This document shows, in pieces, positions 1-64,000 of a stretch of DNA of 64,000 nucleotides. The notes under the pieces are model-generated. The model had not been told where the DNA came from, made no database searches, and saw only the letters and a program-made list of their open reading frames with translations. Source of the stretch: Olleya marilimosa CAM030 (GTDB taxonomy: Bacteria; Bacteroidota; Bacteroidia; Flavobacteriales; Flavobacteriaceae); assembly GCF_000518485.1 (NCBI RefSeq), contig NZ_JADR01000009.1:124001-188000 (forward strand), written 5' to 3'. Made by a program: the position numbers and the translations under genes. Positions within the stretch are counted from its first letter, which is position 1. Each line of letters starts with the position of its first letter.

Positions 1-1
1 A

Positions 2-502
2 AACGCATCCATTGGTATGGTTGCTGGCTATTGTTATATCGAAAAGAATAACGACTGGGTTTTAGAATCTATTACTGGTAAAGATCACATAAGAGGAGCG
101 CTTAAAGCCTACCGAAAAGATTGTTTTGAAGCCATTGGACAATTAAAAAAATCTATGGGTTGGGATACCATTGACGAGCTTTTAGCAAAGTATAACAACT
201 GGTCCATTGTCTTAGACGAAAGTTTACATGTTAAGCATTTAAAACCTACAGGAGCTAGCTACAATAAAGGTGCAAAACACCTGCAAGGCGAAGCCATGTA
301 TAAAATGCGTTATGGTTTTACACTGACGTTAATTACTGCTTTAAAAATGAGTGTAAAAAAGAAAAGCTTTAGATACTTTAAAGATTATATTGTTGGGTAT
401 TTGAAAGCCACAAGTAACAAACCTGAGCGCTTAATTACTAAGGCAGAAGGACGGTTTATTAGAGATCTAAGATGGAAAGGTGTAAAGCAAAAATTATTTT
501 AA
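2..502 (+). CDS. Glycosyltransferase family 2, C-terminal part (5' truncated by window edge)
   Basis: The reading frame is open from base 2, so the start lies outside the window; the ATG at 17 is probably internal. The visible 166 residues contain GALKAYRKDCFEAIG followed by GWDTIDELLA, a block found in GT-A fold family-2 glycosyltransferases after the catalytic DXD region, and a basic C-terminus (KGVKQKLF). The protein probably transfers a sugar onto a cell-surface polysaccharide or lipid; donor and acceptor cannot be read from this part. Its stop overlaps by 4 bases the stop of the convergent nuclease gene. Confidence 0.8.
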   Translation, partial: NASIGMVAGYCYIEKNNDWVLESITGKDHIRGALKAYRKDCFEAIGQLKKSMGWDTIDELLAKYNNWSIVLDESLHVKHLKPTGASYNKGAKHLQGEAMYKMRYGFTLTLITALKMSVKKKSFRYFKDYIVGYLKATSNKPERLITKAEGRFIRDLRWKGVKQKLF

Positions 503-1305
503 AAGCTCCATCCTTTATAACTACTTGAAGCTTCTAGCCGATCTTCAATAGTATCATCTAATTCTGAAAAGAAATCAATACCTGTTAATTGTTCTATATG
601 ATCAACAGACGTTACAAATTTATATAAAGGCTGATCAGACTCGATATGTGGCAACAAAAAAGCAATCACTTTGGTATTACCGTTATTATTATCTATTAAT
701 ACTTTATAAAACTGATTAGGAATAGATACCTCTTCCTCTCCTATTGTTTTTAATCCATTCTCCAAAACACCTCCAGAAACGACAAAAACACCATCATACT
801 TGCTAGCCCAATACCGTGTTTTTTGTTCTAACCTGTTCCAAACACCTGCGTTAAAATCGTGATTTTGAGGCGAGATGTTACTAGTTAAAAAAGTTTCGTC
901 GTGCGCTTCTTTACTATATTTTCTATCTCCTGCTGGACAAAGATGCCCACGATCATAATCCGAATTTTTATAATTACGCCAATGTGCAGCACCAGTTTTT
1001 ACAGCATTGTCAACTTCAAAATAAGGACGTTTATAATCTGCATTACTTAAATGAGATTTTTTAAGCTCATAAGCCACCCATTCTGCTTGCTCGTGTGGCT
1101 CGCTATAACTTAAACTATAACCACTATGATGTACAATTTGTCCTGTTGTACTTGTTGGTAAAAAGTATTGGTTTGTATTAGTTTTTACTGTTGCTCCATT
1201 TGTAACAGTTTCAACTTTTTCTTGAGTATCTAAATAGTTATTTACTCCATAGGAAGCAATAAGTACTAATGCGGTTAATATAGAATACTTAGTTTTATTG
1301 GACAT
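499..1305 (-). CDS. DNA/RNA non-specific endonuclease (NUC, DRGH family), exported or membrane-anchored
   Basis: The 268-aa protein has an N-terminal hydrophobic segment (about residues 8-24) acting as a signal peptide or anchor, then a NUC domain with the hallmark DRGH at 118-121 (general-base His) and the metal-ligand region SPQNHDFNAGVWNRLE at about 145-160. Enzymes of this family cleave DNA and RNA using one divalent metal ion. It probably works outside the cytoplasm, for nucleic-acid scavenging or biofilm DNA turnover (inference). Its ATG shares one base with the TAA of the upstream surface-protein gene, so the two are very likely co-transcribed and translationally coupled. Confidence 0.9.
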   Translation of the reverse strand: MSNKTKYSILTALVLIASYGVNNYLDTQEKVETVTNGATVKTNTNQYFLPTSTTGQIVHHSGYSLSYSEPHEQAEWVAYELKKSHLSNADYKRPYFEVDNAVKTGAAHWRNYKNSDYDRGHLCPAGDRKYSKEAHDETFLTSNISPQNHDFNAGVWNRLEQKTRYWASKYDGVFVVSGGVLENGLKTIGEEEVSIPNQFYKVLIDNNNGNTKVIAFLLPHIESDQPLYKFVTSVDHIEQLTGIDFFSELDDTIEDRLEASSSYKGWSF

Positions 1306-4271
1306 TAACGTTTAATAAATTTAAGATTAACCAACTGTCCATTAGCCTTTGTGATTTTAGCAATATATACTCCTGAGTTTATGTTTGACAAATCAACTTC
1401 CTGAGATTCAAGAGTATTTATTGTTTTAACATTTTGACCTAATAGGTTAAATACATTTATATTTTTAATACTATTCAGGTTTTCATAATCTTTAAATACT
1501 AAAGCATTTTTAGAACTATCAAAATAAACAAAGGATTGTGTGGATACAAAATCTTCAGTAGATAGGGTTTCTGATGATTGATATACAATAGAAAATCTAG
1601 ACACGTCAACTCCTGACGCTAAATTTAATGTTACAGGATTAGATTTAATATCGTATAACGTATTTGTTTGATTGTCCTTTAAATAAATAGTTTGGTTTTC
1701 AGGAAAATTTAAGGTCTCACTAATTTGGAAAGTAAAATTACCTGAGTTTGAAATATCAATTCCTAAAGGAATTTCGTCTGAAACATCAAAACTATTTAGA
1801 CCTTGAATACTTAATCTTTGATCAGGAATTACCCAATAAAGATCATTAGGTAAATCATTAAACATTTCGCTATCGTAACCTCTATCAAATGCTGTACTTG
1901 CATTAGCATCATAACCTAAAGCAATAGTAGACTCGTTATCATTATTATCCTTAAACTTAAGCCAGAATTTAATACGATTATCAGTTAAAGCTTGTTGAGC
2001 AGATCTAAAAAAAGTAGTTTCACCTAAAGATTCTTTTGCAAATACACGTTGATTATTATTAAAAGTAATCGTTCCAGAATTATCAATTTTCACAAAAAAG
2101 CCTTGTGCTACTGCTACATTACTTGTTGGAGCCCCTTTAGTTGTTGTTCCTCCATTTGTTGGTGGTGCAGGAGAACCAATGGATGTTAATAAATTATAAG
2201 TTGCATAACCACCTTTATAATTAGCTAAAATATGCGAATTATTAGATTCAAAATGCTCATAGAAATAAAGCGTACCATCTATTACAGATAAATTATCATT
2301 AATAAACTGGTCAGCATCCATTGCAGATGGATATGGGTTTCCTATTAAAATTTGATTTCCTCCTATTGCTGGCACATTGTAATCGCCATCATTAGCTGTC
2401 CCTCTAAACACATAATTTTGATCAACAGATGGGAATGGAGAAGGTGACACATTACCAGAACCTTTCATGATATAACCTGTTGTTGGGCTAAGTGGTGTTG
2501 TAGTAGAAATTTGATTCCATCCATAATAATTATCAATTAAATTATTAAAAGTATGTAACCAATAACTGCTAATTTCTCCTGGAGAAGCTAATGGATTAGC
2601 ATCATAACCTGATGTAAAACCTACTGGACCTGTTTCGGTTTCTAAAAAGCTTACTTGCCAACTACCACCTCTATTAACAGGAGCACTCCAATAATTGTAA
2701 TTATACAAATTATAAGTACCTTGTTGTCTAATTTTTAATTCACCAGAACCAGAGTTTAAGCTTGTACCTGTATGATTTTGTATTAGCTGAGCATCACCAA
2801 TCAACTCAATTGTTCCTTGATTAACAATACCGTTTTCAACTTCTAATAAAATACCATCTTCAACTTGTAATGTAGCTCCTGATTGCACCTCAACCTCTTT
2901 TACAAAAGCGTCTGCTGTCAAAAAGGCTGTGCTACCTGACTTTACAATTAACTTAAAACATGAATCTGTATTATTTGGTGCATTAGATGCTCCTGAACCA
3001 TTATAGTAAGTTGAGCCATCCCATACAATTTCATCTACATATTTAATAGTAAAGTAATCTCCATCCGTAAAAGACACGCCTGTTGCTGTTGCAGCGTTAC
3101 CGGAAACTGATAAATTATAAGTTGTAGGACTTCCAAAATTACTATCATTATCCACCACTAATTGTAATGTATTACATGTTATAGCACTTGCTATACTTGA
3201 AATATCAAATGACACTGAAACTGAACCTAAGTCACCTACCTTACTAACACGCCATTTAGAGTTTAATTGTTTTGTATAGGTAGTCGTTTCTGTTACTAGA
3301 GCGTAAGTTTGATCTTTAGTCTCTTCTCCCCAAAATAAATATTCGTTATTTGACAAAGCTGAAGGCGTATTAATTCTAACTATCCCTGTTCCTCTAGAAT
3401 CCGCATGGTTACTACCATCGCCAGCCTGTCCTATTCCTGCTACATTAAAATCAAAGTTTCCATTTACAGCATTATCTTGAATATAAAAATCCACAGCACT
3501 ATTTAAAGTTAAACCATATTTTGCTGTTAGGTAGTTTTGAATAATAATTCTTTCAGCAGAATTAATAACTTGATTAAAAATAATAACTTCTGTAAAATCA
3601 CCTTGATGAGATTGATTTTCTGCATAATTAGCATCTACTGCATCTTGCTCACCAGCTAATGATAAACTACCACCAGGAGTTATACTTGTACCGTTTCTAT
3701 GACTGGTCGTTCTTTTTAAAACCCCATCTAAATATGAAGTTAATCCTAAACCGGTATTAATCCAACTCATGTCCACCATATGCCAAGCACCATCGTTAGC
3801 ATCAATGTTTAAACCTGTGTTATTTGCACGATAGTACTGTAAATCATTACTATTAAACAATAAATAATCATTATCACGTCCTGCTGAATTATAGGACAAA
3901 ATCCCATCACTTGAATCTGTGGTTTTATTAATATAGAACGTAGTAATTTGTGTTGAGGGAAAGTCTGTGAAGTTAGTTTTTCTTAAACGTCTATTTCCTG
4001 TTTCGAATCTAACAACATCATAACCATTTACAACATTAGTTTTTACAATTGGTCTAAAAGCTGGATCAGGTTGTGACAATGAGTTTGCATTTCCTGAGGC
4101 GTCATCCCAAGTTTCTAAAACTGTTCCATCTGATACTGAAAAACTGTCAGGCTTTAACCATAAAACTTGTGTTGACGAATTACCAACACCTCCTGGACCT
4201 GTTTGAGAAAATAAATAAATAGGTAAGAATAATGCTAAAAGCATTACTACTTTTAAGGGACTTTGAAACAT
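1305..4271 (-). CDS. Large T9SS-exported surface protein with LamG-like domain
   Basis: A 988-aa protein with a signal peptide (about 1-22, ending LFSQ). After it comes a LamG/concanavalin-like domain (VLWLKPDSF... to about residue 255, ending in YLTAKYGLTL, a signature of this domain in Flavobacteriia). The middle is rich in Asn, Ser, Thr and Gly with beta-structure. The C-terminal 80 residues (NINVFNLLGQNVKTINTL... GVYIAKITKANGQ... LKFIKR) form a type A T9SS sorting domain. It should cross the outer membrane through the type IX system and be anchored or released; ligand unknown. It is the first gene of a two-gene unit with the nuclease. Confidence 0.9.
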   Translation of the reverse strand: MFQSPLKVVMLLALFLPIYLFSQTGPGGVGNSSTQVLWLKPDSFSVSDGTVLETWDDASGNANSLSQPDPAFRPIVKTNVVNGYDVVRFETGNRRLRKTNFTDFPSTQITTFYINKTTDSSDGILSYNSAGRDNDYLLFNSNDLQYYRANNTGLNIDANDGAWHMVDMSWINTGLGLTSYLDGVLKRTTSHRNGTSITPGGSLSLAGEQDAVDANYAENQSHQGDFTEVIIFNQVINSAERIIIQNYLTAKYGLTLNSAVDFYIQDNAVNGNFDFNVAGIGQAGDGSNHADSRGTGIVRINTPSALSNNEYLFWGEETKDQTYALVTETTTYTKQLNSKWRVSKVGDLGSVSVSFDISSIASAITCNTLQLVVDNDSNFGSPTTYNLSVSGNAATATGVSFTDGDYFTIKYVDEIVWDGSTYYNGSGASNAPNNTDSCFKLIVKSGSTAFLTADAFVKEVEVQSGATLQVEDGILLEVENGIVNQGTIELIGDAQLIQNHTGTSLNSGSGELKIRQQGTYNLYNYNYWSAPVNRGGSWQVSFLETETGPVGFTSGYDANPLASPGEISSYWLHTFNNLIDNYYGWNQISTTTPLSPTTGYIMKGSGNVSPSPFPSVDQNYVFRGTANDGDYNVPAIGGNQILIGNPYPSAMDADQFINDNLSVIDGTLYFYEHFESNNSHILANYKGGYATYNLLTSIGSPAPPTNGGTTTKGAPTSNVAVAQGFFVKIDNSGTITFNNNQRVFAKESLGETTFFRSAQQALTDNRIKFWLKFKDNNDNESTIALGYDANASTAFDRGYDSEMFNDLPNDLYWVIPDQRLSIQGLNSFDVSDEIPLGIDISNSGNFTFQISETLNFPENQTIYLKDNQTNTLYDIKSNPVTLNLASGVDVSRFSIVYQSSETLSTEDFVSTQSFVYFDSSKNALVFKDYENLNSIKNINVFNLLGQNVKTINTLESQEVDLSNINSGVYIAKITKANGQLVNLKFIKR

Positions 4272-4415
4272 GCTATTAATATTTAGGGACTGCTAAAGTA
4301 TAAAAACAAGAAAACCGTTAAAAGCATTTAAGACTATGTTTAACACACATTTCGATAAAGCGTCTATTACATCGATGACTGAGGTTTTAACCACACTTCC
4401 AATATGTTAAAAGAA

Positions 4416-4445
4416 AAAAGCCACGTTAAAACGTAGCTTTTTATT
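4416..4445 (-). terminator. Intrinsic terminator, probably bidirectional
   Basis: AAAGCCACGTT and AACGTAGCTTT form a stem with one mismatch around a 2-base AA loop. On the minus strand it is followed by CTTTTTTCTTTT and lies just past the stop of the 4467-5171 lipoprotein gene. Confidence 0.75.
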
Positions 4446-4466
4446 TACAAAAAAAATAGACTAAAT

Positions 4467-5171
4467 TTATTTATCGTCAGCGACTTTATTTAGCTTTTTT
4501 ATTTCTTCATTATACTCTTCTCTAGCATCATCTAAATCACCATCATCCATAATCTCTTCTTTATATTCTTCATTAGCTTTACGATTAATTTTGACATATT
4601 TATCAAAGGTTTCATTAATCTCTTCAACTAAATCATCATAAGCTTCATTTAACTCTTCTAAATTTCTGACATTACGTTTTTCCTTTCCGTTTTGTTCCTT
4701 AATATATTCGTTATATTCCTTTTGAACGTCTTCAATATCTTCGGTGATTTCTTCTGTTTTCATCCAATCTGGTCGTGTACTTTGAAGTGACGCAATTATT
4801 GGTCCCATATTAGGTATTTCAGCTGATTTAGTTTTAAAGTCTGCGCCTTCTATTTTTTTCATTTCAATGGAAAGCTTATTAAAGCCATCCCATCCACTAA
4901 TTTGCATAGCGTTTACTTTAGTGTTTACAGATCTAGTGACAACATTACCTGTCTTGATTGTTGCTGTATTACCATCAGACCTATTTTTATTTTTAGCTAC
5001 CAATTTATCTGAATTTGAATACATTGCATTTGAATTAGCTTCTAATTTTACTTCTTGATTAGTTTCTGAATCCGTAATATCTGATTGCTTATTTTTTTTA
5101 TCATCCATACAAGACGTGATTAGAAGTCCTGTTATTATAGTTATTCCGATTGCATTTTTTAAATTTTTCAT
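4467..5171 (-). CDS. Highly charged predicted lipoprotein, function unknown
   Basis: The 234-aa product has a lipoprotein signal peptide with lipobox ITSC (acylated Cys21). The mature part is unusually rich in Lys, Glu, Asp and Asn. Residues from about 135 to the end are almost all Glu/Lys/Asp with heptad-like spacing, suggesting a long charged helix or coiled coil in the periplasm. I recognise no family. It is monocistronic, bounded by a terminator at 4416-4445 and an AT-rich leader upstream. The gene is likely real: a convincing lipobox and a consistent reading frame support it. Confidence 0.75.
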   Translation of the reverse strand: MKNLKNAIGITIITGLLITSCMDDKKNKQSDITDSETNQEVKLEANSNAMYSNSDKLVAKNKNRSDGNTATIKTGNVVTRSVNTKVNAMQISGWDGFNKLSIEMKKIEGADFKTKSAEIPNMGPIIASLQSTRPDWMKTEEITEDIEDVQKEYNEYIKEQNGKEKRNVRNLEELNEAYDDLVEEINETFDKYVKINRKANEEYKEEIMDDGDLDDAREEYNEEIKKLNKVADDK

Positions 5172-5372
5172 AATAATATTTTTGGTTTAATTCAAAGATA
5201 TTAGACTTTCTATACACTAAATCACAAAAAATTATAAAATAAACATAAAAATGAAGATTAAATTAACATTAACTTAAATAAATTAACAAAACAAGACCTT
5301 TTAATAAAACAAAATGTTAAAATTTATGTTTTAATTGTGAATTATTCAAAAAATTAACAAACAATAATAAAC

Positions 5373-5405
5373 AAAAAAGCCTTCCCAAACGGAAAGGCTT
5401 TTTAC
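5373..5405 (-). terminator. Intrinsic terminator downstream of valS
   Basis: AAAAGCCTTCC and GGAAAGGCTTTT form a GC-cored stem with one bulge around the loop CAAAC, with T-rich tails on both strands, so it may work both ways. It sits 23 bases past the valS stop. Confidence 0.8.
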
Positions 5406-5427
5406 ATATAAATATAATTTTAAACTA

Positions 5428-8064
5428 CTACTTTAAACTAGCCAAGCTACTTTTTAATGTTTCTATTTTAGCTAAAGCATCTGCTTCTTTGTTACGCTCA
5501 TTAGCAATTACTTGCTCTGGTGCACCAGCTACAAAACGCTCGTTAGACAGCTTTTTTTGTACAGACTTAAGGAAACCTTCTGTGTACTTTAATTCTTCGG
5601 TTAACTTAACAATCTCAGCTTCCACATCTATTGCTCCATCCATTGGAATAAAATACTCGTTAGATTTTACTCTAAAGGTTAAAGCCCCTTCTACAGGTTC
5701 ATTTACATATTCAATAGTTTCTAAATTACCTAGCTTTACAATAACTGAATCAAAATCTGAATTAGAATTTTCATTGTTTATAACTGAAAAACCAATAGCA
5801 TCTTTAAAAGCAATATTCTTTTCTTTTCTAACGGTTCTTATTCCCGAAATCACTTCCGAAGCAAATTCAAATTGAGAAATCAACTCCTGGTTTACTGGTT
5901 TTGCTTCTGGCCATTTTGCAACAATTAAAGCTTCCTCTGGAGAACGCTCTGCTATATATTGCCAGATTTCTTCAGTTAAAAAAGGCATAAATGGATGTAA
6001 TATTTTTAAGTTATCCTCAAAAATAGTCATCACCTGTTTATACGTTGTCGCATCAATTGGTTGTTGATATGCTGGCTTTACTATTTCTAATAACCAACCA
6101 CAAAAATCATCGTAAACTAATTTATAAATAGACATTAAAGCACCGCTTAAACGGTATTTACTAAAGTGATCTTCAATTTCTACTAATACTTCGCTAAATT
6201 TAGATTCGTACCACTCAAGAGCAATTTTACTTGATTCTGGTTGTGGTATAGTTTCGCTTACTTCCCATAAATTAGTCAAGTTAAAGGCGTTCCACACTTT
6301 GTTTCCAAACCCTTTCCCTTGTTGGCACAATGTTTCGTCAAACATTAAATCGTTTCCTGCTGCACTACTTAATAGTAATCCAACACGAACACCATCTGCA
6401 CTATAATCTTCAATTAATTTTAAAGCGTCTGGTGAGTTCCCTAAAGATTTAGACATTTTACGACGTTGCTTATCACGTACCAAACCTGTTAAGTACACAT
6501 TGTTAAATGGCTTTTGATCTTTATACTCATAACCTGCAATAATCATACGTGCTACCCAAAAGAATAAAATATCTGGTCCAGTTACTAAATCGTTTGTAGG
6601 ATAATAGTATTTAATGTCTTCGTTTTCTGGATTACGTATACCATCAAAAACAGACATTGGCCATAACCAAGAACTAAACCAAGTGTCTAATGCATCAGTA
6701 TCTTGTTTTAAATCTGTTGCTTTTAAATTTGCTTTTCCTGTGACTTTTTGTGCTTTTAAAACAGCATCTTCTATAGTTTCGGCAACTACAAAGTCTTCTT
6801 TTCCATCTCCATAGAAATACGCAGGAATTTGTTGTCCCCAAAGTAATTGACGTGAAATATTCCAATCACGAATATTCTCCATCCAATGACGATAGGTGTT
6901 TTCAAATTTCTTAGGAAATAATTTAATTTCAGCATCATCACCAAGTACAGCTTCAATTGCTGGCTTAACCAACTCTTCCATTTTTAAGAACCATTGGTCG
7001 CTTAATCGTGGTTCGATGACTGCTTTAGTACGCTCACTAGTTCCTACTTTATTCATGTGCGTTTCAGTCTTTACTAAAACACCTGTTTCTTCTAATACTT
7101 TTGCTACATTCTTTCTCGCAACAAAACGATCTTGACCTTCAAATTGCAATCCAAAACTATTTAATGTTGCGTCTTCATGAAAGATATCAATCACTTCTAA
7201 TTTGTGTTTATCTCCAAGATTTTTATCGTTTTCATCGTGAGCAGGTGTTACTTTTAAACACCCTGTTCCAAACTCGATGTCAACATAGTCGTCTTCAATT
7301 ATAGGAATCACACGATTACAAATTGGCACTATGGCTTTTTTTCCACGTAAGTGTGCAAAACGTTCATCTTCTGGATTAATACAAATTGCTGTATCTCCAA
7401 AAATAGTTTCAGGACGTGTTGTAGCGATAGTTAATGTATCGTCGCTTCCCTCAATTTTATAATTTATGTAGTAAAGGTTTCCTTGACGCTCTTCGTGGAT
7501 AACCTCCTCATCAGACAAGGTTGTTTTTGCTTCAGGATCCCAGTTTACCATACGGTAACCTCTGTATATTAATCCTTTTTCATGTAAGTCCACAAACACT
7601 TTAATTACAGCTTCAGACATATCATCATCCATTGTAAATTTAGTGCGTTCCCAATCGCAAGAACATCCTAATTTTTTAAGTTGCTCAAGGATTACGCCTC
7701 CATATTCTTCTGTCCATTCCCAAGCGTGAGCCAAAAACTGGTCACGTGTCAGGTCATTTTTGTCAATACCTTGTTCTTTTAATTTAGCAACAACCTTTGC
7801 TTCTGTAGCAATTGACGCGTGATCTGTACCAGGAACCCAACATGCATTTTTACCTTGTAAACGTGCACGACGTATTAAAACATCTTGTATGGTATTATTA
7901 AGCATGTGTCCCATATGCAAGACTCCTGTTACGTTTGGAGGAGGAATTACAATTGTGTAAGGCTCTCTGTCGTCTGGTTCTGAATGAAAATAATTATTTT
8001 TCATCCAGTAGTCATACCACTTATTTTCTGCTTCAATAGCATTATATTTTGATGGAATTTGCAT
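5428..8064 (-). CDS. valS: Valyl-tRNA synthetase
   Basis: An 878-aa class I aminoacyl-tRNA synthetase that charges tRNA-Val with valine in the cytoplasm. The ATP-binding HIGH motif reads HMGH at 50-53 within PPPNVTGVLHMGHM, and the KMSKS loop is present near residue 535 (RRKMSKSLGN). Between them lies the CP1 editing domain (TIATTRPETIFGDTAI), which hydrolyses Thr-tRNA-Val. The C-terminal 60-70 residues (EAEIVKLTEELKYTEGFL...) form the tRNA-binding coiled coil typical of ValRS. Length is normal. It appears to be a single-gene transcript with its own -7 box at 8095-8102 and a terminator downstream. Confidence 0.98.
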   Translation of the reverse strand: MQIPSKYNAIEAENKWYDYWMKNNYFHSEPDDREPYTIVIPPPNVTGVLHMGHMLNNTIQDVLIRRARLQGKNACWVPGTDHASIATEAKVVAKLKEQGIDKNDLTRDQFLAHAWEWTEEYGGVILEQLKKLGCSCDWERTKFTMDDDMSEAVIKVFVDLHEKGLIYRGYRMVNWDPEAKTTLSDEEVIHEERQGNLYYINYKIEGSDDTLTIATTRPETIFGDTAICINPEDERFAHLRGKKAIVPICNRVIPIIEDDYVDIEFGTGCLKVTPAHDENDKNLGDKHKLEVIDIFHEDATLNSFGLQFEGQDRFVARKNVAKVLEETGVLVKTETHMNKVGTSERTKAVIEPRLSDQWFLKMEELVKPAIEAVLGDDAEIKLFPKKFENTYRHWMENIRDWNISRQLLWGQQIPAYFYGDGKEDFVVAETIEDAVLKAQKVTGKANLKATDLKQDTDALDTWFSSWLWPMSVFDGIRNPENEDIKYYYPTNDLVTGPDILFFWVARMIIAGYEYKDQKPFNNVYLTGLVRDKQRRKMSKSLGNSPDALKLIEDYSADGVRVGLLLSSAAGNDLMFDETLCQQGKGFGNKVWNAFNLTNLWEVSETIPQPESSKIALEWYESKFSEVLVEIEDHFSKYRLSGALMSIYKLVYDDFCGWLLEIVKPAYQQPIDATTYKQVMTIFEDNLKILHPFMPFLTEEIWQYIAERSPEEALIVAKWPEAKPVNQELISQFEFASEVISGIRTVRKEKNIAFKDAIGFSVINNENSNSDFDSVIVKLGNLETIEYVNEPVEGALTFRVKSNEYFIPMDGAIDVEAEIVKLTEELKYTEGFLKSVQKKLSNERFVAGAPEQVIANERNKEADALAKIETLKSSLASLK

Positions 8065-8094
8065 ACTTTGGAATAGTTTTTGAAATATATCTTA

Positions 8095-8102
8095 CAAAAG
8101 TA
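8095..8102 (-). promoter_or_regulatory. Putative -7 box of the valS promoter
   Basis: On the minus strand TACTTTTG matches the Bacteroidota consensus TAnnTTTG, 30 bases before the valS ATG. No convincing -33 TTG is visible at the usual spacing. Confidence 0.5.
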
Positions 8103-8166
8103 CTTATATTTCTGTTTTTGTGAAATTATAACGATGAATAATGTATAGTTAAATATGTTATAAGTA

Positions 8167-8198
8167 TTTGCAAGTATGCATTACATCTAATAACTTTG
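8167..8198 (+). promoter_or_regulatory. Bacteroidota-type sigma-A promoter for the DUF1573 gene
   Basis: A -33 TTTG at 8167-8170 is followed 20 bases later by a -7 box TAACTTTG at 8191-8198, a good fit to TTTG-N19/20-TAnnTTTG. The start codon is at 8251, giving a leader of roughly 45 bases. Confidence 0.65.
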
Positions 8199-8250
8199 TA
8201 AAATGGATTAAAAGTAATTAGATTTACAAACCAATAAAAATCAAAATACA

Positions 8251-8676
8251 ATGAAAAAATTATTTACAATATTATTTATCGGATTGATTAGTTTATCGAT
8301 GAATGCTCAGGACAAAGTAGCAAAAATAGAGTTTAAAGACACTACTATTGACTATGGAACAATTAATAAAGGTGATAATGGTATTAGAACTTTTGAGTTT
8401 ACAAACACAGGAGATGCACCTTTAATTATAACTAAAGTTAGCTCAAGTTGTGGTTGTACTGTGCCTAAAAAACCAGAAAACCCTATCATGCCAGGAGACT
8501 CTGGAGAAATTGAAGTAAAATACGATACACAAAGAGTGATGCCAATTAGAAAAACAATTACTGTTTTATCTAACGCTGAAACACCTACAGTATCTCTTAA
8601 AATTAAAGGGGAAGTAATTGACCCATCTAAAACTAGTGTTTTAGAGAAAAAAGGTAAAAGTGTAATGGAGCAATAA
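8251..8676 (+). CDS. DUF1573 domain-containing exported protein
   Basis: A 141-aa protein with a signal peptide (about 1-19, ending MNAQ) and a single DUF1573 domain with an ASH/MSP-like Ig fold. The diagnostic pattern is present: DTTIDYGTINKGD, then FEFTNTGDAPLIITKV, then SSCGCTVPKKP and SGEIEVKYDTQR. DUF1573 proteins are abundant in Bacteroidota and sit in the periplasm or on the surface; their molecular role is not established. The gene stands alone between a clear promoter and a strong terminator. Confidence 0.9.
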   Translation: MKKLFTILFIGLISLSMNAQDKVAKIEFKDTTIDYGTINKGDNGIRTFEFTNTGDAPLIITKVSSSCGCTVPKKPENPIMPGDSGEIEVKYDTQRVMPIRKTITVLSNAETPTVSLKIKGEVIDPSKTSVLEKKGKSVMEQ

Positions 8677-8701
8677 ACCGTTATAAATTATATTATTCTA
8701 A

Positions 8702-8727
8702 GCCGAAACAATAGTTTCGGCTTTTTT
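8702..8727 (+). terminator. Intrinsic terminator
   Basis: A perfect 8-bp stem GCCGAAAC / GTTTCGGC with an AATA loop is followed by six T. It ends the DUF1573 transcript and lies just beyond the end of the convergent protease gene. Confidence 0.9.
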
Positions 8728-8738
8728 ATGCTTAATAT

Positions 8739-10076
8739 TTATTCTACAGGAGATTTTAATCTAAATTCAAACGCTTTTTCATAACCATGTCTTACTAATA
8801 ACAATTTAATTTTAGTACCTGATTTTTTATAAAAATGATTAACAATTTGATTTAACTTTAAATCAAAAGCGTTTTTACTATTAATAGATAAAATCACATC
8901 TCCTTTTTGAACACCAGCCCAATAGGCTGGAGAGTTTTTAACTACATTATGGATTACAAAAGTGGGTTTTAATGAAAAATCACGATTAGTCTTAACAATG
9001 CTATTAACAGACAATGTGTTTGATTTTTCGCTTCTAAAGTGCGCATTATTTTCTTCTACATTAATCTCCATTACTACCCTTACGCCATCATGTTCTACTT
9101 GTAAGCCACTTTTATTATAGCTAAAAGCATTATTAAAACTACTGTTTTTCTTGAAAGTAATTTTAGCGTTTGAATAATCAACTATTAAGTTGAAGCGTTT
9201 TAAAATTTCGCCACCAATAGTCCCATCTCTATCTTTAAATTTTTTAACAGCATTTACCATAACCGAGTCTGGAAAAGCAACCTTAGGTTTATTGATAATA
9301 AATTGATTTATATTAAGCGCTTCTATTTTAGTTCTTTTACCATAAACATCTCCACTAAGTCCAGAACCTAAAAAATCTTCAAAATACTTGTCATTAAGCA
9401 CTAAACCTTTGGTTTTGTCTTCAAACAACCACAAGGCATCACTACCACCAGAATCCATCAATAATTTTACAGGTATTAACTTGTCTTGTATAGTAACATT
9501 TGCATTTAGATAAGGTCTATTGTCTTTAAACTCTAAGTCTAAAACCTCACACCTGTTACATTTTTTATATTTATATCTGGTTGGATTGTATAATTTAATA
9601 TACCTACTAGCGTAATTTATTTCTACAATAAAATCTTTAAATATATCATAGCCAATTATACCATCAATAGGTGTTCCTAGCTTAGGTGCTAAGTTAATTC
9701 TAGAATCAAATACAGCAAAAAGTGTTTGATCTGTATTGATTGCTTCTCCAATTTTAAAGGTATTATGACTTGATCTTAAAGCGTCAATATAGTCTCCATC
9801 ACCAAGACCTTTAATCTTTATTTTTTCTGAATTTAAAATTTTCAAAGAATCTGAACCTTTTATAAAATTAAAAATAATAGGTTTACTAACGCCTGTATCT
9901 AGCAAAAACTTTAAAGCAACACCATTAACCTCGATAGGAATAAGAATGACATTGTTAATAAGCTCAAATTTTATTTTTTGAGATTTCACATTATCGTTTA
10001 ACTTATAGTTACTCTGAGCTTTAGCATAAAAACTAAGTGTAATCAAAATATAAATAAATATTTTAGGTATGCGCAT
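8739..10076 (-). CDS. Retropepsin-like aspartyl protease with C-terminal PDZ domain
   Basis: A 445-aa exported protein with a signal peptide (about 1-20, ending AKAQ). It has two aspartyl-protease half-sites: FLLDTGVSKP with D60-T-G and LLMDSGGSDA with D-S-G near residue 208. The C-terminal 95 residues form a PDZ domain (VVKNSPAYWAGVQKGDVILSIN). This architecture is common in Bacteroidota; such proteins are predicted periplasmic or surface peptidases, with substrates undefined. Sequence between the half-sites (GTPIDGIIGYDIFKDFIVEI) matches the family core. The gene is transcribed alone. Confidence 0.88.
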   Translation of the reverse strand: MRIPKIFIYILITLSFYAKAQSNYKLNDNVKSQKIKFELINNVILIPIEVNGVALKFLLDTGVSKPIIFNFIKGSDSLKILNSEKIKIKGLGDGDYIDALRSSHNTFKIGEAINTDQTLFAVFDSRINLAPKLGTPIDGIIGYDIFKDFIVEINYASRYIKLYNPTRYKYKKCNRCEVLDLEFKDNRPYLNANVTIQDKLIPVKLLMDSGGSDALWLFEDKTKGLVLNDKYFEDFLGSGLSGDVYGKRTKIEALNINQFIINKPKVAFPDSVMVNAVKKFKDRDGTIGGEILKRFNLIVDYSNAKITFKKNSSFNNAFSYNKSGLQVEHDGVRVVMEINVEENNAHFRSEKSNTLSVNSIVKTNRDFSLKPTFVIHNVVKNSPAYWAGVQKGDVILSINSKNAFDLKLNQIVNHFYKKSGTKIKLLLVRHGYEKAFEFRLKSPVE

Positions 10077-10203
10077 CCATGATATTGTAAATTATGTCTT
10101 TAATAAAATTACAAATCTTTTAACTATAATCTGTTTTAAAAGGTCTTTTTTTAAAGAAACTTTACAATTATTTTTCGCAAATTTGTAGCCTAAACGATAT
10201 GTA

Positions 10204-11394
10204 ATGCCAAAAATTTCTCAAAAAGGGCAATCAATGCCACAGTCACCAATAAGAAAGTTAGTTCCTTTTGCTGAAAAAGCATATAAAATGGGAAAAACTG
10301 TTTACCATTTAAATATTGGACAACCAGATATTAAAACACCACAAGCTGCACTTGATGCAGTAAAAATGCATGGATTAGATATATTAGCCTATACAAGATC
10401 AGAAGGGTCTGAAGAGTATCGTAAAAAAATTGCCAACTATTACGAAAAAAATGATATCCATGTAAAACATGACGATATTATTGTAACAACAGGTGGTAGT
10501 GAAGCGTTACTTTTTGCTTTTGGTAGTATTATGGATGTTGATGATGAAGTCATTATTCCAGAACCTTTTTATGCTAATTACAATGGTTTTTCAACCGCAT
10601 CAGGTGTTAAGGTTGTACCTGTTATTTCTAAAATAGAAGACAATTTTGCCTTACCTCCTATTGAGGAGTTTGAAAAACTTATCACACCTAGAACTAAAGC
10701 AATATTAATCTGTAATCCAGGAAACCCTACAGGTTATCTATATTCTAAAGACGAAATAAAAAAATTAGCCTCAATTGTTAAAAAACATGATTTGTTTTTA
10801 ATAGCAGACGAGGTATATCGTGAGTTTGCTTATGATGGAGCAACACACTACTCTATCTTACAAGAGCCAGATTTAGACAACCACGCAATAGTTATAGACT
10901 CTGTATCAAAACGTTACAGTATGTGTGGTGCAAGGATTGGATGTTTAGTATCTAAAAGCAAAGACGTTATTGCTACAGCTTTAAAATTTGCACAAGCAAG
11001 ATTAAGTCCACCAACATTAGCACAAATAGCTAGTGAAGCTGCTTTAGAAACACCACAAAGTTATTTTGATGATGTAATTGAAGAATATGTAGAAAGACGC
11101 AACGTCCTTATTGAAGAATTACAACAAATAGAAGGCGTACAAGTTGCCAACCCAAAAGGTGCTTTTTATTGTATAGCACAATTACCTATTAAAAACAGTG
11201 ATGCTTTTGCACAATGGCTTTTAGAAGATTTTGATGTTGATGGCGAAACCGTTATGGTTGCACCAGCTGCAGGTTTTTACAGTACTCCTGGAGTTGGGTT
11301 AAATCAAATCCGTATTGCATATGTACTAAATCAAGATAGCTTAAAAAAGGCTGTAAACATTATTAAACAAGCTTTAAAAGTATACAAAGACTAG
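10204..11394 (+). CDS. PLP-dependent class I/II aminotransferase (aspartate aminotransferase-like)
   Basis: A 396-aa fold-type I aminotransferase. Substrate and cofactor motifs are in order: LNIGQPDIKTP, TTGGSEALLFAF, ICNPGNPTGYLYS, the pyridine-binding ADEVYREFAYDG, and the PLP lysine K236 in SVSKRYSMCGARIG; the C-terminal RIAYV Arg binds the substrate carboxylate. It most resembles aspartate or general aromatic/aspartate aminotransferases, transferring amino groups to 2-oxoglutarate. The exact specificity is not readable. Its TAG stop shares a base with the GTG start of murB, so the two are translationally coupled. Confidence 0.92.
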   Translation: MPKISQKGQSMPQSPIRKLVPFAEKAYKMGKTVYHLNIGQPDIKTPQAALDAVKMHGLDILAYTRSEGSEEYRKKIANYYEKNDIHVKHDDIIVTTGGSEALLFAFGSIMDVDDEVIIPEPFYANYNGFSTASGVKVVPVISKIEDNFALPPIEEFEKLITPRTKAILICNPGNPTGYLYSKDEIKKLASIVKKHDLFLIADEVYREFAYDGATHYSILQEPDLDNHAIVIDSVSKRYSMCGARIGCLVSKSKDVIATALKFAQARLSPPTLAQIASEAALETPQSYFDDVIEEYVERRNVLIEELQQIEGVQVANPKGAFYCIAQLPIKNSDAFAQWLLEDFDVDGETVMVAPAAGFYSTPGVGLNQIRIAYVLNQDSLKKAVNIIKQALKVYKD

Positions 11395-12407
11395 TGCAAA
11401 TTTTAGACAACATATCTTTAAAACCATACAACACATTTGGTATAGATGTTAACGCTAGACAATTTGTAGCAGTTAATACAATCCAAGATTTAAAATTTAT
11501 TTATTCAAATTATAAGAATACTAATAAATTTATACTTGGTGGTGGTAGCAATATGCTACTTACTAAACCTGTTGATGCGTTAGTAATTCAACTAAATTTA
11601 AAAGGTAAATCTATTATTAACACGAGTGAAAATCATGTTTTAATAGAATGTCAAGCTGGCGAAAACTGGCATGAATTTGTTTTATGGACTTTAAAACAAG
11701 ATTTTGGAGGTTTAGAAAACCTGTCTTTAATTCCTGGTAATGTAGGTACTAGCCCAATACAAAATATTGGCGCTTATGGAGTGGAATTAAAAGATCATTT
11801 TTATTCTTGCAACGCTTTAAATCTTGACACTTTACAAATTGAAACGTTCTCAAAAGCGGACTGTGATTTTGGATACAGACATTCAATTTTTAAACAAGAA
11901 GCAAAAGGAAAATATATTATTACAAGTGTGGTTTTTAAATTAAGCATTAAAAACCACACTTTACATACTAATTATGGCGCAATAACTAATGAGTTAGAAG
12001 CCATGAATGTAAAGCAACCAACAATACAAGACATCTCTAATGCTGTTATTGCTATTCGCGAAAGCAAATTACCTAATCCAAAAATTATTGGTAATTCCGG
12101 AAGTTTTTTTAAAAACCCAGTAATTTCAAAATCTCAGTTTTTACAATTACAGGACAATTTTAAAGATGTACCACACTATATTGTAACTGAAAACGAGATT
12201 AAAGTTCCTGCTGGATGGTTAATTGAAACTGCAGGCTTTAAAGGGAAGACCTTTGGAAACTATGGTGTGCACAAAAAACAAGCTTTAGTATTGGTAAATT
12301 ACAACGATGCTAAGGGAGAAGATATATTAAATCTTTCAAAATTAATACAAAATACTATTTATCGTATCTTTAATATTTCAATTGAAGCTGAAGTAAACAT
12401 TTTTTAA
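11394..12407 (+). CDS. murB: UDP-N-acetylenolpyruvoylglucosamine reductase
   Basis: A 337-aa flavoenzyme that reduces UDP-GlcNAc-enolpyruvate to UDP-MurNAc with NADPH, an early cytoplasmic step of peptidoglycan synthesis. It is the long type I (E. coli-like) form. The FAD-binding segments FILGGGSNMLL and SLIPGNVGTSPIQNIGAYGVE are present, as are the catalytic region GNSGSFFKNPV with the active Ser and the C-terminal AGWLIETAGFKGKTFG. The start is GTG at 11394, inside the aminotransferase stop (TAGTG); no in-frame ATG exists before about residue 57, which would remove essential sequence. Confidence 0.95.
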   Translation: MQILDNISLKPYNTFGIDVNARQFVAVNTIQDLKFIYSNYKNTNKFILGGGSNMLLTKPVDALVIQLNLKGKSIINTSENHVLIECQAGENWHEFVLWTLKQDFGGLENLSLIPGNVGTSPIQNIGAYGVELKDHFYSCNALNLDTLQIETFSKADCDFGYRHSIFKQEAKGKYIITSVVFKLSIKNHTLHTNYGAITNELEAMNVKQPTIQDISNAVIAIRESKLPNPKIIGNSGSFFKNPVISKSQFLQLQDNFKDVPHYIVTENEIKVPAGWLIETAGFKGKTFGNYGVHKKQALVLVNYNDAKGEDILNLSKLIQNTIYRIFNISIEAEVNIF

Positions 12408-12465
12408 AACAATATAAAATAACTTCATTTTAAATTAGTTAAACTAACAACCACAATATTATAGC

Positions 12466-12996
12466 TTGGAATTTTCTTTAGAAAAACATATAATTACACA
12501 TCTAAAAAATGGCGACAAACAAGCCATTAACTTGTTATACGAAAACTATGCTGATGCATTATTTGGAGTCATAAAAAAAGTGATTTCTGATGATGACTTA
12601 GCACAAGATGTGCTTCAAGAGACTTTAATTAAAGTTTGGAAAAAAGGTAAAAGTTACAATCCAGATAAAGCCAAATTATTTACTTGGTTATATCGTATTG
12701 CATACAATTCTGCAATTGACAAAATTAGATCAGTAAATAATAAATCTAATAAAGAAGTCCAAATTGAAGATTCAAACGTATATAAACTGACAACTAATAG
12801 TTTAAACGAGGATGTTTTAGATATCAAGAAACATTTAAACACCTTAGACGAAAAGTATCAGATTGTTATTAATGCGCTCTTTTTTGAAGGCATGACGCAA
12901 CAAGAAGCGAGCGAAGAATTAGATATACCATTAGGTACAATAAAATCAAGATTAAAAATTGCGTTACGTGAATTGAAAAAAATTTACAACCCTTAA
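12466..12996 (+). CDS. ECF-type RNA polymerase sigma factor (SigK/RskA-associated type)
   Basis: A 176-aa sigma-70 family factor with region 2 (NLLYENYADALFGVIKKV, DDLAQDVLQETLIKVWKKG, FTWLYRIAYNSAIDKIR) and region 4 helix-turn-helix (EGMTQQEASEELDIPLGTIKSRLKIALREL). The start is TTG at 12466: no in-frame ATG occurs before region 2 and residues from this TTG align with the usual N-terminus. It is followed 12 bases later by its likely membrane anti-sigma factor, so it should be held inactive until the partner is inactivated or degraded. Its regulon is unknown. Confidence 0.93.
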   Translation: MEFSLEKHIITHLKNGDKQAINLLYENYADALFGVIKKVISDDDLAQDVLQETLIKVWKKGKSYNPDKAKLFTWLYRIAYNSAIDKIRSVNNKSNKEVQIEDSNVYKLTTNSLNEDVLDIKKHLNTLDEKYQIVINALFFEGMTQQEASEELDIPLGTIKSRLKIALRELKKIYNP

Positions 12997-13008
12997 TTGT
13001 AAAAAGTG

Positions 13009-13803
13009 ATGAATCAAAAAGTAAAAACATTTTTAGCCACAGACTTATTAGACAAGTATCTAATAGGTCTAACTACAGCTTCAGAAACTTTAGAGGTAGA
13101 GCATTATATATCAGAATACCCACAAGTAAAAAAAGCATATCAAAAGCTTGAAGAAAAGCTTGAGTTTACTGCGCAATTAAACGCAGTTAAAGCACCTAAA
13201 TCTATCCTAAACAATGTTTTAGATAGCTTAGACGATAAACCAGTAATAACATTAAAACCTGCTAAATCAAAAAAATGGTATAGCCTAGCAATTGCTGCCA
13301 GTGTCGCTGCACTTTTATTTGCAGGAACCTCTGCTTATTTACTTAATCAAAACAACAATTTAGTAGATGAAAATCAAACTATTGCAGATGAAATTTTTGA
13401 CTTAAGAAGTGACATTTCTAATAACAATAGTACATTAAATCAATTATTAGAACAGTTTAAACAACTTAATAATCCTGAAACAGAAAAATATGTCTTAACA
13501 GGAAACACTAGAGCAAAAAATCTTAAAACGGTTGCTTACATTAATCCAGAAGAAAAAAAATCTATGATTGATGTTGTATCCTTACCGCAATTACCTGATG
13601 ATAAGGTTTATCAAATTTGGGCTAACCTACAAGATAAAATGGTTAGTTTAGGTGTATTAAGCGAAGCAGATAGACGCTTACAAGAAATTCCTTATACAGA
13701 GGACGCTTTAGGATTAAGCATCTCAATAGAACCTAAAGGAGGAAGTCAAATAAGATCAAACGACACTCCTGTAGCAGAGATCTCATTAAAATTGAATGAC
13801 TAG
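13009..13803 (+). CDS. RskA-type membrane anti-sigma factor
   Basis: About 264 aa. An N-terminal cytoplasmic helical segment (zinc-less anti-sigma domain, about 1-75) is followed by one transmembrane helix (WYSLAIAASVAALLFAGTSAYLL, about 89-111), a periplasmic coiled coil (LVDENQTIADEIFDLRSDIS) and the C-terminal RskA domain (VVSLPQLPDDKVYQIWANLQ). It should sequester the sigma factor encoded directly upstream. ATG at 13009 is chosen over the adjacent in-frame GTG at 13006, a difference of one residue. A strong terminator follows, closing a two-gene operon. Confidence 0.9.
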   Translation: MNQKVKTFLATDLLDKYLIGLTTASETLEVEHYISEYPQVKKAYQKLEEKLEFTAQLNAVKAPKSILNNVLDSLDDKPVITLKPAKSKKWYSLAIAASVAALLFAGTSAYLLNQNNNLVDENQTIADEIFDLRSDISNNNSTLNQLLEQFKQLNNPETEKYVLTGNTRAKNLKTVAYINPEEKKSMIDVVSLPQLPDDKVYQIWANLQDKMVSLGVLSEADRRLQEIPYTEDALGLSISIEPKGGSQIRSNDTPVAEISLKLND

Positions 13804-13816
13804 TATATTTAAAAAC

Positions 13817-13854
13817 ACAAAAAAGCCTCATAAATTATTATGAGGCTTTTTTGT
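13817..13854. terminator. Bidirectional intrinsic terminator
   Basis: AAAAAAGCCTCATAA and TTATGAGGCTTTTTT pair perfectly around a 4-base loop between the convergent anti-sigma gene and aqpZ. A- and T-tracts on both sides allow it to stop transcription from either direction. Confidence 0.92.
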
Positions 13855-13873
13855 ATAGCTATAAATTAGCGTA

Positions 13874-14563
13874 TTAGTCCTTACTAAATAAAGCTTTATG
13901 TATCAATCCTGCTACTATAGCTCCTGCAATTGGAGCTAACCAAAACAACCATAATTGTCCCATATAATCTCCTCCTTCAGCAAACAAAGCTTGACTAGTA
14001 GATCTTGCTGGATTAACTGACGTGTTAGTAATTGGTATACTTATTAGATGTATTAAAGTCAAAGCAAGACCTATTGCAATACCAGCAAATCCTTTAGGTG
14101 CTTTTGGATAAGTACTTCCTAAAATTATTAACAGAAAAAACATAGTCAATATAAACTCAGTCAGTAAAGCAGACATCATAGAGTATCCATCAGGTGACAA
14201 TGCATCATAACCATTAGCAGCAAAACTACCTGCTCCAGTAAATCCTGCCTTACCAGAAACAATATACAGCAATGCTGCAGCTGCTAAAACTGCACCAACT
14301 AATTGCGCGATAATATAACCTGGTAATTCCTTTGCTGGAAATTTACCTCCAGCCCATAAACCAATAGATACTGCTGGATTAAAATGCGCACCAGATACAT
14401 GACCAACAGCATAAGCCATAGTTAAAACGGATAATCCAAAAGCCAAAGCTACACCAACAAATCCTATACCTAAATCTGGATAGCCAGCTGCAAAAATTGC
14501 ACTACCACAACCACCAAAAACTAACCAAAAGGTTCCAAAACATTCTGCTAATAATTTTTTCAT
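13874..14563 (-). CDS. aqpZ: Aquaporin Z (water channel)
   Basis: A 229-aa six-helix inner-membrane MIP family channel. The two half-helix NPA motifs are at N62 ([11 protein letters not shown]) and N184 ([13 protein letters not shown]). Selectivity-filter positions match water-selective AqpZ: Phe near 42, His172 and Arg187, rather than the Asp/Gly pattern of glycerol facilitators. Length is normal. It likely mediates rapid osmotic water flow. The gene stands alone, convergent with the anti-sigma gene across a shared terminator. Confidence 0.95.
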
Positions 14564-14733
14564 AATTTAATTGATTAAAAGTTAAGGGTTTAAGGTATTT
14601 AAAAAAATCTAATCTTTAACACTAACTATTACCTTGAATAAAAAAATCGATTAAACAACAACTTTATTAGACCTAAAAATGATAATCCCTTATATAGGTT
14701 TGTTAAAACCTTAATTTTATTCTTTAAAATTAG

Positions 14734-14741
14734 TATCTTTG
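14734..14741 (+). promoter_or_regulatory. Putative -7 box for the 67-aa peptide operon
   Basis: TATCTTTG fits TAnnTTTG and lies 25 bases before the TTG start at 14767. A clear -33 element at proper spacing is not seen. Confidence 0.5.
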
Positions 14742-14766
14742 TAGCCACAATAAAAAGCAACATAAT

Positions 14767-14970
14767 TTGAAACTTTTACTACTTACATTAGGTCTTCTAG
14801 CATTAGGTTTTGCTGGAATAGCAATCAAAATTTGGGCAAAAAAAGATGGTAAATTTGCTGGTACTTGCGCAAGTCAAAATCCAATGTTAAATACCACTGG
14901 AGAGTCTTGTGGATTTTGCGGTAAAACACCAGACCAATTTGATAATTGCAACGAAACGCAACACTCTTAA
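14767..14970 (+). CDS. Small Cys-containing membrane or exported protein
   Basis: A 67-aa protein with one hydrophobic N-terminal segment (LLLLTLGLLALGFAGIAIKIW, about 3-23) and a short tail with four cysteines: Cys34, Cys48, Cys51 (CGFC pair) and Cys61. The cysteines could bind a metal or form disulfides if exported; neither is shown. The start is TTG at 14767, the only plausible start for the hydrophobic segment, and a -7 box lies just upstream. It ends 3 bases before the glycosyltransferase gene and is probably co-transcribed with it. Similar small proteins at this position are known in Flavobacteriaceae, without assigned function. Confidence 0.7.
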   Translation: MKLLLLTLGLLALGFAGIAIKIWAKKDGKFAGTCASQNPMLNTTGESCGFCGKTPDQFDNCNETQHS

Positions 14971-14973
14971 TAC

Positions 14974-16089
14974 ATGCTAATACTTGAGGTTTTATTCTAC
15001 AGTTTTGTAGCTGTAGTTGTTGTTCAAGTGTTATACTATGCTGTATTATTTGGTAGTTTTGCATTTTCAAAAAGCATATCAACATCTGCAAACAGCAATC
15101 ATCCTATTTCTGTAATTATCTGTGCAAAAAATGAAGCAGAAAACATCAAACATTTTCTACCTAGCATATTAAATCAGACTTACCCGAATTTTGAAGTCGT
15201 ATTAATCAATGACTCCTCTCATGATGATACTTTAGATATTTTCGAGGATTTTAAATCTAAGCATAGCAATATTAAAATTGTTAATGTTAAAAATATTGAA
15301 GCCTTTTGGGGCAATAAAAAATATGCGCTTTCTTTAGGTATAAAAGCAGCAACACACAATCATCTATTATTTACAGATGCAGACTGTCAACCAGTATCTA
15401 ACCAATGGATTGCTGAAATGAGTAAAAATTTTACTAATGAAGACACCATTGTTTTAGGTTATGGTGCCTACAATAAAATTAAAAAATCATTTTTAAATAA
15501 ATTAATCAGATTTGAAACGCTTTTAACAGCAACACAATATTTTTCTTTTGCTAAAGTTGGTATTCCATTTATGGGTGTTGGTCGCAATTTAGCTTACCAC
15601 AGAGATGAGTTTTTTAAAACCAACGGTTTTATCAATCACATGAAAATCAGATCAGGAGATGATGATTTGTTTATAAATGAAGCTGCTAATGCAAAAAACA
15701 CAGCCATTTGTTATAGCAAAGACAGCTTTACGACTTCAATCCCAAAGTCATCATTAAAAGATTGGTTTAAGCAAAAACGAAGACATGTCTCCACTGCAAA
15801 ACACTATAAATTTAAACACCAATTTTTACTTGCTACCTTTTACATATCGCAAATACTATTTTGGTTTTTAGCAATAACACTTGCCATAACCACTTATTTA
15901 TGGCCATTTGTATTGGGTTTAATCCTTTTAAGATTCATCATTCAGTTTTTAACCTTAGGGTTTTCTGCAAATAAATTAGACGAAAAAGACACTATAATAC
16001 TATTACCTATCTTAGAAATAACCTTGATTGTATTGCAATTTAGTATCTTTATAGCCAATAAAATTTCAAAACCAAATTATTGGAAATAG
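14974..16089 (+). CDS. Membrane glycosyltransferase, family 2
   Basis: A 371-aa protein with an N-terminal membrane helix (about 8-30), a cytoplasmic GT-A domain and C-terminal membrane helices (about 285-365). GT2 motifs are clear: ISVIICAKNEAENI, FEVVLINDSSHDDT, the DXD-type LLFTDADCQP, and QKRRHVSTAKHY matching the QxxRW-like acceptor motif. It probably builds a surface glycolipid or polysaccharide at the inner membrane; substrates are unknown. It overlaps the following sigma-factor gene by 10 bases. Confidence 0.9.
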   Translation: MLILEVLFYSFVAVVVVQVLYYAVLFGSFAFSKSISTSANSNHPISVIICAKNEAENIKHFLPSILNQTYPNFEVVLINDSSHDDTLDIFEDFKSKHSNIKIVNVKNIEAFWGNKKYALSLGIKAATHNHLLFTDADCQPVSNQWIAEMSKNFTNEDTIVLGYGAYNKIKKSFLNKLIRFETLLTATQYFSFAKVGIPFMGVGRNLAYHRDEFFKTNGFINHMKIRSGDDDLFINEAANAKNTAICYSKDSFTTSIPKSSLKDWFKQKRRHVSTAKHYKFKHQFLLATFYISQILFWFLAITLAITTYLWPFVLGLILLRFIIQFLTLGFSANKLDEKDTIILLPILEITLIVLQFSIFIANKISKPNYWK

Positions 16090-16628
16090 AAGAAGCAATA
16101 AAAAGAGCCAAACAAAACGACCAAAAAGCGTTTAATTATTTACTACACAATTATTGGGATAAAGTTTATGGTTTTCAACTTAAACGCATCCAAAATGAAA
16201 ACGATGCAGAAGACATCACTATTCAGACCTTTTCAAAAGCTTTTGATAAAATAGAGTCTTATGATAGTAAATACGCTTTTAATACATGGCTAATTACTAT
16301 TTCAAAAAACATCCATATTGATATCATTAGAAAACAAAAAAACAGCATAAAACAAGCAATTACAAGCTCAGATGATAATGCTGTTTACCAAGTTGTAGAT
16401 GAAACCCCTTCTGTTGAAGACAAACTAATAACAGAGCAAAATTTAGCAAAATTACTACGTGACATAAAAAAGCTAAAGCCACATTATCAAGAAGTAATAA
16501 ATCTTAGATATTTTCAGGAATTAAGTTATAAAGAAATTTCAGACGAACTTAAAGAGCCTATAAATAACATAAAAGTAAAATTACTTCGTGCTAAAAAATT
16601 ACTAGCAGAAATTATTCAGAAAAAGTAA
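16080..16628 (+). CDS. ECF-type RNA polymerase sigma factor without an adjacent anti-sigma gene
   Basis: A 182-aa sigma-70 factor with region 2 (FNYLLHNYWDKVYGFQLKRI, DAEDITIQTFSKAFDKI, WLITISKNIHIDIIRKQ) and region 4 (LRYFQELSYKEISDELKEPINNIKVKLLRAKKLL). The start is TTG at 16080, inside the end of the glycosyltransferase gene; no in-frame ATG precedes region 2. Unlike the factor at 12466 it has no neighbouring anti-sigma gene. A TATCTTTA stretch within the end of the upstream gene (about 16044) could be a weak private promoter, so it may be expressed apart from the glycosyltransferase. Confidence 0.92.
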   Translation: MEIEEAIKRAKQNDQKAFNYLLHNYWDKVYGFQLKRIQNENDAEDITIQTFSKAFDKIESYDSKYAFNTWLITISKNIHIDIIRKQKNSIKQAITSSDDNAVYQVVDETPSVEDKLITEQNLAKLLRDIKKLKPHYQEVINLRYFQELSYKEISDELKEPINNIKVKLLRAKKLLAEIIQKK

Positions 16629-16683
16629 CATTTAACTAAGCTTACTTTACTCCTACTCCTTAAATTTTAACCAAAATACTTCG

Positions 16684-16691
16684 TATCTTTG
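16684..16691 (+). promoter_or_regulatory. Putative -7 box of the lipA-gap promoter
   Basis: TATCTTTG fits TAnnTTTG and ends 19 bases before the lipA ATG, implying a leader of only about 13 bases. No obvious -33 TTG. Confidence 0.55.
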
Positions 16692-16710
16692 CATCTACAA
16701 AATTGCAACT

Positions 16711-17589
16711 ATGAACACAGAAACTGCATCTAATATATTACCCGAAAGACAACCTAAACCAAAATGGTTACGCGTTAAACTACCAACAGGTAAAAAATAT
16801 ACCGAATTAAGAGGATTAGTAGACAAATACAAATTAAATACTATTTGTGCTTCTGGAAGCTGTCCTAATATGGGAGAATGTTGGGGAGAAGGAACAGCAA
16901 CTTTTATGATTTTAGGAAATGTTTGTACCAGATCTTGTGGTTTTTGCGGTGTAAAAACTGGTCGTCCAGAGGATGTAGATTGGGACGAACCGGAAAAAGT
17001 AGCACGTTCTATAAAGATTATGGGAATTAAACACGCTGTATTAACCAGTGTGGACAGAGATGACCTTAAAGATATGGGAAGCATCATGTGGGCAGAAACT
17101 GTAGATGCTGTTAGAAGAATGAATCCTCAAACAACTTTAGAAACATTAATCCCTGATTTTCAAGGTGTAGAGATGCATATTGACAGAATTATTGATGTAG
17201 CTCCAGAAGTCGTTTCTCATAACATTGAGACTGTAAAAAGACTAACCAGAGAAGTCCGTATACAAGCTAAATACGAAAGAAGTTTAGGTGTATTAAAATA
17301 CTTAAAACAACAAGGTCAACGCAGAACAAAATCTGGTATTATGCTAGGTCTTGGAGAAGAGCGCGAGGAAGTTATCCAAACCCTACACGACTTGCGTGAT
17401 AACGACGTAGATGTTGTAACCATAGGTCAATACTTACAACCAAGTAAAAAACACTTACCTGTTAAGCGTTTTATCTTACCTGATGAGTTTAAAGAATATG
17501 AAGAAATTGGGCTTAAATTAGGATTTAGACATGTTGAAAGTAGTGCATTAGTGCGCTCTTCATACAAAGCACAAAAACACATAAATTAA
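16711..17589 (+). CDS. lipA: Lipoyl synthase
   Basis: A 292-aa radical SAM enzyme that inserts two sulfur atoms into protein-bound octanoyl groups to make lipoyl cofactor for 2-oxoacid dehydrogenases and the glycine cleavage system. Both [4Fe-4S] clusters are visible: the auxiliary cluster CX4CX5C (Cys46, Cys51, Cys57) and the radical SAM CX3CX2C (Cys72, Cys76, Cys79). The C-terminal [11 protein letters not shown] holds the conserved RSSY Ser that ligates the auxiliary cluster. The stop is 2 bases from the gap start, so the two are co-transcribed. Confidence 0.98.
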
Positions 17590-17591
17590 AT

Positions 17592-18584
17592 ATGATTACA
17601 GTAGCTATAAATGGTTTTGGACGTATTGGAAGACGCGTTTTTAGACTACTACACAATAATACAAACATTAAAGTTGTTGCAATTAACGATTTAACAGACG
17701 CAAAAACTTTAAGTCATTTATTAAAATACGACAGTATACATGGTGTGTTTCCTGCTGAAATTTCTTCAACAGAAAATACTATTCTTGTAAATAACGTCCC
17801 AGTATCACTTTTAAACCAAGCACACCCAAAGGACATTGATTGGTCTAAATTTACTCCTGATTTTGTAATAGAAGCAACCGGAAAGTTTAAAACAACAAAA
17901 GAGTTACAACATCACCTTAATAATGGTGCAAAACGCGTAATTTTAAGTGTACCTCCAACTGAAGATGATATTAAAACTATTGTCTTGGGTGTTAATCAAA
18001 ATGATTTAGATGGTACAGAAAAAATAATATCAAACGCATCTTGCACCACAAATAATGCTGCACCAATGATTGATGTGATTAATGAGCTTTGCGGAATTAA
18101 CCAAGCTTATATAACCACAATACACTCTTACACAACAGATCAAAGCTTACACGACCAACCACATAGGGATTTACGTCGTGCTAGAGCTGCTGGACAAAGC
18201 ATTGTACCTACAACAACAGGAGCAGCTAAAGCCTTAACAAAAATTTTTCCAGAGTTATCAAATGTTATAGGAGGATGCGGAATCAGAGTACCTGTAGCCA
18301 ATGGATCTTTGACAGATATTACCTTTAATGTCAAAAAAACAGTAACCATTGAAACTATAAATGAAGCTTTTAAAAAAGCATCAAAAGGTAAATTTAAAGG
18401 CATCCTAGAATATACTGAAGACCCAATAGTATCCATAGATATTGTAGGTAACCCACACTCGTGTATTTTTGATGCTCAAATGACCTCAGTAATAGGTAAT
18501 ATGGTAAAAATTATTGGATGGTATGATAACGAGACTGGCTACTCAAGCCGAATAATAGATTTGATTTCCAATTTATCCGAATAA
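17592..18584 (+). CDS. gap: Glyceraldehyde-3-phosphate dehydrogenase, type I
   Basis: A 330-aa NAD(P)-binding enzyme of glycolysis/gluconeogenesis, oxidising glyceraldehyde 3-phosphate to 1,3-bisphosphoglycerate. Visible are the Rossmann start AINGFGRIGRRVFRLL, the active site SNASCTTNNAAPMI with Cys151, the His base region (AYITTIHSYTTDQ), and the C-terminal WYDNETGYSSRIIDLI. Residue 33 in VVAINDLTD is Asp-like, as in NAD-preferring forms. It follows lipA with a 2-base gap, an arrangement that gives no obvious functional link. Whether it is the main glycolytic or a gluconeogenic isoform cannot be told. Confidence 0.95.
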   Translation: MITVAINGFGRIGRRVFRLLHNNTNIKVVAINDLTDAKTLSHLLKYDSIHGVFPAEISSTENTILVNNVPVSLLNQAHPKDIDWSKFTPDFVIEATGKFKTTKELQHHLNNGAKRVILSVPPTEDDIKTIVLGVNQNDLDGTEKIISNASCTTNNAAPMIDVINELCGINQAYITTIHSYTTDQSLHDQPHRDLRRARAAGQSIVPTTTGAAKALTKIFPELSNVIGGCGIRVPVANGSLTDITFNVKKTVTIETINEAFKKASKGKFKGILEYTEDPIVSIDIVGNPHSCIFDAQMTSVIGNMVKIIGWYDNETGYSSRIIDLISNLSE

Positions 18585-18609
18585 AAATAACTTTTAAGGG
18601 ATAAATATT

Positions 18610-18617
18610 TATATTTG
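18610..18617 (+). promoter_or_regulatory. Putative -7 box for the hybrid histidine kinase
   Basis: TATATTTG fits TAnnTTTG and ends 18 bases before the ATG at 18636. The in-frame TTG at 18615 lies inside this box, which argues against that TTG as the start codon. Confidence 0.55.
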
Positions 18618-18635
18618 TTTATATATACCCAACAA

Positions 18636-20861
18636 ATGAAATCCCATTTTATAAAATTTTTCACTTGCTTAACACTTTGTTTTATAGGCTTAAACCTTCA
18701 AGCACAGACCTTAACAGAAAAAGAAAAGGAAGTCATTAAAAACAAAATAAATTTTAACATAAGTCAAGCTCAAAAAAATATTGATAACAATCAATATTAC
18801 AAGGCGCAAAGTGATTTAAACGAAGCGTTAACACTAGCTAATCAAATTAATGACAATAAAAACATTGGTTTAATTTACTCTAAAATTGGAAAAATTCAGT
18901 TTATAACGGAAGAATCCAATGAAGCCCTTCAAACACTTATTAAGGCAATTGAAAAACAACGATTTGCAGAAGACAATATTAACATTGCAGAAACCTACAA
19001 AACTATAGGTATCGTTTACATGAGTAAAAATAATTATACTCGTGCGTTAGATTATTTTACTTCTGCAGAAGGCCTTTTTGAAAATGAAGATTTACATGAT
19101 TTTGAAGCAGAGTCTATGTTGTACAAAGGCGATGCGTATTATAATCTAGAAAATTATGAAGAGGCTGAACTAGAGTATGAAAACGCAGTAAGCCTATCTA
19201 AACGCTATTTAAACAACAAATTACTTAGTAGTGCTTATATCCATCTTGGCAAAAACAAAATTAAATTAGGTAAGCTTGATGAAGCTGAAAGCTACACTCT
19301 ACAAGGACTTAACATTTCAAAAAAACATAATTTTCCGGCTATTACTAATATAGCCTATGCAACATTAAGTGATATTTATAGTGAAACTGAAGAATATAAA
19401 AAAGCTAACGAGTTTTTAAAAAAACACATCAAACTAAACGACTCGTTATTATTGGTTAAACGCAGCTATCTGTCTCCAGAAAAAAGATTAGATAAACTTT
19501 ACAGCAATCCTGTAGAATACCAAAAAGAAAAAGAAGCAGATTTAGAGAAAGAAGCAAGTTCTACTTGGTTAGAAAAATTAACCACCATATTAAGTATAGC
19601 GTTAATTACAATTTTATCATTACTAACGCTTTCGTTATACAAAAACAATAATATTAGATTAAAATCTAACAATATATTGCATAAAAAAAATGCAGAACTA
19701 ACAATAGCTATGGAAAAAGCAGAGTTAGCAACTAAAACAAAAGCTAACTTCTTGTCAACCGTTACCCATGAGCTAAGAACGCCTTTATATGCTGTGACTG
19801 GTTTGACTAATATGTTATTAGAAGAAGACCCAAAACCTGCACAAGTCCAACATTTAAAATCATTAAAATTTTCTGGAGATTACCTATTGACTTTTATTAA
19901 CGATATCCTTCAGATTAATAAAATTGAAGCCAATAAAGTAGATATTGAACCTGAAGTTTTTAACCTTAAAAAGAAAGCTGAAAACGTAATGTCTGCCTTA
20001 AACAATTCAGCTTTAGACAACAATATTACTTTACATTTAGAATACGACAAGAATTTGCCAACCAATTTTAATGCAGATCAATTAAAAATCTCTCAAATAT
20101 TAATTAATCTAATAGGTAACTCTATCAAATTTACAAAAGATGGAGATATTTGGATTAGAATAATTAAACAAAACCAAAATGGCGAAAATTTTGAAGTTAG
20201 ATTTGAAGTAGAAGATAACGGAATTGGAATTAGTGAAGAAAAGCAACAAAACATGTTTGAAAGCTTTTCTCAAGGCTCCATTCAAATTAACCGAAAATAC
20301 GGAGGAACAGGACTTGGTCTTTCCATTGTAAAAGGGTTAATAGATATTTTAAAAGGAAAAATTTACATGAAAAGTCAGTTAGGAAAAGGAACCACCTTTT
20401 TCTTTGAAATACCAATGAAAAAAAGTAATGAAATTATTGTCGAGAAAAAAGCAAATTACTTTAATGAAATTGACGAAATTGAATTAAGCAACATTAAAAT
20501 ATTAGTTGTCGAGGATAATAAGATCAACCAAATGATCACTAAAAAAATCCTTAACAAAATGAAACTATATTGTGACGTTGTTGACAATGGTGAAGAAGCT
20601 GTAGATATGGTTAAAACAACTAAATATGACGTTGTGTTAATGGATATACACATGCCAGGAATTAGTGGTATGGAGGCTACAAAAATTATCAGAACCTTTG
20701 ATAAAGAGCTTACTATTTTTGCTCTTACAGCAGTTACTATTGAGGATAAAATGCAAGAATTTGAAGAAGCTGGTTTTACGGATATTATCCCTAAACCATT
20801 TAAACAAGAAGATTTCGAGAAAAAACTATTTAATGCCTTAATGCTTACTGAAAAAAGATAA
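18636..20861 (+). CDS. TPR-containing hybrid sensor histidine kinase/response regulator
   Basis: About 741 aa. The order is: signal peptide (about 1-24, ending NLQAQ), tetratricopeptide repeats in the periplasm (about 30-285), one membrane helix (ILSIALITILSLLTLSLY, about 317-335), a short coiled coil, HisKA with phospho-acceptor His378 (VTHELRTPLYAV), HATPase with N, G1 and G2 boxes (LIGNSIKFT, DNGIGI, GGTGLGLSIV), and a C-terminal receiver with acceptor Asp670 (VVLMDIHMPGISG). It should sense via periplasmic TPRs and phosphorylate its own receiver. No DNA-binding domain is present, so an external phosphotransfer partner or direct protein target is implied. Confidence 0.93.
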   Translation: MKSHFIKFFTCLTLCFIGLNLQAQTLTEKEKEVIKNKINFNISQAQKNIDNNQYYKAQSDLNEALTLANQINDNKNIGLIYSKIGKIQFITEESNEALQTLIKAIEKQRFAEDNINIAETYKTIGIVYMSKNNYTRALDYFTSAEGLFENEDLHDFEAESMLYKGDAYYNLENYEEAELEYENAVSLSKRYLNNKLLSSAYIHLGKNKIKLGKLDEAESYTLQGLNISKKHNFPAITNIAYATLSDIYSETEEYKKANEFLKKHIKLNDSLLLVKRSYLSPEKRLDKLYSNPVEYQKEKEADLEKEASSTWLEKLTTILSIALITILSLLTLSLYKNNNIRLKSNNILHKKNAELTIAMEKAELATKTKANFLSTVTHELRTPLYAVTGLTNMLLEEDPKPAQVQHLKSLKFSGDYLLTFINDILQINKIEANKVDIEPEVFNLKKKAENVMSALNNSALDNNITLHLEYDKNLPTNFNADQLKISQILINLIGNSIKFTKDGDIWIRIIKQNQNGENFEVRFEVEDNGIGISEEKQQNMFESFSQGSIQINRKYGGTGLGLSIVKGLIDILKGKIYMKSQLGKGTTFFFEIPMKKSNEIIVEKKANYFNEIDEIELSNIKILVVEDNKINQMITKKILNKMKLYCDVVDNGEEAVDMVKTTKYDVVLMDIHMPGISGMEATKIIRTFDKELTIFALTAVTIEDKMQEFEEAGFTDIIPKPFKQEDFEKKLFNALMLTEKR

Positions 20862-20865
20862 AACA

Positions 20866-21873
20866 CTAATTTAAAGCATAGGTCTTTATAATAGCATCAA
20901 ATTTTGAACTGTTGTCTATTACCATTTTAATAGGTAAATAAAACAACTTACCTTTTAATGACACTTCTGTTTTTAAACGCATATAATCTTTCTCAGTAGT
21001 AATTATGCACTTATATTTTGATAAATATTCTACTTCTGAAGATAAAAAATCATGATGATCTTTAAAATTCAAATGTTCAAATTTTAAATTCTTTAGTTTC
21101 AAAAAAGACACTAATGGTTTTGCATTTGCAATTCCTGTGACCAACTTAAAATCATCTCCTAATTGATCCAATGCAATAGTTTTATTTTCAGAGTAAACCT
21201 TATCACTATAACTTATCCAACTAAAAAACACCTGCTGATTTGCAAAAGGTTTAATTTCTGCAATTATTTTTTGTTTATCCGCTTCTGCTAAATTTTCTGG
21301 ACATTTAGTTATTATTATTAAGTTAGCTCGTTTAGCACCTGACTTAGGCTCACGTAAATTACCTGTAGGCAAAACAAAATCTTTCGTATATCTATTATCA
21401 TAAGTAGATAATAATATATTAAATCCTGCTTTTACTTTTCTATGCTGAAAAGCATCATCTAACAATATAACCTCAGGTTTATTAGTTAGCTGTAATAAAT
21501 TAGCTATACCTTCTTGCCTATTTGCATCAACTGCAACAGTAATATCCTCTGAAAAGCTATTATAAAACTGAAATGGCTCATCCCCTAAAATACTAGCATT
21601 TGTATTAGCACCTCCTAACTGAAATCCTTTACTCTGTCGTCCATAACCTCTGCTTAATGTAGCTAACTTAACATCGTCTTTTAATAAACGTATTAAATAC
21701 TCAACCATTGGTGTTTTTCCTGTTCCTCCAGTGCTTAAGTTACCAATACAAATAATTGGAAAATCATAAGATTTAGAAGCCAACCAACCCATATCAAACA
21801 AGACATTTCTAAACCATGTTATTACATAATAAAATGGTACAATTGGAAATAAAATAAATCTTAAAAACTTCAT
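20866..21873 (-). CDS. lpxK: Tetraacyldisaccharide 4'-kinase
   Basis: A 335-aa inner-membrane-associated kinase that phosphorylates the 4' position of the lipid A disaccharide precursor to give lipid IVA. The N-terminal amphipathic helix (LRFILFPIVPFYYVITWFRN) is followed by the Walker A GNLSTGGTGKTPMVEYL, the LpxK signature LSRGYGRQSKGF, and DDAFQHRKV with the catalytic Asp-Asp-x-x-Gln-His. Length is normal. It is convergent with the histidine kinase, with only 4 bases between the stops. Confidence 0.96.
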   Translation of the reverse strand: MKFLRFILFPIVPFYYVITWFRNVLFDMGWLASKSYDFPIICIGNLSTGGTGKTPMVEYLIRLLKDDVKLATLSRGYGRQSKGFQLGGANTNASILGDEPFQFYNSFSEDITVAVDANRQEGIANLLQLTNKPEVILLDDAFQHRKVKAGFNILLSTYDNRYTKDFVLPTGNLREPKSGAKRANLIIITKCPENLAEADKQKIIAEIKPFANQQVFFSWISYSDKVYSENKTIALDQLGDDFKLVTGIANAKPLVSFLKLKNLKFEHLNFKDHHDFLSSEVEYLSKYKCIITTEKDYMRLKTEVSLKGKLFYLPIKMVIDNSSKFDAIIKTYALN

Positions 21874-21950
21874 TTAGCACATTTATAGCCCATTTAAATT
21901 TTAAAAAAAATGAAATGAGTAAACAATAATAGTAACGAAAGTAAATATTT

Positions 21951-21958
21951 TATATTTG
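21951..21958 (+). promoter_or_regulatory. Putative -7 box for the Nif3-like operon
   Basis: TATATTTG fits TAnnTTTG, 25 bases before the ATG at 21984. No clear -33 element. Confidence 0.5.
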
Positions 21959-21983
21959 TTTTAAATATTTAAGACCAAAAAGT

Positions 21984-23078
21984 ATGTTGATAAAAGACCT
22001 TATTAATCACCTAGAGGACATTGCACCTTTAAAATACGCTGAAGATTTTGACAATGTAGGATTATTAATTGGCGACAAAAACACAACCGTAACCAATGTT
22101 TTAGTAACATTAGACACTTTAGAAGATGTGGTTGATGAGGCAATTGCTAAAAATTGTAACTTCATATTAAGCTTTCACCCAATAATTTTTAAAGGTCTTA
22201 AAAGTTTGACAGGAAAAAATTATGTGGAACGTACCGTTTTAAAAGCTATCCAAAACAATATTGCAATCTACGCCATACATACCGCTTTAGACAATGATAA
22301 AAATGGCGTAAATGCTATGATATGCAACCAACTAGAATTGTATAACCAACGCATACTAATCCCTCAAAAACAAACCATAAAAAAACTAACCACTTATGCA
22401 CCAATAACAGAGGTAGAAACTATTAAAAATGCTTTATTTAAAGTTGGTGCAGGACAAATAGGTAATTATTCTAATTGTAGTTTTACAACAAATGGCATGG
22501 GATCTTTTAATCCTAATCAAGATGCCAATCCGACAACTGGTAAAATAGGAGAAAACCATATAGAATCGGAAACACAAATAAATATAACTTTTCACAAACA
22601 TTTAGAGGCTGCTATTTTAAAAACTTTATTTGAAACACATTCTTACGAAGAAATAGCTTTTGAGGTTACCACTTTGGAAAACACCAATCAAAATATTGGA
22701 ATGGGAATGGTTGCTGAGCTAAAAAAACCTATGACTGAGACAGAATTTTTAAACTATTTAAAAGAAAAAATGGACGTTTCAATGATCAGACACAGTAAAC
22801 TAACAAATAAAACCATAAAAAAAGTTGCAGTATTAGGAGGGTCTGGAAGCTTTGCAATAAACGCAGCAAAAGCAGCAGGAGCTGACGTTTTTGTAACATC
22901 AGACCTTAAATATCATGAATTTTTTCAAGCTGAAAACAACATTTTACTAGCAGATATTGGACATTATGAAAGCGAACAATACACAAAAAGTGGTTTAGTA
23001 GCAATACTTACGAAAAAAATTCCTAATTTTGCATTCATTTTATCGAACACAAATACCAATCCTGTTAAGTATTTTTAA
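21984..23078 (+). CDS. Nif3-like dinuclear metal centre protein (YbgI/YqfO family)
   Basis: A 364-aa member of the Nif3 family, formerly named GTP cyclohydrolase 1 type 2 homologue. Metal-site motifs are visible: DNVGLLIGD, ILSFHPIIFKG with its His, AIHTALDNDKNGVN and the C-terminal DIGHYESEQ. The length and central insert (about 130-240, with GAGQIGNYSNCSF) match the long YqfO-type version carrying a PII-like domain. These proteins form toroidal hexamers with two metal ions per subunit; the physiological function is not settled. The next gene starts 3 bases later, a conserved pairing. Confidence 0.92.
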   Translation: MLIKDLINHLEDIAPLKYAEDFDNVGLLIGDKNTTVTNVLVTLDTLEDVVDEAIAKNCNFILSFHPIIFKGLKSLTGKNYVERTVLKAIQNNIAIYAIHTALDNDKNGVNAMICNQLELYNQRILIPQKQTIKKLTTYAPITEVETIKNALFKVGAGQIGNYSNCSFTTNGMGSFNPNQDANPTTGKIGENHIESETQINITFHKHLEAAILKTLFETHSYEEIAFEVTTLENTNQNIGMGMVAELKKPMTETEFLNYLKEKMDVSMIRHSKLTNKTIKKVAVLGGSGSFAINAAKAAGADVFVTSDLKYHEFFQAENNILLADIGHYESEQYTKSGLVAILTKKIPNFAFILSNTNTNPVKYF

Positions 23079-23081
23079 AAT

Positions 23082-23861
23082 ATGGCAAAGACAAAAGAAG
23101 CAACAGTAGAAGATCGCCTAAGAGCGTTATATGATCTACAATTAATAGACTCTAGAATTGACGAAATAAGAAGCGTACGTGGAGAATTACCTTTAGAGGT
23201 TAGCGATTTAGAAGACGAAGTTGCAGGATTAAAAACTAGATTAGAGAAGTTAGAAGATAGCTTAAGCTCTGTAGATGCTGAAATTATTGCTAAGAAAAAT
23301 TTAATTGAAGAATCTAAGACATTAATTAAAAAATACTCTGAGCAACAAAAAAATGTTAGAAATAACAGAGAATTTAATTCTTTAACCAAAGAGGTTGAAT
23401 ACCAAGAGTTAGAAATTGAATTAGCTGAAAAGCATATCAGAGAATTTAAAGCTCAAATTGAGCAGAAAAAAGAAGTTATTGCTAAAACTAAAGAGCATAA
23501 CAAAGAGCGTGAAAACCACTTAAAACATAAAAAAAGTGAGTTAGATGCTATCTTAAAAGAAACTGAAAAAGAAGAAAAAGCGCTTATAGAAAAATCTGAA
23601 GATTATAAGAAAAAAATCGAAGAGCGCTTAGTTAAAGCTTACAACCGTATTAGAACTAATGTAAAAAACGGTTTAGCTGTTGTACCAATTGAAAGAGGTG
23701 CGTCTGGAGGATCTTATTTTACAATTCCACCACAAGTACAAATGGAGATTGCTGGACGTAAAAAAATTATTACGGATGAGCACAGTGGACGTATACTTGT
23801 TGATGCTGCTTTAGCTGACGAACAAAGAGAAAAAATGGAGAAAATGTTTTCTAAATTATAG
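23082..23861 (+). CDS. Coiled-coil protein of the C4-type zinc ribbon family, zinc ligands lost
   Basis: A 259-aa protein dominated by a long coiled coil (about 30-185, rich in Glu/Lys/Leu heptads) followed by a conserved segment ERGASGGSYFTIPPQVQMEI. Family members elsewhere end in a zinc ribbon with two CxxC pairs, the last within CxxCGRIL. Here the corresponding end reads DEHSGRILVD and the protein has no Cys in this region, so the fold may persist but zinc binding is unlikely. It is co-transcribed with the Nif3-like gene; partner function is inferred only from this linkage. Confidence 0.85.
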   Translation: MAKTKEATVEDRLRALYDLQLIDSRIDEIRSVRGELPLEVSDLEDEVAGLKTRLEKLEDSLSSVDAEIIAKKNLIEESKTLIKKYSEQQKNVRNNREFNSLTKEVEYQELEIELAEKHIREFKAQIEQKKEVIAKTKEHNKERENHLKHKKSELDAILKETEKEEKALIEKSEDYKKKIEERLVKAYNRIRTNVKNGLAVVPIERGASGGSYFTIPPQVQMEIAGRKKIITDEHSGRILVDAALADEQREKMEKMFSKL

Positions 23862-23880
23862 AAACTAATTTCATTATATT

Positions 23881-23914
23881 AAAAAAGCCTTTACTTAGTG
23901 TAAAGGCTTTTTTA
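23881..23914 (+). terminator. Intrinsic terminator
   Basis: AAAAAAGCCTTTAC and GTAAAGGCTTTTTT pair perfectly around a TTAGT loop, 20 bases after the zinc-ribbon-family gene, closing the Nif3 operon. Confidence 0.93.
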
Positions 23915-24004
23915 TTGCTATATGTTTATTTTTTTAAGAAATAATTATAATTAAATAAGCAAGGATGTTATAATTTATACGTCCAATTGAAAAAGAAAAG
24001 AAAA

Positions 24005-24652
24005 ATGAAAAAATTTTTATCAGTATTATTTTTAGCCCTATTATTTAATTGCAACAATCAAGCACAAACCAATCCTAAACAGGAAGCGATTAAGACAGCA
24101 ACTCCAGTAACCGTCGCATTAGAAAACGGAAAAGCCAAAGCTTATTTTGCTAGTGGTTGTTTTTGGTGTGTCGAAGCTGTATATGAAAGCGTTAAAGGTG
24201 TAGATGAAGTTATTAATGGATACGCAGGAGGTCATACACAAAACCCCACTTACGAAAAAAGCAATACAGGTCAAACAGGTCACGCTGAAGCTGTAGAAGT
24301 TATTTATGACCCAAATATTGTTAGTTTTGAAACATTGGTAGACGTCTATTTTGCTTCACAAAATCCAACACAAGTAAATGGACAAGGTCCAGATAGAGGT
24401 AGTCAATACAGATCTATTATCTTTTACCAAAATCAGGAACAAAAGGAAATTATAGAATCTAAGAAAAAAGCTTTAGCCAAAAAACTTAATAATAAAATTG
24501 CTGCCGAAGTATATCCTTTTCTTAAATTCTGGATTGCAGAAGACTATCACCAAGATTATGAAAAATTACATCCTGAAAATCCATACATCCAAAATGTATC
24601 TATTCCTAGGTTAAATAAATTTAAGTCAAAGATGCCAGAAGTGTTAAAATAA
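24005..24652 (+). CDS. msrA: Peptide methionine-S-sulfoxide reductase MsrA, predicted lipoprotein
   Basis: About 215 aa. MsrA reduces the S-epimer of methionine sulfoxide in damaged proteins. The catalytic motif GCFWC is present with active Cys52, followed by the family core GYAGGHTQNPTYEKSNTGQTGHAE and the region GPDRGSQYRSIIF. The N-terminus is a signal peptide ending in a lipobox-like LLFNC (Cys16), so this copy is probably a periplasmic or surface lipoprotein protecting envelope proteins. ATG at 24005 is preferred to an in-frame TTG at 23987 because it gives a clean signal peptide. No resolving Cys is apparent near the C-terminus. Confidence 0.93.
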   Translation: MKKFLSVLFLALLFNCNNQAQTNPKQEAIKTATPVTVALENGKAKAYFASGCFWCVEAVYESVKGVDEVINGYAGGHTQNPTYEKSNTGQTGHAEAVEVIYDPNIVSFETLVDVYFASQNPTQVNGQGPDRGSQYRSIIFYQNQEQKEIIESKKKALAKKLNNKIAAEVYPFLKFWIAEDYHQDYEKLHPENPYIQNVSIPRLNKFKSKMPEVLK

Positions 24653-24786
24653 AGCAATAAAAAAACTGTTTATCGGATAAATAGGTTATTTTAGCGATTA
24701 AAAATAAGCGGTTTACGTTTTTTAGGCTTGCTAACTCCTGTACTAATTACATTTACCACCAAACCATACTTAACCTATTTATTGTC

Positions 24787-26364
24787 ATGAAACACACTTT
24801 ACTTATTGCGATAACTATTCTATTTAGATTATCTATTTTTGCTCAAACACCACCAGCTGCTGTACCTGAAGCATCACAATATCATAATAGTAGTAAAAAA
24901 TATATCGAATATATTCCTGGTAACTTACCAATTGTAATATCAGCTCCTCATGGAGGGAAAATTGTAGCAAACGATTTAGCAACAAGATCTGGTTGTGGTA
25001 CAAATGAAGAAGATAACAACACAGACATTTTAATTAGAGAGATACAAAAGCAATGTTATGCTCAAACAGGTGGATATCCTCATATTATAATTAACAATCT
25101 AAGTCGCTCAAAGTTAGACCCTAACAGGATAGAGTCTGTTGCAACCTGTAACAACTCTGGGACTGTACAGTATTTTACAGCTTACCACAATTTTATTGAT
25201 ATAGCTACTGCACAAGTAACTATGGACTACGGTAAAGGCTTATACATTGACTTACATGGACAAAGTCATAATCCAGAAAGAATAGATGTTGGATATAATA
25301 TTCAATATACCGTTTTAGGTAGTAGTGTTAGTAATACTATAAATTATTCAACCATTCAAAATTTAAAAAACAATAACCTTCAAAACCTATCTTTAGAACA
25401 GTTATTAAGAGGTGACCATAGTTTAGGTCAATTATTTCAAACAACAGGAGGTGCATACTACAACAGCACACGTACGCCTTGTAGTAGCGATAACACACGT
25501 ACAATAGGTTACAGAGCGACACCAAGTAGTTATAATACTGGCTGTGATGACAGATTTCCTGGGACCGAATATTTTGAAGGAGATTATTACAGTAATGTTA
25601 GACATGGTTCTGGTGACCCAAGCATATCTACTAATTTAGTTGGAGGTGGCTCTTTAAATGGTGGTGGTGGTACTATTGACGGAATTATGACAGAAGTCAA
25701 TAGACGAGTACGAGATTTAGGAACTGTATATAGCGGAACCTCTAGTTATAATAGGACAGACTCACAATTGCCAAGATTATATTATTTTGCACAAGATTAT
25801 GCAACAGTAATTACAGAGTATATTGCTGCGCATTATGACGATTTTACAGGATTTAATTATGACAATTCTGTTTATGATATTACAACAGACACCAATCCTA
25901 CTCCAACATTAACTACAGGTGTTACTGGTGGAATATACACTAGTACTCCATCTGGTTTATCTATAAATCAAAATACTGGAGAAATAGATTTAGCGTCATC
26001 TACAATTGGTGATTACGTTGTTACCTACTCTGTAGGACCTACCTCTTTAACCAATGCACCAACTAGATTTTATAACAGTACTCAAAACATTGAAATTACA
26101 ACTAGCACATTAGGGTTAGAAACGTTTGATAGTCTTACTTTCAAAATCTTTCCTAATCCAACAAAAAACATTGTAAACATTAAGTCTAACACTGTAATTT
26201 CCAATATTAAACTATATAATTTACTTGGTCAAGAAATGCTGGCTCAGGACATAAATAATAGACAATCTTCTGTTGATTTATCTAATCTTTCAAGTGGCTC
26301 TTATTTAATGTCTATTTATGTTGAAGGCAAAAAAGTTAGCACAAAGTACGTTATCAAAAACTAA
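24787..26364 (+). CDS. Secreted N-formylglutamate amidohydrolase-like protein with T9SS sorting domain
   Basis: A 525-aa exported protein. A signal peptide (about 1-20, ending IFAQ) is followed by an N-formylglutamate amidohydrolase-like domain (about 40-340), with LPIVISAPHGGKIV, NNLSRSKLDPNRI and YIDLHGQSHN carrying the metal-binding His/Asp/Glu positions of the family. An Ig-like segment (GLSINQNTGEIDLASSTIGD) comes next, then a type A T9SS sorting domain (FKIFPNPTKNIVNIK to the end). The domain usually acts in cytoplasmic histidine degradation; secretion suggests another amide, peptide or cell-wall substrate. Active chemistry is inferred, not shown. Confidence 0.85.
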   Translation: MKHTLLIAITILFRLSIFAQTPPAAVPEASQYHNSSKKYIEYIPGNLPIVISAPHGGKIVANDLATRSGCGTNEEDNNTDILIREIQKQCYAQTGGYPHIIINNLSRSKLDPNRIESVATCNNSGTVQYFTAYHNFIDIATAQVTMDYGKGLYIDLHGQSHNPERIDVGYNIQYTVLGSSVSNTINYSTIQNLKNNNLQNLSLEQLLRGDHSLGQLFQTTGGAYYNSTRTPCSSDNTRTIGYRATPSSYNTGCDDRFPGTEYFEGDYYSNVRHGSGDPSISTNLVGGGSLNGGGGTIDGIMTEVNRRVRDLGTVYSGTSSYNRTDSQLPRLYYFAQDYATVITEYIAAHYDDFTGFNYDNSVYDITTDTNPTPTLTTGVTGGIYTSTPSGLSINQNTGEIDLASSTIGDYVVTYSVGPTSLTNAPTRFYNSTQNIEITTSTLGLETFDSLTFKIFPNPTKNIVNIKSNTVISNIKLYNLLGQEMLAQDINNRQSSVDLSNLSSGSYLMSIYVEGKKVSTKYVIKN

Positions 26365-27155
26365 AGCTTAGTAGCTTTAATTTCAAACACAAGAGGATAC
26401 AGTTTTTCTTTTAACTCATAATTGCCAGATTTGGTTTCGACTAAATCTGGCAATACATTATACGGACTTTCATCATATTCATTTAGATAGTCAATGTGTA
26501 ATCCAGCTTCGGTTAAGGCATTTATAACTTCGCCTAAACCATGATTCCATGAATAGGTCTTAGACAGTAGATCTGCAGTTTCATCTGCATATGTACCTTG
26601 TTCTTCTTCATATATAACCTCTTCCCTACTGTAGGCATAACGCATTACAGGTGTTTTGTCTAAATAGTCATACATCCAAACTATTGGATGAAACTCTGCA
26701 ATATAAAAGACACCTCCTTTATTTAAACGCTCTGCTATCATTTTTCCCCATGGTTTTAAATCAGGTAACCAACCAATCACACCATAGCTAGTAAAGACAA
26801 TATCAAAAGTTTCTTTAATATATTTAGAAGTATCCAAAACATTGCAACACACAAATTTTGCATCTAAAGACAACTCATTGTTTAATGTTTGTGCTAATTT
26901 GACTCCTTCATCACTAATATCAACACCAACACATTCAGCACCTAATCTACTCCAACTAAGGGTATCTTGACCAAAATGACATTGTAAATGCAATAAAGAC
27001 TTCCCTTTTACATCTGGTAACGCATTTAATTCATACTGCTTTAATGATGTTGTTCCTTTTTTAAACGCATCCATATCATAAAAATCACTTGTAGCGTGTA
27101 TTTTTACTTTTTGATTCCAAGTGGATTTATTAGTATTAAAATATTCAGTCCTCAT
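26361..27155 (-). CDS. Class I SAM-dependent methyltransferase
   Basis: A 264-aa cytoplasmic protein with the SAM-binding motif I LLHLQCHFGQDTLSWSRLGA, acidic loop GVDISDEGVKLAQ, and FDIVFTSYGVIGWLPDL at motif II/IV. The His-rich CHFGQDT version of motif I is typical of a Methyltransf_25/11 subgroup common in Bacteroidota; substrate is unknown. It overlaps by 4 bases the stop of the convergent T9SS gene. Transcription is likely monocistronic. Confidence 0.88.
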   Translation of the reverse strand: MRTEYFNTNKSTWNQKVKIHATSDFYDMDAFKKGTTSLKQYELNALPDVKGKSLLHLQCHFGQDTLSWSRLGAECVGVDISDEGVKLAQTLNNELSLDAKFVCCNVLDTSKYIKETFDIVFTSYGVIGWLPDLKPWGKMIAERLNKGGVFYIAEFHPIVWMYDYLDKTPVMRYAYSREEVIYEEEQGTYADETADLLSKTYSWNHGLGEVINALTEAGLHIDYLNEYDESPYNVLPDLVETKSGNYELKEKLYPLVFEIKATKL

Positions 27156-27209
27156 AATGTTAGTATTTGCTCACAATTTAATATTTCTATTTTAAATAAA
27201 AGGCTTCCT

Positions 27210-27217
27210 TATCTTTG
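27210..27217 (+). promoter_or_regulatory. Putative -7 box for the 219-aa lipoprotein gene
   Basis: TATCTTTG fits TAnnTTTG and ends 15 bases before the ATG at 27233. The in-frame TTG at 27215 is inside this box and is rejected as start. Confidence 0.55.
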
Positions 27218-27232
27218 CACAAAAAATTTATC

Positions 27233-27892
27233 ATGAAAAAAGTACTTTTAATACTAATTACACTAGTTAGTTTTTCTTGTAAAAAAGAAGTAAAAACTAC
27301 CAAAAAACAATTAACTACTGCCCAAAAAATAGCTAATGCAAACGGAATTTCAAACTGGAAAAAAGTATCGCAAATTGATTTTACTTTCAATGTAGATAAA
27401 GACAGTACGCATTTTGAACGCTCATGGTCATGGCAACCAAAGACTAATCAAGTCACTTTAATTGCTAACAACGACACGTTAACTTATAACAGAAACAAAA
27501 TGGATAGCACAGCAATAATGGCTGATCGTGGTTTTATAAATGATAAATACTGGTTGCTGGCACCTTTTCAAATACTTTGGGATAAAGGCACTACAATAAC
27601 AGATACAATCGCAGAAATTGCTCCTATTAGCCAGACTAAACTTAACAAACTGACTTTAACCTATAGTAATGATGGTGGTTACACACCTGGTGATGCTTAC
27701 GATTTTTACTACGATAAAAACTACATTATTAAAGAATGGATTTTTAGAAAAAGTAACGCGACAGAACCATCGATGATAACATCTTTTGAAAATTACCAAG
27801 ATTACAATGGTATTAAAATCGCTAAAGACCATAAAAAATTAGAGGATACTTGGAACTTAAATTTTACTAACATTGCAATAAAAATGGAGTAA
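27233..27892 (+). CDS. Predicted lipoprotein of unknown function
   Basis: About 219 aa with a lipoprotein signal peptide (MKKVLLILITLVSFSC, lipid Cys16). The mature part looks like a beta-rich periplasmic domain: SQIDFTFNVDKDSTHFERSWSWQP, NNDTLTYNRNKMDS, then KYWLLAPFQILWDKGTTI and ITSFENYQDYNGIKIAKDHK. This resembles outer-membrane-lipoprotein-sorting-like (LolA/LolB-type beta) families with a substrate-fitting calculation motif at the end, but I cannot assign it firmly. Single gene with its own promoter and a perfect terminator downstream. Confidence 0.75.
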   Translation: MKKVLLILITLVSFSCKKEVKTTKKQLTTAQKIANANGISNWKKVSQIDFTFNVDKDSTHFERSWSWQPKTNQVTLIANNDTLTYNRNKMDSTAIMADRGFINDKYWLLAPFQILWDKGTTITDTIAEIAPISQTKLNKLTLTYSNDGGYTPGDAYDFYYDKNYIIKEWIFRKSNATEPSMITSFENYQDYNGIKIAKDHKKLEDTWNLNFTNIAIKME

Positions 27893-27959
27893 TAAAAATC
27901 CAAATCTAATGTTGAAACGTATATAAATTAATTCCGCTTTACGCGTCAACATATATCTC

Positions 27960-27998
27960 AAAGGGTTTCATAATTTAAATTTATGAAACCCTTTTTTT
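27960..27998 (+). terminator. Intrinsic terminator
   Basis: AAAGGGTTTCATAA and TTATGAAACCCTTT pair almost without interruption around an AT-rich loop and are followed by a T tract. It separates the lipoprotein gene from kynU. Confidence 0.9.
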
Positions 27999-28036
27999 GT
28001 CTTGGACAACCACTTCCTTTCTAAACTAATTATTCT

Positions 28037-28044
28037 TATTTTTG
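28037..28044 (+). promoter_or_regulatory. Putative -7 box of the kynurenine operon
   Basis: TATTTTTG fits TAnnTTTG and lies 25 bases before the kynU TTG start. A -33 TTG at the right distance is not evident, so additional activation is possible. Confidence 0.5.
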
Positions 28045-28069
28045 TAGGACACCTAAAAAACAAACCATT

Positions 28070-29335
28070 TTGACCAACTATAAATTAGGTTTAGATTTTG
28101 CTAAACAATTAGATGACCAAGACCAATTGTCTGACTTTCGTCAACAATTCCACATTCCAAAAGATAAAAACGGAAAGGATTTAATTTATTTCTGCGGAAA
28201 TTCATTAGGTCTTCAACCTAAAATCACAAAAACATATATAGATCAAGAGCTTCAAGATTGGGCTAATTTAGGAGTTGAAGGTCATACCGAAGGTAAAAAC
28301 CCTTGGCTACATTACCACGAGTTTTTAACAGACACTATGGCTAATATCGTTGGTGCAAAGCCAATTGAAGTGGTAGTAATGAATTCTTTAACTGCTAACC
28401 TTCATTTTATGATGGTTAGTTTTTATCAACCTACACCTAAACGTTATAAAATTTTAATAGAGGCTGATGCCTTCCCTAGTGATAAATACGCAGTTGAGTC
28501 ACAATTACGTCATCATGGTTATGATGACAAAGACGGTTTAATACTATGGAAAGCTAGAAAGGGAGAAGAATTAGCTAATTATGACGATTTAGAAGCCATT
28601 TTAAAAGAACATGGTGAGGAAATAGCGTTAGTCATGATAGGTGGTGTAAACTACTATACAGGACAGTTTTTTGATTTAAAACGAATTACCGATTTAGGTC
28701 ACAAACATGGCTGTGTTGTTGGTTTTGATTGTGCTCATGGAGCAGGAAACGTACAATTAAATTTGCATGATTCTGGTGCAGACTTTGCGGTTTGGTGCAC
28801 ATACAAATATCTAAATTCTGGACCAGGAAGTTTATCTGGTGCGTTTGTGCACGAGCGTCATGCTAACAGTAAAGACTTAAATAGATTTACAGGATGGTGG
28901 AGTCATAACAAAAAGACACGATTTAGAATGCGTGACGAATTTGATCAACTTCCAGGTGCAGAAGGTTGGCAACTTTCTAATCCTCCAATACTATCTATGG
29001 CTGCAATCAGAGCCTCTTTAGATGTAATCAAAGAGGCTGGTTTTGATAAACTTTGTGAAAAATCTAAAGTATTAACTGGTTATTTTGAGTTTTTAATTAA
29101 CCAATTAAACAATAAGGACATTAAAATAATTACACCTAGTGATCCAAACCAAAGAGGTTGCCAGCTATCTATACAAGTTAAAAACGCAGATAAATCTTTG
29201 TATGACAAATTAACTAATGCAGGAGTTATAACAGACTGGAGAGAGCCTGATGTTATTAGATGTGCTCCTATACCACTATACAACAGTTTTCAGGACGTTT
29301 ACAATATGGTAGAGCGTTTAAAACAATTATTATAA
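28070..29335 (+). CDS. kynU: Kynureninase
   Basis: A 421-aa PLP enzyme cleaving kynurenine or 3-hydroxykynurenine to anthranilate or 3-hydroxyanthranilate plus alanine. Motifs: IYFCGNSLGLQPK near the N-terminus, FDCAHGAGNVQLNLH with the PLP-nitrogen Asp, WCTYKYLNSGPGSLSG with PLP Lys246, and TGWWSHNKKTRF. The start is TTG at 28070; no in-frame ATG occurs before the conserved FCGNSLG block, and the -7 box is just upstream. It opens the catabolic run and, with kmo present, its main substrate is likely 3-hydroxykynurenine. Confidence 0.95.
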   Translation: MTNYKLGLDFAKQLDDQDQLSDFRQQFHIPKDKNGKDLIYFCGNSLGLQPKITKTYIDQELQDWANLGVEGHTEGKNPWLHYHEFLTDTMANIVGAKPIEVVVMNSLTANLHFMMVSFYQPTPKRYKILIEADAFPSDKYAVESQLRHHGYDDKDGLILWKARKGEELANYDDLEAILKEHGEEIALVMIGGVNYYTGQFFDLKRITDLGHKHGCVVGFDCAHGAGNVQLNLHDSGADFAVWCTYKYLNSGPGSLSGAFVHERHANSKDLNRFTGWWSHNKKTRFRMRDEFDQLPGAEGWQLSNPPILSMAAIRASLDVIKEAGFDKLCEKSKVLTGYFEFLINQLNNKDIKIITPSDPNQRGCQLSIQVKNADKSLYDKLTNAGVITDWREPDVIRCAPIPLYNSFQDVYNMVERLKQLL

Positions 29336-29342
29336 TTATATT

Positions 29343-29687
29343 TTGAATGCCTTTTATAAAATTATTAAGGAAGAAACAATACTACTAAAACTCAAGAAAA
29401 AAAGTGATATTGGGTTTTGGCACTATCATATACTTGGTTTACTAAGTTTTTTCACCAATAATCAATTGGATTATTTATTTATAACCAATAAAAGGATATT
29501 AATATTAATTAAAGATAACATAGTAACTAACATAGCATATACTGGTTTTGAAAAGTTAAAATTTAATAGCATTAACAACACTTTAAGTTTTATTGACACA
29601 AATAACCAACAACAGCAATTATCTTTAAATAAGTTAAGATTAACTTACGAAGAGATACAACAAATAAAGAAAAAACTACATGCCTAA
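29343..29687 (+). CDS. Small PH-like domain protein of unknown function inside the kynurenine operon
   Basis: A 114-aa basic protein with no signal peptide. The pattern KEETILLKLKKKSD... YLFITNKRILILIKDNIV... GFEKLKFNSINNTLSFIDTNNQQ resembles bacterial PH-like (YdbT/YokE-type) domains, where an FITNKRI strand is characteristic. A hydrophobic HILGLLSFFTN stretch precedes it. The start is TTG at 29343, the only start that covers the conserved part. It begins 7 bases after kynU and overlaps kmo by 8 bases, so expression is coupled to the pathway. No enzymatic role is evident. Confidence 0.7.
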   Translation: MNAFYKIIKEETILLKLKKKSDIGFWHYHILGLLSFFTNNQLDYLFITNKRILILIKDNIVTNIAYTGFEKLKFNSINNTLSFIDTNNQQQQLSLNKLRLTYEEIQQIKKKLHA

Positions 29688-31077
29688 TAAACAAAACATA
29701 TTAATCATTGGTGCAGGACTTTGCGGAAGCCTACTAGCACTAAGACTTGGACAAAGAGGCTATAATGTTAACGTGTACGAGATGCGTCCAGACTTACGCA
29801 AAACAGACATATCTGCAGGTCGTTCCATTAATTTAGCATTCTCAGACAGAGGCAACAAGGCAATGAAACTAGTTGGTATTGAAAAACAAGTAGAAGCGCT
29901 TTGTATTCCTATGAATGGTCGTATGATACATGACAAAGAAGGCAATACCTTTTTATCAAATTATAGTGGTCGTGATCATGAGTATATAAACTCAATATCA
30001 AGAGGTGGCTTAAATGCTTTACTTTTAGATGAAGCCGAAAAACATAAAAATGTTACTATTCATTTTAATAAAAAATGTAAATCTGTAGATTTTGAAAATA
30101 CGACTGCTCTTTTTGAAGATTATATTACAAAAGATAAATTTATTGAAGATGCAGATTGCATAATAGCAACAGATGGAGCTGGATCTGCCTTGCGTAAAAG
30201 TTATTATTTAGAACGTAAATTTTTATTTAGCTTTTCTCAAAATTATTTAACACATGGTTATAAGGAGTTAAGCATTTTACCAACAAAAACAGGAGATTAC
30301 AAAACTTATAAAAACGCATTACATATTTGGCCTAGAGGCGACTTTATGGTAATAGCACTTCCAAATTTAGATGGTAGTTTTACCGTAACACTATTTTTAA
30401 GTTATGACCAAGGTGAATATAATTTTAATAACTTAACCACTCCTGAGATTGTAACAGAATTTTTTCAGAAAGAATTTCCGGATGCTTTAGCCTTGATGCC
30501 AAATCTAGTAGAAGACTTTTTTGAAAATCCAACAGCACCTTTAGGTACAGTAAAATGTTCTCCTTGGCACTATAAAGGTAACACCTTGTTAATGGGAGAT
30601 TCAGCACACGCAATAGTCCCTTTTTATGGTCAAGGTATGAATGCTTCTTTTGAAGATGTTGTCGAGTTTGATGCTGTATTGGATAAGTTTGAAGGTAATT
30701 GGGATACTGTTTTTTCAGAATACGAAAAAACTAGAAAAAAAGACACAGACGCTATTGCAGATTTAGCAATAGATAATTTTCATGAAATGAAAGACCACGT
30801 TGGTCAAGCTATATTTCAAGAAAAACGAAAAATTGAACAAGCATTAGAAAAAGAATTCCCTAATGAGTATTCATCAAAATACAGCTTAGTCACTTTTAAT
30901 GAACACATTGGCTATCGCGAAGCAATGTTAAGAGGAAGAGCTCAAGATAAAGCAATTTTAAATATGTTAGCTGATAAAATAATTACAGTTGATAGTGATT
31001 TAAAAGTCATTTTAGATAAAGTAAAAAAAGAAACTGAAGCTATTTTGGAAGATGACAAAATTGCTGGACTGAAATAA
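29680..31077 (+). CDS. kmo: Kynurenine 3-monooxygenase
   Basis: A 465-aa FAD-dependent aromatic hydroxylase converting kynurenine to 3-hydroxykynurenine with NADPH and O2. The N-terminal FAD motif is ILIIGAGLCGSLLALRLGQRG with YEMRPDLRK after it; RSINLAFSDRG and the GMNASFEDV/GDSAHAIVPFYGQG motif (second FAD contact) are all typical of KMO. The C-terminal region is hydrophilic in this bacterial form. It overlaps the preceding PH-like gene by 8 bases. Confidence 0.96.
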   Translation: MPNKQNILIIGAGLCGSLLALRLGQRGYNVNVYEMRPDLRKTDISAGRSINLAFSDRGNKAMKLVGIEKQVEALCIPMNGRMIHDKEGNTFLSNYSGRDHEYINSISRGGLNALLLDEAEKHKNVTIHFNKKCKSVDFENTTALFEDYITKDKFIEDADCIIATDGAGSALRKSYYLERKFLFSFSQNYLTHGYKELSILPTKTGDYKTYKNALHIWPRGDFMVIALPNLDGSFTVTLFLSYDQGEYNFNNLTTPEIVTEFFQKEFPDALALMPNLVEDFFENPTAPLGTVKCSPWHYKGNTLLMGDSAHAIVPFYGQGMNASFEDVVEFDAVLDKFEGNWDTVFSEYEKTRKKDTDAIADLAIDNFHEMKDHVGQAIFQEKRKIEQALEKEFPNEYSSKYSLVTFNEHIGYREAMLRGRAQDKAILNMLADKIITVDSDLKVILDKVKKETEAILEDDKIAGLK

Positions 31078-31122
31078 TTGATAAGCAGCAATCAGTCAGT
31101 AATAAAAAGAAAGAATAATGAA

Positions 31123-31143
31123 ATCCTGAAACAAATTCAGGAT
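31123..31143. repeat. Short palindromic intergenic repeat (ATCCTGAA type)
   Basis: ATCCTGAA-ACAAA-TTCAGGAT forms a perfect 8-bp hairpin in the kmo-aminomuconate deaminase gap, followed by GACG. From memory, near-identical CCTGAA...TTCAGGATGACG units are dispersed in many flavobacterial genomes; this was not searched here. Confidence 0.65.
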
Positions 31144-31163
31144 GACGCAAAAATATAAAATCA

Positions 31164-31571
31164 ATGAACGAAGGAACTAAAGTAACACCAAGAGGAGCCT
31201 ATCCACACGTAAAACAAGTTGGCGATTTCATTTTTGTTTCAGGAACCAGTTCTCGTAGAGCAGATAATAGTATTGCTGGAGTTGATATTATTGACGAAAT
31301 GGGAACTAAAAAACTAAACGCCTACACACAAACGCAAGAAGTTTTAAAAAACATAGATACTAATCTTAAAAAGGTTGGCGCCAGTTTAAAAGACGTTGTA
31401 GATGTTACTTCTTTTTTAGTAAATATGAATGATTTTGCAGATTATAATAAAGCTTACGCTGAGTTTTTTGATAAAGAAACTGGACCAACCAGAACCACTG
31501 TTGCTGTGCACCAATTACCACATCCCGATTTGGTTGTTGAAATTAAAGTAATGGCTTATAAAAAACAGTAA
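31164..31571 (+). CDS. RidA-family 2-aminomuconate deaminase
   Basis: A 135-aa RidA/YjgF-fold protein. Characteristic elements are [61 protein letters not shown] and the conserved Arg in [14 protein letters not shown]. General RidA proteins hydrolyse reactive enamines; the insert [12 protein letters not shown] and the position beside aminomuconate-semialdehyde dehydrogenase indicate the 2-aminomuconate deaminase branch, which yields 4-oxalocrotonate and ammonia. The stop abuts the next gene's ATG with no gap. Confidence 0.88.
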
Positions 31572-33008
31572 ATGAACATTCAAAACTACATAAACGGAAA
31601 TTTCCACAATCCAATTCAAAACCAATGGATAGATAACTACAATCCAAGTAATGGAGAAGTTTACGGACAAATACCAAACTCGTCAAAAGAAGATGTAGAA
31701 AACGCCTATCAAAGTGCCAAAACTGCTTTTACTAGTTGGTCACAAACGAGTATAGAAGAACGTAGTAGAATATTAATAAAAATTTCAGAGTTACTAGAAG
31801 CTAACTTACAACGCTTTGCTGAAGCAGAAAGCAAAGACAACGGAAAACCGATTAGCTTAGCAAAAGCTGTAGATATACCAAGAGCTGCAAGTAACTTTCG
31901 TTTTTTCGGAAATGCCATAACACAGTTTGCTAGTGAAAGTCACGAAAGCATTGGGCAAGCCATAAATTACACCTTACGCCAACCCATTGGTGTTGTAGGT
32001 TGTATTTCCCCTTGGAACCTTCCACTCTATTTATTTACTTGGAAGATTGCTCCAGCAATTGCAGCAGGAAACTGCGTCGTTGCTAAACCAAGCGAAGTCA
32101 CACCAATTACAGCTTATTTATTAGGCGAAATTTGTAACGAAGCAGGTTTACCTAAAGGCGTTTTAAATATTGTACATGGCTTAGGAGGTTCAACTGGACA
32201 AGCCATTATAGAACATGAAGACATAAAAGCCATCAGTTTTACAGGAGGAACAGCAACTGGAGCACATATTGCAAAAGTAGCAGCTCCAATGTTTAAAAAA
32301 CTATCGTTAGAGTTAGGCGGAAAAAACCCAAATATCATTTTTGAAGATTGCGATTATGATGATATGCTAGACACAACAGTGCGTTCATCTTTTGCCAATC
32401 AAGGTCAGATTTGTCTATGTGGAAGCAGAATCTTTGTAGAAGCATCTATCTATGAAAAATTCAAGAAAGATTTTGTTGCAAAAGTGAAGGCCTTAAAAGT
32501 TGGACATCCATCAGAAGCCTCAACAAATATTGGAGCATTAGTATCCAAACCACATTTAGAAAAAGTAAAAGAATATATAAATATCGCTAAAGCGGAAAAC
32601 GGAACAATCCTTTGTGGAGGAAATGAAGTAACTGTAAAAGGTTATGAAAATGGTTACTATTTAGAACCAACAGTTATTGAAGTTCCAAACGATGAATGCA
32701 GAGTAAATCAAGAAGAAATTTTTGGACCTGTAGTTACTATTATGCCTTTTAATACGGAAGACGAAGTATTACTAATGGCAAACAAAGTAAAGTATGGTTT
32801 GTCTGCAACATTGTGGACCAACAACTTAAAACGTACCATGCGAATGAGCAACCAACTACAAGCTGGAATAGTTTGGGTTAACACTTGGATGATGCGCGAT
32901 TTACGTACACCTTTTGGTGGTGTAAAAGCCTCAGGAGTTGGTCGTGAAGGTGGCTTTGAAGCGTTACGCTTTTTTACTGAAGCTAAAAATGTTTGTATTA
33001 AATACTAG
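31572..33008 (+). CDS. 2-aminomuconate-6-semialdehyde dehydrogenase (ALDH superfamily)
   Basis: A 478-aa NAD-dependent aldehyde dehydrogenase. Motifs: CISPWNLPLYLFTWKIAPAI with the catalytic Asn, SFTGGTATG at the NAD site, LSLELGGKNPNIIF with the general-base Glu, FANQGQICLCGSRIF with nucleophile Cys281, and EIFGPVVTIMPF. Sequence alone fits the hydroxymuconic/aminomuconic semialdehyde dehydrogenase subgroup, and the neighbours (deaminase upstream, HAO and ACMSD downstream) make the aminomuconate substrate the best call. It starts immediately after the deaminase stop. Confidence 0.9.
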   Translation: MNIQNYINGNFHNPIQNQWIDNYNPSNGEVYGQIPNSSKEDVENAYQSAKTAFTSWSQTSIEERSRILIKISELLEANLQRFAEAESKDNGKPISLAKAVDIPRAASNFRFFGNAITQFASESHESIGQAINYTLRQPIGVVGCISPWNLPLYLFTWKIAPAIAAGNCVVAKPSEVTPITAYLLGEICNEAGLPKGVLNIVHGLGGSTGQAIIEHEDIKAISFTGGTATGAHIAKVAAPMFKKLSLELGGKNPNIIFEDCDYDDMLDTTVRSSFANQGQICLCGSRIFVEASIYEKFKKDFVAKVKALKVGHPSEASTNIGALVSKPHLEKVKEYINIAKAENGTILCGGNEVTVKGYENGYYLEPTVIEVPNDECRVNQEEIFGPVVTIMPFNTEDEVLLMANKVKYGLSATLWTNNLKRTMRMSNQLQAGIVWVNTWMMRDLRTPFGGVKASGVGREGGFEALRFFTEAKNVCIKY

Positions 33009-33060
33009 TAATGAGTGAGGTCGCGACAGAGTCTATCTTAGGCCTAAACCACAGGCTAGA

Positions 33061-33123
33061 CCAGACATAAAATTAAAATATAAATTAAAACGAAATGTCT
33101 CCTCGAGCGCAGTCGAGAGGTTT
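33061..33123. repeat. Flavobacterial intergenic repeat, copy 1 (left of GIY-YIG gene)
   Basis: A 63-base unit beginning CCAGACATAAAAT and ending CTCGAGCGCAGTCGAGAGG-TTT. It is about 80 percent alike to the unit at 33466-33530. The end carries the imperfect palindrome CTCGAGCGCAGTCGAG. It lies directly before the GIY-YIG ATG. Confidence 0.8.
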
Positions 33124-33126
33124 ATT

Positions 33127-33447
33127 ATGAAAACTTATTTTGTTTATATATTACAATGTTTAGATAACTTAACCTATACAGGAGTTACAAATAACATTTC
33201 CAGAAGATTTGAAGAGCACCAAAATGGATTAAACAAAAATTGTTTTACTTTTAAAAGAAGACCATTAAAGTTAATTTTTCATCAAGAATTTAACGATATT
33301 GAACAAGCAATATTTTTTGAAAAGAAAATAAAAAAGTGGAGTTCAAAAAAGAAATATGCATTAGCTAATGGTGAATTTGATTTATTACAAATTTTATCTG
33401 AATGTAGAAATGCTAGTCATGCTAAATATAATACAGAAAGTGATTAA
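33127..33447 (+). CDS. GIY-YIG domain nuclease-like protein flanked by repeats
   Basis: A 106-aa single-domain GIY-YIG protein (UPF0213/YhbQ-like). The motif reads FVYILQCLDNLTYTGVTNNISRRFEEHQNG: the first Tyr block is YIL, the second YTG, with the catalytic Arg in ISRRFEEH and a metal-binding Glu in AIFFEKKIKKWS. Small stand-alone GIY-YIG proteins of this kind are numerous in Flavobacteriia. It interrupts the aminomuconate/HAO gene run, does not fit the pathway, and is bracketed by two copies of one 63-65-base repeat, with its stop adjoining the right-hand repeat. That suggests a small inserted unit. Confidence 0.88.
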   Translation: MKTYFVYILQCLDNLTYTGVTNNISRRFEEHQNGLNKNCFTFKRRPLKLIFHQEFNDIEQAIFFEKKIKKWSSKKKYALANGEFDLLQILSECRNASHAKYNTESD

Positions 33448-33530
33448 GGTCTCTACTGCGCTCGACCAGACATAAAACACAAAATATAAACTGAAACAAG
33501 ATTGTCTCCTCGAGCGCAGTCGAGAGGTTT
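33448..33530. repeat. Flavobacterial intergenic repeat, copy 2 (right of GIY-YIG gene), with inverted arm
   Basis: The unit at 33466-33530 matches copy 1 (CCAGACATAAAA... CTCGAGCGCAGTCGAGAGG-TTT). It is preceded by TCTACTGCGCTCGACC at 33451-33466, an inverted match to its own palindrome, so the 83 bases could fold into a long hairpin. Confidence 0.8.
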
Positions 33531-33562
33531 CTAAATAAAAAATAATTATCAATTGAGAGCAA

Positions 33563-33587
33563 TGTCTCGACTGAACTCGATCAGACT
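33563..33587. repeat. Partial third copy of the TCTCGACTG...CTCGA repeat
   Basis: TGTCTCGACTGAACTCGATCAGAC is a diverged, inverted-orientation relative of the repeats at 33061 and 33466. It ends 7 bases before the SDR start codon. Confidence 0.6.
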
Positions 33588-33593
33588 AAGATT

Positions 33594-34376
33594 ATGGATT
33601 TACAACTAAACAATAAATACGCATTAGTGTGCGGAAGCACAGCAGGAATAGGAAGAGCAACAGCAATAGCTTTAGCAGAAGAAGGTGTACAAGTAACCCT
33701 TATTGCTAGAAATGAAGACAAGCTAAAAGCAACATTAACAGAGTTACCTCAGCATAGAAACCACGATTACATTGTTGCCGATTTTTCTAACCCGAAAGCG
33801 TTAAAAGAAAAGGTAGAAGCTTACGTAAAAGAGAATCATGGGTTTCATGTATTAGTAAATAATACAGGAGGACCAAAAGGAGGACCAGTATTTTCGGCAG
33901 CTATTGATGAATTTGAAGCTGCTTTTACTCAGCATTTAAAATGTAATCACGTGTTAGCACAAGCAGTGGTTCCGTTTATGAAAAATGAAGGCTTTGGTCG
34001 CATTATAAATGTAATTTCTACATCAGTAAAACAACCTTTAGATGGTCTTGGTGTGAGTAATACCATTCGTGGTGCTGTTGCCAATTGGAGTAAAACCTTG
34101 GCAAACGAACTTGGCCAATTTGGTATTACTGTAAACAATGTTTTACCAGGAGCTACAGGAACAGATCGTTTGGCTGAAATTATTAAAAATAAATCGGTTA
34201 AATCTGGAAACACCGAAGAAGAATCTGCAAATGCTATGAAAAGCGCTGTGCCTGCAAAACGTTTTGCAAAGCCAGAAGAATTGGCTGATGCCATTACCTT
34301 TTTAGCAAGCGAACGTGCGAGTTACATTAACGGAATTAATCTTCCTGTAGATGGAGGAAGAACAAAGAGTTTATAA
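33594..34376 (+). CDS. SDR-fold oxidoreductase-like protein lacking the canonical catalytic Tyr/Lys
   Basis: A 260-aa Rossmann protein with the NAD-binding turn VCGSTAGIGRATAIALAEEG and NNTGGPKGGPVF in place of NNAG. The catalytic Ser region is present (NVISTSVKQPLDGLGVSNTIRGAV), but the usual YxxxK is replaced by SNTIR. This matches the known FabG-like (BKR-like) SDR subgroup with an imperfect NAD motif and catalytic tetrad. Located between the dehydrogenase and HAO genes, it may serve the aminomuconate pathway, but no step clearly requires it. Catalysis by another residue set, or a non-enzymatic role, is possible. Confidence 0.82.
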   Translation: MDLQLNNKYALVCGSTAGIGRATAIALAEEGVQVTLIARNEDKLKATLTELPQHRNHDYIVADFSNPKALKEKVEAYVKENHGFHVLVNNTGGPKGGPVFSAAIDEFEAAFTQHLKCNHVLAQAVVPFMKNEGFGRIINVISTSVKQPLDGLGVSNTIRGAVANWSKTLANELGQFGITVNNVLPGATGTDRLAEIIKNKSVKSGNTEEESANAMKSAVPAKRFAKPEELADAITFLASERASYINGINLPVDGGRTKSL

Positions 34377-34503
34377 TTCTTTATTTCGTTTTTTATCACT
34401 AATTTTATTGAATTGATGAATCTGCGTTAAGGATTACTCACAGATTAATATTTTAAAATATTGATTTCGTGAACCTAAAGGTTTGAAAGGTTTGTTTGAG
34501 CTC

Positions 34504-34555
34504 CTCGCAGAGAGCGAGCCTTGAAAGCCTGACCCTTTTTAGGGTAACGCCCAAA
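34504..34555. repeat. Intergenic hairpin repeat (CTCGC...GCGAG and ACCCT...AGGGT)
   Basis: Two adjacent hairpins, CTCGC-AGAGA-GCGAG and ACCCT-TTTT-AGGGT, are followed by AACGCCC just before HAO. The second part, GACCCTT..GGTAACGCCC, also ends the larger element at 42565-42654, so the two are probably related repeat copies. Confidence 0.6.
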
Positions 34556-34565
34556 ATATTATACC

Positions 34566-35102
34566 ATGAGTAAATTATATCCACCTGTAAATTTTAAAGC
34601 TTGGATTGAAGAAAATAGACATCTTTTAAAACCACCTGTTGGCAATAAAGTAGTGTGGAAAGATGGTGATTTTATTGTTATGGTTGTTGGTGGACCAAAT
34701 AATAGAAAGGACTACCATTACAACGAAACACCTGAATTTTTCCATCAAATTGAAGGAGATATTGTCTTAAAAGTAATAGAAGACGGTGTCCCAAAAGATA
34801 TACATATTAAGGAAGGAGAAATATTTTTATTACCTCCAAAAGTACCACATTCGCCACAACGTGGTGCAAATACTGTTGGCTTAGTGATTGAATATCCAAG
34901 AGAAAAAGGTGTACAAGATGCTTTACTTTGGTTCTGTGAAAATTGTACAACAAAACTTTACGAAGAAGATTTTACAGTCAAAAATATTGAAACTGATATG
35001 CCTAAAATATTTGATAAATATTATGGCGATAAAGACAAACGCACTTGCCCTAATTGTGGTGAAATTATGGAACCACCAAAAAAGGTTAAGTTAGAAGACT
35101 AG
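34566..35102 (+). CDS. nbaC: 3-hydroxyanthranilate 3,4-dioxygenase
   Basis: A 178-aa cupin dioxygenase that opens the ring of 3-hydroxyanthranilate to 2-amino-3-carboxymuconate-6-semialdehyde. Iron ligands His51, Glu57 and His95 sit at the exact positions known from the Cupriavidus enzyme, with substrate-binding Arg47 and Arg99. The C-terminal rubredoxin-like iron site has Cys124, Cys127, Cys161 and Cys164, typical of bacterial forms. Length is normal. The product is unstable and cyclises to quinolinate unless taken by the decarboxylase encoded next. Confidence 0.97.
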   Translation: MSKLYPPVNFKAWIEENRHLLKPPVGNKVVWKDGDFIVMVVGGPNNRKDYHYNETPEFFHQIEGDIVLKVIEDGVPKDIHIKEGEIFLLPPKVPHSPQRGANTVGLVIEYPREKGVQDALLWFCENCTTKLYEEDFTVKNIETDMPKIFDKYYGDKDKRTCPNCGEIMEPPKKVKLED

Positions 35103-35159
35103 TTAGCAAAAGCAACAAAGTTGGGATTAAAAATAACATTAGCTTAATTGAAAGTCCCA

Positions 35160-35345
35160 AATCAATTTGTAAAATTGAATGCCAAGGCGAAGAATAGATA
35201 AAGAAAAGCTTCGAGAGCAGGAGAACTTTGTTCGACGCGAAGTTTTCGTATCGGTTTTCAGTTTAAAACTGAAAAATTCCTTGGCTTGGATGTCTTTTTT
35301 TGGTTCGTTTTTTGGACAAGCAAAAAATGAATAGAGAAACAATAT
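35160..35345. repeat. Long structured intergenic repeat element between HAO and the decarboxylase gene
   Basis: The 310-base gap after HAO holds no credible gene. Hairpin-forming parts include GTTTTCAGTTT-AAAACTGAAAA (about 35253-35275) and an A/T-flanked stretch GTCTTTTTTTGGTTCG...GGACAAGC. I recall similar blocks with CCAAGGCGAAGAAT at one end and GGACAAGCAAAAAATGAATA at the other from other flavobacterial genomes, where they recur between genes; this is memory, not a search. Confidence 0.6.
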
Positions 35346-35388
35346 AACCAAAGAAGTTCAAAAACAACTTGAACTCCGATTAACAAGA

Positions 35389-35406
35389 TTCCCACTTTCG
35401 TGGGAA
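35389..35406. repeat. Hairpin repeat TTCCCAC-TTTC-GTGGGAA just before the ACMSD start
   Basis: A perfect 7-bp stem with a 4-base loop ends 6 bases before the ATG at 35413. It resembles dispersed TCCC..GGGA palindromes of flavobacteria and would cover the ribosome landing site in the mRNA, so it could reduce or condition translation. Confidence 0.65.
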
Positions 35407-35412
35407 GTGAAT

Positions 35413-36498
35413 ATGGAAACACGTAAACTTAGAATTAACGGTCACTCACACTTATTGCCATATCCAGAGGAAATCCCTCAGTTTATGCAAGACAAAGAAA
35501 TTTTTTGGGTGGATAAAGACCGAAAATTTATGCTTCAAAAAGATTGGAACAGACCAATTACAGATTCTAGTTTCTTTTTAGATGAAAAACTAGCTTGGAT
35601 GGAACGTTTTAAAATTGACCATGCAGTTGTTTTAAATTTATCGCAATTATATGGTAATGGTTTGCGTGTGGAAGAAATGAAGCAAGCGCTTAAATTTCAA
35701 AACGATTTTAATGCTAAAGTACAACGCGAAAACCCAAGTAAATTTACTTGTGGTTTTGTAGTACATCCTGGTTTTGTTAGAGGAGCCTGTTGGGAAATTG
35801 AGCGTTGTGTGGAAGAATTAGGTATGCAATTACTTTGCTTACCAACCCATTATATGGATACTATTGGAACTTGGCGTTGTATTTTTGACGAAGAAAACGA
35901 GCCTATTTTTGAAATGGCTAACAAGTATAATCTAGCTGTAGAAATACACCCTTACGATGGTGAAAAATTTATAAAACTAGAAAACACGTCTTGGCGTTTT
36001 CACTTAATATGGATGCTAGCACAATGTGCAGATGCCTACCACTTTTTAACTTTAAACGGTTACCAAGATAAGTACCCAAATATGAGAACTTGTTTTGCGC
36101 ATGGTGGACAATTAGCACAAATAAACTTAGGAAGACGTATTCAAGGTTTTGATGGTAGACCAGATTTATTTGAAGGTAAAAGTCACCCAAGAAAAGCGGT
36201 TGGACATAAAAACATATTTTTCGATACCTTAGTACATGATACTGGTGGATTAGATTTATTATTAAAAAACCAAGGTTCTAAACAGGTATTAATGGGACTT
36301 GACGATCCTTATCCTTTAGGGGAAATGGAAAGCGAGAAACAAAGCTCGTATCCTGGAAAAATTTTAGATTTAGCTATAGAACGAAAAATTATTACAGAAA
36401 CAGAACGAGATGCTATTTGGGAAGATAACGTGATCCAATGGTTATGTGGAGATGACCAAGCTGCTAAAGACAAACTTGTAAAACGAATATTGGGTTAA
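35413..36498 (+). CDS. 2-amino-3-carboxymuconate-6-semialdehyde decarboxylase (ACMSD)
   Basis: About 361 aa, amidohydrolase superfamily with a metal-dependent TIM barrel. The metal motif HxH is at His11 and His13 (INGHSHLLPYPEE), with further ligands in VEIHPYDGEK and a conserved CFAHGGQLAQINLGRR, and the metal Asp in MGLDDPYPLGEME. ACMSD removes CO2 from the HAO product, diverting flux from quinolinate/NAD to 2-aminomuconate. ATG at 35413 is chosen over in-frame GTG at 35407, which lies at the hairpin base. Its stop shares a base with the next small gene's ATG. Confidence 0.94.
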   Translation: METRKLRINGHSHLLPYPEEIPQFMQDKEIFWVDKDRKFMLQKDWNRPITDSSFFLDEKLAWMERFKIDHAVVLNLSQLYGNGLRVEEMKQALKFQNDFNAKVQRENPSKFTCGFVVHPGFVRGACWEIERCVEELGMQLLCLPTHYMDTIGTWRCIFDEENEPIFEMANKYNLAVEIHPYDGEKFIKLENTSWRFHLIWMLAQCADAYHFLTLNGYQDKYPNMRTCFAHGGQLAQINLGRRIQGFDGRPDLFEGKSHPRKAVGHKNIFFDTLVHDTGGLDLLLKNQGSKQVLMGLDDPYPLGEMESEKQSSYPGKILDLAIERKIITETERDAIWEDNVIQWLCGDDQAAKDKLVKRILG

Positions 36499-36629
36499 TG
36501 AAAAAAGAATCTTTTTGGGATAGCGTAGCAAACTACATTAAATTTAAAACCATTATTCCATTAATAGTCATGGCAGTAGTACTCCTTGCGCTTCTAGTAA
36601 AAGCACTTTACAACACTATAATAGGTTAA
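36498..36629 (+). CDS. 43-aa single-pass membrane peptide coupled to ACMSD
   Basis: The ATG at 36498-36500 overlaps the ACMSD TAA (TAATG), and the frame runs to TAA at 36627-36629. The peptide starts MKKESFWDSVANYIKFK, then has one hydrophobic helix of about 20 residues (TIIPLIVMAVVLLALLVKAL) and ends YNTIIG. The overlap and the clean membrane-helix pattern argue for a real gene, too short for ordinary gene callers. No family is recognised. It may tether or regulate a pathway protein at the membrane; that is inference. Confidence 0.65.
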   Translation: MKKESFWDSVANYIKFKTIIPLIVMAVVLLALLVKALYNTIIG

Positions 36630-36638
36630 ACATTATTT

Positions 36639-37280
36639 ATGTACTTTTTACCAGAAAAATTAGACGACTATGTTGTTGCTCACAGTCAAGATGAGCCAGA
36701 ATTATTACAACAATTAACTAGAGAAACTTATCAAAAAATATTACAGCCAATTATGTTGTCTGGACCTTACCAAGGTCGCGTGCTAAGCATGATTTCTAAA
36801 TTAATTAGACCAAAATCTATTTTAGAACTTGGTACTTTTACTGGTTATGCAACGCTTTGTTTAGCAGAAGGCTTGCATCCAGAAGGCGAAATACATACTA
36901 TTGATGTTAATGAAGAATTAGAAGATTTTCAGCGTAAATATTTTGACAAATCTGGTTACGGAACACAAATACATCAACACTTAGGGAGTGCAATAGATAT
37001 ATTACCAACATTAGATAAAACCTTTGATTTGGTTTTTATTGATGCTGACAAACCTAACTACGTTAATTACTTTCATTTAATTATTGACAAACTAAATCCA
37101 GGAGGCATCATACTTTCTGATAATGTATTATGGCATGGAAAAGTGATTGAACCTGTTGATGCTAAAGACGTTTCTACTAATGTTGTTTTAGAGTTTAATA
37201 CACTTTTAAAAGAAGATCCAAGAATCGAAACCGTTTTATTACCTATTAGAGATGGTTTAACTATTAGCCGCAAAATATAA
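36639..37280 (+). CDS. O-methyltransferase (caffeoyl-CoA OMT-like, family 3)
   Basis: A 213-aa class I SAM-dependent methyltransferase. SAM motif I is ILELGTFTGYATLCLAEGL, followed by IHTIDVNEELEDFQRKYF and the metal-binding DLVFIDADKPNYVNYF, with a later SDNVLWHGKV supplying another metal ligand. Such enzymes use Mg2+ and methylate catechol-type hydroxyls. Following the kynurenine genes by 9 bases, it might act on 3-hydroxyanthranilate-like or other catechol substrates, but this is only context. Homologues also occur outside such operons. Confidence 0.88.
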   Translation: MYFLPEKLDDYVVAHSQDEPELLQQLTRETYQKILQPIMLSGPYQGRVLSMISKLIRPKSILELGTFTGYATLCLAEGLHPEGEIHTIDVNEELEDFQRKYFDKSGYGTQIHQHLGSAIDILPTLDKTFDLVFIDADKPNYVNYFHLIIDKLNPGGIILSDNVLWHGKVIEPVDAKDVSTNVVLEFNTLLKEDPRIETVLLPIRDGLTISRKI

Positions 37281-37288
37281 TATTACTA

Positions 37289-38068
37289 ATGAGTAAATTA
37301 GATATAAGAACCGTTGATGTCACACAATACGTCACACCTTTAAGAGAAGGTGGTTCTTTACCTGCTATTGTAAAAGCTAGCGACGATTTTTTATATGTCT
37401 TAAAATTTAGAGGAGCTGGACAAGGCAAAAAGGCTTTGATAGCCGAATTTATTGGAGGCGAATTAGCACGAGCTATAGGTTTAAAAGTACCGGAATTGGT
37501 GTTTATGAATTTAGACGATTCGTTTAGTAAAATGGAACCTGACGAAGAAATACAAGACTTACTTAAATTTAGCGTTGGCTTAAACTTAGGGTTGCATTAT
37601 TTAAGTGGCTCTATAACTTTTGACCCTTTAGCATCTGTTGCAGATGCTAAAACAGCCTCTAAAGTGGTATTATTGGATAGTATTATTAGTAATATAGATA
37701 GGACTTCTAAAAATCCAAATATCCTAAATTGGAATAAAGAATTATGGGTTATAGATAATGGAGCAAGCTTTTATTTTCATCATAATTGGGACACATGGAG
37801 CACTCATTTAACAAGAACTTTTCCGTTAATAAAAGACCATGTACTACTAAGTCGTGCAACGGATTTAGACAATGCTTCAAAAGAAATAATTAAAGCTTTA
37901 GATAAAGATACTATTCAAAACATTATAAATACAATACCTGAAGATTGGTTATTAAACGAGTCTGACACCTTAACACCAACACAAATAAGAGCAGCTTATA
38001 TAGACTATTTAGAAGCTAAACTCACCATGATAGATTCACTAGTTAAAGAAGCGAAAGATGCAAGATAA
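37289..38068 (+). CDS. HipA-like kinase domain protein
   Basis: A 259-aa protein with a compact HipA-like kinase fold and no separate N-terminal HipA subdomain. Core elements: FLYVLKFRGAGQGKKALIAEF with the beta-3 Lys, the catalytic loop SNIDRTSKNPNIL with Asp and Asn, and the metal-binding Asp in LWVIDNGASFYFHH. The motifs look intact, so kinase activity is plausible; the substrate is unknown. It overlaps the downstream DUF3037 gene by 11 bases, a pairing I know from several phyla. Toxin-antitoxin behaviour is possible but not shown by the sequence. Confidence 0.82.
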   Translation: MSKLDIRTVDVTQYVTPLREGGSLPAIVKASDDFLYVLKFRGAGQGKKALIAEFIGGELARAIGLKVPELVFMNLDDSFSKMEPDEEIQDLLKFSVGLNLGLHYLSGSITFDPLASVADAKTASKVVLLDSIISNIDRTSKNPNILNWNKELWVIDNGASFYFHHNWDTWSTHLTRTFPLIKDHVLLSRATDLDNASKEIIKALDKDTIQNIINTIPEDWLLNESDTLTPTQIRAAYIDYLEAKLTMIDSLVKEAKDAR

Positions 38069-38459
38069 AGTTACTTTTGAATACGCAATTATTAGGCTTG
38101 TACCTAAAGTGGAACGTGAAGAGTTTTTTAATATTGGAGTTATATTGTACTCCAAACGCAAAAAATTTGTTGGAGTTAAATACAAAATTAATGAATCTAA
38201 ATTAAATGCATTTGGATGTGATTTAGATTTAGATACTTTAAATAACTACCTGAAATCGTGGGAATTAATTTGTAAAGGCGATGCATCTGCAGGAACAATT
38301 AGTCAATTTGAAATATCTGATAGATTTAGATGGTTAGCAGCTACAAGAAGTACAATAATACAAAGTTCTAAAACTCATTCTGGATTAACAAATGATCCTG
38401 AAAAAGAACTAGAAGACATTTTTAAGTCTTATGTTTTGTGTGATAAAACTGAATATTAA
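38058..38459 (+). CDS. DUF3037 domain-containing protein
   Basis: A 133-aa soluble protein. The DUF3037 signature is at the N-terminus: FEYAIIRLVPKVEREEFFNIGVILYSKRKKFVGVKY, and later DRFRWLAATRSTIIQSSKTHSGLTNDPEKELEDIF. Function of the family is unknown. The ATG lies 11 bases inside the HipA-like gene, so translation is tightly coupled and the two products probably act together, perhaps with this protein as a regulator or target of the kinase (inference). Confidence 0.88.
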   Translation: MQDKVTFEYAIIRLVPKVEREEFFNIGVILYSKRKKFVGVKYKINESKLNAFGCDLDLDTLNNYLKSWELICKGDASAGTISQFEISDRFRWLAATRSTIIQSSKTHSGLTNDPEKELEDIFKSYVLCDKTEY

Positions 38460-38469
38460 TTTTTTTTGA

Positions 38470-39513
38470 TTACTCTTTATTAAACATTCTATTAGCTAAA
38501 TAACTAGCATCTTTAGACACTCCTCCTAACGTTGCAGAACCACGAGTAAACATCCATGGTAAACCTATAAAGTATAAGCCATCTATATTGCTAACACCTC
38601 TATAATTTTTTGGATACCCATTAGCATCTAGCTCTAAACCCTGAATCCATTTAAAATTAGGACGATAACCTGTTGCCCAAATCACATTTTTTATTGTTGA
38701 AACTTTTTGCCTTTCAAAAAAAACATCATTGTTTAAAGCATCTTTTGTACGTCCTACAGCTATTACGTTTTTTTTAGACAAAATCTCTTTAACATCTGTA
38801 CCAATGACAGGCTGTGTAGATGAGTTTATTTTTTTCCCAATCCAACTATACTTACTATAACTTAAAAAACCAACTACAGTAAACCACCACCACAACGTTT
38901 TACCCAAAAAATTTTGTGGTAAAGACTTTACTGTTGTATCGCCAGAAAAGTAAACCGTTCTAGATGCATCCTTAGAGATTTCATTTAGTATTTGATAACC
39001 AGAATCTCCTCCTCCTACAACCAATGCATCTCCTTGTTGTAATTGCTTAACACCTTTGTAGTAATTACTATGCATTTGCAAAGTGCTTTTGGAAATTTTA
39101 GTATGACAAGGTGGTGTGTATGGTATATGGAATGGACCTGTTGCGACAACTACATTTTTAGCTTCTATTTGACCATTTTTATGCTGAACATAAAAACCTC
39201 TTTCAGTTTTTGAAACAGACGTTACTAAAGTATTTAACTGCACAGGAATATCAAATTCTGTAACATAATTCTTAAAATAATTAGCAACATCAACCTTAGT
39301 TGGGTAATAACCTTTTGGTGCATCAAATTTTAAACCTGGTAAATGGTTATATTCTGTTGGTGTAAATAACTTTAAAGAATCCCATCGATTTAGCCATGAT
39401 GCTCCAATTTCGGCTTCGCCATCAATAACTAAAAAATCTACATTCATTTGTTTTAAATGATAAGCCATAGCTAAACCAGCTTGTGCGCCTCCAATTACTA
39501 CATAATCCAACAT
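38470..39513 (-). CDS. NAD(P)/FAD-dependent oxidoreductase, flavin monooxygenase-like
   Basis: A 347-aa flavoprotein with an N-terminal FAD motif YVVIGGAQAGLAMAYHLKQM and a second NAD(P) motif ALVVGGGDSGYQILNEIS in the middle. GASWLNRWDSLKLFTPTEYNHLPG matches the CzcO/YUCCA-like single-component monooxygenases, as does the WATGYRPNFKWIQG C-terminal motif. Substrate unknown; bacterial members act on arsenic, indole or cyclic ketone compounds, none of which is indicated here. It is convergent with the DUF3037 gene. Confidence 0.88.
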   Translation of the reverse strand: MLDYVVIGGAQAGLAMAYHLKQMNVDFLVIDGEAEIGASWLNRWDSLKLFTPTEYNHLPGLKFDAPKGYYPTKVDVANYFKNYVTEFDIPVQLNTLVTSVSKTERGFYVQHKNGQIEAKNVVVATGPFHIPYTPPCHTKISKSTLQMHSNYYKGVKQLQQGDALVVGGGDSGYQILNEISKDASRTVYFSGDTTVKSLPQNFLGKTLWWWFTVVGFLSYSKYSWIGKKINSSTQPVIGTDVKEILSKKNVIAVGRTKDALNNDVFFERQKVSTIKNVIWATGYRPNFKWIQGLELDANGYPKNYRGVSNIDGLYFIGLPWMFTRGSATLGGVSKDASYLANRMFNKE

Positions 39514-39704
39514 CTAAGTTCCTTTTTAAATTAGGTGTAAAAGTACCCACAATTTGTCAATCTAAGCAATAAAGACAAGCTCAAGATTAATTCATGGTTG
39601 TTAAACCTATTGATAATACTCATTAAAAAAAGACTTAACTCGACCAAACGCCTTTTTCACTAATTACTAATTATTTAATAAGCTAAATAGTATACTTTTA
39701 TTAA

Positions 39705-40211
39705 ATGAAGTATAAATTAATAATATTCTTTATAATAATAATTGGGCAAACAATTAGTGCTCAAAATACTATTAAGGATAGCACATTAACATTGTATGAC
39801 AATATTGAATGGCTTAATAATTTTGAAAGTCAAGTATTAAAAAGTAATAAAATTGAATTAATAAAACATAAAATCAACGCAGATACATTATTTACAGCTA
39901 AAACTGCAAATTCTAGAATTCAATTTAAAAACAAAAGCAACCCTATTTTACCCAAAGAAAAAATAGAGTGCGATTGCAAAATTCAGTTTTTAATAAATTT
40001 AAACGAACCTAATTATTATTTACTTGATCCTATAGCGTATCCTAAAACGACAATGGTTCTAAAATTAATAAACTTAAATAATATTGAAGATTTTTATATT
40101 ATAAAACAGGCTGAAGCTGCTGCTTTATTTGGAGAGCAAGCCAAATGTGGTGTCCTTATCCTTAAAACCAAAAACAAGCAACTTATAAAAAAAGTAAAAC
40201 AAATATTATAA
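39705..40211 (+). CDS. Small exported protein with a TonB-plug-like C-terminal motif
   Basis: A 168-aa protein with a signal peptide (about 1-19, ending TISAQ). Mid-region has a CDC motif (KIECDCKIQFLINLN). The C-terminal part IEDFYIIKQAEAAALFGEQAKCGVLILKTK closely resembles the plug-domain hallmark of SusC-type TonB receptors (VLKGxSAAALYGSRAANGVILITTK), yet there is no barrel. Such mini-proteins occur in Flavobacteriaceae without known role; they might bind TonB-receptor partners (inference). It is transcribed alone. Confidence 0.72.
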   Translation: MKYKLIIFFIIIIGQTISAQNTIKDSTLTLYDNIEWLNNFESQVLKSNKIELIKHKINADTLFTAKTANSRIQFKNKSNPILPKEKIECDCKIQFLINLNEPNYYLLDPIAYPKTTMVLKLINLNNIEDFYIIKQAEAAALFGEQAKCGVLILKTKNKQLIKKVKQIL

Positions 40212-40321
40212 TTGCAGGTAGCAACTAGCAATTTAACAACATTTAACTAAAGTTTCCTATTGCCATATATTTTCACGAAATTTAGGCTATAACGTAAAAT
40301 ATTAATCACTAAATCGTAAAT

Positions 40322-40852
40322 ATGGATTGGATATATTCTTTAAATGACCCTTTATGGGAGACAATTGTAGGTAGCCTTATATTATTTGTAGTCATTATTT
40401 TATTAACTAGAATAATAGGATTACGCTCGTTTGCTAAATTTACAGCTTATGACTTTGCTTTTACTATTGCTATAGGTAGTATTATTTCTTCAACTTTAAC
40501 ATCAAGTACGTCAATAACACATGGTAGTGTTGCAATTGCAGCCTTACTATTTTTAACTTATATCTTCTCTACTTTACAAAAAAAGTTTCCTAGTATAAAC
40601 ACTTTAATATCAAATAAGCCTTTATTATTAATGAAAGGCCAAACCATTTTACATGACAATTTAAAACATGCTAGAATTGAAAAGTCTCAATTAATAGCTA
40701 AGTTAAGAGAAGCAAATGTGTTAGACTTTAAACAAATTGAAGCTGTGGTTTTAGAATCTACAGGAGATATATCTGTATTACATAAATCCTCTGAATCTGA
40801 CGACACAAATTTAAGTGCTGAACTCTTAAAAGGTGTTAGAGAAACACCTTAA
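40322..40852 (+). CDS. DUF421 (YetF-type) membrane protein
   Basis: A 176-aa protein with three N-terminal membrane helices (about 17-35, 45-60, 65-85) and a C-terminal soluble DUF421/YetF_C domain. Signatures: RIIGLRSFAKFTAYDFAFTIAIGSIISS, NKPLLLMKGQTILHDNLKHARI and LREANVLDFKQIEAVVLESTGDISVL. The family is widespread and implicated in some spore formers in outgrowth, with no biochemical function known. The gene ends at a strong terminator shared with the convergent protease gene. Confidence 0.9.
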   Translation: MDWIYSLNDPLWETIVGSLILFVVIILLTRIIGLRSFAKFTAYDFAFTIAIGSIISSTLTSSTSITHGSVAIAALLFLTYIFSTLQKKFPSINTLISNKPLLLMKGQTILHDNLKHARIEKSQLIAKLREANVLDFKQIEAVVLESTGDISVLHKSSESDDTNLSAELLKGVRETP

Positions 40853-40870
40853 TCAAAAGTATTATAAAAT

Positions 40871-40903
40871 AAAAAAGCCTCTCAAAATATTGAGAGGCTT
40901 TTT
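40871..40903. terminator. Bidirectional intrinsic terminator
   Basis: AAAAAGCCTCTCAA and TTGAGAGGCTTTTT pair perfectly around AATA between the convergent DUF421 and peptidase genes. Confidence 0.92.
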
Positions 40904-40921
40904 AAATTAACACTAAAAACT

Positions 40922-42436
40922 TTACTGAACTGCTTGTAAGGCGTCAATGTTACCATAACCAAAACTACTGTTCTTGTTAGGATAAAACTGGGCAGATTGC
41001 TTTAATTTATTTAACACTTGTGTTCTAGACCAAGATGGATGTCTTGACCAAACTAATGCTGCAATACCTGCTGTAGTTGCTGTTGCTACAGATGATCCAC
41101 CTGTGTAACGTCTATCTCCATTATAAAAACCTAAAACTGGAGGTGCTTTACTAGTATTATTATCACCTTCCATAATAATTGTAAAATCTATTTTATCTCC
41201 ACTGTGACACACTTCGCATCTGTCGTAATTAGGACCATCATCAACTCCAGTTACAGCAACAGTCTCAGACATAGTTGCAGGAAAAATTACACCATAACCA
41301 TTTGTAAAACTAGTTGACGTCCCACCTGCTGCAAAAATTAATTTACCTTTACTATATGCATATTTAACAGCATCTTTAATATTACCAATAGACCATACAT
41401 AACCAATTGACATAGATATAATCTTTACGTCACTTCTGTTTCCTAATTGTGTTAATGCTGCAGACACACCTTTACGCTCATGATAGTCGTTAAGTAAAAC
41501 ATCTTCTGTTGCTCTGTAAGCTACTAAGTTTGCATTATATGCTACACCAACTGGCATACCATTATCATTACGTGGTGCTGCCATAGTTGATGCCATAGCT
41601 GTACCGTGTCCACATTTATCATGAGGTCCATCATAATTATTAGACCACCACCATGACGAGTCAATAAAGGTTCCATATTTTTGAACAAAACGACCGTTAG
41701 AATATCCATCATTAATTCCTGAGGTGTTTAATAAGCTTTGAGATGCTGACACACCTGTATCAATTAACCCAATAGTAATACCTGATCCAGTACTATAGTT
41801 CCAAGCTTGCGGAATATTATGTTTGTTAAAATGCCAAGACACTTGTGCATTGTTTGGTGCTATTGTTGTGTAATGCGATGCGTTTATTGCATCTGCATTT
41901 TTATCACATCCTGAGCTTGAGCGTGCATTATTTACGGTTTCGTAGTGGTTATAACCGTTAGGCTCTAAATATCTAACACCATCTGCTTCCAACAATTGTT
42001 TAATGGTTATAAAGTTTTCTACTTTAACGTCTACAACATTTATTATTTCATGTTCAAACATGGTCTTTTCGCTTTTTTTATAAGCTTCATTAGCTTCTAC
42101 TAATTGTTCAATAGTAGCTAAGGTTGACTTTAAACGTTCTGACTTAACCTCTGCAAAACTTTCTCCTTCTTCTCCATATCCTATCGTTAGGATATTATTA
42201 CCTCTAACTACTGCACTCCATAAGGTATGAGGCGTTACATCTTTCCAGTCAAAGCTTCCGGTTTCAGTAAGACTTGTATTAATTATAGCATTAATTTCTG
42301 GGATAGTCAATGCTGCTTTTTGGTCGTCGTTAATTGTGGTTTCTTCTGGATTGTCTAGATAGGCCTCGTCCTGACAAGCATTAAAAAAAGCAAATGTCAC
42401 TAAAAGCAATGACAATTTAATTACATGTTTTTTCAT
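40922..42436 (-). CDS. S8 family (subtilisin-like) serine peptidase, predicted lipoprotein
   Basis: A 504-aa protein with a lipoprotein signal peptide (FFNAC, Cys21), a propeptide-like region with a possible inhibitor function (about 30-165), and a subtilase domain (about 215-495). The catalytic triad is visible: Asp in IGLIDTGVSAS, His in CGHGTAMASTMA, Ser in TGGSSVATATTAGIAA. The usual GTSMA is GSSVA, an accepted variant. It is probably on the outer or inner membrane facing the periplasm or surface. Several Cys in the mature part could form disulfides. Confidence 0.92.
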   Translation of the reverse strand: MKKHVIKLSLLLVTFAFFNACQDEAYLDNPEETTINDDQKAALTIPEINAIINTSLTETGSFDWKDVTPHTLWSAVVRGNNILTIGYGEEGESFAEVKSERLKSTLATIEQLVEANEAYKKSEKTMFEHEIINVVDVKVENFITIKQLLEADGVRYLEPNGYNHYETVNNARSSSGCDKNADAINASHYTTIAPNNAQVSWHFNKHNIPQAWNYSTGSGITIGLIDTGVSASQSLLNTSGINDGYSNGRFVQKYGTFIDSSWWWSNNYDGPHDKCGHGTAMASTMAAPRNDNGMPVGVAYNANLVAYRATEDVLLNDYHERKGVSAALTQLGNRSDVKIISMSIGYVWSIGNIKDAVKYAYSKGKLIFAAGGTSTSFTNGYGVIFPATMSETVAVTGVDDGPNYDRCEVCHSGDKIDFTIIMEGDNNTSKAPPVLGFYNGDRRYTGGSSVATATTAGIAALVWSRHPSWSRTQVLNKLKQSAQFYPNKNSSFGYGNIDALQAVQ

Positions 42437-42676
42437 TTTATATAGTTTAAGGTTGATGCTTAAATATATAAATTATTCTTAAAAAAAAGTTAACAAATTT
42501 GACAAATTAACAATTAGACAACACATAAAGTAGTAAATCAATACCTTTTTAAGAGTACTACATTGCGTTAGCGGTAGCAATGACATCCTTTTTTTGCTGC
42601 CATATATGGCAAAAAAAGATATAATGGATGACGCGACCCTTGTGGTAACGCCCTAATAGTTAAAATAATTTTGGGT
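42437..42676. other. Intergenic region holding a large palindromic repeat
   Basis: Between the peptidase start and the tatA stop no credible ORF is seen. The AT-rich leader of the peptidase (42437-42540) is followed by the repeat described at 42565-42654. Confidence 0.6.
42565..42654. repeat. Large cruciform intergenic repeat (GCGTTA...TAACGC)
   Basis: Nested inverted arms: GCGTTA at 42565-42570 with TAACGC at 42646-42651; CATCC at 42584-42588 with GGATG at 42626-42630; inside them TTTTTTTGC...GCAAAAAAA around the palindrome GCCATATATGGC. The end GACCCTTGTGGTAACGCCC recurs in related form at 34531-34552. I recall comparable GCGGTAGCA...GACATCCTTTTT elements in many Flavobacteriaceae. Confidence 0.75.
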
Positions 42677-42964
42677 TTATAGTTTACGACGTACAGATCC
42701 TGTAAACTCTTCTAGATCGTCTTTAACTTTTTTAAGCTCTTCGTTTACATCATTGGTGATGCTTGTGTCCAAACCGTTACGTTCTGCAGATTTAGTGATT
42801 TCGGTTTTAATATCGTTAGTTGCGTCTTTAAGTTGGCGCATACCTTTACCTAAACCTTTGGCAATTTCTGGTACATTTTTAGCACCAAATACCATAACAA
42901 CGATAAGTAGGATGAAAAATATTTCTCCTCCGCTTATAAATAAAAATGTTGCTAATTTAATCAT
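42677..42964 (-). CDS. tatA: Twin-arginine translocase subunit TatA/TatE
   Basis: A 95-aa protein with one N-terminal membrane helix (GEIFFILLIVVMVFGAKNVPEI), the conserved hinge FGAKNVPEIAKGLGKGMRQLKDA, and an amphipathic helix followed by a charged tail. TatA forms the channel-like part of the folded-protein export system. No tatB/tatC is adjacent here, which is common in Bacteroidota where tat genes are scattered. Start ATG at 42964. Confidence 0.92.
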   Translation of the reverse strand: MIKLATFLFISGGEIFFILLIVVMVFGAKNVPEIAKGLGKGMRQLKDATNDIKTEITKSAERNGLDTSITNDVNEELKKVKDDLEEFTGSVRRKL

Positions 42965-43070
42965 GGTACAAATATACTAAGTTGTTTTGATTGTTTGAAT
43001 AAACTACTGTTTTTTTTAAGAGTCTTTTAGTACGATTTTTGTATTTTTACATCAAGTGAAACACAATACT

Positions 43071-44831
43071 ATGGCGTTTAAAAATATTGAATCTAATCCA
43101 ATTTTAGATCGTTTACCTAAGCATTTAAGACAATTTATTAAACCTCAGGATTATGAGGATTACTCTGCTATTGATCAAGCAGTTTGGCGTTATGCTATGC
43201 GTAAAAATGTAGATTACCTTAGTCAGGTAGCGCATAGTACATACCTAGAAGGCTTGCAACAGACAGGTATAAGTGTGGATGCTATACCAAACATGTATGG
43301 TATGAACCGTATTTTAAAAGCTATTGGTTGGGCTGCTGTTGCTGTGGATGGTTTTATACCTCCTAATGCTTTTATGGAGTTTCAGGCGTATAATGTCCTA
43401 GTTATTGCTAGTGATATTAGACAATTGGAACATATTGAGTATACACCTGCTCCTGATATTATCCATGAAGGTGCTGGTCATGCACCAATTATTGCTAACC
43501 CTGAGTATGCTGAGTATTTAAGACGTTTTGGTGAGATTGGTTGTAAAGCAATCAGTTCTGCCAAAGATTACGAGTTATATGAAGCTGTGCGACACTTATC
43601 AATTATTAAGGAAGCACCTAATACACCACAGGATCAAATTGATTTAGCCGAAAAAGCGGTTGAAGATTTACAGAATAATATGGGTGAACCAAGTGAAATG
43701 GCTTTGATTAGAAATTTACATTGGTGGACGGTTGAGTATGGTTTAATTGGTACAATAGATAATCCTAAAATTTATGGTGCAGGTTTACTATCGTCTATTG
43801 GTGAGAGTGCTTGGTGTATGACTGATAAGGTAAAAAAACTGCCTTACACTATCGATGCAACTTTCCAGAATTTTGATATTACAAAACCACAACCACAATT
43901 ATATGTCACTCCGGATTTTGCACATCTAAGTTTAGTTTTAGAAGAATTTGCAAATACTATGGCATTGCGTACTGGTGGACCAAGTGCTATTAAAAAACTG
44001 ATACAAAGCGAAGCTTTAGGAACTATAGAGCTGAGTACTGGTTTACAAATATCTGGTGTATTTACTAATATGATAGAACATAATGGTAAAGTAAGCTACA
44101 TCCAAACGACCGGAAAAACAGCCTTAGCTAACAGAGATAAAGAATTAGTTGGACATAGTACTTTAGAGCATCCTGATGGTTTTGGTTCGCCAATTGGTAA
44201 ATTAAAAGGTATTAATTTGGCTATTGAAGACATGTCGCCTAGAGATTTACGCGCTTACGATATTTATGAAGGTGAAACAGTTACTTTAGAGTTTGAAGGT
44301 GGTATTGTGGTAAAAGGTGAAATTATTACTGGAACTAGAAATCTGCAAGGTAAAATTATATTAATTAGCTTTAAAAACTGTACAGTAACCCATAACGATA
44401 CTATTTTATTTGAACCAGAATGGGGACAATATGATATGGCTGTTGGTAAAGAAGTCGTATCAGGATATTCTGGTACTGCGGATTTACAAAGTTTTGATTT
44501 AATTACTCATACCATTAGTAGCACAACTATACATGAGGAAAAATCACCTGAAAAACTAGAACTTATAGCGCTATACAAACAAGTACGTGATTACAGAGAA
44601 GGTACTAACTTTACTATTTCTAGAACTAAAGTGTTAGAGCAATTAATTAACCGTTTTCCGACGGATTGGTTATTACCAGTTGAGTTGTTTGAATTAGCTA
44701 AAAAAGGAAATGAAAATGAACTATGTAATACTATTTTGGATCATTTAGAAACAATTAAACAAAACAGACCTGAAGTAGGACATTTAATTGACGATGGTAT
44801 TAAGATTGCTAGTCAGGAGATTGTGGTTTAA
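43071..44831 (+). CDS. Aromatic amino acid hydroxylase, long form (phenylalanine 4-hydroxylase-like)
   Basis: About 586 aa. The pterin-dependent hydroxylase catalytic core is in the N-terminal half, with metal ligands His132 and His137 in DIIHEGAGHAPII and Glu222 in WWTVEYGLIG; the spacing His137-Glu222 is about 45 residues longer than in standard PheH, showing an insertion. After about residue 315 a C-terminal region of some 270 residues has no ACT domain signature. ATG at 43071 is preferred to in-frame GTG at 43056. It likely hydroxylates Phe (or Trp) using tetrahydropterin and Fe(II). The exact substrate cannot be fixed. Confidence 0.9.
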   Translation: MAFKNIESNPILDRLPKHLRQFIKPQDYEDYSAIDQAVWRYAMRKNVDYLSQVAHSTYLEGLQQTGISVDAIPNMYGMNRILKAIGWAAVAVDGFIPPNAFMEFQAYNVLVIASDIRQLEHIEYTPAPDIIHEGAGHAPIIANPEYAEYLRRFGEIGCKAISSAKDYELYEAVRHLSIIKEAPNTPQDQIDLAEKAVEDLQNNMGEPSEMALIRNLHWWTVEYGLIGTIDNPKIYGAGLLSSIGESAWCMTDKVKKLPYTIDATFQNFDITKPQPQLYVTPDFAHLSLVLEEFANTMALRTGGPSAIKKLIQSEALGTIELSTGLQISGVFTNMIEHNGKVSYIQTTGKTALANRDKELVGHSTLEHPDGFGSPIGKLKGINLAIEDMSPRDLRAYDIYEGETVTLEFEGGIVVKGEIITGTRNLQGKIILISFKNCTVTHNDTILFEPEWGQYDMAVGKEVVSGYSGTADLQSFDLITHTISSTTIHEEKSPEKLELIALYKQVRDYREGTNFTISRTKVLEQLINRFPTDWLLPVELFELAKKGNENELCNTILDHLETIKQNRPEVGHLIDDGIKIASQEIVV

Positions 44832-45430
44832 GATTTTGCAATACTAAATTGCACGGTCGCTTTAATTGTATTTTCTTCATTAAATGAAGACATAACAATA
44901 GATGCTTTTTTAACCTGTTGTTCCTGTAAAGGCGTAAACTGTATATTGGTATATGCTACATTTTCAATCACAATTTCTGACACACCAATTAGCTTTTTAG
45001 ATTGTATATCAACAGGAATAAAACTATAGAAATCTTCTCTTTTAAGAATGTCATTTTCGAAATAAGCATTAAAAGTCAACGTTTTAAATAAGTGTTTTGA
45101 TAGTAATATGTCTTTAATTACCAAAGTCAGCAATATAACTTGTGCATTTACACCAACTGATAATTGACCAATAGTTATTGCTAAATGAAAGTGTAAAAAT
45201 TGAGACAAATCAAAAATATCATTTTGATATGCTACGTAAGGGATTTGAGATACTATCCATAGTATAGCTAAATAGTAGAAATTAAACTTTTTAGCAAAAA
45301 ACAAAATTGAAGCTACAATACCTAATACACTAACTATAGCACTTAAATTTAACACTATAAATCCATTATTAAATAACGTTAAAATACTAGATACAATAAC
45401 ATACGTGTAGAAGATTTTTAATTTTTGCAT
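44828..45430 (-). CDS. Membrane protein of unknown function
   Basis: A 200-aa protein with four hydrophobic segments in its N-terminal 110 residues (about 5-20, 24-45, 52-66, 80-108) and a C-terminal soluble beta-rich region (about 120-200, IGVSEIVIENVAYTNIQFTPLQE). I recognise no family. The stop overlaps the hydroxylase stop by 4 bases, and it lies 35 bases downstream in the same direction of the enoyl-CoA hydratase gene, so those two may share a transcript. Confidence 0.6.
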   Translation of the reverse strand: MQKLKIFYTYVIVSSILTLFNNGFIVLNLSAIVSVLGIVASILFFAKKFNFYYLAILWIVSQIPYVAYQNDIFDLSQFLHFHLAITIGQLSVGVNAQVILLTLVIKDILLSKHLFKTLTFNAYFENDILKREDFYSFIPVDIQSKKLIGVSEIVIENVAYTNIQFTPLQEQQVKKASIVMSSFNEENTIKATVQFSIAKS

Positions 45431-45465
45431 TTATATGTTTTATAAATTAGATATAATTAAAAAAC

Positions 45466-46218
45466 CTACTTATAACTCTTCAATTTCTCTTTGGTAAAAT
45501 CACTTAAAACTAGTTTTCCACTAATTTCGGCACGCTCTAAAAGAGAAACACACCACTCATTGGTGTCTTCCCAAAGCACTCTTTTAAGTTCTAACAAAGC
45601 TTCAGGGTTGTAACTTGCTAATTTAGCTGCTAAACTATCTACAGCATCATCTAAGGCTTCTACAGTGTCAAATACATTTGCGTATAAGCCTTTTTCTTTT
45701 GCATATTCTGCAGTAAAAAATGATTCGGCATCTATTGTCATTTGAGAGAATGCAGTTTGACCCATTTTTCTAGTAACAGCTGGCTCGATAACAAAAGGTC
45801 CTATACCAATACTAATTTCGCTAAGTTTTATGGCAGCAAACTTAGTAGCTAAACAGTAATCTGTAACACTTGCCAATCCTACGCCTCCACCAACAGCTTT
45901 ACCTTGGACACGACCAATAATTAACTTTGGACATTTACGCATTGCATTAATCACATTAGCAAAACCAGAAAAAAAGCGTTTACCTTCTTCTAAATTATTA
46001 ATAGCTACTAGCTCTGTAAAACTAGCTCCAGCACAAAAGGTACGTTCGCCTCCACTTTTTAAAACAATGACTTTAATGTCATCATTTTTACCAGCATCTT
46101 TAATTGCTAATTCCAATTGTTTTAAAATTGGGCTTGGCATTGCATTATGTTCTGGTGTAAAAAAAGTGATGTAACCTATGTTATTTTCAATGGATTGATT
46201 AACGTATGCTTGAGACAT
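45466..46218 (-). CDS. Enoyl-CoA hydratase/isomerase family protein
   Basis: A 250-aa crotonase-fold protein. Oxyanion-hole segments are CAGASFTELVAI and GKAVGGGVGLASVTDYCLAT. The catalytic Glu expected in the EISIGIGPF block is present (SEISIGIGP), but the second acidic residue is less clear, so hydratase, isomerase or methylglutaconyl-CoA hydratase-like activity cannot be told apart. It probably works on acyl-CoAs in fatty or branched amino acid breakdown. Start ATG at 46218. Confidence 0.88.
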   Translation of the reverse strand: MSQAYVNQSIENNIGYITFFTPEHNAMPSPILKQLELAIKDAGKNDDIKVIVLKSGGERTFCAGASFTELVAINNLEEGKRFFSGFANVINAMRKCPKLIIGRVQGKAVGGGVGLASVTDYCLATKFAAIKLSEISIGIGPFVIEPAVTRKMGQTAFSQMTIDAESFFTAEYAKEKGLYANVFDTVEALDDAVDSLAAKLASYNPEALLELKRVLWEDTNEWCVSLLERAEISGKLVLSDFTKEKLKSYK

Positions 46219-46278
46219 ATACTGCTTTTTTTTAAGTTGAAGTTACACAAATTTAAGGATTTTTAAGTTTCAAATTAG

Positions 46279-46286
46279 TAGCTTTG
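46279..46286 (+). promoter_or_regulatory. Putative -7 box of the rhodanese gene
   Basis: TAGCTTTG fits TAnnTTTG, ending 17 bases before the ATG at 46304. No -33 TTG at proper spacing. Confidence 0.55.
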
Positions 46287-46303
46287 TAATAAACAATTAT
46301 ACT

Positions 46304-46609
46304 ATGGGACTTTTTAGTTTTCTATTTGGAAATAAAGCCAATAAAATAAAAGAATTTACAGACAAAGGTGCAATTATTTTGGACGTACGCTCCAAAGCAG
46401 AATATGATTCTGGCGCTATTCCTGGCTCAAAACACATTCCGTTACAACAAATACAATCCAAAGTCGCTGACATTAAAAAATGGAACAAGCCAGTAATTAC
46501 TTGTTGTGCAAGTGGAATGCGCTCTGGTAGTGCTGCAGCAATTTTACGCAGCAATGGTATAGAGGTTATGAATGGTGGTGGATGGCAAAGCTTGTATGGC
46601 AAGCTATAG
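46304..46609 (+). CDS. Rhodanese-like domain protein
   Basis: A 101-aa single-domain rhodanese. IILDVRSKAEYDSGAIPGSKHIPL is the conserved first half, and the active-site loop is CASGMRS with persulfide-carrying Cys68 (preceded by Cys67). Such proteins shuttle sulfane sulfur, for example from thiosulfate, to acceptors. The loop with G-M-R resembles single-domain rhodaneses of the PspE/GlpE type. It overlaps the convergent DUF4230 gene by 6 bases. Confidence 0.9.
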   Translation: MGLFSFLFGNKANKIKEFTDKGAIILDVRSKAEYDSGAIPGSKHIPLQQIQSKVADIKKWNKPVITCCASGMRSGSAAAILRSNGIEVMNGGGWQSLYGKL

Positions 46610-47215
46610 TTTTAATATTTCTAGCCTGTCTGGATTATCTATTTTACTGTCGTTGTACTGCAAGGTCCAACCTAAGCTATTGGTTAAAATATAAAATTTA
46701 GACAGCTCGCTAACCAATCTATTTTTTGCATTAATACGTAAATTGGATGCCTCTATTTTTTTTGTAATTCGGGTTGTAACAATTTCTTTTATTTTGTTAT
46801 AATCGTCATGGTTAAAAGCGTTAAGGTATCCACTTTCTACATCATAATATTCTAAATTTGGATAGACTTTTAATTCTTCTTTAGGAATAGATTTTATTTT
46901 TAAAACCTTATTAATACTATCTATTTCATATTCAATTTTACTTAAATCATAAGCCACAGTAACCTCAGCATTTACAATAACTAATGCTTGTTTATCTGAG
47001 GTTAAATTAGCAAACAAAGCTTTAGAGTTTTTATAACTGTAAGCATCACTAAAATATCCTTCGGTAACAATTAATTTACCAACATTATTTATTTGTTTTT
47101 GGATTAAAGCAGAATGTTCTCTAATAACTGTTTTATCTGTACTACCTTCTGTACACTTCTTTATTACAAAAGAAACTACAAACGCTATAACTATACCTAT
47201 TACTATTTTTCGCAT
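46604..47215 (-). CDS. DUF4230 domain-containing membrane-anchored protein
   Basis: About 203 aa with an N-terminal membrane anchor (KIVIGIVIAFVVSFVIKKC) and a soluble DUF4230 domain: GKLIVTEGYFSDAYSYKN, KALVIVNAEVTVAYDLSKIEYEID, KVLKIKSIPKEELKVYPNLEYYDVESGYLNAF. The domain is common in Bacteroidota, of unknown function. The ATG at 47215 (MRKIVIG) is preferred to an in-frame ATG at 47230 because TACTTTTA, a -7-like box, overlaps the longer version. Confidence 0.85.
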   Translation of the reverse strand: MRKIVIGIVIAFVVSFVIKKCTEGSTDKTVIREHSALIQKQINNVGKLIVTEGYFSDAYSYKNSKALFANLTSDKQALVIVNAEVTVAYDLSKIEYEIDSINKVLKIKSIPKEELKVYPNLEYYDVESGYLNAFNHDDYNKIKEIVTTRITKKIEASNLRINAKNRLVSELSKFYILTNSLGWTLQYNDSKIDNPDRLEILKL

Positions 47216-47327
47216 ACCATAAAAGTACATAAAAAAAGTATTTAAGAATTTAATAATTATTGAAAAAAAACAGAGGATTTAATGAGGGTAATTTTAATAA
47301 AGTCGAAGCATTAACACGACCAATAAA

Positions 47328-47375
47328 AAAACACCAACATAAAAACTAGATTGGTAGTTAATTGGTTGGTGTTTT
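47328..47375. repeat. Long-loop inverted repeat in the DUF4230-GSCFA gap
   Basis: AAAACACCAAC and GTTGGTGTTTT are perfect 11-base inverted arms separated by 26 bases. It may be a weak terminator for the upstream (minus-strand) GSCFA transcript. The rest of the gap 47216-47511 is AT-rich with no credible gene. Confidence 0.55.
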
Positions 47376-47511
47376 GAAAATATAATGATTAATAGCTTTA
47401 TAAAAATAAGTCTACTTTTCGGTTTAATTTCTTTTTTTCGACAAACAGATAAATAATTAGTTGTAAGCATCGTTTGTACAAAAACACCTACATATCAACA
47501 CCTTACAATTA

Positions 47512-48456
47512 TTAAAACTTAATATTTGGATACTGATGTGTTAGTGTAATTTGTCTTTCTACTAATTGCTGTACAAATTTAAGATGTGCAGTCGAGTTAG
47601 GATTAAATGGTTTGTGTTGTAGTCCTTTTTGAATAGTATCTACTTCCGTCATAATAGTAATTGCAGAATCTGCCATCCAAACTGTTTTAAATCTATCCCA
47701 AATATAGTCCACAGCTAAAGGACTAGGATGTAATAAGTCTTGATTATAAAAACGATAGTCGCGCAACTCATCCATCATGATTTCATAAGATGGAAAATAA
47801 TATGATTGGTCACCTAAGACCTTATGAAGCGCAGCAATTAAATGCGATTTACTTTGTGTGTTTTCTACAAATCCATCTTTGATATGTCTAACTGGAGATA
47901 CTGTAAATATAAAATTAACCTTAGGGTTTACCTTTTTAACCTGCTCTATTATAGACTGTAATGCTGCAACAATAACATCTACACTTAATATTTGTTTTTG
48001 AAATTGCTGCTGCGGAATTTTGTGACAGTTAGCTACAATTTTATTGGTCTTGATATAGCGATAGACCCAAGCTGTACCTAATGTTATTACAACATGTGTA
48101 CTTTGTTTTAAGTAGTGACTAGTCTTTTGCGAGGCAGCATTAAGCTGATGTAACAATAAGCTTTTGGTATGCTGACTTAATTTTGAATGTGCATCAAAAC
48201 TATGAAACTGCTCATTATTAATAAACACGTCATCCTCTGTATACTTTTTGCCTTGTAATGCATTAGACACCAAATTATGAATAGCTATTGGATGAAACAA
48301 AATACCAAACGGATTAACATACTGCTGAAACTTAAAATAGTCAAATTTTTCGCCAATATTTTCCGCAAAGCATGAGCCTAACAAAAACACTTTAGAGTTA
48401 TAATCTATCAGATTATACTCTTGTTTTTTTAATGGTATTTTAGTCTGTAGATTCAC
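47512..48456 (-). CDS. GSCFA domain-containing protein
   Basis: A 314-aa SGNH-like hydrolase family protein named after its motif, seen here as LLGSCFAENIGEKFDYFKF (G27-S28-C29-F30-A31). Further blocks include VNPFGILFHPIAIHNLV, THVVITLGTAWVYR and NFIFTVSPVRHIKDGFVENTQSKSHL and the C-terminal His/Asp block LLHPSPLAVDYIWDRF. The family resembles acyl-/pectin-acetyl esterases, but its substrate is unknown. It is 30 bases downstream of alaS on the same strand, so they may be co-transcribed. Confidence 0.93.
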   Translation of the reverse strand: MNLQTKIPLKKQEYNLIDYNSKVFLLGSCFAENIGEKFDYFKFQQYVNPFGILFHPIAIHNLVSNALQGKKYTEDDVFINNEQFHSFDAHSKLSQHTKSLLLHQLNAASQKTSHYLKQSTHVVITLGTAWVYRYIKTNKIVANCHKIPQQQFQKQILSVDVIVAALQSIIEQVKKVNPKVNFIFTVSPVRHIKDGFVENTQSKSHLIAALHKVLGDQSYYFPSYEIMMDELRDYRFYNQDLLHPSPLAVDYIWDRFKTVWMADSAITIMTEVDTIQKGLQHKPFNPNSTAHLKFVQQLVERQITLTHQYPNIKF

Positions 48457-48486
48457 AATTAAACAACTAGTCTTTATATATCACAT

Positions 48487-51102
48487 TTAAGAGATATAAT
48501 CCTTAGCTGCCTGTAAAGCATTTGCAATACCTGCTGGATTTTTACCTCCTGCTGTTGCAAAAAATGGTTGTCCACCACCTCCACCATGGATGTGTTTTCC
48601 TAACTCTCTAACAATAGTTCCAGCGTTAAGCCCTTTAGCGTCCACTAAATTTTTAGACACATAACATGATAGTATAGCTTTACCATCATTTTCTGCTCCA
48701 AATAATAAGTATAAGTTATCAAATTGGCTACCTAACTCAAAACATAAATCTTTAATACCAGAAGGATCTAAATCTAATTGCTTAGCTAAAAAGTTTACTC
48801 CGTTAATCTCTGTGATTTCATTTTTAAGCTCGCCTTTTATATTCTTAGCTTTGTCTTTAAGTAATTGTTCTATTTGCTTTTTAAGATTAGCATTTTCTTC
48901 TTGAAGACTTTGTAATGCTTTAACAGGTTCTTGCGCGTTATTAAGCATATCTTTCATTTCATAAAATGATCTATTATTTTCGTGGTAATACGACTTAACA
49001 GCATCATTGGTAATTGCTTCAATACGACGTATTCCGGAAGCAACTGCTCCTTCAGACACTATTTTAAAATGCCAAATATCTGCTGTATTGTCCACGTGTG
49101 TACCTCCACACAATTCTATAGACTGACCAAAACGCACTGTACGTACTGCGTCTCCATACTTTTCGCCAAATAAAGCCATAGCACCTTCTTCAATAGCTTT
49201 TTCCATAGGTACGTTACGACCTTCTTGTAAAGGTAACTTGCTTTCTATTCTAGAATTCACAAAGTTTTCTACATCACGTAATTCTTCAACAGTTAATTTA
49301 GAAAAGTGAGAGAAATCAAAACGCAAATATTTAGAGTGTACTGCACTTCCTTTTTGCTCTACATGCTCTCCTAAAACCTCTCTTAATGCTTGATGTAATA
49401 AGTGTGTTGCAGTATGGTTACATTCTGTCCTGTAACGTTGTTTTTCGTCAACTTTTGCTACAAACACTTGATTTACATCATTAGGCAACTCTTTAGTGAT
49501 ATGAATAATTATATTATTCTCTTTTTTAGTATCAACAATGTAAGACACATCTCCATTGCTAGCTTGTATATACCCTTTATCTCCAACTTGTCCACCTCCT
49601 TCAGCATAAAATGGTGTTAGATTAAATACTAGTTGGTACATTTCGCCATCCTTTTTAGAAACGACTTTACGGTATTTTGTAATTTTAACTTTAGCTTCTA
49701 ATTGATCGTAACCTATAAACTCTTGGTCTTCATCTTGGATAAGCACAGTCCAATCGTCAGATTTTAATTCTGATGCTTCACGACCTCTACCTTGTTGTTC
49801 TTTTAAGCGCTTATTAAATTCGCCTTTATTATAAGAGAACCCTTTTTCGCGTAAAATTAAATCCGTTAAATCTTCAGGAAAACCGTAGGTATCTTTAAGC
49901 TCAAACACTTTAGATCCTGACACTTGTTTGTCTGTAGCATTGTCTACAATTCGATCTAGAATCGCTAAACCTTGGTCTAATGTGCGTAAAAAAGAGGCTT
50001 CTTCTTCTTTAATTACGTTTTCTATTAATTGCTTTTGTGCTTTTAATTCTGGAAAAGCTGACCCCATTTTTTCGGTTAAAACATTAACCAAACGGTAAAT
50101 AAATGGTTCTTTTTTATCTAAAAAGGTAAAACCGTAACGAACAGCACGACGCAAAATACGACGGATTACATAACCAGCTCCTGTATTACTTGGCAATTGC
50201 CCATCTGCTATAGAGAAAGCGACTGCACGAACATGATCAGAGATAACACGAATAGCTACATCTACTTTTTCATCTTTATTATAATCTTTACCTGTAATGG
50301 TTTCAATCTCTCTAATTATTGGCGTAAATACGTCTGTGTCGTAATTAGATTGTACATTTTGCAATACCATGCATAAACGCTCAAATCCCATTCCTGTATC
50401 AATATGTTTGTTAGGCAAACCTTCTAAGGTTCCGTTTGCCTTACGGTTGTACTGCATGAAAACTAGATTCCATATTTCCACTACTTGTGGATGGTCTTCA
50501 TTTATTAAAGTTTTACCATCTACTTTAGCTTTTTCTTCTGCAGATCTAATATCCACATGGATTTCGCTACAAGGTCCACAAGGTCCTTGCTCTCCCATTT
50601 CCCAGAAGTTATCCTTTTTATTTCCTTTTAAAATACGGTCTTCACTAATATATTGTTTCCAAATATCAAAAGCTTCGGTATCCATTTTAAGGTTATCCTC
50701 ATCATCACTTCCTTCAAAAACAGTAACGTATAGTATATCCTTATCAATTTTATACACTTCGGTTAACAATTCCCAAGCCCAAGCAATTGCTTCTTTTTTA
50801 AAATAATCACCAAAAGACCAGTTACCCAACATTTCAAATAATGTGTGGTGGTAGGTGTCATAACCAACTTCTTCTAAATCGTTATGTTTTCCAGAGACAC
50901 GTAAACATTTTTGACTATCCGTTAAACGATTATTTTTTGGTTGACCGTTACCTAAAAAGTATTCTTTAAAAGGAGCCATTCCAGAATTAACAAACATTAA
51001 TGTTGGATCATCCTTTAACACCATTGGTGCAGAAGGCACGATACTATGTTTTTTATCTTCAAAAAATTTAAGAAAAGTTGCGCGTATGTCTTGAGAGTTC
51101 AT
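48487..51102 (-). CDS. alaS: Alanyl-tRNA synthetase
   Basis: An 871-aa class II aminoacyl-tRNA synthetase. The N-terminal catalytic domain starts [26 protein letters not shown] with motif 1-3 sequence (e.g. [14 protein letters not shown]), followed by the editing domain with zinc ligands [11 protein letters not shown] and [12 protein letters not shown] and by the C-Ala region ([17 protein letters not shown]). It charges tRNA-Ala and clears Ser/Gly-mischarged tRNA. Length matches the family. ATG at 51102. Confidence 0.98.
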
Positions 51103-51235
51103 AATACTATGTTGATAATCTTGTTAGCATAAGCTTAACGCTTATTAAAACAATTTATATATTTGTTATTCGTTACTATTTTGATAAACTAAAATATTCA
51201 AGTTTAGTAATTGCAAAAATAGTATAAATTAGATA

Positions 51236-52207
51236 ATGAGTAAGGTAAAATATTATTATGATTCTGAAACGCTCTCTTATAAAAAAATAGAGCGCAAAAA
51301 AAGACGCACATTTAAGTTTGTAACACTATTCTTAGTTGCTGCTGCTTTGTTTGGTTTTTTATTTGTTTTTATTGGTGGTCATTATTTTGAATCTCCAAAA
51401 GAAAAAGCATTAAAGCGTGAGTTAACCAATCTAGAACTACAGTTTGACTTACTTAACAAAAAAATGGAAGAGGCTGAAACGGTCTTAGCCAATATTGAAG
51501 ATCGTGACAATGCTATTTATAGATTATATTTTGAAGCAAATCCAATCCCAGAAGAACAAAGAAAAGCAGGATTTGGAGGTGTAAACAGATACAAAAAGCT
51601 TGATGGTTATGACAATTCAGAACTTATTATTAGCAGCACAAAACGTATAGATAAACTATTAAAACGCATTGTCGTACAGTCCAAATCTTTAGATGAAATT
51701 GCGGTTTTAGCTGAAGAAAAAGAAAAACTATTACGAGCAATACCTGCAATACAACCTGTTAGCAACGAAGACTTAACACGAATGGCTTCCGGATATGGTA
51801 TGCGATCAGACCCTTTTACTAAACTAAGAAAAATGCATTGGGGAATGGATTTTACCTCACCAAGAGGTACACCTGTCTATGCATCTGGTGACGGAATTGT
51901 GGAGCGTGCAGACAGTAATTCTGCTGGATACGGAAACCACATTAGAATAGATCATGGTTATGGTTATGTATCCTTATACGCACACTTGTTTAAATATAAT
52001 GTCCAAAAAAACCAGCGTGTAAAACGTGGTGATTTAATAGGTTTTGTAGGTAGTACAGGACGCTCTGAAGCACCACACCTACATTACGAAATATTTAAAG
52101 ATGGAGAACGCATTAACCCAATTAACTTTTACTATGGTAGTTTAACACCAGAAGAGTTTAATAAGTTATTAGAACGTGCTTCACTTGAAAACCAATCTTT
52201 AGATTAA
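51236..52207 (+). CDS. M23 family metallopeptidase (LytM/NlpD-like), membrane-anchored
   Basis: A 323-aa protein with a cytoplasmic basic N-terminus, one membrane helix (about 28-46, FVTLFLVAAALFGFLFVFIGG), a coiled coil (about 55-85) and a C-terminal LytM domain. The zinc motif HxxxD is in KMHWGMDFTSP and HxH in APHLHYEIFKDG, with YVSLYAHLFKYNV between them, so the peptidase should be active on peptidoglycan cross-bridges. It is the first gene of a tight operon: its TAA overlaps the next ATG (TAATG). Confidence 0.93.
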   Translation: MSKVKYYYDSETLSYKKIERKKRRTFKFVTLFLVAAALFGFLFVFIGGHYFESPKEKALKRELTNLELQFDLLNKKMEEAETVLANIEDRDNAIYRLYFEANPIPEEQRKAGFGGVNRYKKLDGYDNSELIISSTKRIDKLLKRIVVQSKSLDEIAVLAEEKEKLLRAIPAIQPVSNEDLTRMASGYGMRSDPFTKLRKMHWGMDFTSPRGTPVYASGDGIVERADSNSAGYGNHIRIDHGYGYVSLYAHLFKYNVQKNQRVKRGDLIGFVGSTGRSEAPHLHYEIFKDGERINPINFYYGSLTPEEFNKLLERASLENQSLD

Positions 52208-52536
52208 TGATTATAGACCTTCCAGAAAAACGGTATTACACCATAGGTGAAGTTGCTAAAGCATTTGATGTAAATACATCCTTAATCCGATTTTGGGAAA
52301 AAGAATTTGACGAGCTAAAGCCAAAAAAAACAGCAAAAGGCAATCGAAAATTCACACCTGAAGATATTAAAAACCTTCAACTAATTTTTCATTTAGTTAA
52401 GGAACGTGGGTTTACTTTAGAAGGTGCAAAAATTCACTTAAAAGAAGAAAGAAAAAAAACACTGGATAATTTTGAAATTATAGCTAAATTAGAAGGTGTT
52501 AGAAATCAACTAATCAAACTAAAAGAACAACTTTAA
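52207..52536 (+). CDS. MerR family transcriptional regulator
   Basis: A 109-aa short MerR protein with a winged helix at the N-terminus: KRYYTIGEVAKAFDVNTSLIRFWEKEFDELKPKKTAKGNRKFTPEDI, followed by a helix for dimerisation and no effector-binding domain or metal-binding Cys. The ATG overlaps the stop of the M23 gene. Short MerR proteins next to M23 peptidase and LemA genes are a known Bacteroidota arrangement; the target and signal are not known. Confidence 0.92.
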   Translation: MIIDLPEKRYYTIGEVAKAFDVNTSLIRFWEKEFDELKPKKTAKGNRKFTPEDIKNLQLIFHLVKERGFTLEGAKIHLKEERKKTLDNFEIIAKLEGVRNQLIKLKEQL

Positions 52537-52547
52537 AACCAACAATT

Positions 52548-53147
52548 ATGAAAAAATGGCTTGTACCTGTAATTATTATTGCAATAATTGCTTTTAGCTT
52601 ATACAAATGGGCAGTAGGAATAAACAATACAGCAGTAACCCTAGAGGCTAATGCTAAAACTGCTTGGTCTAATGTAGAAAGCACCTACCAAAGACGTAAT
52701 GATTTATATAGCAGTGTTATTAAAACGGTTCAAGGATCTGCTGACTTTGAAAGAAAAACGTTAAACGAAGTTATTGCTGCACGTGCTAAAGCTACGTCTG
52801 TAAATATTGATGCAAACAACCTAACTCCTGAAAAAATGGAGGCTTTTCAAAAAGCACAAAGTGAGTTAAGTGGGTCTTTTAGCAGACTTATTGCGTCTTT
52901 TGAACGTTACCCAGAATTAAAAACTACCGAGCAGTTTAAAGAGTTTATCTCTCAACAAGAAGGTACTGAAAACCGAATAAATGTTGCTAGAGATAGATAT
53001 AATGAAGAAGTAAATAAATATGATATTTACACGTCTAAATTCCCTAACAGCTTGCTAACAGGATGGTTTGGATTTAAAGAAATGGCTAGATACAAAGCTG
53101 ATCCAGGATCTGAAAACGTACCTGATGTAGAATTTAAATTTGACTAA
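52548..53147 (+). CDS. LemA family protein
   Basis: A 199-aa protein with an N-terminal membrane anchor (about 5-22) and the LemA four-helix region: EANAKTAWSNVESTYQRRNDLYSSVIKTVQG, AFQKAQSELSGSFSRLIASFERYPELK and GTENRINVARDRYNEEVNKYD. The C-terminus FPNSLLTGWFGFKEMARYKAD is typical. Function is unsettled; LemA commonly neighbours TPM-domain genes as here. It starts 12 bases after the MerR gene. Confidence 0.95.
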   Translation: MKKWLVPVIIIAIIAFSLYKWAVGINNTAVTLEANAKTAWSNVESTYQRRNDLYSSVIKTVQGSADFERKTLNEVIAARAKATSVNIDANNLTPEKMEAFQKAQSELSGSFSRLIASFERYPELKTTEQFKEFISQQEGTENRINVARDRYNEEVNKYDIYTSKFPNSLLTGWFGFKEMARYKADPGSENVPDVEFKFD

Positions 53148-53151
53148 AAAC

Positions 53152-53595
53152 ATGATACCTGAAGACGTAGAATCTTTTCTATCCACTACCGAAGAGCAAG
53201 AAATTGTTGAGGCTATACGTATAGCAGAAGACCATACGTCTGGAGAAATCCGTGTGCATATTGAAAACACTTGTAATGACAACCTTGAGGGTCGTGCATT
53301 ACAGGTGTTTTCTGTTTTAAAAATGCATAATACCAAAGACAGAAATGGTGTTTTAATTTATGTTGCTGTTAACGACCACAAATTTGGAATTTATGGCGAT
53401 AAAGGCATTAATAATCTTGTAGCAAAAGACTTTTGGGATAACACTAAATCAATTATCCAAAACCATTTTAAAAATGGTCATTTTAAACAAGGGTTAGTAG
53501 ACGGTATATTACATGCTGGACAACAACTAAAAAAACACTTTCCGGTCCAAGACAATGATACTAATCAGTTGACTAACACAATTTCTAAAGGATGA
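53152..53595 (+). CDS. TPM domain-containing protein, short form
   Basis: About 147 aa. A TPM (TLP18.3/Psb32/MOLO-1) domain is visible: DHTSGEIRVHIENTCND, GRALQVFSVLKMHNTKDRNGVLIYVAVNDHKFGIYGDKGINNLV, DFWDNTKSIIQNHFKNGHFKQGLVDGI. No signal peptide or membrane segment is seen, so it is probably cytoplasmic or membrane-associated via its partner. ATG at 53152 is preferred to an in-frame TTG at 53140 that would overlap the lemA stop. Its stop overlaps the next ATG (ATGA). Confidence 0.9.
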   Translation: MIPEDVESFLSTTEEQEIVEAIRIAEDHTSGEIRVHIENTCNDNLEGRALQVFSVLKMHNTKDRNGVLIYVAVNDHKFGIYGDKGINNLVAKDFWDNTKSIIQNHFKNGHFKQGLVDGILHAGQQLKKHFPVQDNDTNQLTNTISKG

Positions 53596-54461
53596 AATTA
53601 AATAAGCAACGAAAAGTAGCCTTCAAGCAAACGGTAAAACAATTTACAATGCCAATCATTGTAATGTTATTGTTATTATCGTTTACCACCAGTTTTGCAC
53701 AATTTAAAATACCAGAAAAGCCAGACCAAACCAATGGAGGACAAACTAGTGTTTATGATTATGCAAATTTATTATCTGCAAGTGAAAAAAGCACTTTAGA
53801 AAACAAATTAATAAAATACTCTGATACAACCTCAACACAAATTGTAGTTGCCATAATAGCATCCACAGATGGAGAATACATTAATTATTTAGGCACACAA
53901 TGGGCACATGCTTGGGGAATTGGTCAAGAAAAAGAAGATAATGGTGTATTTATTTTATTAGCTAGAAATGATCGTAAAATAAATATTAGTACTGGTTATG
54001 GAGTAGAGCATTTATTAACCGACGCTATGTCGCGTCGTATTATAGAAAGAGATATAATCCCATACTTTAAGCAAAATGATTATTATGGAGGCTTAAATCG
54101 TGGTGCTGATGCTATTTTTGAAGTCTTATCTGGAGCATATCAAGGCTCTAGACAAAACACCAATGCAGGAGACTTCCCTGTTGGATTTATTTTCTTTTTG
54201 TTTATTATTTTTATCATCATCCTAATTTCTATATCTAAAAACCAAAAAGGTGGCAACGGAACAGATAATTTTGGAGGAGGAAGCAACACAACACGAAGTA
54301 TTTTAGAAGCTATCATTTTAAGCAACTCTGGACGTGGAGGTTACAGAAGCGGTTCCGGTGGATTTGGAGGTGGTTTTGGAGGCTCTTCTGGAGGAGGCGG
54401 ATTTGGTGGAGGCTTCGGTGGAGGTGGCTTTGGAGGTGGAGGCGCTTCTGGAGGTTGGTAA
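53592..54461 (+). CDS. TPM domain-containing membrane protein with Gly-rich C-terminus
   Basis: A 289-aa protein: signal peptide (hydrophobic block about 20-37, ending TTSFAQ), TPM domain (about 45-185, with VYDYANLLSASEKSTLENKL, YINYLGTQWAHAWGIGQEKEDNGVFILLARNDRKINISTGYGVE), one membrane helix (about 195-215) and a tail of about 40 residues that is mostly Gly, Phe and Ser (GGGFGGGFGGGGFGGG). This TPM protein type is usually paired with LemA, as here. The Gly-rich tail may be a low-complexity contact surface. Confidence 0.93.
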   Translation: MKLNKQRKVAFKQTVKQFTMPIIVMLLLLSFTTSFAQFKIPEKPDQTNGGQTSVYDYANLLSASEKSTLENKLIKYSDTTSTQIVVAIIASTDGEYINYLGTQWAHAWGIGQEKEDNGVFILLARNDRKINISTGYGVEHLLTDAMSRRIIERDIIPYFKQNDYYGGLNRGADAIFEVLSGAYQGSRQNTNAGDFPVGFIFFLFIIFIIILISISKNQKGGNGTDNFGGGSNTTRSILEAIILSNSGRGGYRSGSGGFGGGFGGSSGGGGFGGGFGGGGFGGGGASGGW

Positions 54462-54508
54462 TGTTTTTTTTGGAAGAAAAAGTATTTTATATCTGTGCCT
54501 AGCGAAAT

Positions 54509-55123
54509 ATGAGAAAAACAATAATATTGGTATTTGGAGTTATAATTTTACAATTGAATTTATCTTGTAAATCTCAATATTCTACTACTGAACTTAATAA
54601 AAATTTTACGTCAGAACAGGTAGCGGATTTGTACAAAATTACCGAATTCTTCAAGTCGGAAATGTGTTTGCATTTGGATTCTGATTTTAAAACTTGTTTT
54701 GAACGTACACCACACGAATATTTGGAAGCGACAGGAAATCCCTTTTGGATGAATATTGACTTTGAAAAACAAAAGAAACTATACAGTCAAATTTCGCAAA
54801 CAACTTTTAATGAAATTTGGAATTTTGGAAAAGCCTCTTATCCTGACAGCGGATTAGAATTAAAAAGCATTGGAGCTGTTTATAATGGAAAATATCAAAA
54901 ATTCTTAAGTGATTTTGGAAATCATAACAAGGCTATAAAAAAATATGCAGAACGAATTGCTGAAGCAGGCGATTTTGTTTCGTTGTATTTAACATATTGG
55001 CAAATTTTAAAATACAAAAAAGATTTTAACTTAAATGACCCAAATATTCAACTAATTATAGCAATCCATTACTTATCACTTAATGACCAAGAAAAAAGAA
55101 AAGACAAATGGGAATTGGAATAA
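54509..55123 (+). CDS. Predicted lipoprotein of unknown function
   Basis: A 204-aa protein with lipoprotein signal MRKTIILVFGVIILQLNLSC (Cys20). The mature part is mostly helical, with a Cys pair (Cys50s and Cys60s in EMCLHLDSDFKTCFERTPHEYLE), and no recognised domain. It begins 47 bases after the TPM gene and is followed 12 bases later by another unknown gene, so the pair may be a unit. I cannot assign a function. Confidence 0.7.
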   Translation: MRKTIILVFGVIILQLNLSCKSQYSTTELNKNFTSEQVADLYKITEFFKSEMCLHLDSDFKTCFERTPHEYLEATGNPFWMNIDFEKQKKLYSQISQTTFNEIWNFGKASYPDSGLELKSIGAVYNGKYQKFLSDFGNHNKAIKKYAERIAEAGDFVSLYLTYWQILKYKKDFNLNDPNIQLIIAIHYLSLNDQEKRKDKWELE

Positions 55124-55135
55124 AAATAAGAACTT

Positions 55136-55654
55136 ATGAAAGCAAGAGATGTTTTAAATGATTGTAAATTAACTTGCTGGGAATTAAAGGATGCTCTAGA
55201 GAAAAACGATCAAAAGTTAATTCGTGTTCGTTGGATTACTTGTCTAACTTTCCTCAGAATGGTTGGCCATGTTCTGCATAAAATCGACCAACCAAATTAT
55301 CCTAATAAGCAGAATGCATTTGATCTACTTTATTCAGCTAAAAAAAATGATTCGTTGTTCAAAGATTTCATTGAAAAAGAACGAAATAATGCATTGAAAA
55401 GTTATCAAATAGATTTAATTGAAACTAAAAATCTTGTGGAAGCTGAAGTGGGATTACTTCTTGAAGATGGAGGAAGGTTTTTAACTGAATCTGGTGAGCG
55501 TTTTATCCTTGAGGGATCTGAGAAAGCTATTCATTTTGCCAAGAAAACTGGTGATTCGAATAACGAAGAAAGACCTGATTATTGGATTGACAAAGCGATT
55601 TCTTGGTGGGAAACATATTTGCACGAGCTAAATAAAAAAATAAACGCCACCTAA
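55136..55654 (+). CDS. Protein of unknown function with an internal short repeat
   Basis: A 172-aa soluble, mainly helical protein without signal peptide. Residues 107-127 hold a two-fold repeat, LLLEDGGRFLTE / SGERFILEG, reminiscent of E/G-rich beta repeats in some phage-associated proteins. The N-terminal part (LTCWELKDALEKNDQKLIRVRW) and the WWETYLHEL end are conserved-looking but unrecognised. The stop codon TAA sits inside ACCTAAC, which fits the integron core RYYYAAC; no matching second half is found. Probably an accessory gene; function unknown. Confidence 0.6.
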   Translation: MKARDVLNDCKLTCWELKDALEKNDQKLIRVRWITCLTFLRMVGHVLHKIDQPNYPNKQNAFDLLYSAKKNDSLFKDFIEKERNNALKSYQIDLIETKNLVEAEVGLLLEDGGRFLTESGERFILEGSEKAIHFAKKTGDSNNEERPDYWIDKAISWWETYLHELNKKINAT

Positions 55655-55813
55655 CAACACACATAATTTATTGCTAGTTTTAGCCTACTCACTAACATTC
55701 CTGACGAATATTCTATTTGTATTTTATTTAGTAACTTCATTGCTTATATAATTCAACTAATCTTATCCAAACTTGTTGTAACATAGTTTAATAGACATAC
55801 AAAACCAACAGTT
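55655..55813. other. AT-rich intergenic region, possible remnant of a dispersed accessory repeat
   Basis: No ORF. The sequence right after the gene, AACAACACACATAATTTATTGC then CATTCCTGACGAATATTC, resembles gene-end sequences I recall repeatedly behind accessory genes in Bacteroidota. Not confirmed. Confidence 0.35.
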
Positions 55814-57157
55814 ATGAAGTCACATAAAATATCCGTCTATTTAGTAATAACTATATCATTACTATTTTCTTCAAACTTATATTCCCAATTTGCAAATCCA
55901 ATTTTGGTGGAATCCAACACAGGATTAATTACTAATATTATAACAGCAGATATTCATAATGATAATTTAAAGGATATTATAATTACAAAAAAGTTTTCTA
56001 CCAATAGTCTTATTTCTTATTACTTAAACCAAGGTAATCTCAACTTTAGCTCAGAGGTTTCAATAGCAACAGGAAGTAGTCAAGTGACCAATATTGCTGT
56101 AGGAGATTTTGATAATAATAATTGGCTTGATATTGTAAGCATTGGAGATGCTACAAATTCTGTGACGCTACATATGAATAACTCCATGTCATTTTCGTCA
56201 CAAATTCTTGATTCATTTGCTTTTTTTGAAAGTGATATTGATGTGGTTGATTTAGACAATGACAACAATTTAGATATTGTAGCCATAGGTGGTACCACTT
56301 TAAAAGTATACCATAATAATGGGATGGCTAATTTTACATCTCAAACCATTACAGGACCAATTGAGGATTTTTTTGATATAACTATTAGTGATATTGACGC
56401 TGATGGCTTTGAAGACGTTATTACTGGTGGAAGTAACATTTCGGTTTATAAAAACAATAATGGAACCTTAAGTTACGATGCTGTTAGAAGCAATCAAATA
56501 CCTAGTACATTTAATCTTTTTGTTAGGTTAGTAGATATTGATAATGATGGTGATGTAGATTTATTTAGCGAAAATGACAATTCAACTGGTATTAGATGGA
56601 TGAAAAATGACGGTAATGGCAATTTTACTAATCTGCAAATTATAGACCCAACTGCAATAAACGTAAGATCAGGAACATTAAAGGATTTTAACAATGACAA
56701 CGATTTAGACTTTATTATAATTAAAGATTTTAATCTGTACTTATATACAAATGATGGTTTTGGTAATTTTAGTGCTCCAATTCTTATTCATGATGCGCCA
56801 ACTATCATAAGTGTTATTGCGTCAGAAGACCTAAATAATAATGGCTTAGAAGACCTTATATGGTCAGCAGATTTATCCATTCAAGAAAATAATTTATTAT
56901 TATCTAATGAGGAATTTTTAGCCAGTAATACTTTAGTAAAGATCTATCAACAGCCTTCCTCTGAAAACTTGTATTTAGATAGTCCTGAAAATGGAGTTTT
57001 GAATATATTAAACGTAAAAGGTCAAATAATTTATAAAAATCTACCAATAAAAAAAGGGAGAAACTTTTTAAATAAAGAATTAGCACCACACTTATACTTT
57101 TTCAAAATAGACATAAATACCAATACAACTATAACAAAAAAGGTAGTCATAAACTAA
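55814..57157 (+). CDS. FG-GAP/VCBS-repeat protein with T9SS-type C-terminus
   Basis: A 447-aa exported protein. After a signal peptide (about 1-25, ending LYSQF) come about six FG-GAP/VCBS repeats with calcium-binding DxDxD motifs: DFDNNNWLDIVSIG, DLDNDNNLDIVAIGG, DIDADGFEDVITGG, DIDNDGDVDLFSEND, DFNNDNDLDFIII. This predicts an integrin-alpha-like beta-propeller fold that binds Ca2+. The C-terminal 80 residues (VKIYQQPSSENLYL to KKVVIN) form a type A T9SS sorting domain. It is probably a secreted adhesin or binding protein; ligand unknown. Confidence 0.9.
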   Translation: MKSHKISVYLVITISLLFSSNLYSQFANPILVESNTGLITNIITADIHNDNLKDIIITKKFSTNSLISYYLNQGNLNFSSEVSIATGSSQVTNIAVGDFDNNNWLDIVSIGDATNSVTLHMNNSMSFSSQILDSFAFFESDIDVVDLDNDNNLDIVAIGGTTLKVYHNNGMANFTSQTITGPIEDFFDITISDIDADGFEDVITGGSNISVYKNNNGTLSYDAVRSNQIPSTFNLFVRLVDIDNDGDVDLFSENDNSTGIRWMKNDGNGNFTNLQIIDPTAINVRSGTLKDFNNDNDLDFIIIKDFNLYLYTNDGFGNFSAPILIHDAPTIISVIASEDLNNNGLEDLIWSADLSIQENNLLLSNEEFLASNTLVKIYQQPSSENLYLDSPENGVLNILNVKGQIIYKNLPIKKGRNFLNKELAPHLYFFKIDINTNTTITKKVVIN

Positions 57158-57349
57158 ATATTATTAATCATACAAAAGTGGACTAACAACCCTTTATTTA
57201 ATCTTTTAAAATCCGCGAGATTTTTCCTCTTGGGTTTGTATGTGTTAAATTAAATGATTGAGACGCGGAACTTACCAATTACAACAATCCAAACAATTAA
57301 AAATTGAAGTATATAGACAAATTCAAACAAAAAAAGTAACTTTACAAAA
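57158..57349. other. Non-coding upstream part of the riboswitch leader
   Basis: No credible gene. AT-rich DNA between the FG-GAP gene and the riboswitch, presumably holding the promoter of the thi operon; no unambiguous TTTG/TAnnTTTG pair at the right spacing was found. Confidence 0.5.
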
Positions 57350-57426
57350 TCGTTAGGGGTGCCCAAATATGGCTGAGATTATACCCTATGAACCTGATAT
57401 GTTTAACAACAGCGGAGGGAAACGAG
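57350..57426 (+). promoter_or_regulatory. TPP (thi-box) riboswitch
   Basis: The conserved TPP aptamer is complete: GGGGTGCCC at 57356-57364, GGCTGAGATTATACCC (pyrimidine-sensing arm), GAACCTGATATG, and AACAGCGGAGGGAA at the P1-closing side, with outer helix ATCGTT/AACGAG closing the molecule. Binding of thiamine pyrophosphate would lower expression of the thiamine salvage operon that begins with thiM at 57517. Confidence 0.96.
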
Positions 57427-57427
57427 C

Positions 57428-57459
57428 CTTGTACATAATTGCATATATAATTATACAAG
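57428..57459 (+). promoter_or_regulatory. Hairpin between TPP aptamer and terminator
   Basis: CTTGTACATAATT and AATTATACAAG form a stem with one bulge. It lies between the aptamer and the terminator stem and shares its last base with it, suggesting a folding switch (antiterminator-like or spacer) in the attenuator. Confidence 0.55.
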
Positions 57460-57491
57460 CCACTTTCGCAGCTACGAAAGTGGCTTTTTTT
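57459..57491 (+). terminator. Riboswitch-controlled intrinsic terminator (attenuator)
   Basis: A perfect 10-bp stem GCCACTTTCG / CGAAAGTGGC with a CAGCTA loop is followed by seven T, 26 bases before the thiM ATG. Its position right after the TPP aptamer indicates control by premature termination. Confidence 0.85.
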
Positions 57492-57516
57492 ATTATAAAA
57501 ATTGACAATAAATACT

Positions 57517-58290
57517 ATGTCTAAAAAACAACAATTCAACAAAATTTTAAATGAATTAAAAGTACAGGCACCTTTAGTTCATAACATCACCAATTATGTA
57601 GTAATGAATACTACTGCCAATGCATTACTAGCTATTGGCGCATCACCAGTTATGGCGCATGCAATTGAAGAGGTCGAAGAGATTACTTCCATTGCTTCAG
57701 CTTTGGTAATTAACATGGGAACGCTAAGCCCAAAATGGGTTGAAGCAATGGAATTAGCCATTAAAAAAGCAAATCAACTTAATATACCAGTTGTTTTTGA
57801 CCCTGTAGGTGTAGGTGCTTCTTCCTACAGAACTGAAACTGCTTTAAGCATTATAGAAAAATACAAACCTTCGGTTATTAGAGGGAATGCATCAGAAATT
57901 TTAGCATTAACTCAATTAAGCAACAAGACTAAAGGTGTTGATAGTACAATAAGTTCAGAAAATGCATTAAATGCAGCTCAAGAGCTTTCCAAAAAATTAA
58001 ATAGTACCATTGTTATAAGTGGTGCTGTAGATTATATTATTACAGGAAACCTTATTGATAAAGTAACCAAAGGAAAACCTATTATGGCCAAAGTTACTGG
58101 AATGGGTTGTACTGCGACTAGCATTATTGGATCTTGCATAGCAGTAAACCAAAACTACCATGTTGCTTCATATATGGCAATGGAATTAATGGGTAAAGCT
58201 GGTAATATGGCTGAAAAAATATCAAAAGGAACTGGGAGTTTTCAAGTAAATTTCCTTGATGCTTTATATCAAATTGCTAATAAAGAATGA
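57517..58290 (+). CDS. thiM: Hydroxyethylthiazole kinase
   Basis: About 257 aa. ThiM phosphorylates the thiazole moiety HET, a salvage step of thiamine synthesis. Signature blocks: PLVHNITNYVVMNTTANALLAIGASPVMAHA, VFDPVGVGASSYRTETA and KVTGMGCTATSIIGSC with the conserved Cys. ATG at 57517 is chosen over in-frame TTG at 57502. It is the first gene after the TPP riboswitch, and its TGA overlaps the thiE ATG (ATGA). All four thi genes overlap, so one transcript is certain to be likely. Confidence 0.96.
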   Translation: MSKKQQFNKILNELKVQAPLVHNITNYVVMNTTANALLAIGASPVMAHAIEEVEEITSIASALVINMGTLSPKWVEAMELAIKKANQLNIPVVFDPVGVGASSYRTETALSIIEKYKPSVIRGNASEILALTQLSNKTKGVDSTISSENALNAAQELSKKLNSTIVISGAVDYIITGNLIDKVTKGKPIMAKVTGMGCTATSIIGSCIAVNQNYHVASYMAMELMGKAGNMAEKISKGTGSFQVNFLDALYQIANKE

Positions 58291-58931
58291 AACATGTTGA
58301 TTATTCTTTAATGTATGTTACTGATGAACGAATAACTGACGATTCACAGTTTTTACAAATTTTAGAATCTAGTTTAAAAGGTGGTGTTAGTATAGTTCAA
58401 CTAAGAGAAAAAAAACTAAATACAAAAGCATTTTATAATCGAGCATTAGCTGTTAATAAGCTTTGTTTAAAATATAATATTCCACTTATTATTAATGACA
58501 GAATAGATATTGCTTTAGCCATAGATGCTGATGGTATTCATATTGGTCAAAAAGATTTGCCTGCTCCTATTGCTAGGAAGCTATTAGGAAAAAATAAAAT
58601 TATAGGTTGGTCTGTAAGTAATGTAAAACAAGCTTTAGAAGCTAACAATTTAGACGTGAATTATATTGGTATATCTCCAATTTTTATTACTAATACAAAA
58701 ACTAAAGATTTAGACTTGCCTTTAGGTATTGAAGGCTTAAAAGAAATAAAAAAAATATGCAATAAACCCATTATTTGTATTGGAGGCATCAACAACAAAA
58801 ATACCGCAAGTATAATACAAAATGGATCTGATGGCATAGCAATAGTTTCGGCTATTTCTCAAGCTAATAATCCAGAACAAGCAACAACACAATTAAAAAA
58901 AATTATATGTCAAACTGGTACGAAAAAATAA
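58287..58931 (+). CDS. thiE: Thiamine-phosphate synthase
   Basis: A 214-aa TIM-barrel enzyme joining HMP pyrophosphate and thiazole phosphate to thiamine phosphate. The motifs GVSIVQLREKKLNTKAF, DADGIHIGQKDLPA, IGWSVSNVKQAL and YIGISPIFITNTKTK are all typical of ThiE, with the closing GGINNKNTASII phosphate-binding loop. It overlaps thiM by 4 bases and tenA by 25 bases. Confidence 0.95.
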   Translation: MKHVDYSLMYVTDERITDDSQFLQILESSLKGGVSIVQLREKKLNTKAFYNRALAVNKLCLKYNIPLIINDRIDIALAIDADGIHIGQKDLPAPIARKLLGKNKIIGWSVSNVKQALEANNLDVNYIGISPIFITNTKTKDLDLPLGIEGLKEIKKICNKPIICIGGINNKNTASIIQNGSDGIAIVSAISQANNPEQATTQLKKIICQTGTKK

Positions 58932-59560
58932 ATTTAAAAACAGCACACATTTTAGAACAAATAAAAGCACATAGTTTTATACAAGAGCTTATGGCTGGAA
59001 CGCTTCCAAAAGACATATTTTATTTTTATATAAATCAAGACGCTATTTATTTATCAGAATACAAAAAGATTCTAGCACAAATAGGTATAAAATGTTTAGA
59101 TGAAAATGATACACAGTTTTTTTTGAATGCAGCCACAGGGATCATAAATGTAGAAAATGCCTTGCATCAAAATTTTCTTAATCAAAAAACTATTACAAAC
59201 GAAGCTTCAATAACATGCGAACTATATATAAGTTACTTATCGCGTATGGTACATACTAAATCTTTAGAAGAAGGTCTTGCTGCTGTGCTTCCATGTTTTA
59301 CTATTTACCAACAAATAGGAGATTATATTTTAGCCAATCAGACAAATAAAAATAATAATCCTTACCAAGATTGGATAAACACTTATGGAGGTGAAGCGTT
59401 TGCAAATTCAGTAAAAAAAGCTATTGAAATAACTAATAATCATACAGTTAAAGCATCACCAGAGCAAATAAATAATATGAATAAAGCCTTTGAAAAAGCT
59501 TCAAAATTAGAATGGATGTTTTGGGATAGTGCTTATAATAAAGAATCATGGAAAATATAA
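58907..59560 (+). CDS. tenA: Thiaminase II / aminopyrimidine aminohydrolase family protein
   Basis: A 217-aa TenA_C family protein that salvages HMP from degraded thiamine by hydrolysing aminopyrimidines. Conserved parts: LMAGTLPKDIFYFYINQDAIYLSEY, the active Cys in LAAVLPCFTIYQQIGDY, and the C-terminal Glu in KLEWMFWDSAYNKESW. Its product would feed ThiD. The ATG at 58907 lies 25 bases inside thiE, and it overlaps thiD by 13 bases. Confidence 0.95.
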   Translation: MSNWYEKINLKTAHILEQIKAHSFIQELMAGTLPKDIFYFYINQDAIYLSEYKKILAQIGIKCLDENDTQFFLNAATGIINVENALHQNFLNQKTITNEASITCELYISYLSRMVHTKSLEEGLAAVLPCFTIYQQIGDYILANQTNKNNNPYQDWINTYGGEAFANSVKKAIEITNNHTVKASPEQINNMNKAFEKASKLEWMFWDSAYNKESWKI

Positions 59561-60363
59561 AAACACCCTACAAAAGTGTATTAACAATTGCAGGAAGCGA
59601 TTCTGGTGGTTGTGCAGGAATACAGGCTGATATTAAAAGTATTTCGGCATGTGGTGTATTTGCAGCAAGTGTTATTACTGCATCTACTGCGCAAAACACA
59701 AAAGGGGTCTTTGATATACATCCTATGCCTATTTTGCATATTGAAAAACAACTGGATGCTGTGTTTTCTGATATTAATTTTGATGCCATAAAAATAGGCA
59801 TGCTCCATTCTTGTGAAGTTATTGAGTTAGTTGGTATAAAATTATCTCAATACAATGCTAAAAACGTTGTAATAGATCCTGTTATGATAGCCACATCAGG
59901 CGACAAGTTAATTACAGACCAAGCTATAGATTGCTTAAAAAAATTATTACCAAAAGCATTACTTATTACTCCAAACAGCAAGGAGGCAGAAACATTAATT
60001 GGATATGCAATTAATACAAATAATGCTAAAACTGCTGCAAAAGATATAGGATTAACGTTTAAAACATCTGTTTTATTAAAAGGTGGTCATTTAGAAGATT
60101 CAACAGACGATATGTTTGATGTATTATATAACTATTCTACTAATAAAATTTCTGTATATAGAAACCCAAGAATAAACACAAATAACACACATGGTACAGG
60201 TTGTAGTTTATCATCAAGCATAGCTGCATTTTTAAGCAAAGACGATGACTTAGAGTATGCTGTTAAGCAAGCTTGTGAATATATAAACGTGGCAATTGCT
60301 AATGGGAAAAACAAAATTTTAGGACATGGAAATGGTCCTATAAATCACTTTGGATTAAAATAA
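59548..60363 (+). CDS. thiD: Bifunctional hydroxymethylpyrimidine/phosphomethylpyrimidine kinase
   Basis: A 271-aa ribokinase-like enzyme making HMP pyrophosphate for ThiE by two phosphorylations. Motifs: LTIAGSDSGGCAGIQADIKSI at the N-terminus (one Gly of the usual GGG is Cys), NVVIDPVMIATSGDKLI, LITPNSKEAETLIG and the catalytic end NNTHGTGCSLSSSIAAFL with the GTGC anion hole. It ends the operon, followed by a strong terminator. Confidence 0.96.
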   Translation: MENIKTPYKSVLTIAGSDSGGCAGIQADIKSISACGVFAASVITASTAQNTKGVFDIHPMPILHIEKQLDAVFSDINFDAIKIGMLHSCEVIELVGIKLSQYNAKNVVIDPVMIATSGDKLITDQAIDCLKKLLPKALLITPNSKEAETLIGYAINTNNAKTAAKDIGLTFKTSVLLKGGHLEDSTDDMFDVLYNYSTNKISVYRNPRINTNNTHGTGCSLSSSIAAFLSKDDDLEYAVKQACEYINVAIANGKNKILGHGNGPINHFGLK

Positions 60364-60427
60364 CTGCATGAATTAAAAATACTAAACCATTAATAATCCA
60401 CATAAATTAATCACATATTATACAACA

Positions 60428-60465
60428 CAAAAGCAGCTTACGTTTTAAGGTAAGCTGCTTTTTTA
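60428..60465 (+). terminator. Intrinsic terminator of the thi operon
   Basis: AAAAGCAGCTTAC and GTAAGCTGCTTTT pair perfectly around GTTTTAAG and are followed by T's. It also lies close to the stop of the convergent outer-membrane protein gene. Confidence 0.9.
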
Positions 60466-60494
60466 TCTTAGACTTTGGATAGGTTACGGACTAA

Positions 60495-63278
60495 TTAATC
60501 CATATAATACATACCATTGTCCCTAGTTTCTCCTTTAGACCCTAAACTGTTAAACTTCCAACTAAAATTAAGCATAAAGTATTGACGTAAAACAGTACTT
60601 TGTGTATCCTGTATATAGTCGTTAGTTGCTGTACGTCTTGCATTAGTATTTTGATTTAGTAAGTCATAAACTTTTAAAGTAACTAAACCCTTGTCTTTTA
60701 ATACTGAATACGCTACACTAGCATTCCAGAACCAAGCATCTTTTTGAAATCCATCTGCTATATTTGGATTATAATTATAGGTGACATCATTTCGCCATTC
60801 TAAACCTTTTGGAAGAAAAAATGCAGTATTTAAATCTAAATTATGAGACGTAAAGTTTCTGTCTTCAAAAGCATCTATATCGTATTTGTTATTAGTAAAC
60901 GATATTCGGTAACGTGGTTTAAACTCAAAAATAGTATTATAAACATAATCAATCCCAAAGTTTGGATTAAACACCAATACATTACTTGCGTATTGCACGT
61001 CATTATTATAGTTAATGTTTTTTGAAAAATTTGACCAGTTACCAATTTTAAATCTTACAGACTGTAAAGAGTCTATTTTAAACTTTTTACTATAATCCAC
61101 TCCAAAATATCCACTTTGGTTTCCGTCTACATTGTCATAAGTAGTAATACGTTTTAATGTTGCTGGATCAATTGTTGTTCTGGACACTACTGCATTTTGG
61201 CTTCTAGAAATATTAGCATACATATAAAAACCAGAACGTTCTTGCCAATTATAAGCATTAAAGCCCATGTAAAAACTATGCTCATTAGTTGGCTCTAAAT
61301 TAGGATTACCAACAACTGTATTTAATGGATTGGACACGTCTTCAAACGCTTGTAATTGTCTTAAAGATGGTGGTCTGTTAGACAGCCTATAATTAGCATA
61401 AATAGAAGCCTTTTTACTAAATCTATAGTTAAAATTAGAGTTCAGCTCGACTGCCTTAAAATCTCTTTCAACATTAAATTGCGGTCTTAATCCATCATTA
61501 TTTTTTAATGTTCTAGACACATAATCTGCTCCTAGTCTTGCAGACCATTTTTCTTTACGATAACTTAAACTTACTCCAGGAGCACTCTTAATATCTGTAT
61601 ATTCAAAATCTGTACTTAACAACTCATTAAATGTATCAAATCCATCTGTAGTTGTGTTGTAGTCAAAGGTACTTTGTTTGTTTTCGTCTTTATTATGTTG
61701 GTACTCATAATCAAAACTTACAAAAAATTCTTTTTCAATAATTGGTAATCTATAGCTTATATCTGTTTGTAAATTGTTGCTAGAGTTATCACCATCTGTA
61801 AATTGGTTTCGGTTAATAGTTTCTGGACTTGATCCAAACACTTCGGTATTAGAATTAATAAAGTCTTCGCTTTCGCTGTTATTAAAACTGTTATCCAATC
61901 CAAATCTTAAAAAGGCACCTTTACTACCAAACTTTTTAGTAACGCTAATTTCATTTGAAAAGTTTTTAACGCGATTATCTACAAAGGATGATAATGTAGA
62001 TTGGTTAGTTAATGTTCTATCCTCATCTAAAGTTTCGTCTTGGCTAGTATAATCTGTTGTACTTTTTGAGTATGCAAAAGATGGTTTGATATTTATAAAA
62101 AATGTGGTATCGATTTTTATTTCAAAATCCGAATTTACAGTATGACTTTGTGTGTCGTTGTTTGAGCGCGAGTTTGAATTAGAAAAAAACCTAGAATCTG
62201 ATAAAATAGTTTCTCGTTGTGAAGACGTTTCGTTTTCAGAGTTACTGTTTGAGAAAAAATAATCTGCAGCAACTTCAGTTTTTTCGCTTAAAGCATCTGC
62301 ATAATTGGCTCCTGCTAATTTAGAGGTTGTAATCCCTTGACCACCTCCAAATTGTCTTCCGTTAATACTAAAAGAACCATTGGCACTCCAACTTCTGCTT
62401 CCTCCACTACCAAACATTTTTTCGATTTCACCAAAACTAAATCCTGGCGAGTTTATGTTATTTCCACCAACCAAAACGCTAATACGTTGGTCGTTGTCAA
62501 ACCTATTAAACATTCCGGCAAACTCATACCTTTTATCTGTACCAACTCCAGCTGCTACGCGTCCAAAAACACCTTTATTATTTTCTTCTTTTATGGTTAA
62601 GTTTATGGTTTTGTTTTCTTTATCACCTTCTTCTCCAGTAAATGCTTCACTTTTAGTTTTAGTATCTACCACTTGAATTTTTTCAATAATCTCTTTAGTT
62701 AGGTTTTTTATTGTAATAGAAGGATCGTTTCCAAAAAAGGGTTTACCGTTTACTAAAATTTTATTAACCTCTTTACCGTTAACCTTTATCTTACCTTCTT
62801 CGTCAATTTCGACACCTGGTAATTGTTTTAGTAAATCCTCTACGGTTGCGTCTTTTTTGGTTTTAAATGAATTTACATTAAACTCTAAAGTATCTTTTTT
62901 AATAGTTACAGGAGCTGAAGACTTGATAACTACCTCATCTAAGGCATTACTAATTTGCAAATTAATTTTACCTAAATCAATAGTTCCGCCTTTAGTAATA
63001 TCTATTTTTTTCTTGTAAGATTGGTAACCTACATAAGACACCAGTAGGTTTAAACTTTCTAAAGCGCTAGCATCTTCTAAGCTAAAAGACCCATCTTTAT
63101 CTGTAATAGTATAAGTTACTAGACTACTATCCTTGACACGCTCTAGATATACAGTTGCGGCTTCTAAAGGTGTTTGATCTAAGTCATCAAACACCTGACC
63201 TTTAATATTAAATTCTTTGGATTGACTAAATGAAAAAATGGTACACAAAAGTGCACTGATGATGAACAGGTTACGCAT
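60495..63278 (-). CDS. TonB-dependent-receptor-like outer membrane beta-barrel protein
   Basis: A 927-aa exported protein: signal peptide (about 1-19, ending FSFSQ), a carboxypeptidase-regulatory-like domain (about 24-115, KGQVFDDLDQTPLEAATVYLE ... SYVGYQSYKKKI), a plug-like region with IKVNGKEVNKILVNGKPFFGND at about 165-187, and a long C-terminal beta-barrel of the OMP_b-brl_3 type. The ending SFSWKFN is aromatic as in outer-membrane proteins. No SusD partner is adjacent, so a specific ligand (peptide, siderophore or other) cannot be inferred. It is a single gene. Confidence 0.92.
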   Translation of the reverse strand: MRNLFIISALLCTIFSFSQSKEFNIKGQVFDDLDQTPLEAATVYLERVKDSSLVTYTITDKDGSFSLEDASALESLNLLVSYVGYQSYKKKIDITKGGTIDLGKINLQISNALDEVVIKSSAPVTIKKDTLEFNVNSFKTKKDATVEDLLKQLPGVEIDEEGKIKVNGKEVNKILVNGKPFFGNDPSITIKNLTKEIIEKIQVVDTKTKSEAFTGEEGDKENKTINLTIKEENNKGVFGRVAAGVGTDKRYEFAGMFNRFDNDQRISVLVGGNNINSPGFSFGEIEKMFGSGGSRSWSANGSFSINGRQFGGGQGITTSKLAGANYADALSEKTEVAADYFFSNSNSENETSSQRETILSDSRFFSNSNSRSNNDTQSHTVNSDFEIKIDTTFFINIKPSFAYSKSTTDYTSQDETLDEDRTLTNQSTLSSFVDNRVKNFSNEISVTKKFGSKGAFLRFGLDNSFNNSESEDFINSNTEVFGSSPETINRNQFTDGDNSSNNLQTDISYRLPIIEKEFFVSFDYEYQHNKDENKQSTFDYNTTTDGFDTFNELLSTDFEYTDIKSAPGVSLSYRKEKWSARLGADYVSRTLKNNDGLRPQFNVERDFKAVELNSNFNYRFSKKASIYANYRLSNRPPSLRQLQAFEDVSNPLNTVVGNPNLEPTNEHSFYMGFNAYNWQERSGFYMYANISRSQNAVVSRTTIDPATLKRITTYDNVDGNQSGYFGVDYSKKFKIDSLQSVRFKIGNWSNFSKNINYNNDVQYASNVLVFNPNFGIDYVYNTIFEFKPRYRISFTNNKYDIDAFEDRNFTSHNLDLNTAFFLPKGLEWRNDVTYNYNPNIADGFQKDAWFWNASVAYSVLKDKGLVTLKVYDLLNQNTNARRTATNDYIQDTQSTVLRQYFMLNFSWKFNSLGSKGETRDNGMYYMD

Positions 63279-63335
63279 TGGTTTTTGGTTGATGTTATAA
63301 AGCCTGATTAGCAGCTTTTTATTTTTTTACAAAAA

Positions 63336-63343
63336 CGAAAGTA
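63336..63343 (-). promoter_or_regulatory. Possible -7 box of the outer membrane protein gene
   Basis: On the minus strand TACTTTCG is a one-base variant of TAnnTTTG, about 58 bases before the ATG at 63278. Confidence 0.35.
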
Positions 63344-63394
63344 ACCTTGTAAAATTATCTTTAGTCTTAAAAGAAACTTAAATTTTACTTAAAA

Positions 63395-64000
63395 TTATTT
63401 TTTACGCATGTAAACGCTAATTGGCACACCTTTAAAGTCATACAACTCACGTAATTTATTTTCTAAATAACGCTTGTATCCTTCACGCACATATTGTGGT
63501 AAGTTACAGAAAAAAGCAAATTGCGGTTGTGGTGTTGGCAATTGCATCACGTATTTAATTTTAACAAATTTACCTTTGTAAGCTGGTGGTGGATAATTAT
63601 CTATGATAGGTAATAAGGTCTCATTAAGCTCGCTAGTTTTGATACGTTTAGATCGGTTTTGGTAAACCTCAACAGCGGTTTCAATAGCTTTATAAATACG
63701 TTGCTTAGTTAATACCGAAATAAATACAATTGGCACATCTGTAAAAGGCTCTAATTGCGTTTTAATATATTTTTCAAATTCAATAGTTGACTTGTGGTCT
63801 TTTTCTACTAAATCCCATTTATTAATTAACACTACTATACCTTTTCTATTACGTTGTGCTAACCAAAATATATTTTGTACTTGTCCATCAAATCCTCTGG
63901 TAGCATCGACTACTAAAAGACAAACGTCAGAATGCTCAATAGCACGTACACTTCGCATTACAGAGTAAAACTCTAAGTCTTCTTTTACCTTAGATTTTTT
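63395..64000 (-). CDS. der: Ribosome-assembly GTPase Der, C-terminal part (5' truncated by window edge)
   Basis: The frame is open to base 64000, so the start is outside; the ATG at 63958 is internal. The 201 visible residues are the end of the second GTPase domain ([14 protein letters not shown], the NKWD G4 motif, and the [14 protein letters not shown]5 region) and the C-terminal KH-like domain ([12 protein letters not shown] end, [20 protein letters not shown]-like helix). Der (EngA) has two G domains and acts in 50S ribosome maturation. Confidence 0.95.

What the first reader, a model, noticed from the sequence alone, without database searches (positions are those of the whole stretch)
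31078..35412. Unusual concentration of different palindromic repeats inside one catabolic operon
Junctions from kmo to ACMSD carry several hairpin repeats: ATCCTGAA..TTCAGGAT (31123), CTCGAGCGCAGTCGAG twice (33061, 33466) plus a partial copy (33563), a CTCGC/ACCCT pair (34504), a 186-base element (35160) and TTCCCAC..GTGGGAA (35389). Only one comparable repeat (42565) is seen elsewhere in 64 kb. Repeats this dense inside an operon could act as mRNA processing or stability sites tuning each enzyme, or mark an insertion hot spot. Both are inference.
Basis: partly seen in the sequence, partly recalled or inferred. Interest (0 to 1): 0.72.

Follow-up and report, generated by a model that had tools for sequence, protein, structure and literature searches.

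The report
Nuclease gene inside a kynurenine operon

Summary
The repeats are real, but their core was missed: an intact GIY-YIG nuclease gene (33127-33447) lies between the semialdehyde-dehydrogenase and SDR genes, and the CTCGAGCGCAGTCGAG hairpins are its flanking repeats. In Flavobacteriaceae such genes are bracketed by palindromes with a [TC]GTC tag, and each nuclease subfamily has its own repeat class (79 of 86 loci; shuffled labels average 27). The variable stem arms compensate (152 of 193 units fully paired; slid controls at most 3). Class-A genes lie in the kynurenine operon in 16 of 30 family loci and 26 of 48 loci of a named collection (at least 6 genomes shared), all co-oriented, in four junctions; other classes 0 of 64 and 0 of 31. 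Sixty-nine operon loci hold 83 core units in 640 kb; controls 1 in 200 kb. Relatives show empty, repeat-only and degenerate-gene junctions. The repeats resemble the CGTC/TGTC-tagged REP superfamily, said in 2013 to lack a dedicated enzyme; a GIY-YIG nuclease is the candidate. The principle resembles the Ssn nucleases (recalled; paper not held). Hairpin 31123 is a canonical CGTC REP; 42565 is a Flavo-1 RNA. Cleavage, mobility and any RNA effect are inferred or untested.

The parts
33127..33447 (+). GIY-YIG nuclease gene, 106 aa, class A
   Evidence: PF01541 64.5 bits; intact frame; residues Y7, Y17, G19, R27, H31, E65 invariant in 9 diverse relatives; AlphaFold2 mean pLDDT 82.9, best PDB matches UPF0213 1zg2 and 1ywl, then Slx1
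33096..33120 (+). Class-A unit (L-form), tag TGTC at 33096-33099, just upstream of the gene
33448..33472 (-). Class-A unit (R-form), tag GACA at right end, abutting the stop codon
33503..33527 (+). Second L-form class-A unit
   Evidence: D1 (84% over 45 nt with 33096-33140)
33563..33587 (-). Degenerate R-form class-A unit before SDR
   Evidence: I2 and I6; same place in G003
33019..33067 (-). Degenerate R-form class-A unit with the loop replaced by a longer stretch
   Evidence: GGTCGCGAC..CTAGACCAGACA; better kept in G005 as GGTCTCGAC..CTCGACCAGACA
31123..31147 (-). Class-D repeat: 8-bp stem, 5-nt loop, CGTC tag (GACG at 31144-31147)
   Evidence: motif class of GIY gene G000:C8:88677-88919 in the same genome; geometry fits the CGTC REP definition in PMC3733652
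35389..35406 (.). TTCCCAC..GTGGGAA hairpin, degenerate dRS3/CGTC-1-like
   Evidence: 35388-35407 fits ATTCCC(N8)GGGAAT at 19 of 20 positions (pattern from PMC3898611); tag degenerate; most genus relatives have a different hairpin (ATTGCCACG..CGCAATGACA) at this place
35153..35338 (+). Dispersed structured ~186-nt element, type 1
   Evidence: one other copy in this genome (89%); 17 matches in 8 of 10 genus genomes, 10 of them in the kyn operon; swapped for a type-2 relative at the same site in G003 and G006, absent in G001 and G008
34504..34545 (.). CTCGC / ACCCT hairpin pair
   Evidence: kept at SDR|HAO in G002-G005, altered in G006 and G009, absent in G001 and G008; no [TC]GTC tag seen
29680..36498 (+). 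Host operon: kmo 29680-31077, RidA-like 31164-31571, semialdehyde dehydrogenase (AMSDH-like) 31572-33008, SDR 33594-34376, 3-HAO 34566-35102, ACMSD-like amidohydrolase 35407-36498

Best explanation
The hairpins around 33.0-33.6 kb are the cognate repeats of a small GIY-YIG nuclease encoded between them. Gene plus repeats form a REPtron-like unit: TGTC-tagged imperfect hairpins in inverted orientation bracket the gene, and shorter gene-free inverted pairs lie in other junctions. Most likely mechanism (inferred): the nuclease recognises the hairpin with its fixed core and [TC]GTC tag on single-stranded DNA, for instance at replication forks or during DNA uptake, cuts near the tag, and repair or recombination then copies, converts or removes units. 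The kynurenine operon is a preferred home of class A in Flavobacteriaceae, with the gene co-oriented and probably read from the operon promoter. The other hairpins of the operon are a class-D CGTC repeat whose nuclease lies elsewhere in the genome, a degenerate dRS3-like repeat and a separate ~186-nt element. Shown: gene, brackets, class matching, tag, arm covariation, operon residence in several junctions, empty and filled states. Inferred: cleavage, single-strand preference, mobility, promoter use, effect on expression.
For: GIY-YIG domain with conserved residues and fold. Own-class motif within 500 bp in 79 of 86 class A-D loci, shuffled labels mean 27.1, maximum 43 of 10,000 (includes the genus loci from which the classes were first seen). 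Named collection: A/B core beside 54 of 58 A/B loci, class-C motif beside none of these 58. Tag [TC]GTC at fixed distance in 75 of 83 A, 103 of 114 B, 142 of 153 C, 41 of 53 D and 9 of 11 G units. Three-base arm fully Watson-Crick in 152 of 193 distinct A/B units with 19 different complementary arm pairs, slid controls 0-3; per pair 94, 90, 88% against shuffled 48, 27, 37%. Nearest units outward-tagged on both sides of the gene in 50 of the 67 loci that have a unit within 300 bp on both sides (88 loci examined). Density: 83 units in 640 kb of 69 operon loci, 1 in 200 kb controls, 0 in 240 kb of this genome; 17 in 456 kb in the 50 operons without any GIY hit; 36 in 102 kb against 0 in 110 kb in 11 matched genomes. 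Junction ridA|AMSDH: class-A repeats in G001, G003, G005, G008, stop directly joined to start in G000, G002, G004, G006; degenerate gene between class-A repeats in G001.
Against: No cleavage, transposition or RNA data. No target-site duplication recognised. Repeats outlive the gene: G001 and G008 have the most R-form places (12 and 13) yet only a remnant or no class-A gene in the operon. Two of 30 class-A loci (L149, L160), the 4 class-H loci and one class-D locus have no motif. Class C in the named set has its motif in only 4 of 8 loci. A model-free scan for perfect 6-bp hairpins next to any tetranucleotide did not single out TGTC or CGTC. Outside the family tags are dense beside the genes (9.75/kb against 2.76/kb further out in the same loci) but the outward orientation is not seen (6 of 17). 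Operon residence and junction changes are not resolved on the short gene's trees (starred branches force 1 change).
Confidence: 0.7

Rival explanations
1. The unit is a host-serving Ssn-type system: the nuclease cuts incoming or exposed single strands at its repeats and so modulates natural transformation or recombination near the repeats; it does not spread the repeats, which are copied by ordinary recombination.
For: Same domain, small single-domain protein, repeats around the gene and dispersed; the recalled Ssn/NTS work in Neisseria reports this. CGTC-1 REPs equal dRS3 in Neisseria (PMC3733652).
Against: Does not by itself explain four different junctions of one operon, nor patchy loss. 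The Ssn paper was not held, so the match to it is from memory.
Confidence: 0.35
2. One reading: the hairpins are RNA elements that process or stabilise segments of the operon mRNA.
For: They lie in the transcript and fold; GTAG/CGTC REPs in general are thought to be transcribed and to act as RNA elements (PMC3733652 abstract).
Against: Junctions of the same operon lack them in close relatives; 44 of 69 operons have neither unit nor GIY gene in a scored junction; units occur in both orientations and track a nuclease gene.
Confidence: 0.12
3. Operon-specific homing: the GIY-YIG protein acts like a homing endonuclease that spreads by recombination between the conserved kyn genes of different strains and species.
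For: Family includes homing enzymes (I-TevI, recalled); gene always co-oriented; flanking kyn genes 66-100% identical between hosts; GIY groups G094 with G157, unlike AMSDH.
Against: Four junctions rather than one site; about half of class-A genes lie outside the operon; the palindromic brackets and gene-free pairs are not expected for a homing gene.
Confidence: 0.15
4. Old passenger: one ancestral insertion in the kyn operon, inherited vertically with many losses and a few local moves; today immobile.
For: Junction labels cluster on the GIY tree (18 changes, shuffled mean 27.5); one origin of residence is not excluded.
Against: On the AMSDH tree AMSDH|SDR residence needs at least 6 changes on well-supported branches; exact stop-to-start joins in half of the genus at a junction that others fill would need precise loss.
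Confidence: 0.3

Closest known systems
CGTC-tagged REPs (Di Nocera, De Gregorio, Rocco 2013; PMC3733652; passages and section 6 read)
   Same: Short palindromes with a CGTC tag often changed to TGTC, several families per genome, known from Bacteroidetes; 31123-31147 fits the 8-bp stem, 5-nt loop, A and T first geometry.
   Different: That paper found no dedicated transposase; here GIY-YIG genes are bracketed by the repeats. Class-A/B units have a short variable arm, a bulge and a conserved core instead of an 8-9 bp stem.
Ssn site-specific single-strand nucleases and their NTS repeats (Nat Commun 2025, recalled; not held)
   Same: Small GIY-YIG protein with cognate dispersed repeats around its gene.
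   Different: Recalled work centres on Neisseria and transformation; here four or more classes in one family, arm covariation, and residence in one catabolic operon. Activity untested here.
RAYT/TnpA-REP REPtrons and REPINs (PMC2817692, PMC3116915, PMC8266576: abstract starts in listings; PMC3733652 passages)
   Same: A nuclease gene flanked by inverted tagged hairpins with gene-free pairs elsewhere; tag next to the hairpin.
   Different: Enzyme is GIY-YIG, not a HUH/tyrosine transposase; tag [TC]GTC, not GTAG.
UPF0213 GIY-YIG proteins (PDB 1zg2, 1ywl)
   Same: Best sequence matches (E 5e-10, 4e-07) and best fold matches.
   Different: Those entries are structural-genomics proteins without assigned repeats in the records seen.
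Neisserial dRS3 (ATTCCC(N8)GGGAAT; PMC3898611, passages)
   Same: Window 35388-35407 fits 19 of 20 positions.
   Different: Tag lost; resemblance of one hairpin only.

Membership tests
GIY-YIG superfamily (PF01541) | Domain match above curated cut-off | tested here: met
   64.5 bits against 22.6
GIY-YIG superfamily (PF01541) | Catalytic residues present (Tyr, Arg, Glu; which ones is recalled from I-TevI and UvrC) | tested here: met
   Y7, Y17, R27, E65 invariant in 9 of 9 aligned
CGTC-tagged REP (31123-31147) | CGTC/TGTC/CCTC tag at one end | tested here: met
   GACG at 31144-31147 on + strand
CGTC-tagged REP (31123-31147) | 8-9 bp stem beginning with A and T, loop of 4-5 | tested here: met
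   ATCCTGAA/TTCAGGAT with loop ACAAA (definition)
CGTC-tagged REP (class-A units) | Tag at one end | tested here: met
   [TC]GTC in 75 of 83 units at class-A loci
CGTC-tagged REP (class-A units) | Uninterrupted 8-9 bp stem with A and T first | tested here: not met
   3-base arm, bulge and core; so class A is REP-like, not filed as one of the four published CGTC families
CGTC-tagged REP | High copy number in the genome | tested here: not met
   R-form pattern 2 places in this genome, 0-13 in ten genus genomes; class D not counted genome-wide
Ssn nuclease (definition recalled) | Cognate repeats around the gene | tested here: met
Ssn nuclease (definition recalled) | Sequence-specific cleavage of single-stranded DNA only | not testable with these tools
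   needs biochemistry
Ssn nuclease (definition recalled) | Phylogenetic grouping with the Neisseria protein | not tested
   Neisseria protein not fetched; paper not held
RAYT REPtron | HUH/tyrosine transposase (TnpA-REP) gene | tested here: not met
   the gene is GIY-YIG; one Pfam family matched
RAYT REPtron | Gene bracketed by tagged inverted repeats | tested here: met
   50 of 67 loci with units on both sides
Flavo-1 RNA (42565 repeat) | Score above Rfam gathering threshold | tested here: met
   45.2 against 42 bits

The most novel reading that the evidence does not exclude
GIY-YIG nucleases are the missing dedicated enzymes of the CGTC/TGTC-tagged REP superfamily: each subfamily reads the tag plus a hairpin whose outer arm is free to vary if paired, and it spreads, converts and removes its repeats by a non-HUH route. 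The class-A unit has specialised on one catabolic operon, moving between its junctions and reading its own gene off the operon promoter, a new way for a selfish element to shelter in a host operon.
Probability: 0.3. Interest if true: 0.85.

Novelty: new variant of a known kind. Interest (0 to 1): 0.62.

Why it matters
In 2013 the describers of CGTC REPs wrote that they 'apparently lack a dedicated transposase'. The data here point to a testable candidate enzyme with matched repeat classes in one family and similar tag density in loci beyond it. Each nuclease comes with a predicted target (tag, core, paired arm), so specificity can be tested by swapping classes. The repeated residence in the kynurenine operon gives a natural series of empty, repeat-only, gene-bearing and degenerate junctions for studying how such units move and whether they change the expression of a catabolic pathway.

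Tried and rejected
Rejected: Rfam structured RNAs for the operon hairpins (no match above gathering in 30900-35600 among the two window matches; two sub-threshold matches only). Rejected as evidence: the model-free tetranucleotide-hairpin scan, which missed the imperfect stems and did not rank TGTC or CGTC high (ranks 111 and 56 of 253 in the 22-locus set, 40 and 12 of 256 in the 69-locus set). The 22-locus set wrongly held two family members (L389, L392); one search repeats the test without them. Outward orientation outside the family: not supported. One origin or many of operon residence: unresolved. The 186-nt element was aligned and folded without a function emerging. Literature: full-text searches of the held library found no paper linking GIY-YIG genes to REPs; the one paper with both terms (PMC9465073, passages) lists RayT and a GIY-YIG endonuclease as separate clade-1 genes. 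The searched repeat strings occur in 20 papers; the 15 listed are, by title, unrelated to bacterial repeats. Most subscription papers and all bioRxiv preprints are outside that library. Rows dropped: 2 of 94 GIY loci as duplicates; L112 had no tblastn hit; 60 of 98 family AMSDH places were fetched, best matches first; one of 19 GIY hits in operons is a clear remnant (L076) and two are weak partial hits (L242, L251).
Full report
Observation. The window is G000:C8:124001-188000 of a 3.34-Mb genome. One same-genus genome, G003, has the contig length and position of Olleya sediminilitoris NZ_JAEMEF010000003.1, so the window is probably from Olleya (inference). The listed hairpins are all present, two of them about 42 bases right of the stated coordinates. 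Counted as strict perfect hairpins the local excess is modest (4 in 843 non-coding bases against 46 in 31,830 in a genome sample). The strong evidence is comparative.

What was missed. Between the dehydrogenase and SDR genes lies an intact 106-aa GIY-YIG gene (33127-33447; PF01541). Its stop codon abuts an inverse repeat (33448-33472) and its start follows a direct one (33096-33120); a third and two degenerate copies complete the cluster. The exact core CTCGAGCGCAGTCGAG occurs nowhere else in the genome. The predicted fold is a GIY-YIG domain.

Repeat classes follow nuclease subfamilies. In ten genus genomes the GIY-YIG genes related to this one lie among short palindromes whose class follows the protein (18 loci viewed). 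Among 199 family genomes, 63 have a relative at E <= 1e-20. In 92 distinct loci, own-class motifs lie within 500 bp in 79 of the 86 loci of classes A-D; shuffled labels give 27 on average and at most 43. This set includes the genus loci that suggested the classes. In the named genome collection 54 of 58 A/B loci have the A/B core and none the class-C motif, but class C has its motif in only 4 of 8. Class H (4 loci) has none of the motifs.

Anatomy of the unit. Units carry [TC]GTC at a fixed distance from the core (75 of 83, 103 of 114, 142 of 153, 41 of 53 and 9 of 11 in classes A, B, C, D, G). In 193 distinct A/B units the core is constant while a 3-base arm varies and is matched by its complement in 152, through 19 different arm pairs; sliding the partner leaves 0-3. 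This shows that pairing is kept, as DNA or RNA. In 50 of the 67 loci with units on both sides within 300 bp the nearest tags point outward.

The kynurenine operon as home. Sixteen of 30 class-A loci from genus and family lie in the operon, against 0 of 64 of other classes: AMSDH|SDR 11, ridA|AMSDH 2, before AMSDH without ridA in reach 1, kmo|ridA 1, ACMSD|OMT 1. All 16 and all 26 are co-oriented with the operon. In 69 operon loci (60 of 98 fetched family places, 8 genus, window) 83 core units occur in 640 kb, against 1 in 200 kb of control DNA and 0 in 240 kb of this genome. Part of this is the cassette itself; the 50 operons without any GIY hit still hold 17 units in 456 kb. In 11 genomes with both a control stretch and an operon locus it is 36 against 0. 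In all, 25 of 69 operons have a unit or the gene in a scored junction.

Signs of movement. In the genus, junction ridA|AMSDH holds class-A repeats in G001, G003, G005 and G008 (second copy degenerate in G001 and G008), joins stop to start directly in G000, G002, G004 and G006, and holds another hairpin in G009. ACMSD|OMT and AMSDH|SDR vary likewise, and G001 keeps only a shortened gene between class-A repeats. On the AMSDH tree residence at AMSDH|SDR needs at least 6 well-supported changes, gains or losses; the short GIY gene cannot tell one origin from many. No target-site duplication was recognised. R-form places are most numerous in G001 and G008 (12 and 13), which have a remnant or no class-A gene in the operon; 9 of 47 places in the genus are in the operon.

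The other hairpins. 31123-31147 has the 8-bp stem, 5-nt loop and CGTC tag that define CGTC REPs (section 6 of PMC3733652) and belongs to class D, whose nuclease is at G000:C8:88677-88919. 35388-35407 fits the neisserial dRS3 pattern at 19 of 20 positions but its tag is gone (for the pattern). The ~186-nt element is separate: 17 matches in 8 of 10 genus genomes, 10 of them in the kyn operon, one of these a 27-nt fragment, with a second type at the same site in two genomes. 34504-34545 is untagged and of unknown origin.

Comparison with the known. Di Nocera et al. 2013 described CGTC-tagged REPs, in Bacteroidetes among others, and stated that they apparently lack a dedicated transposase (passages). 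The link found here supplies a candidate enzyme. From memory, the Ssn family (Nature Communications 2025; not held) already established GIY-YIG nucleases with cognate repeats in Neisseria, so the principle is probably known; hence 'new variant of a known kind'. New to my knowledge, and not found in the searches named in Tried and rejected, are the class-by-class matching in Flavobacteriaceae, the paired free arm, and the operon residence. Beyond the family, 20 loci have 9.75 tags per kb beside the gene against 2.76 further out in the same loci, but without the outward orientation (6 of 17 with tags on both sides).

Limits. Everything is comparative. Cleavage, single-strand preference, mobility and any effect on operon expression remain to be tested.

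Noticed in passing
window 57345-57437: TPP riboswitch (RF00059, 63.4 bits).
   Followed up: no
   Followed up: partly
L288 (G005 kmo|ridA) and G009 kmo|ridA: A class-B-like unit appears inside the loop of the ~186-nt element or its type-2 relative, a nested insertion by look.
   Followed up: no
L081 (G006), SDR|HAO junction: A class-C-like unit (GTCAGTTCGAGTG..GTATCGAGAAC) lies inside the otherwise conserved stretch that ends in the ACCCT hairpin.
   Followed up: no
HAO|ACMSD junction, L078 (G003) and L081 (G006) against the window: Type-1 and type-2 ~186-nt elements are exchanged between shared flanks, as if by conversion.
   Followed up: partly
L077, L081, L082, L083, AMSDH|SDR junction: In G002, G006, G008 and G009 the junction holds other, unrelated-looking coding DNA instead of the GIY gene.
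   Followed up: no
L097 (G008:C1:2718098-2718316): A GIY gene with an in-frame stop, closest to class D, with two A/B core units in the locus and R-form class-A repeats nearby at 2714678 and 2719419.
   Followed up: partly
L081 (G006), kmo|ridA junction: Tandem array of GCAGTTA units.
   Followed up: no
G001, G003, G004, G008 (five places): CGTCTCGACTGCGCTCGACGAGACA, a nearly perfect palindrome present at five places in the genus, perhaps a separate class.
   Followed up: no
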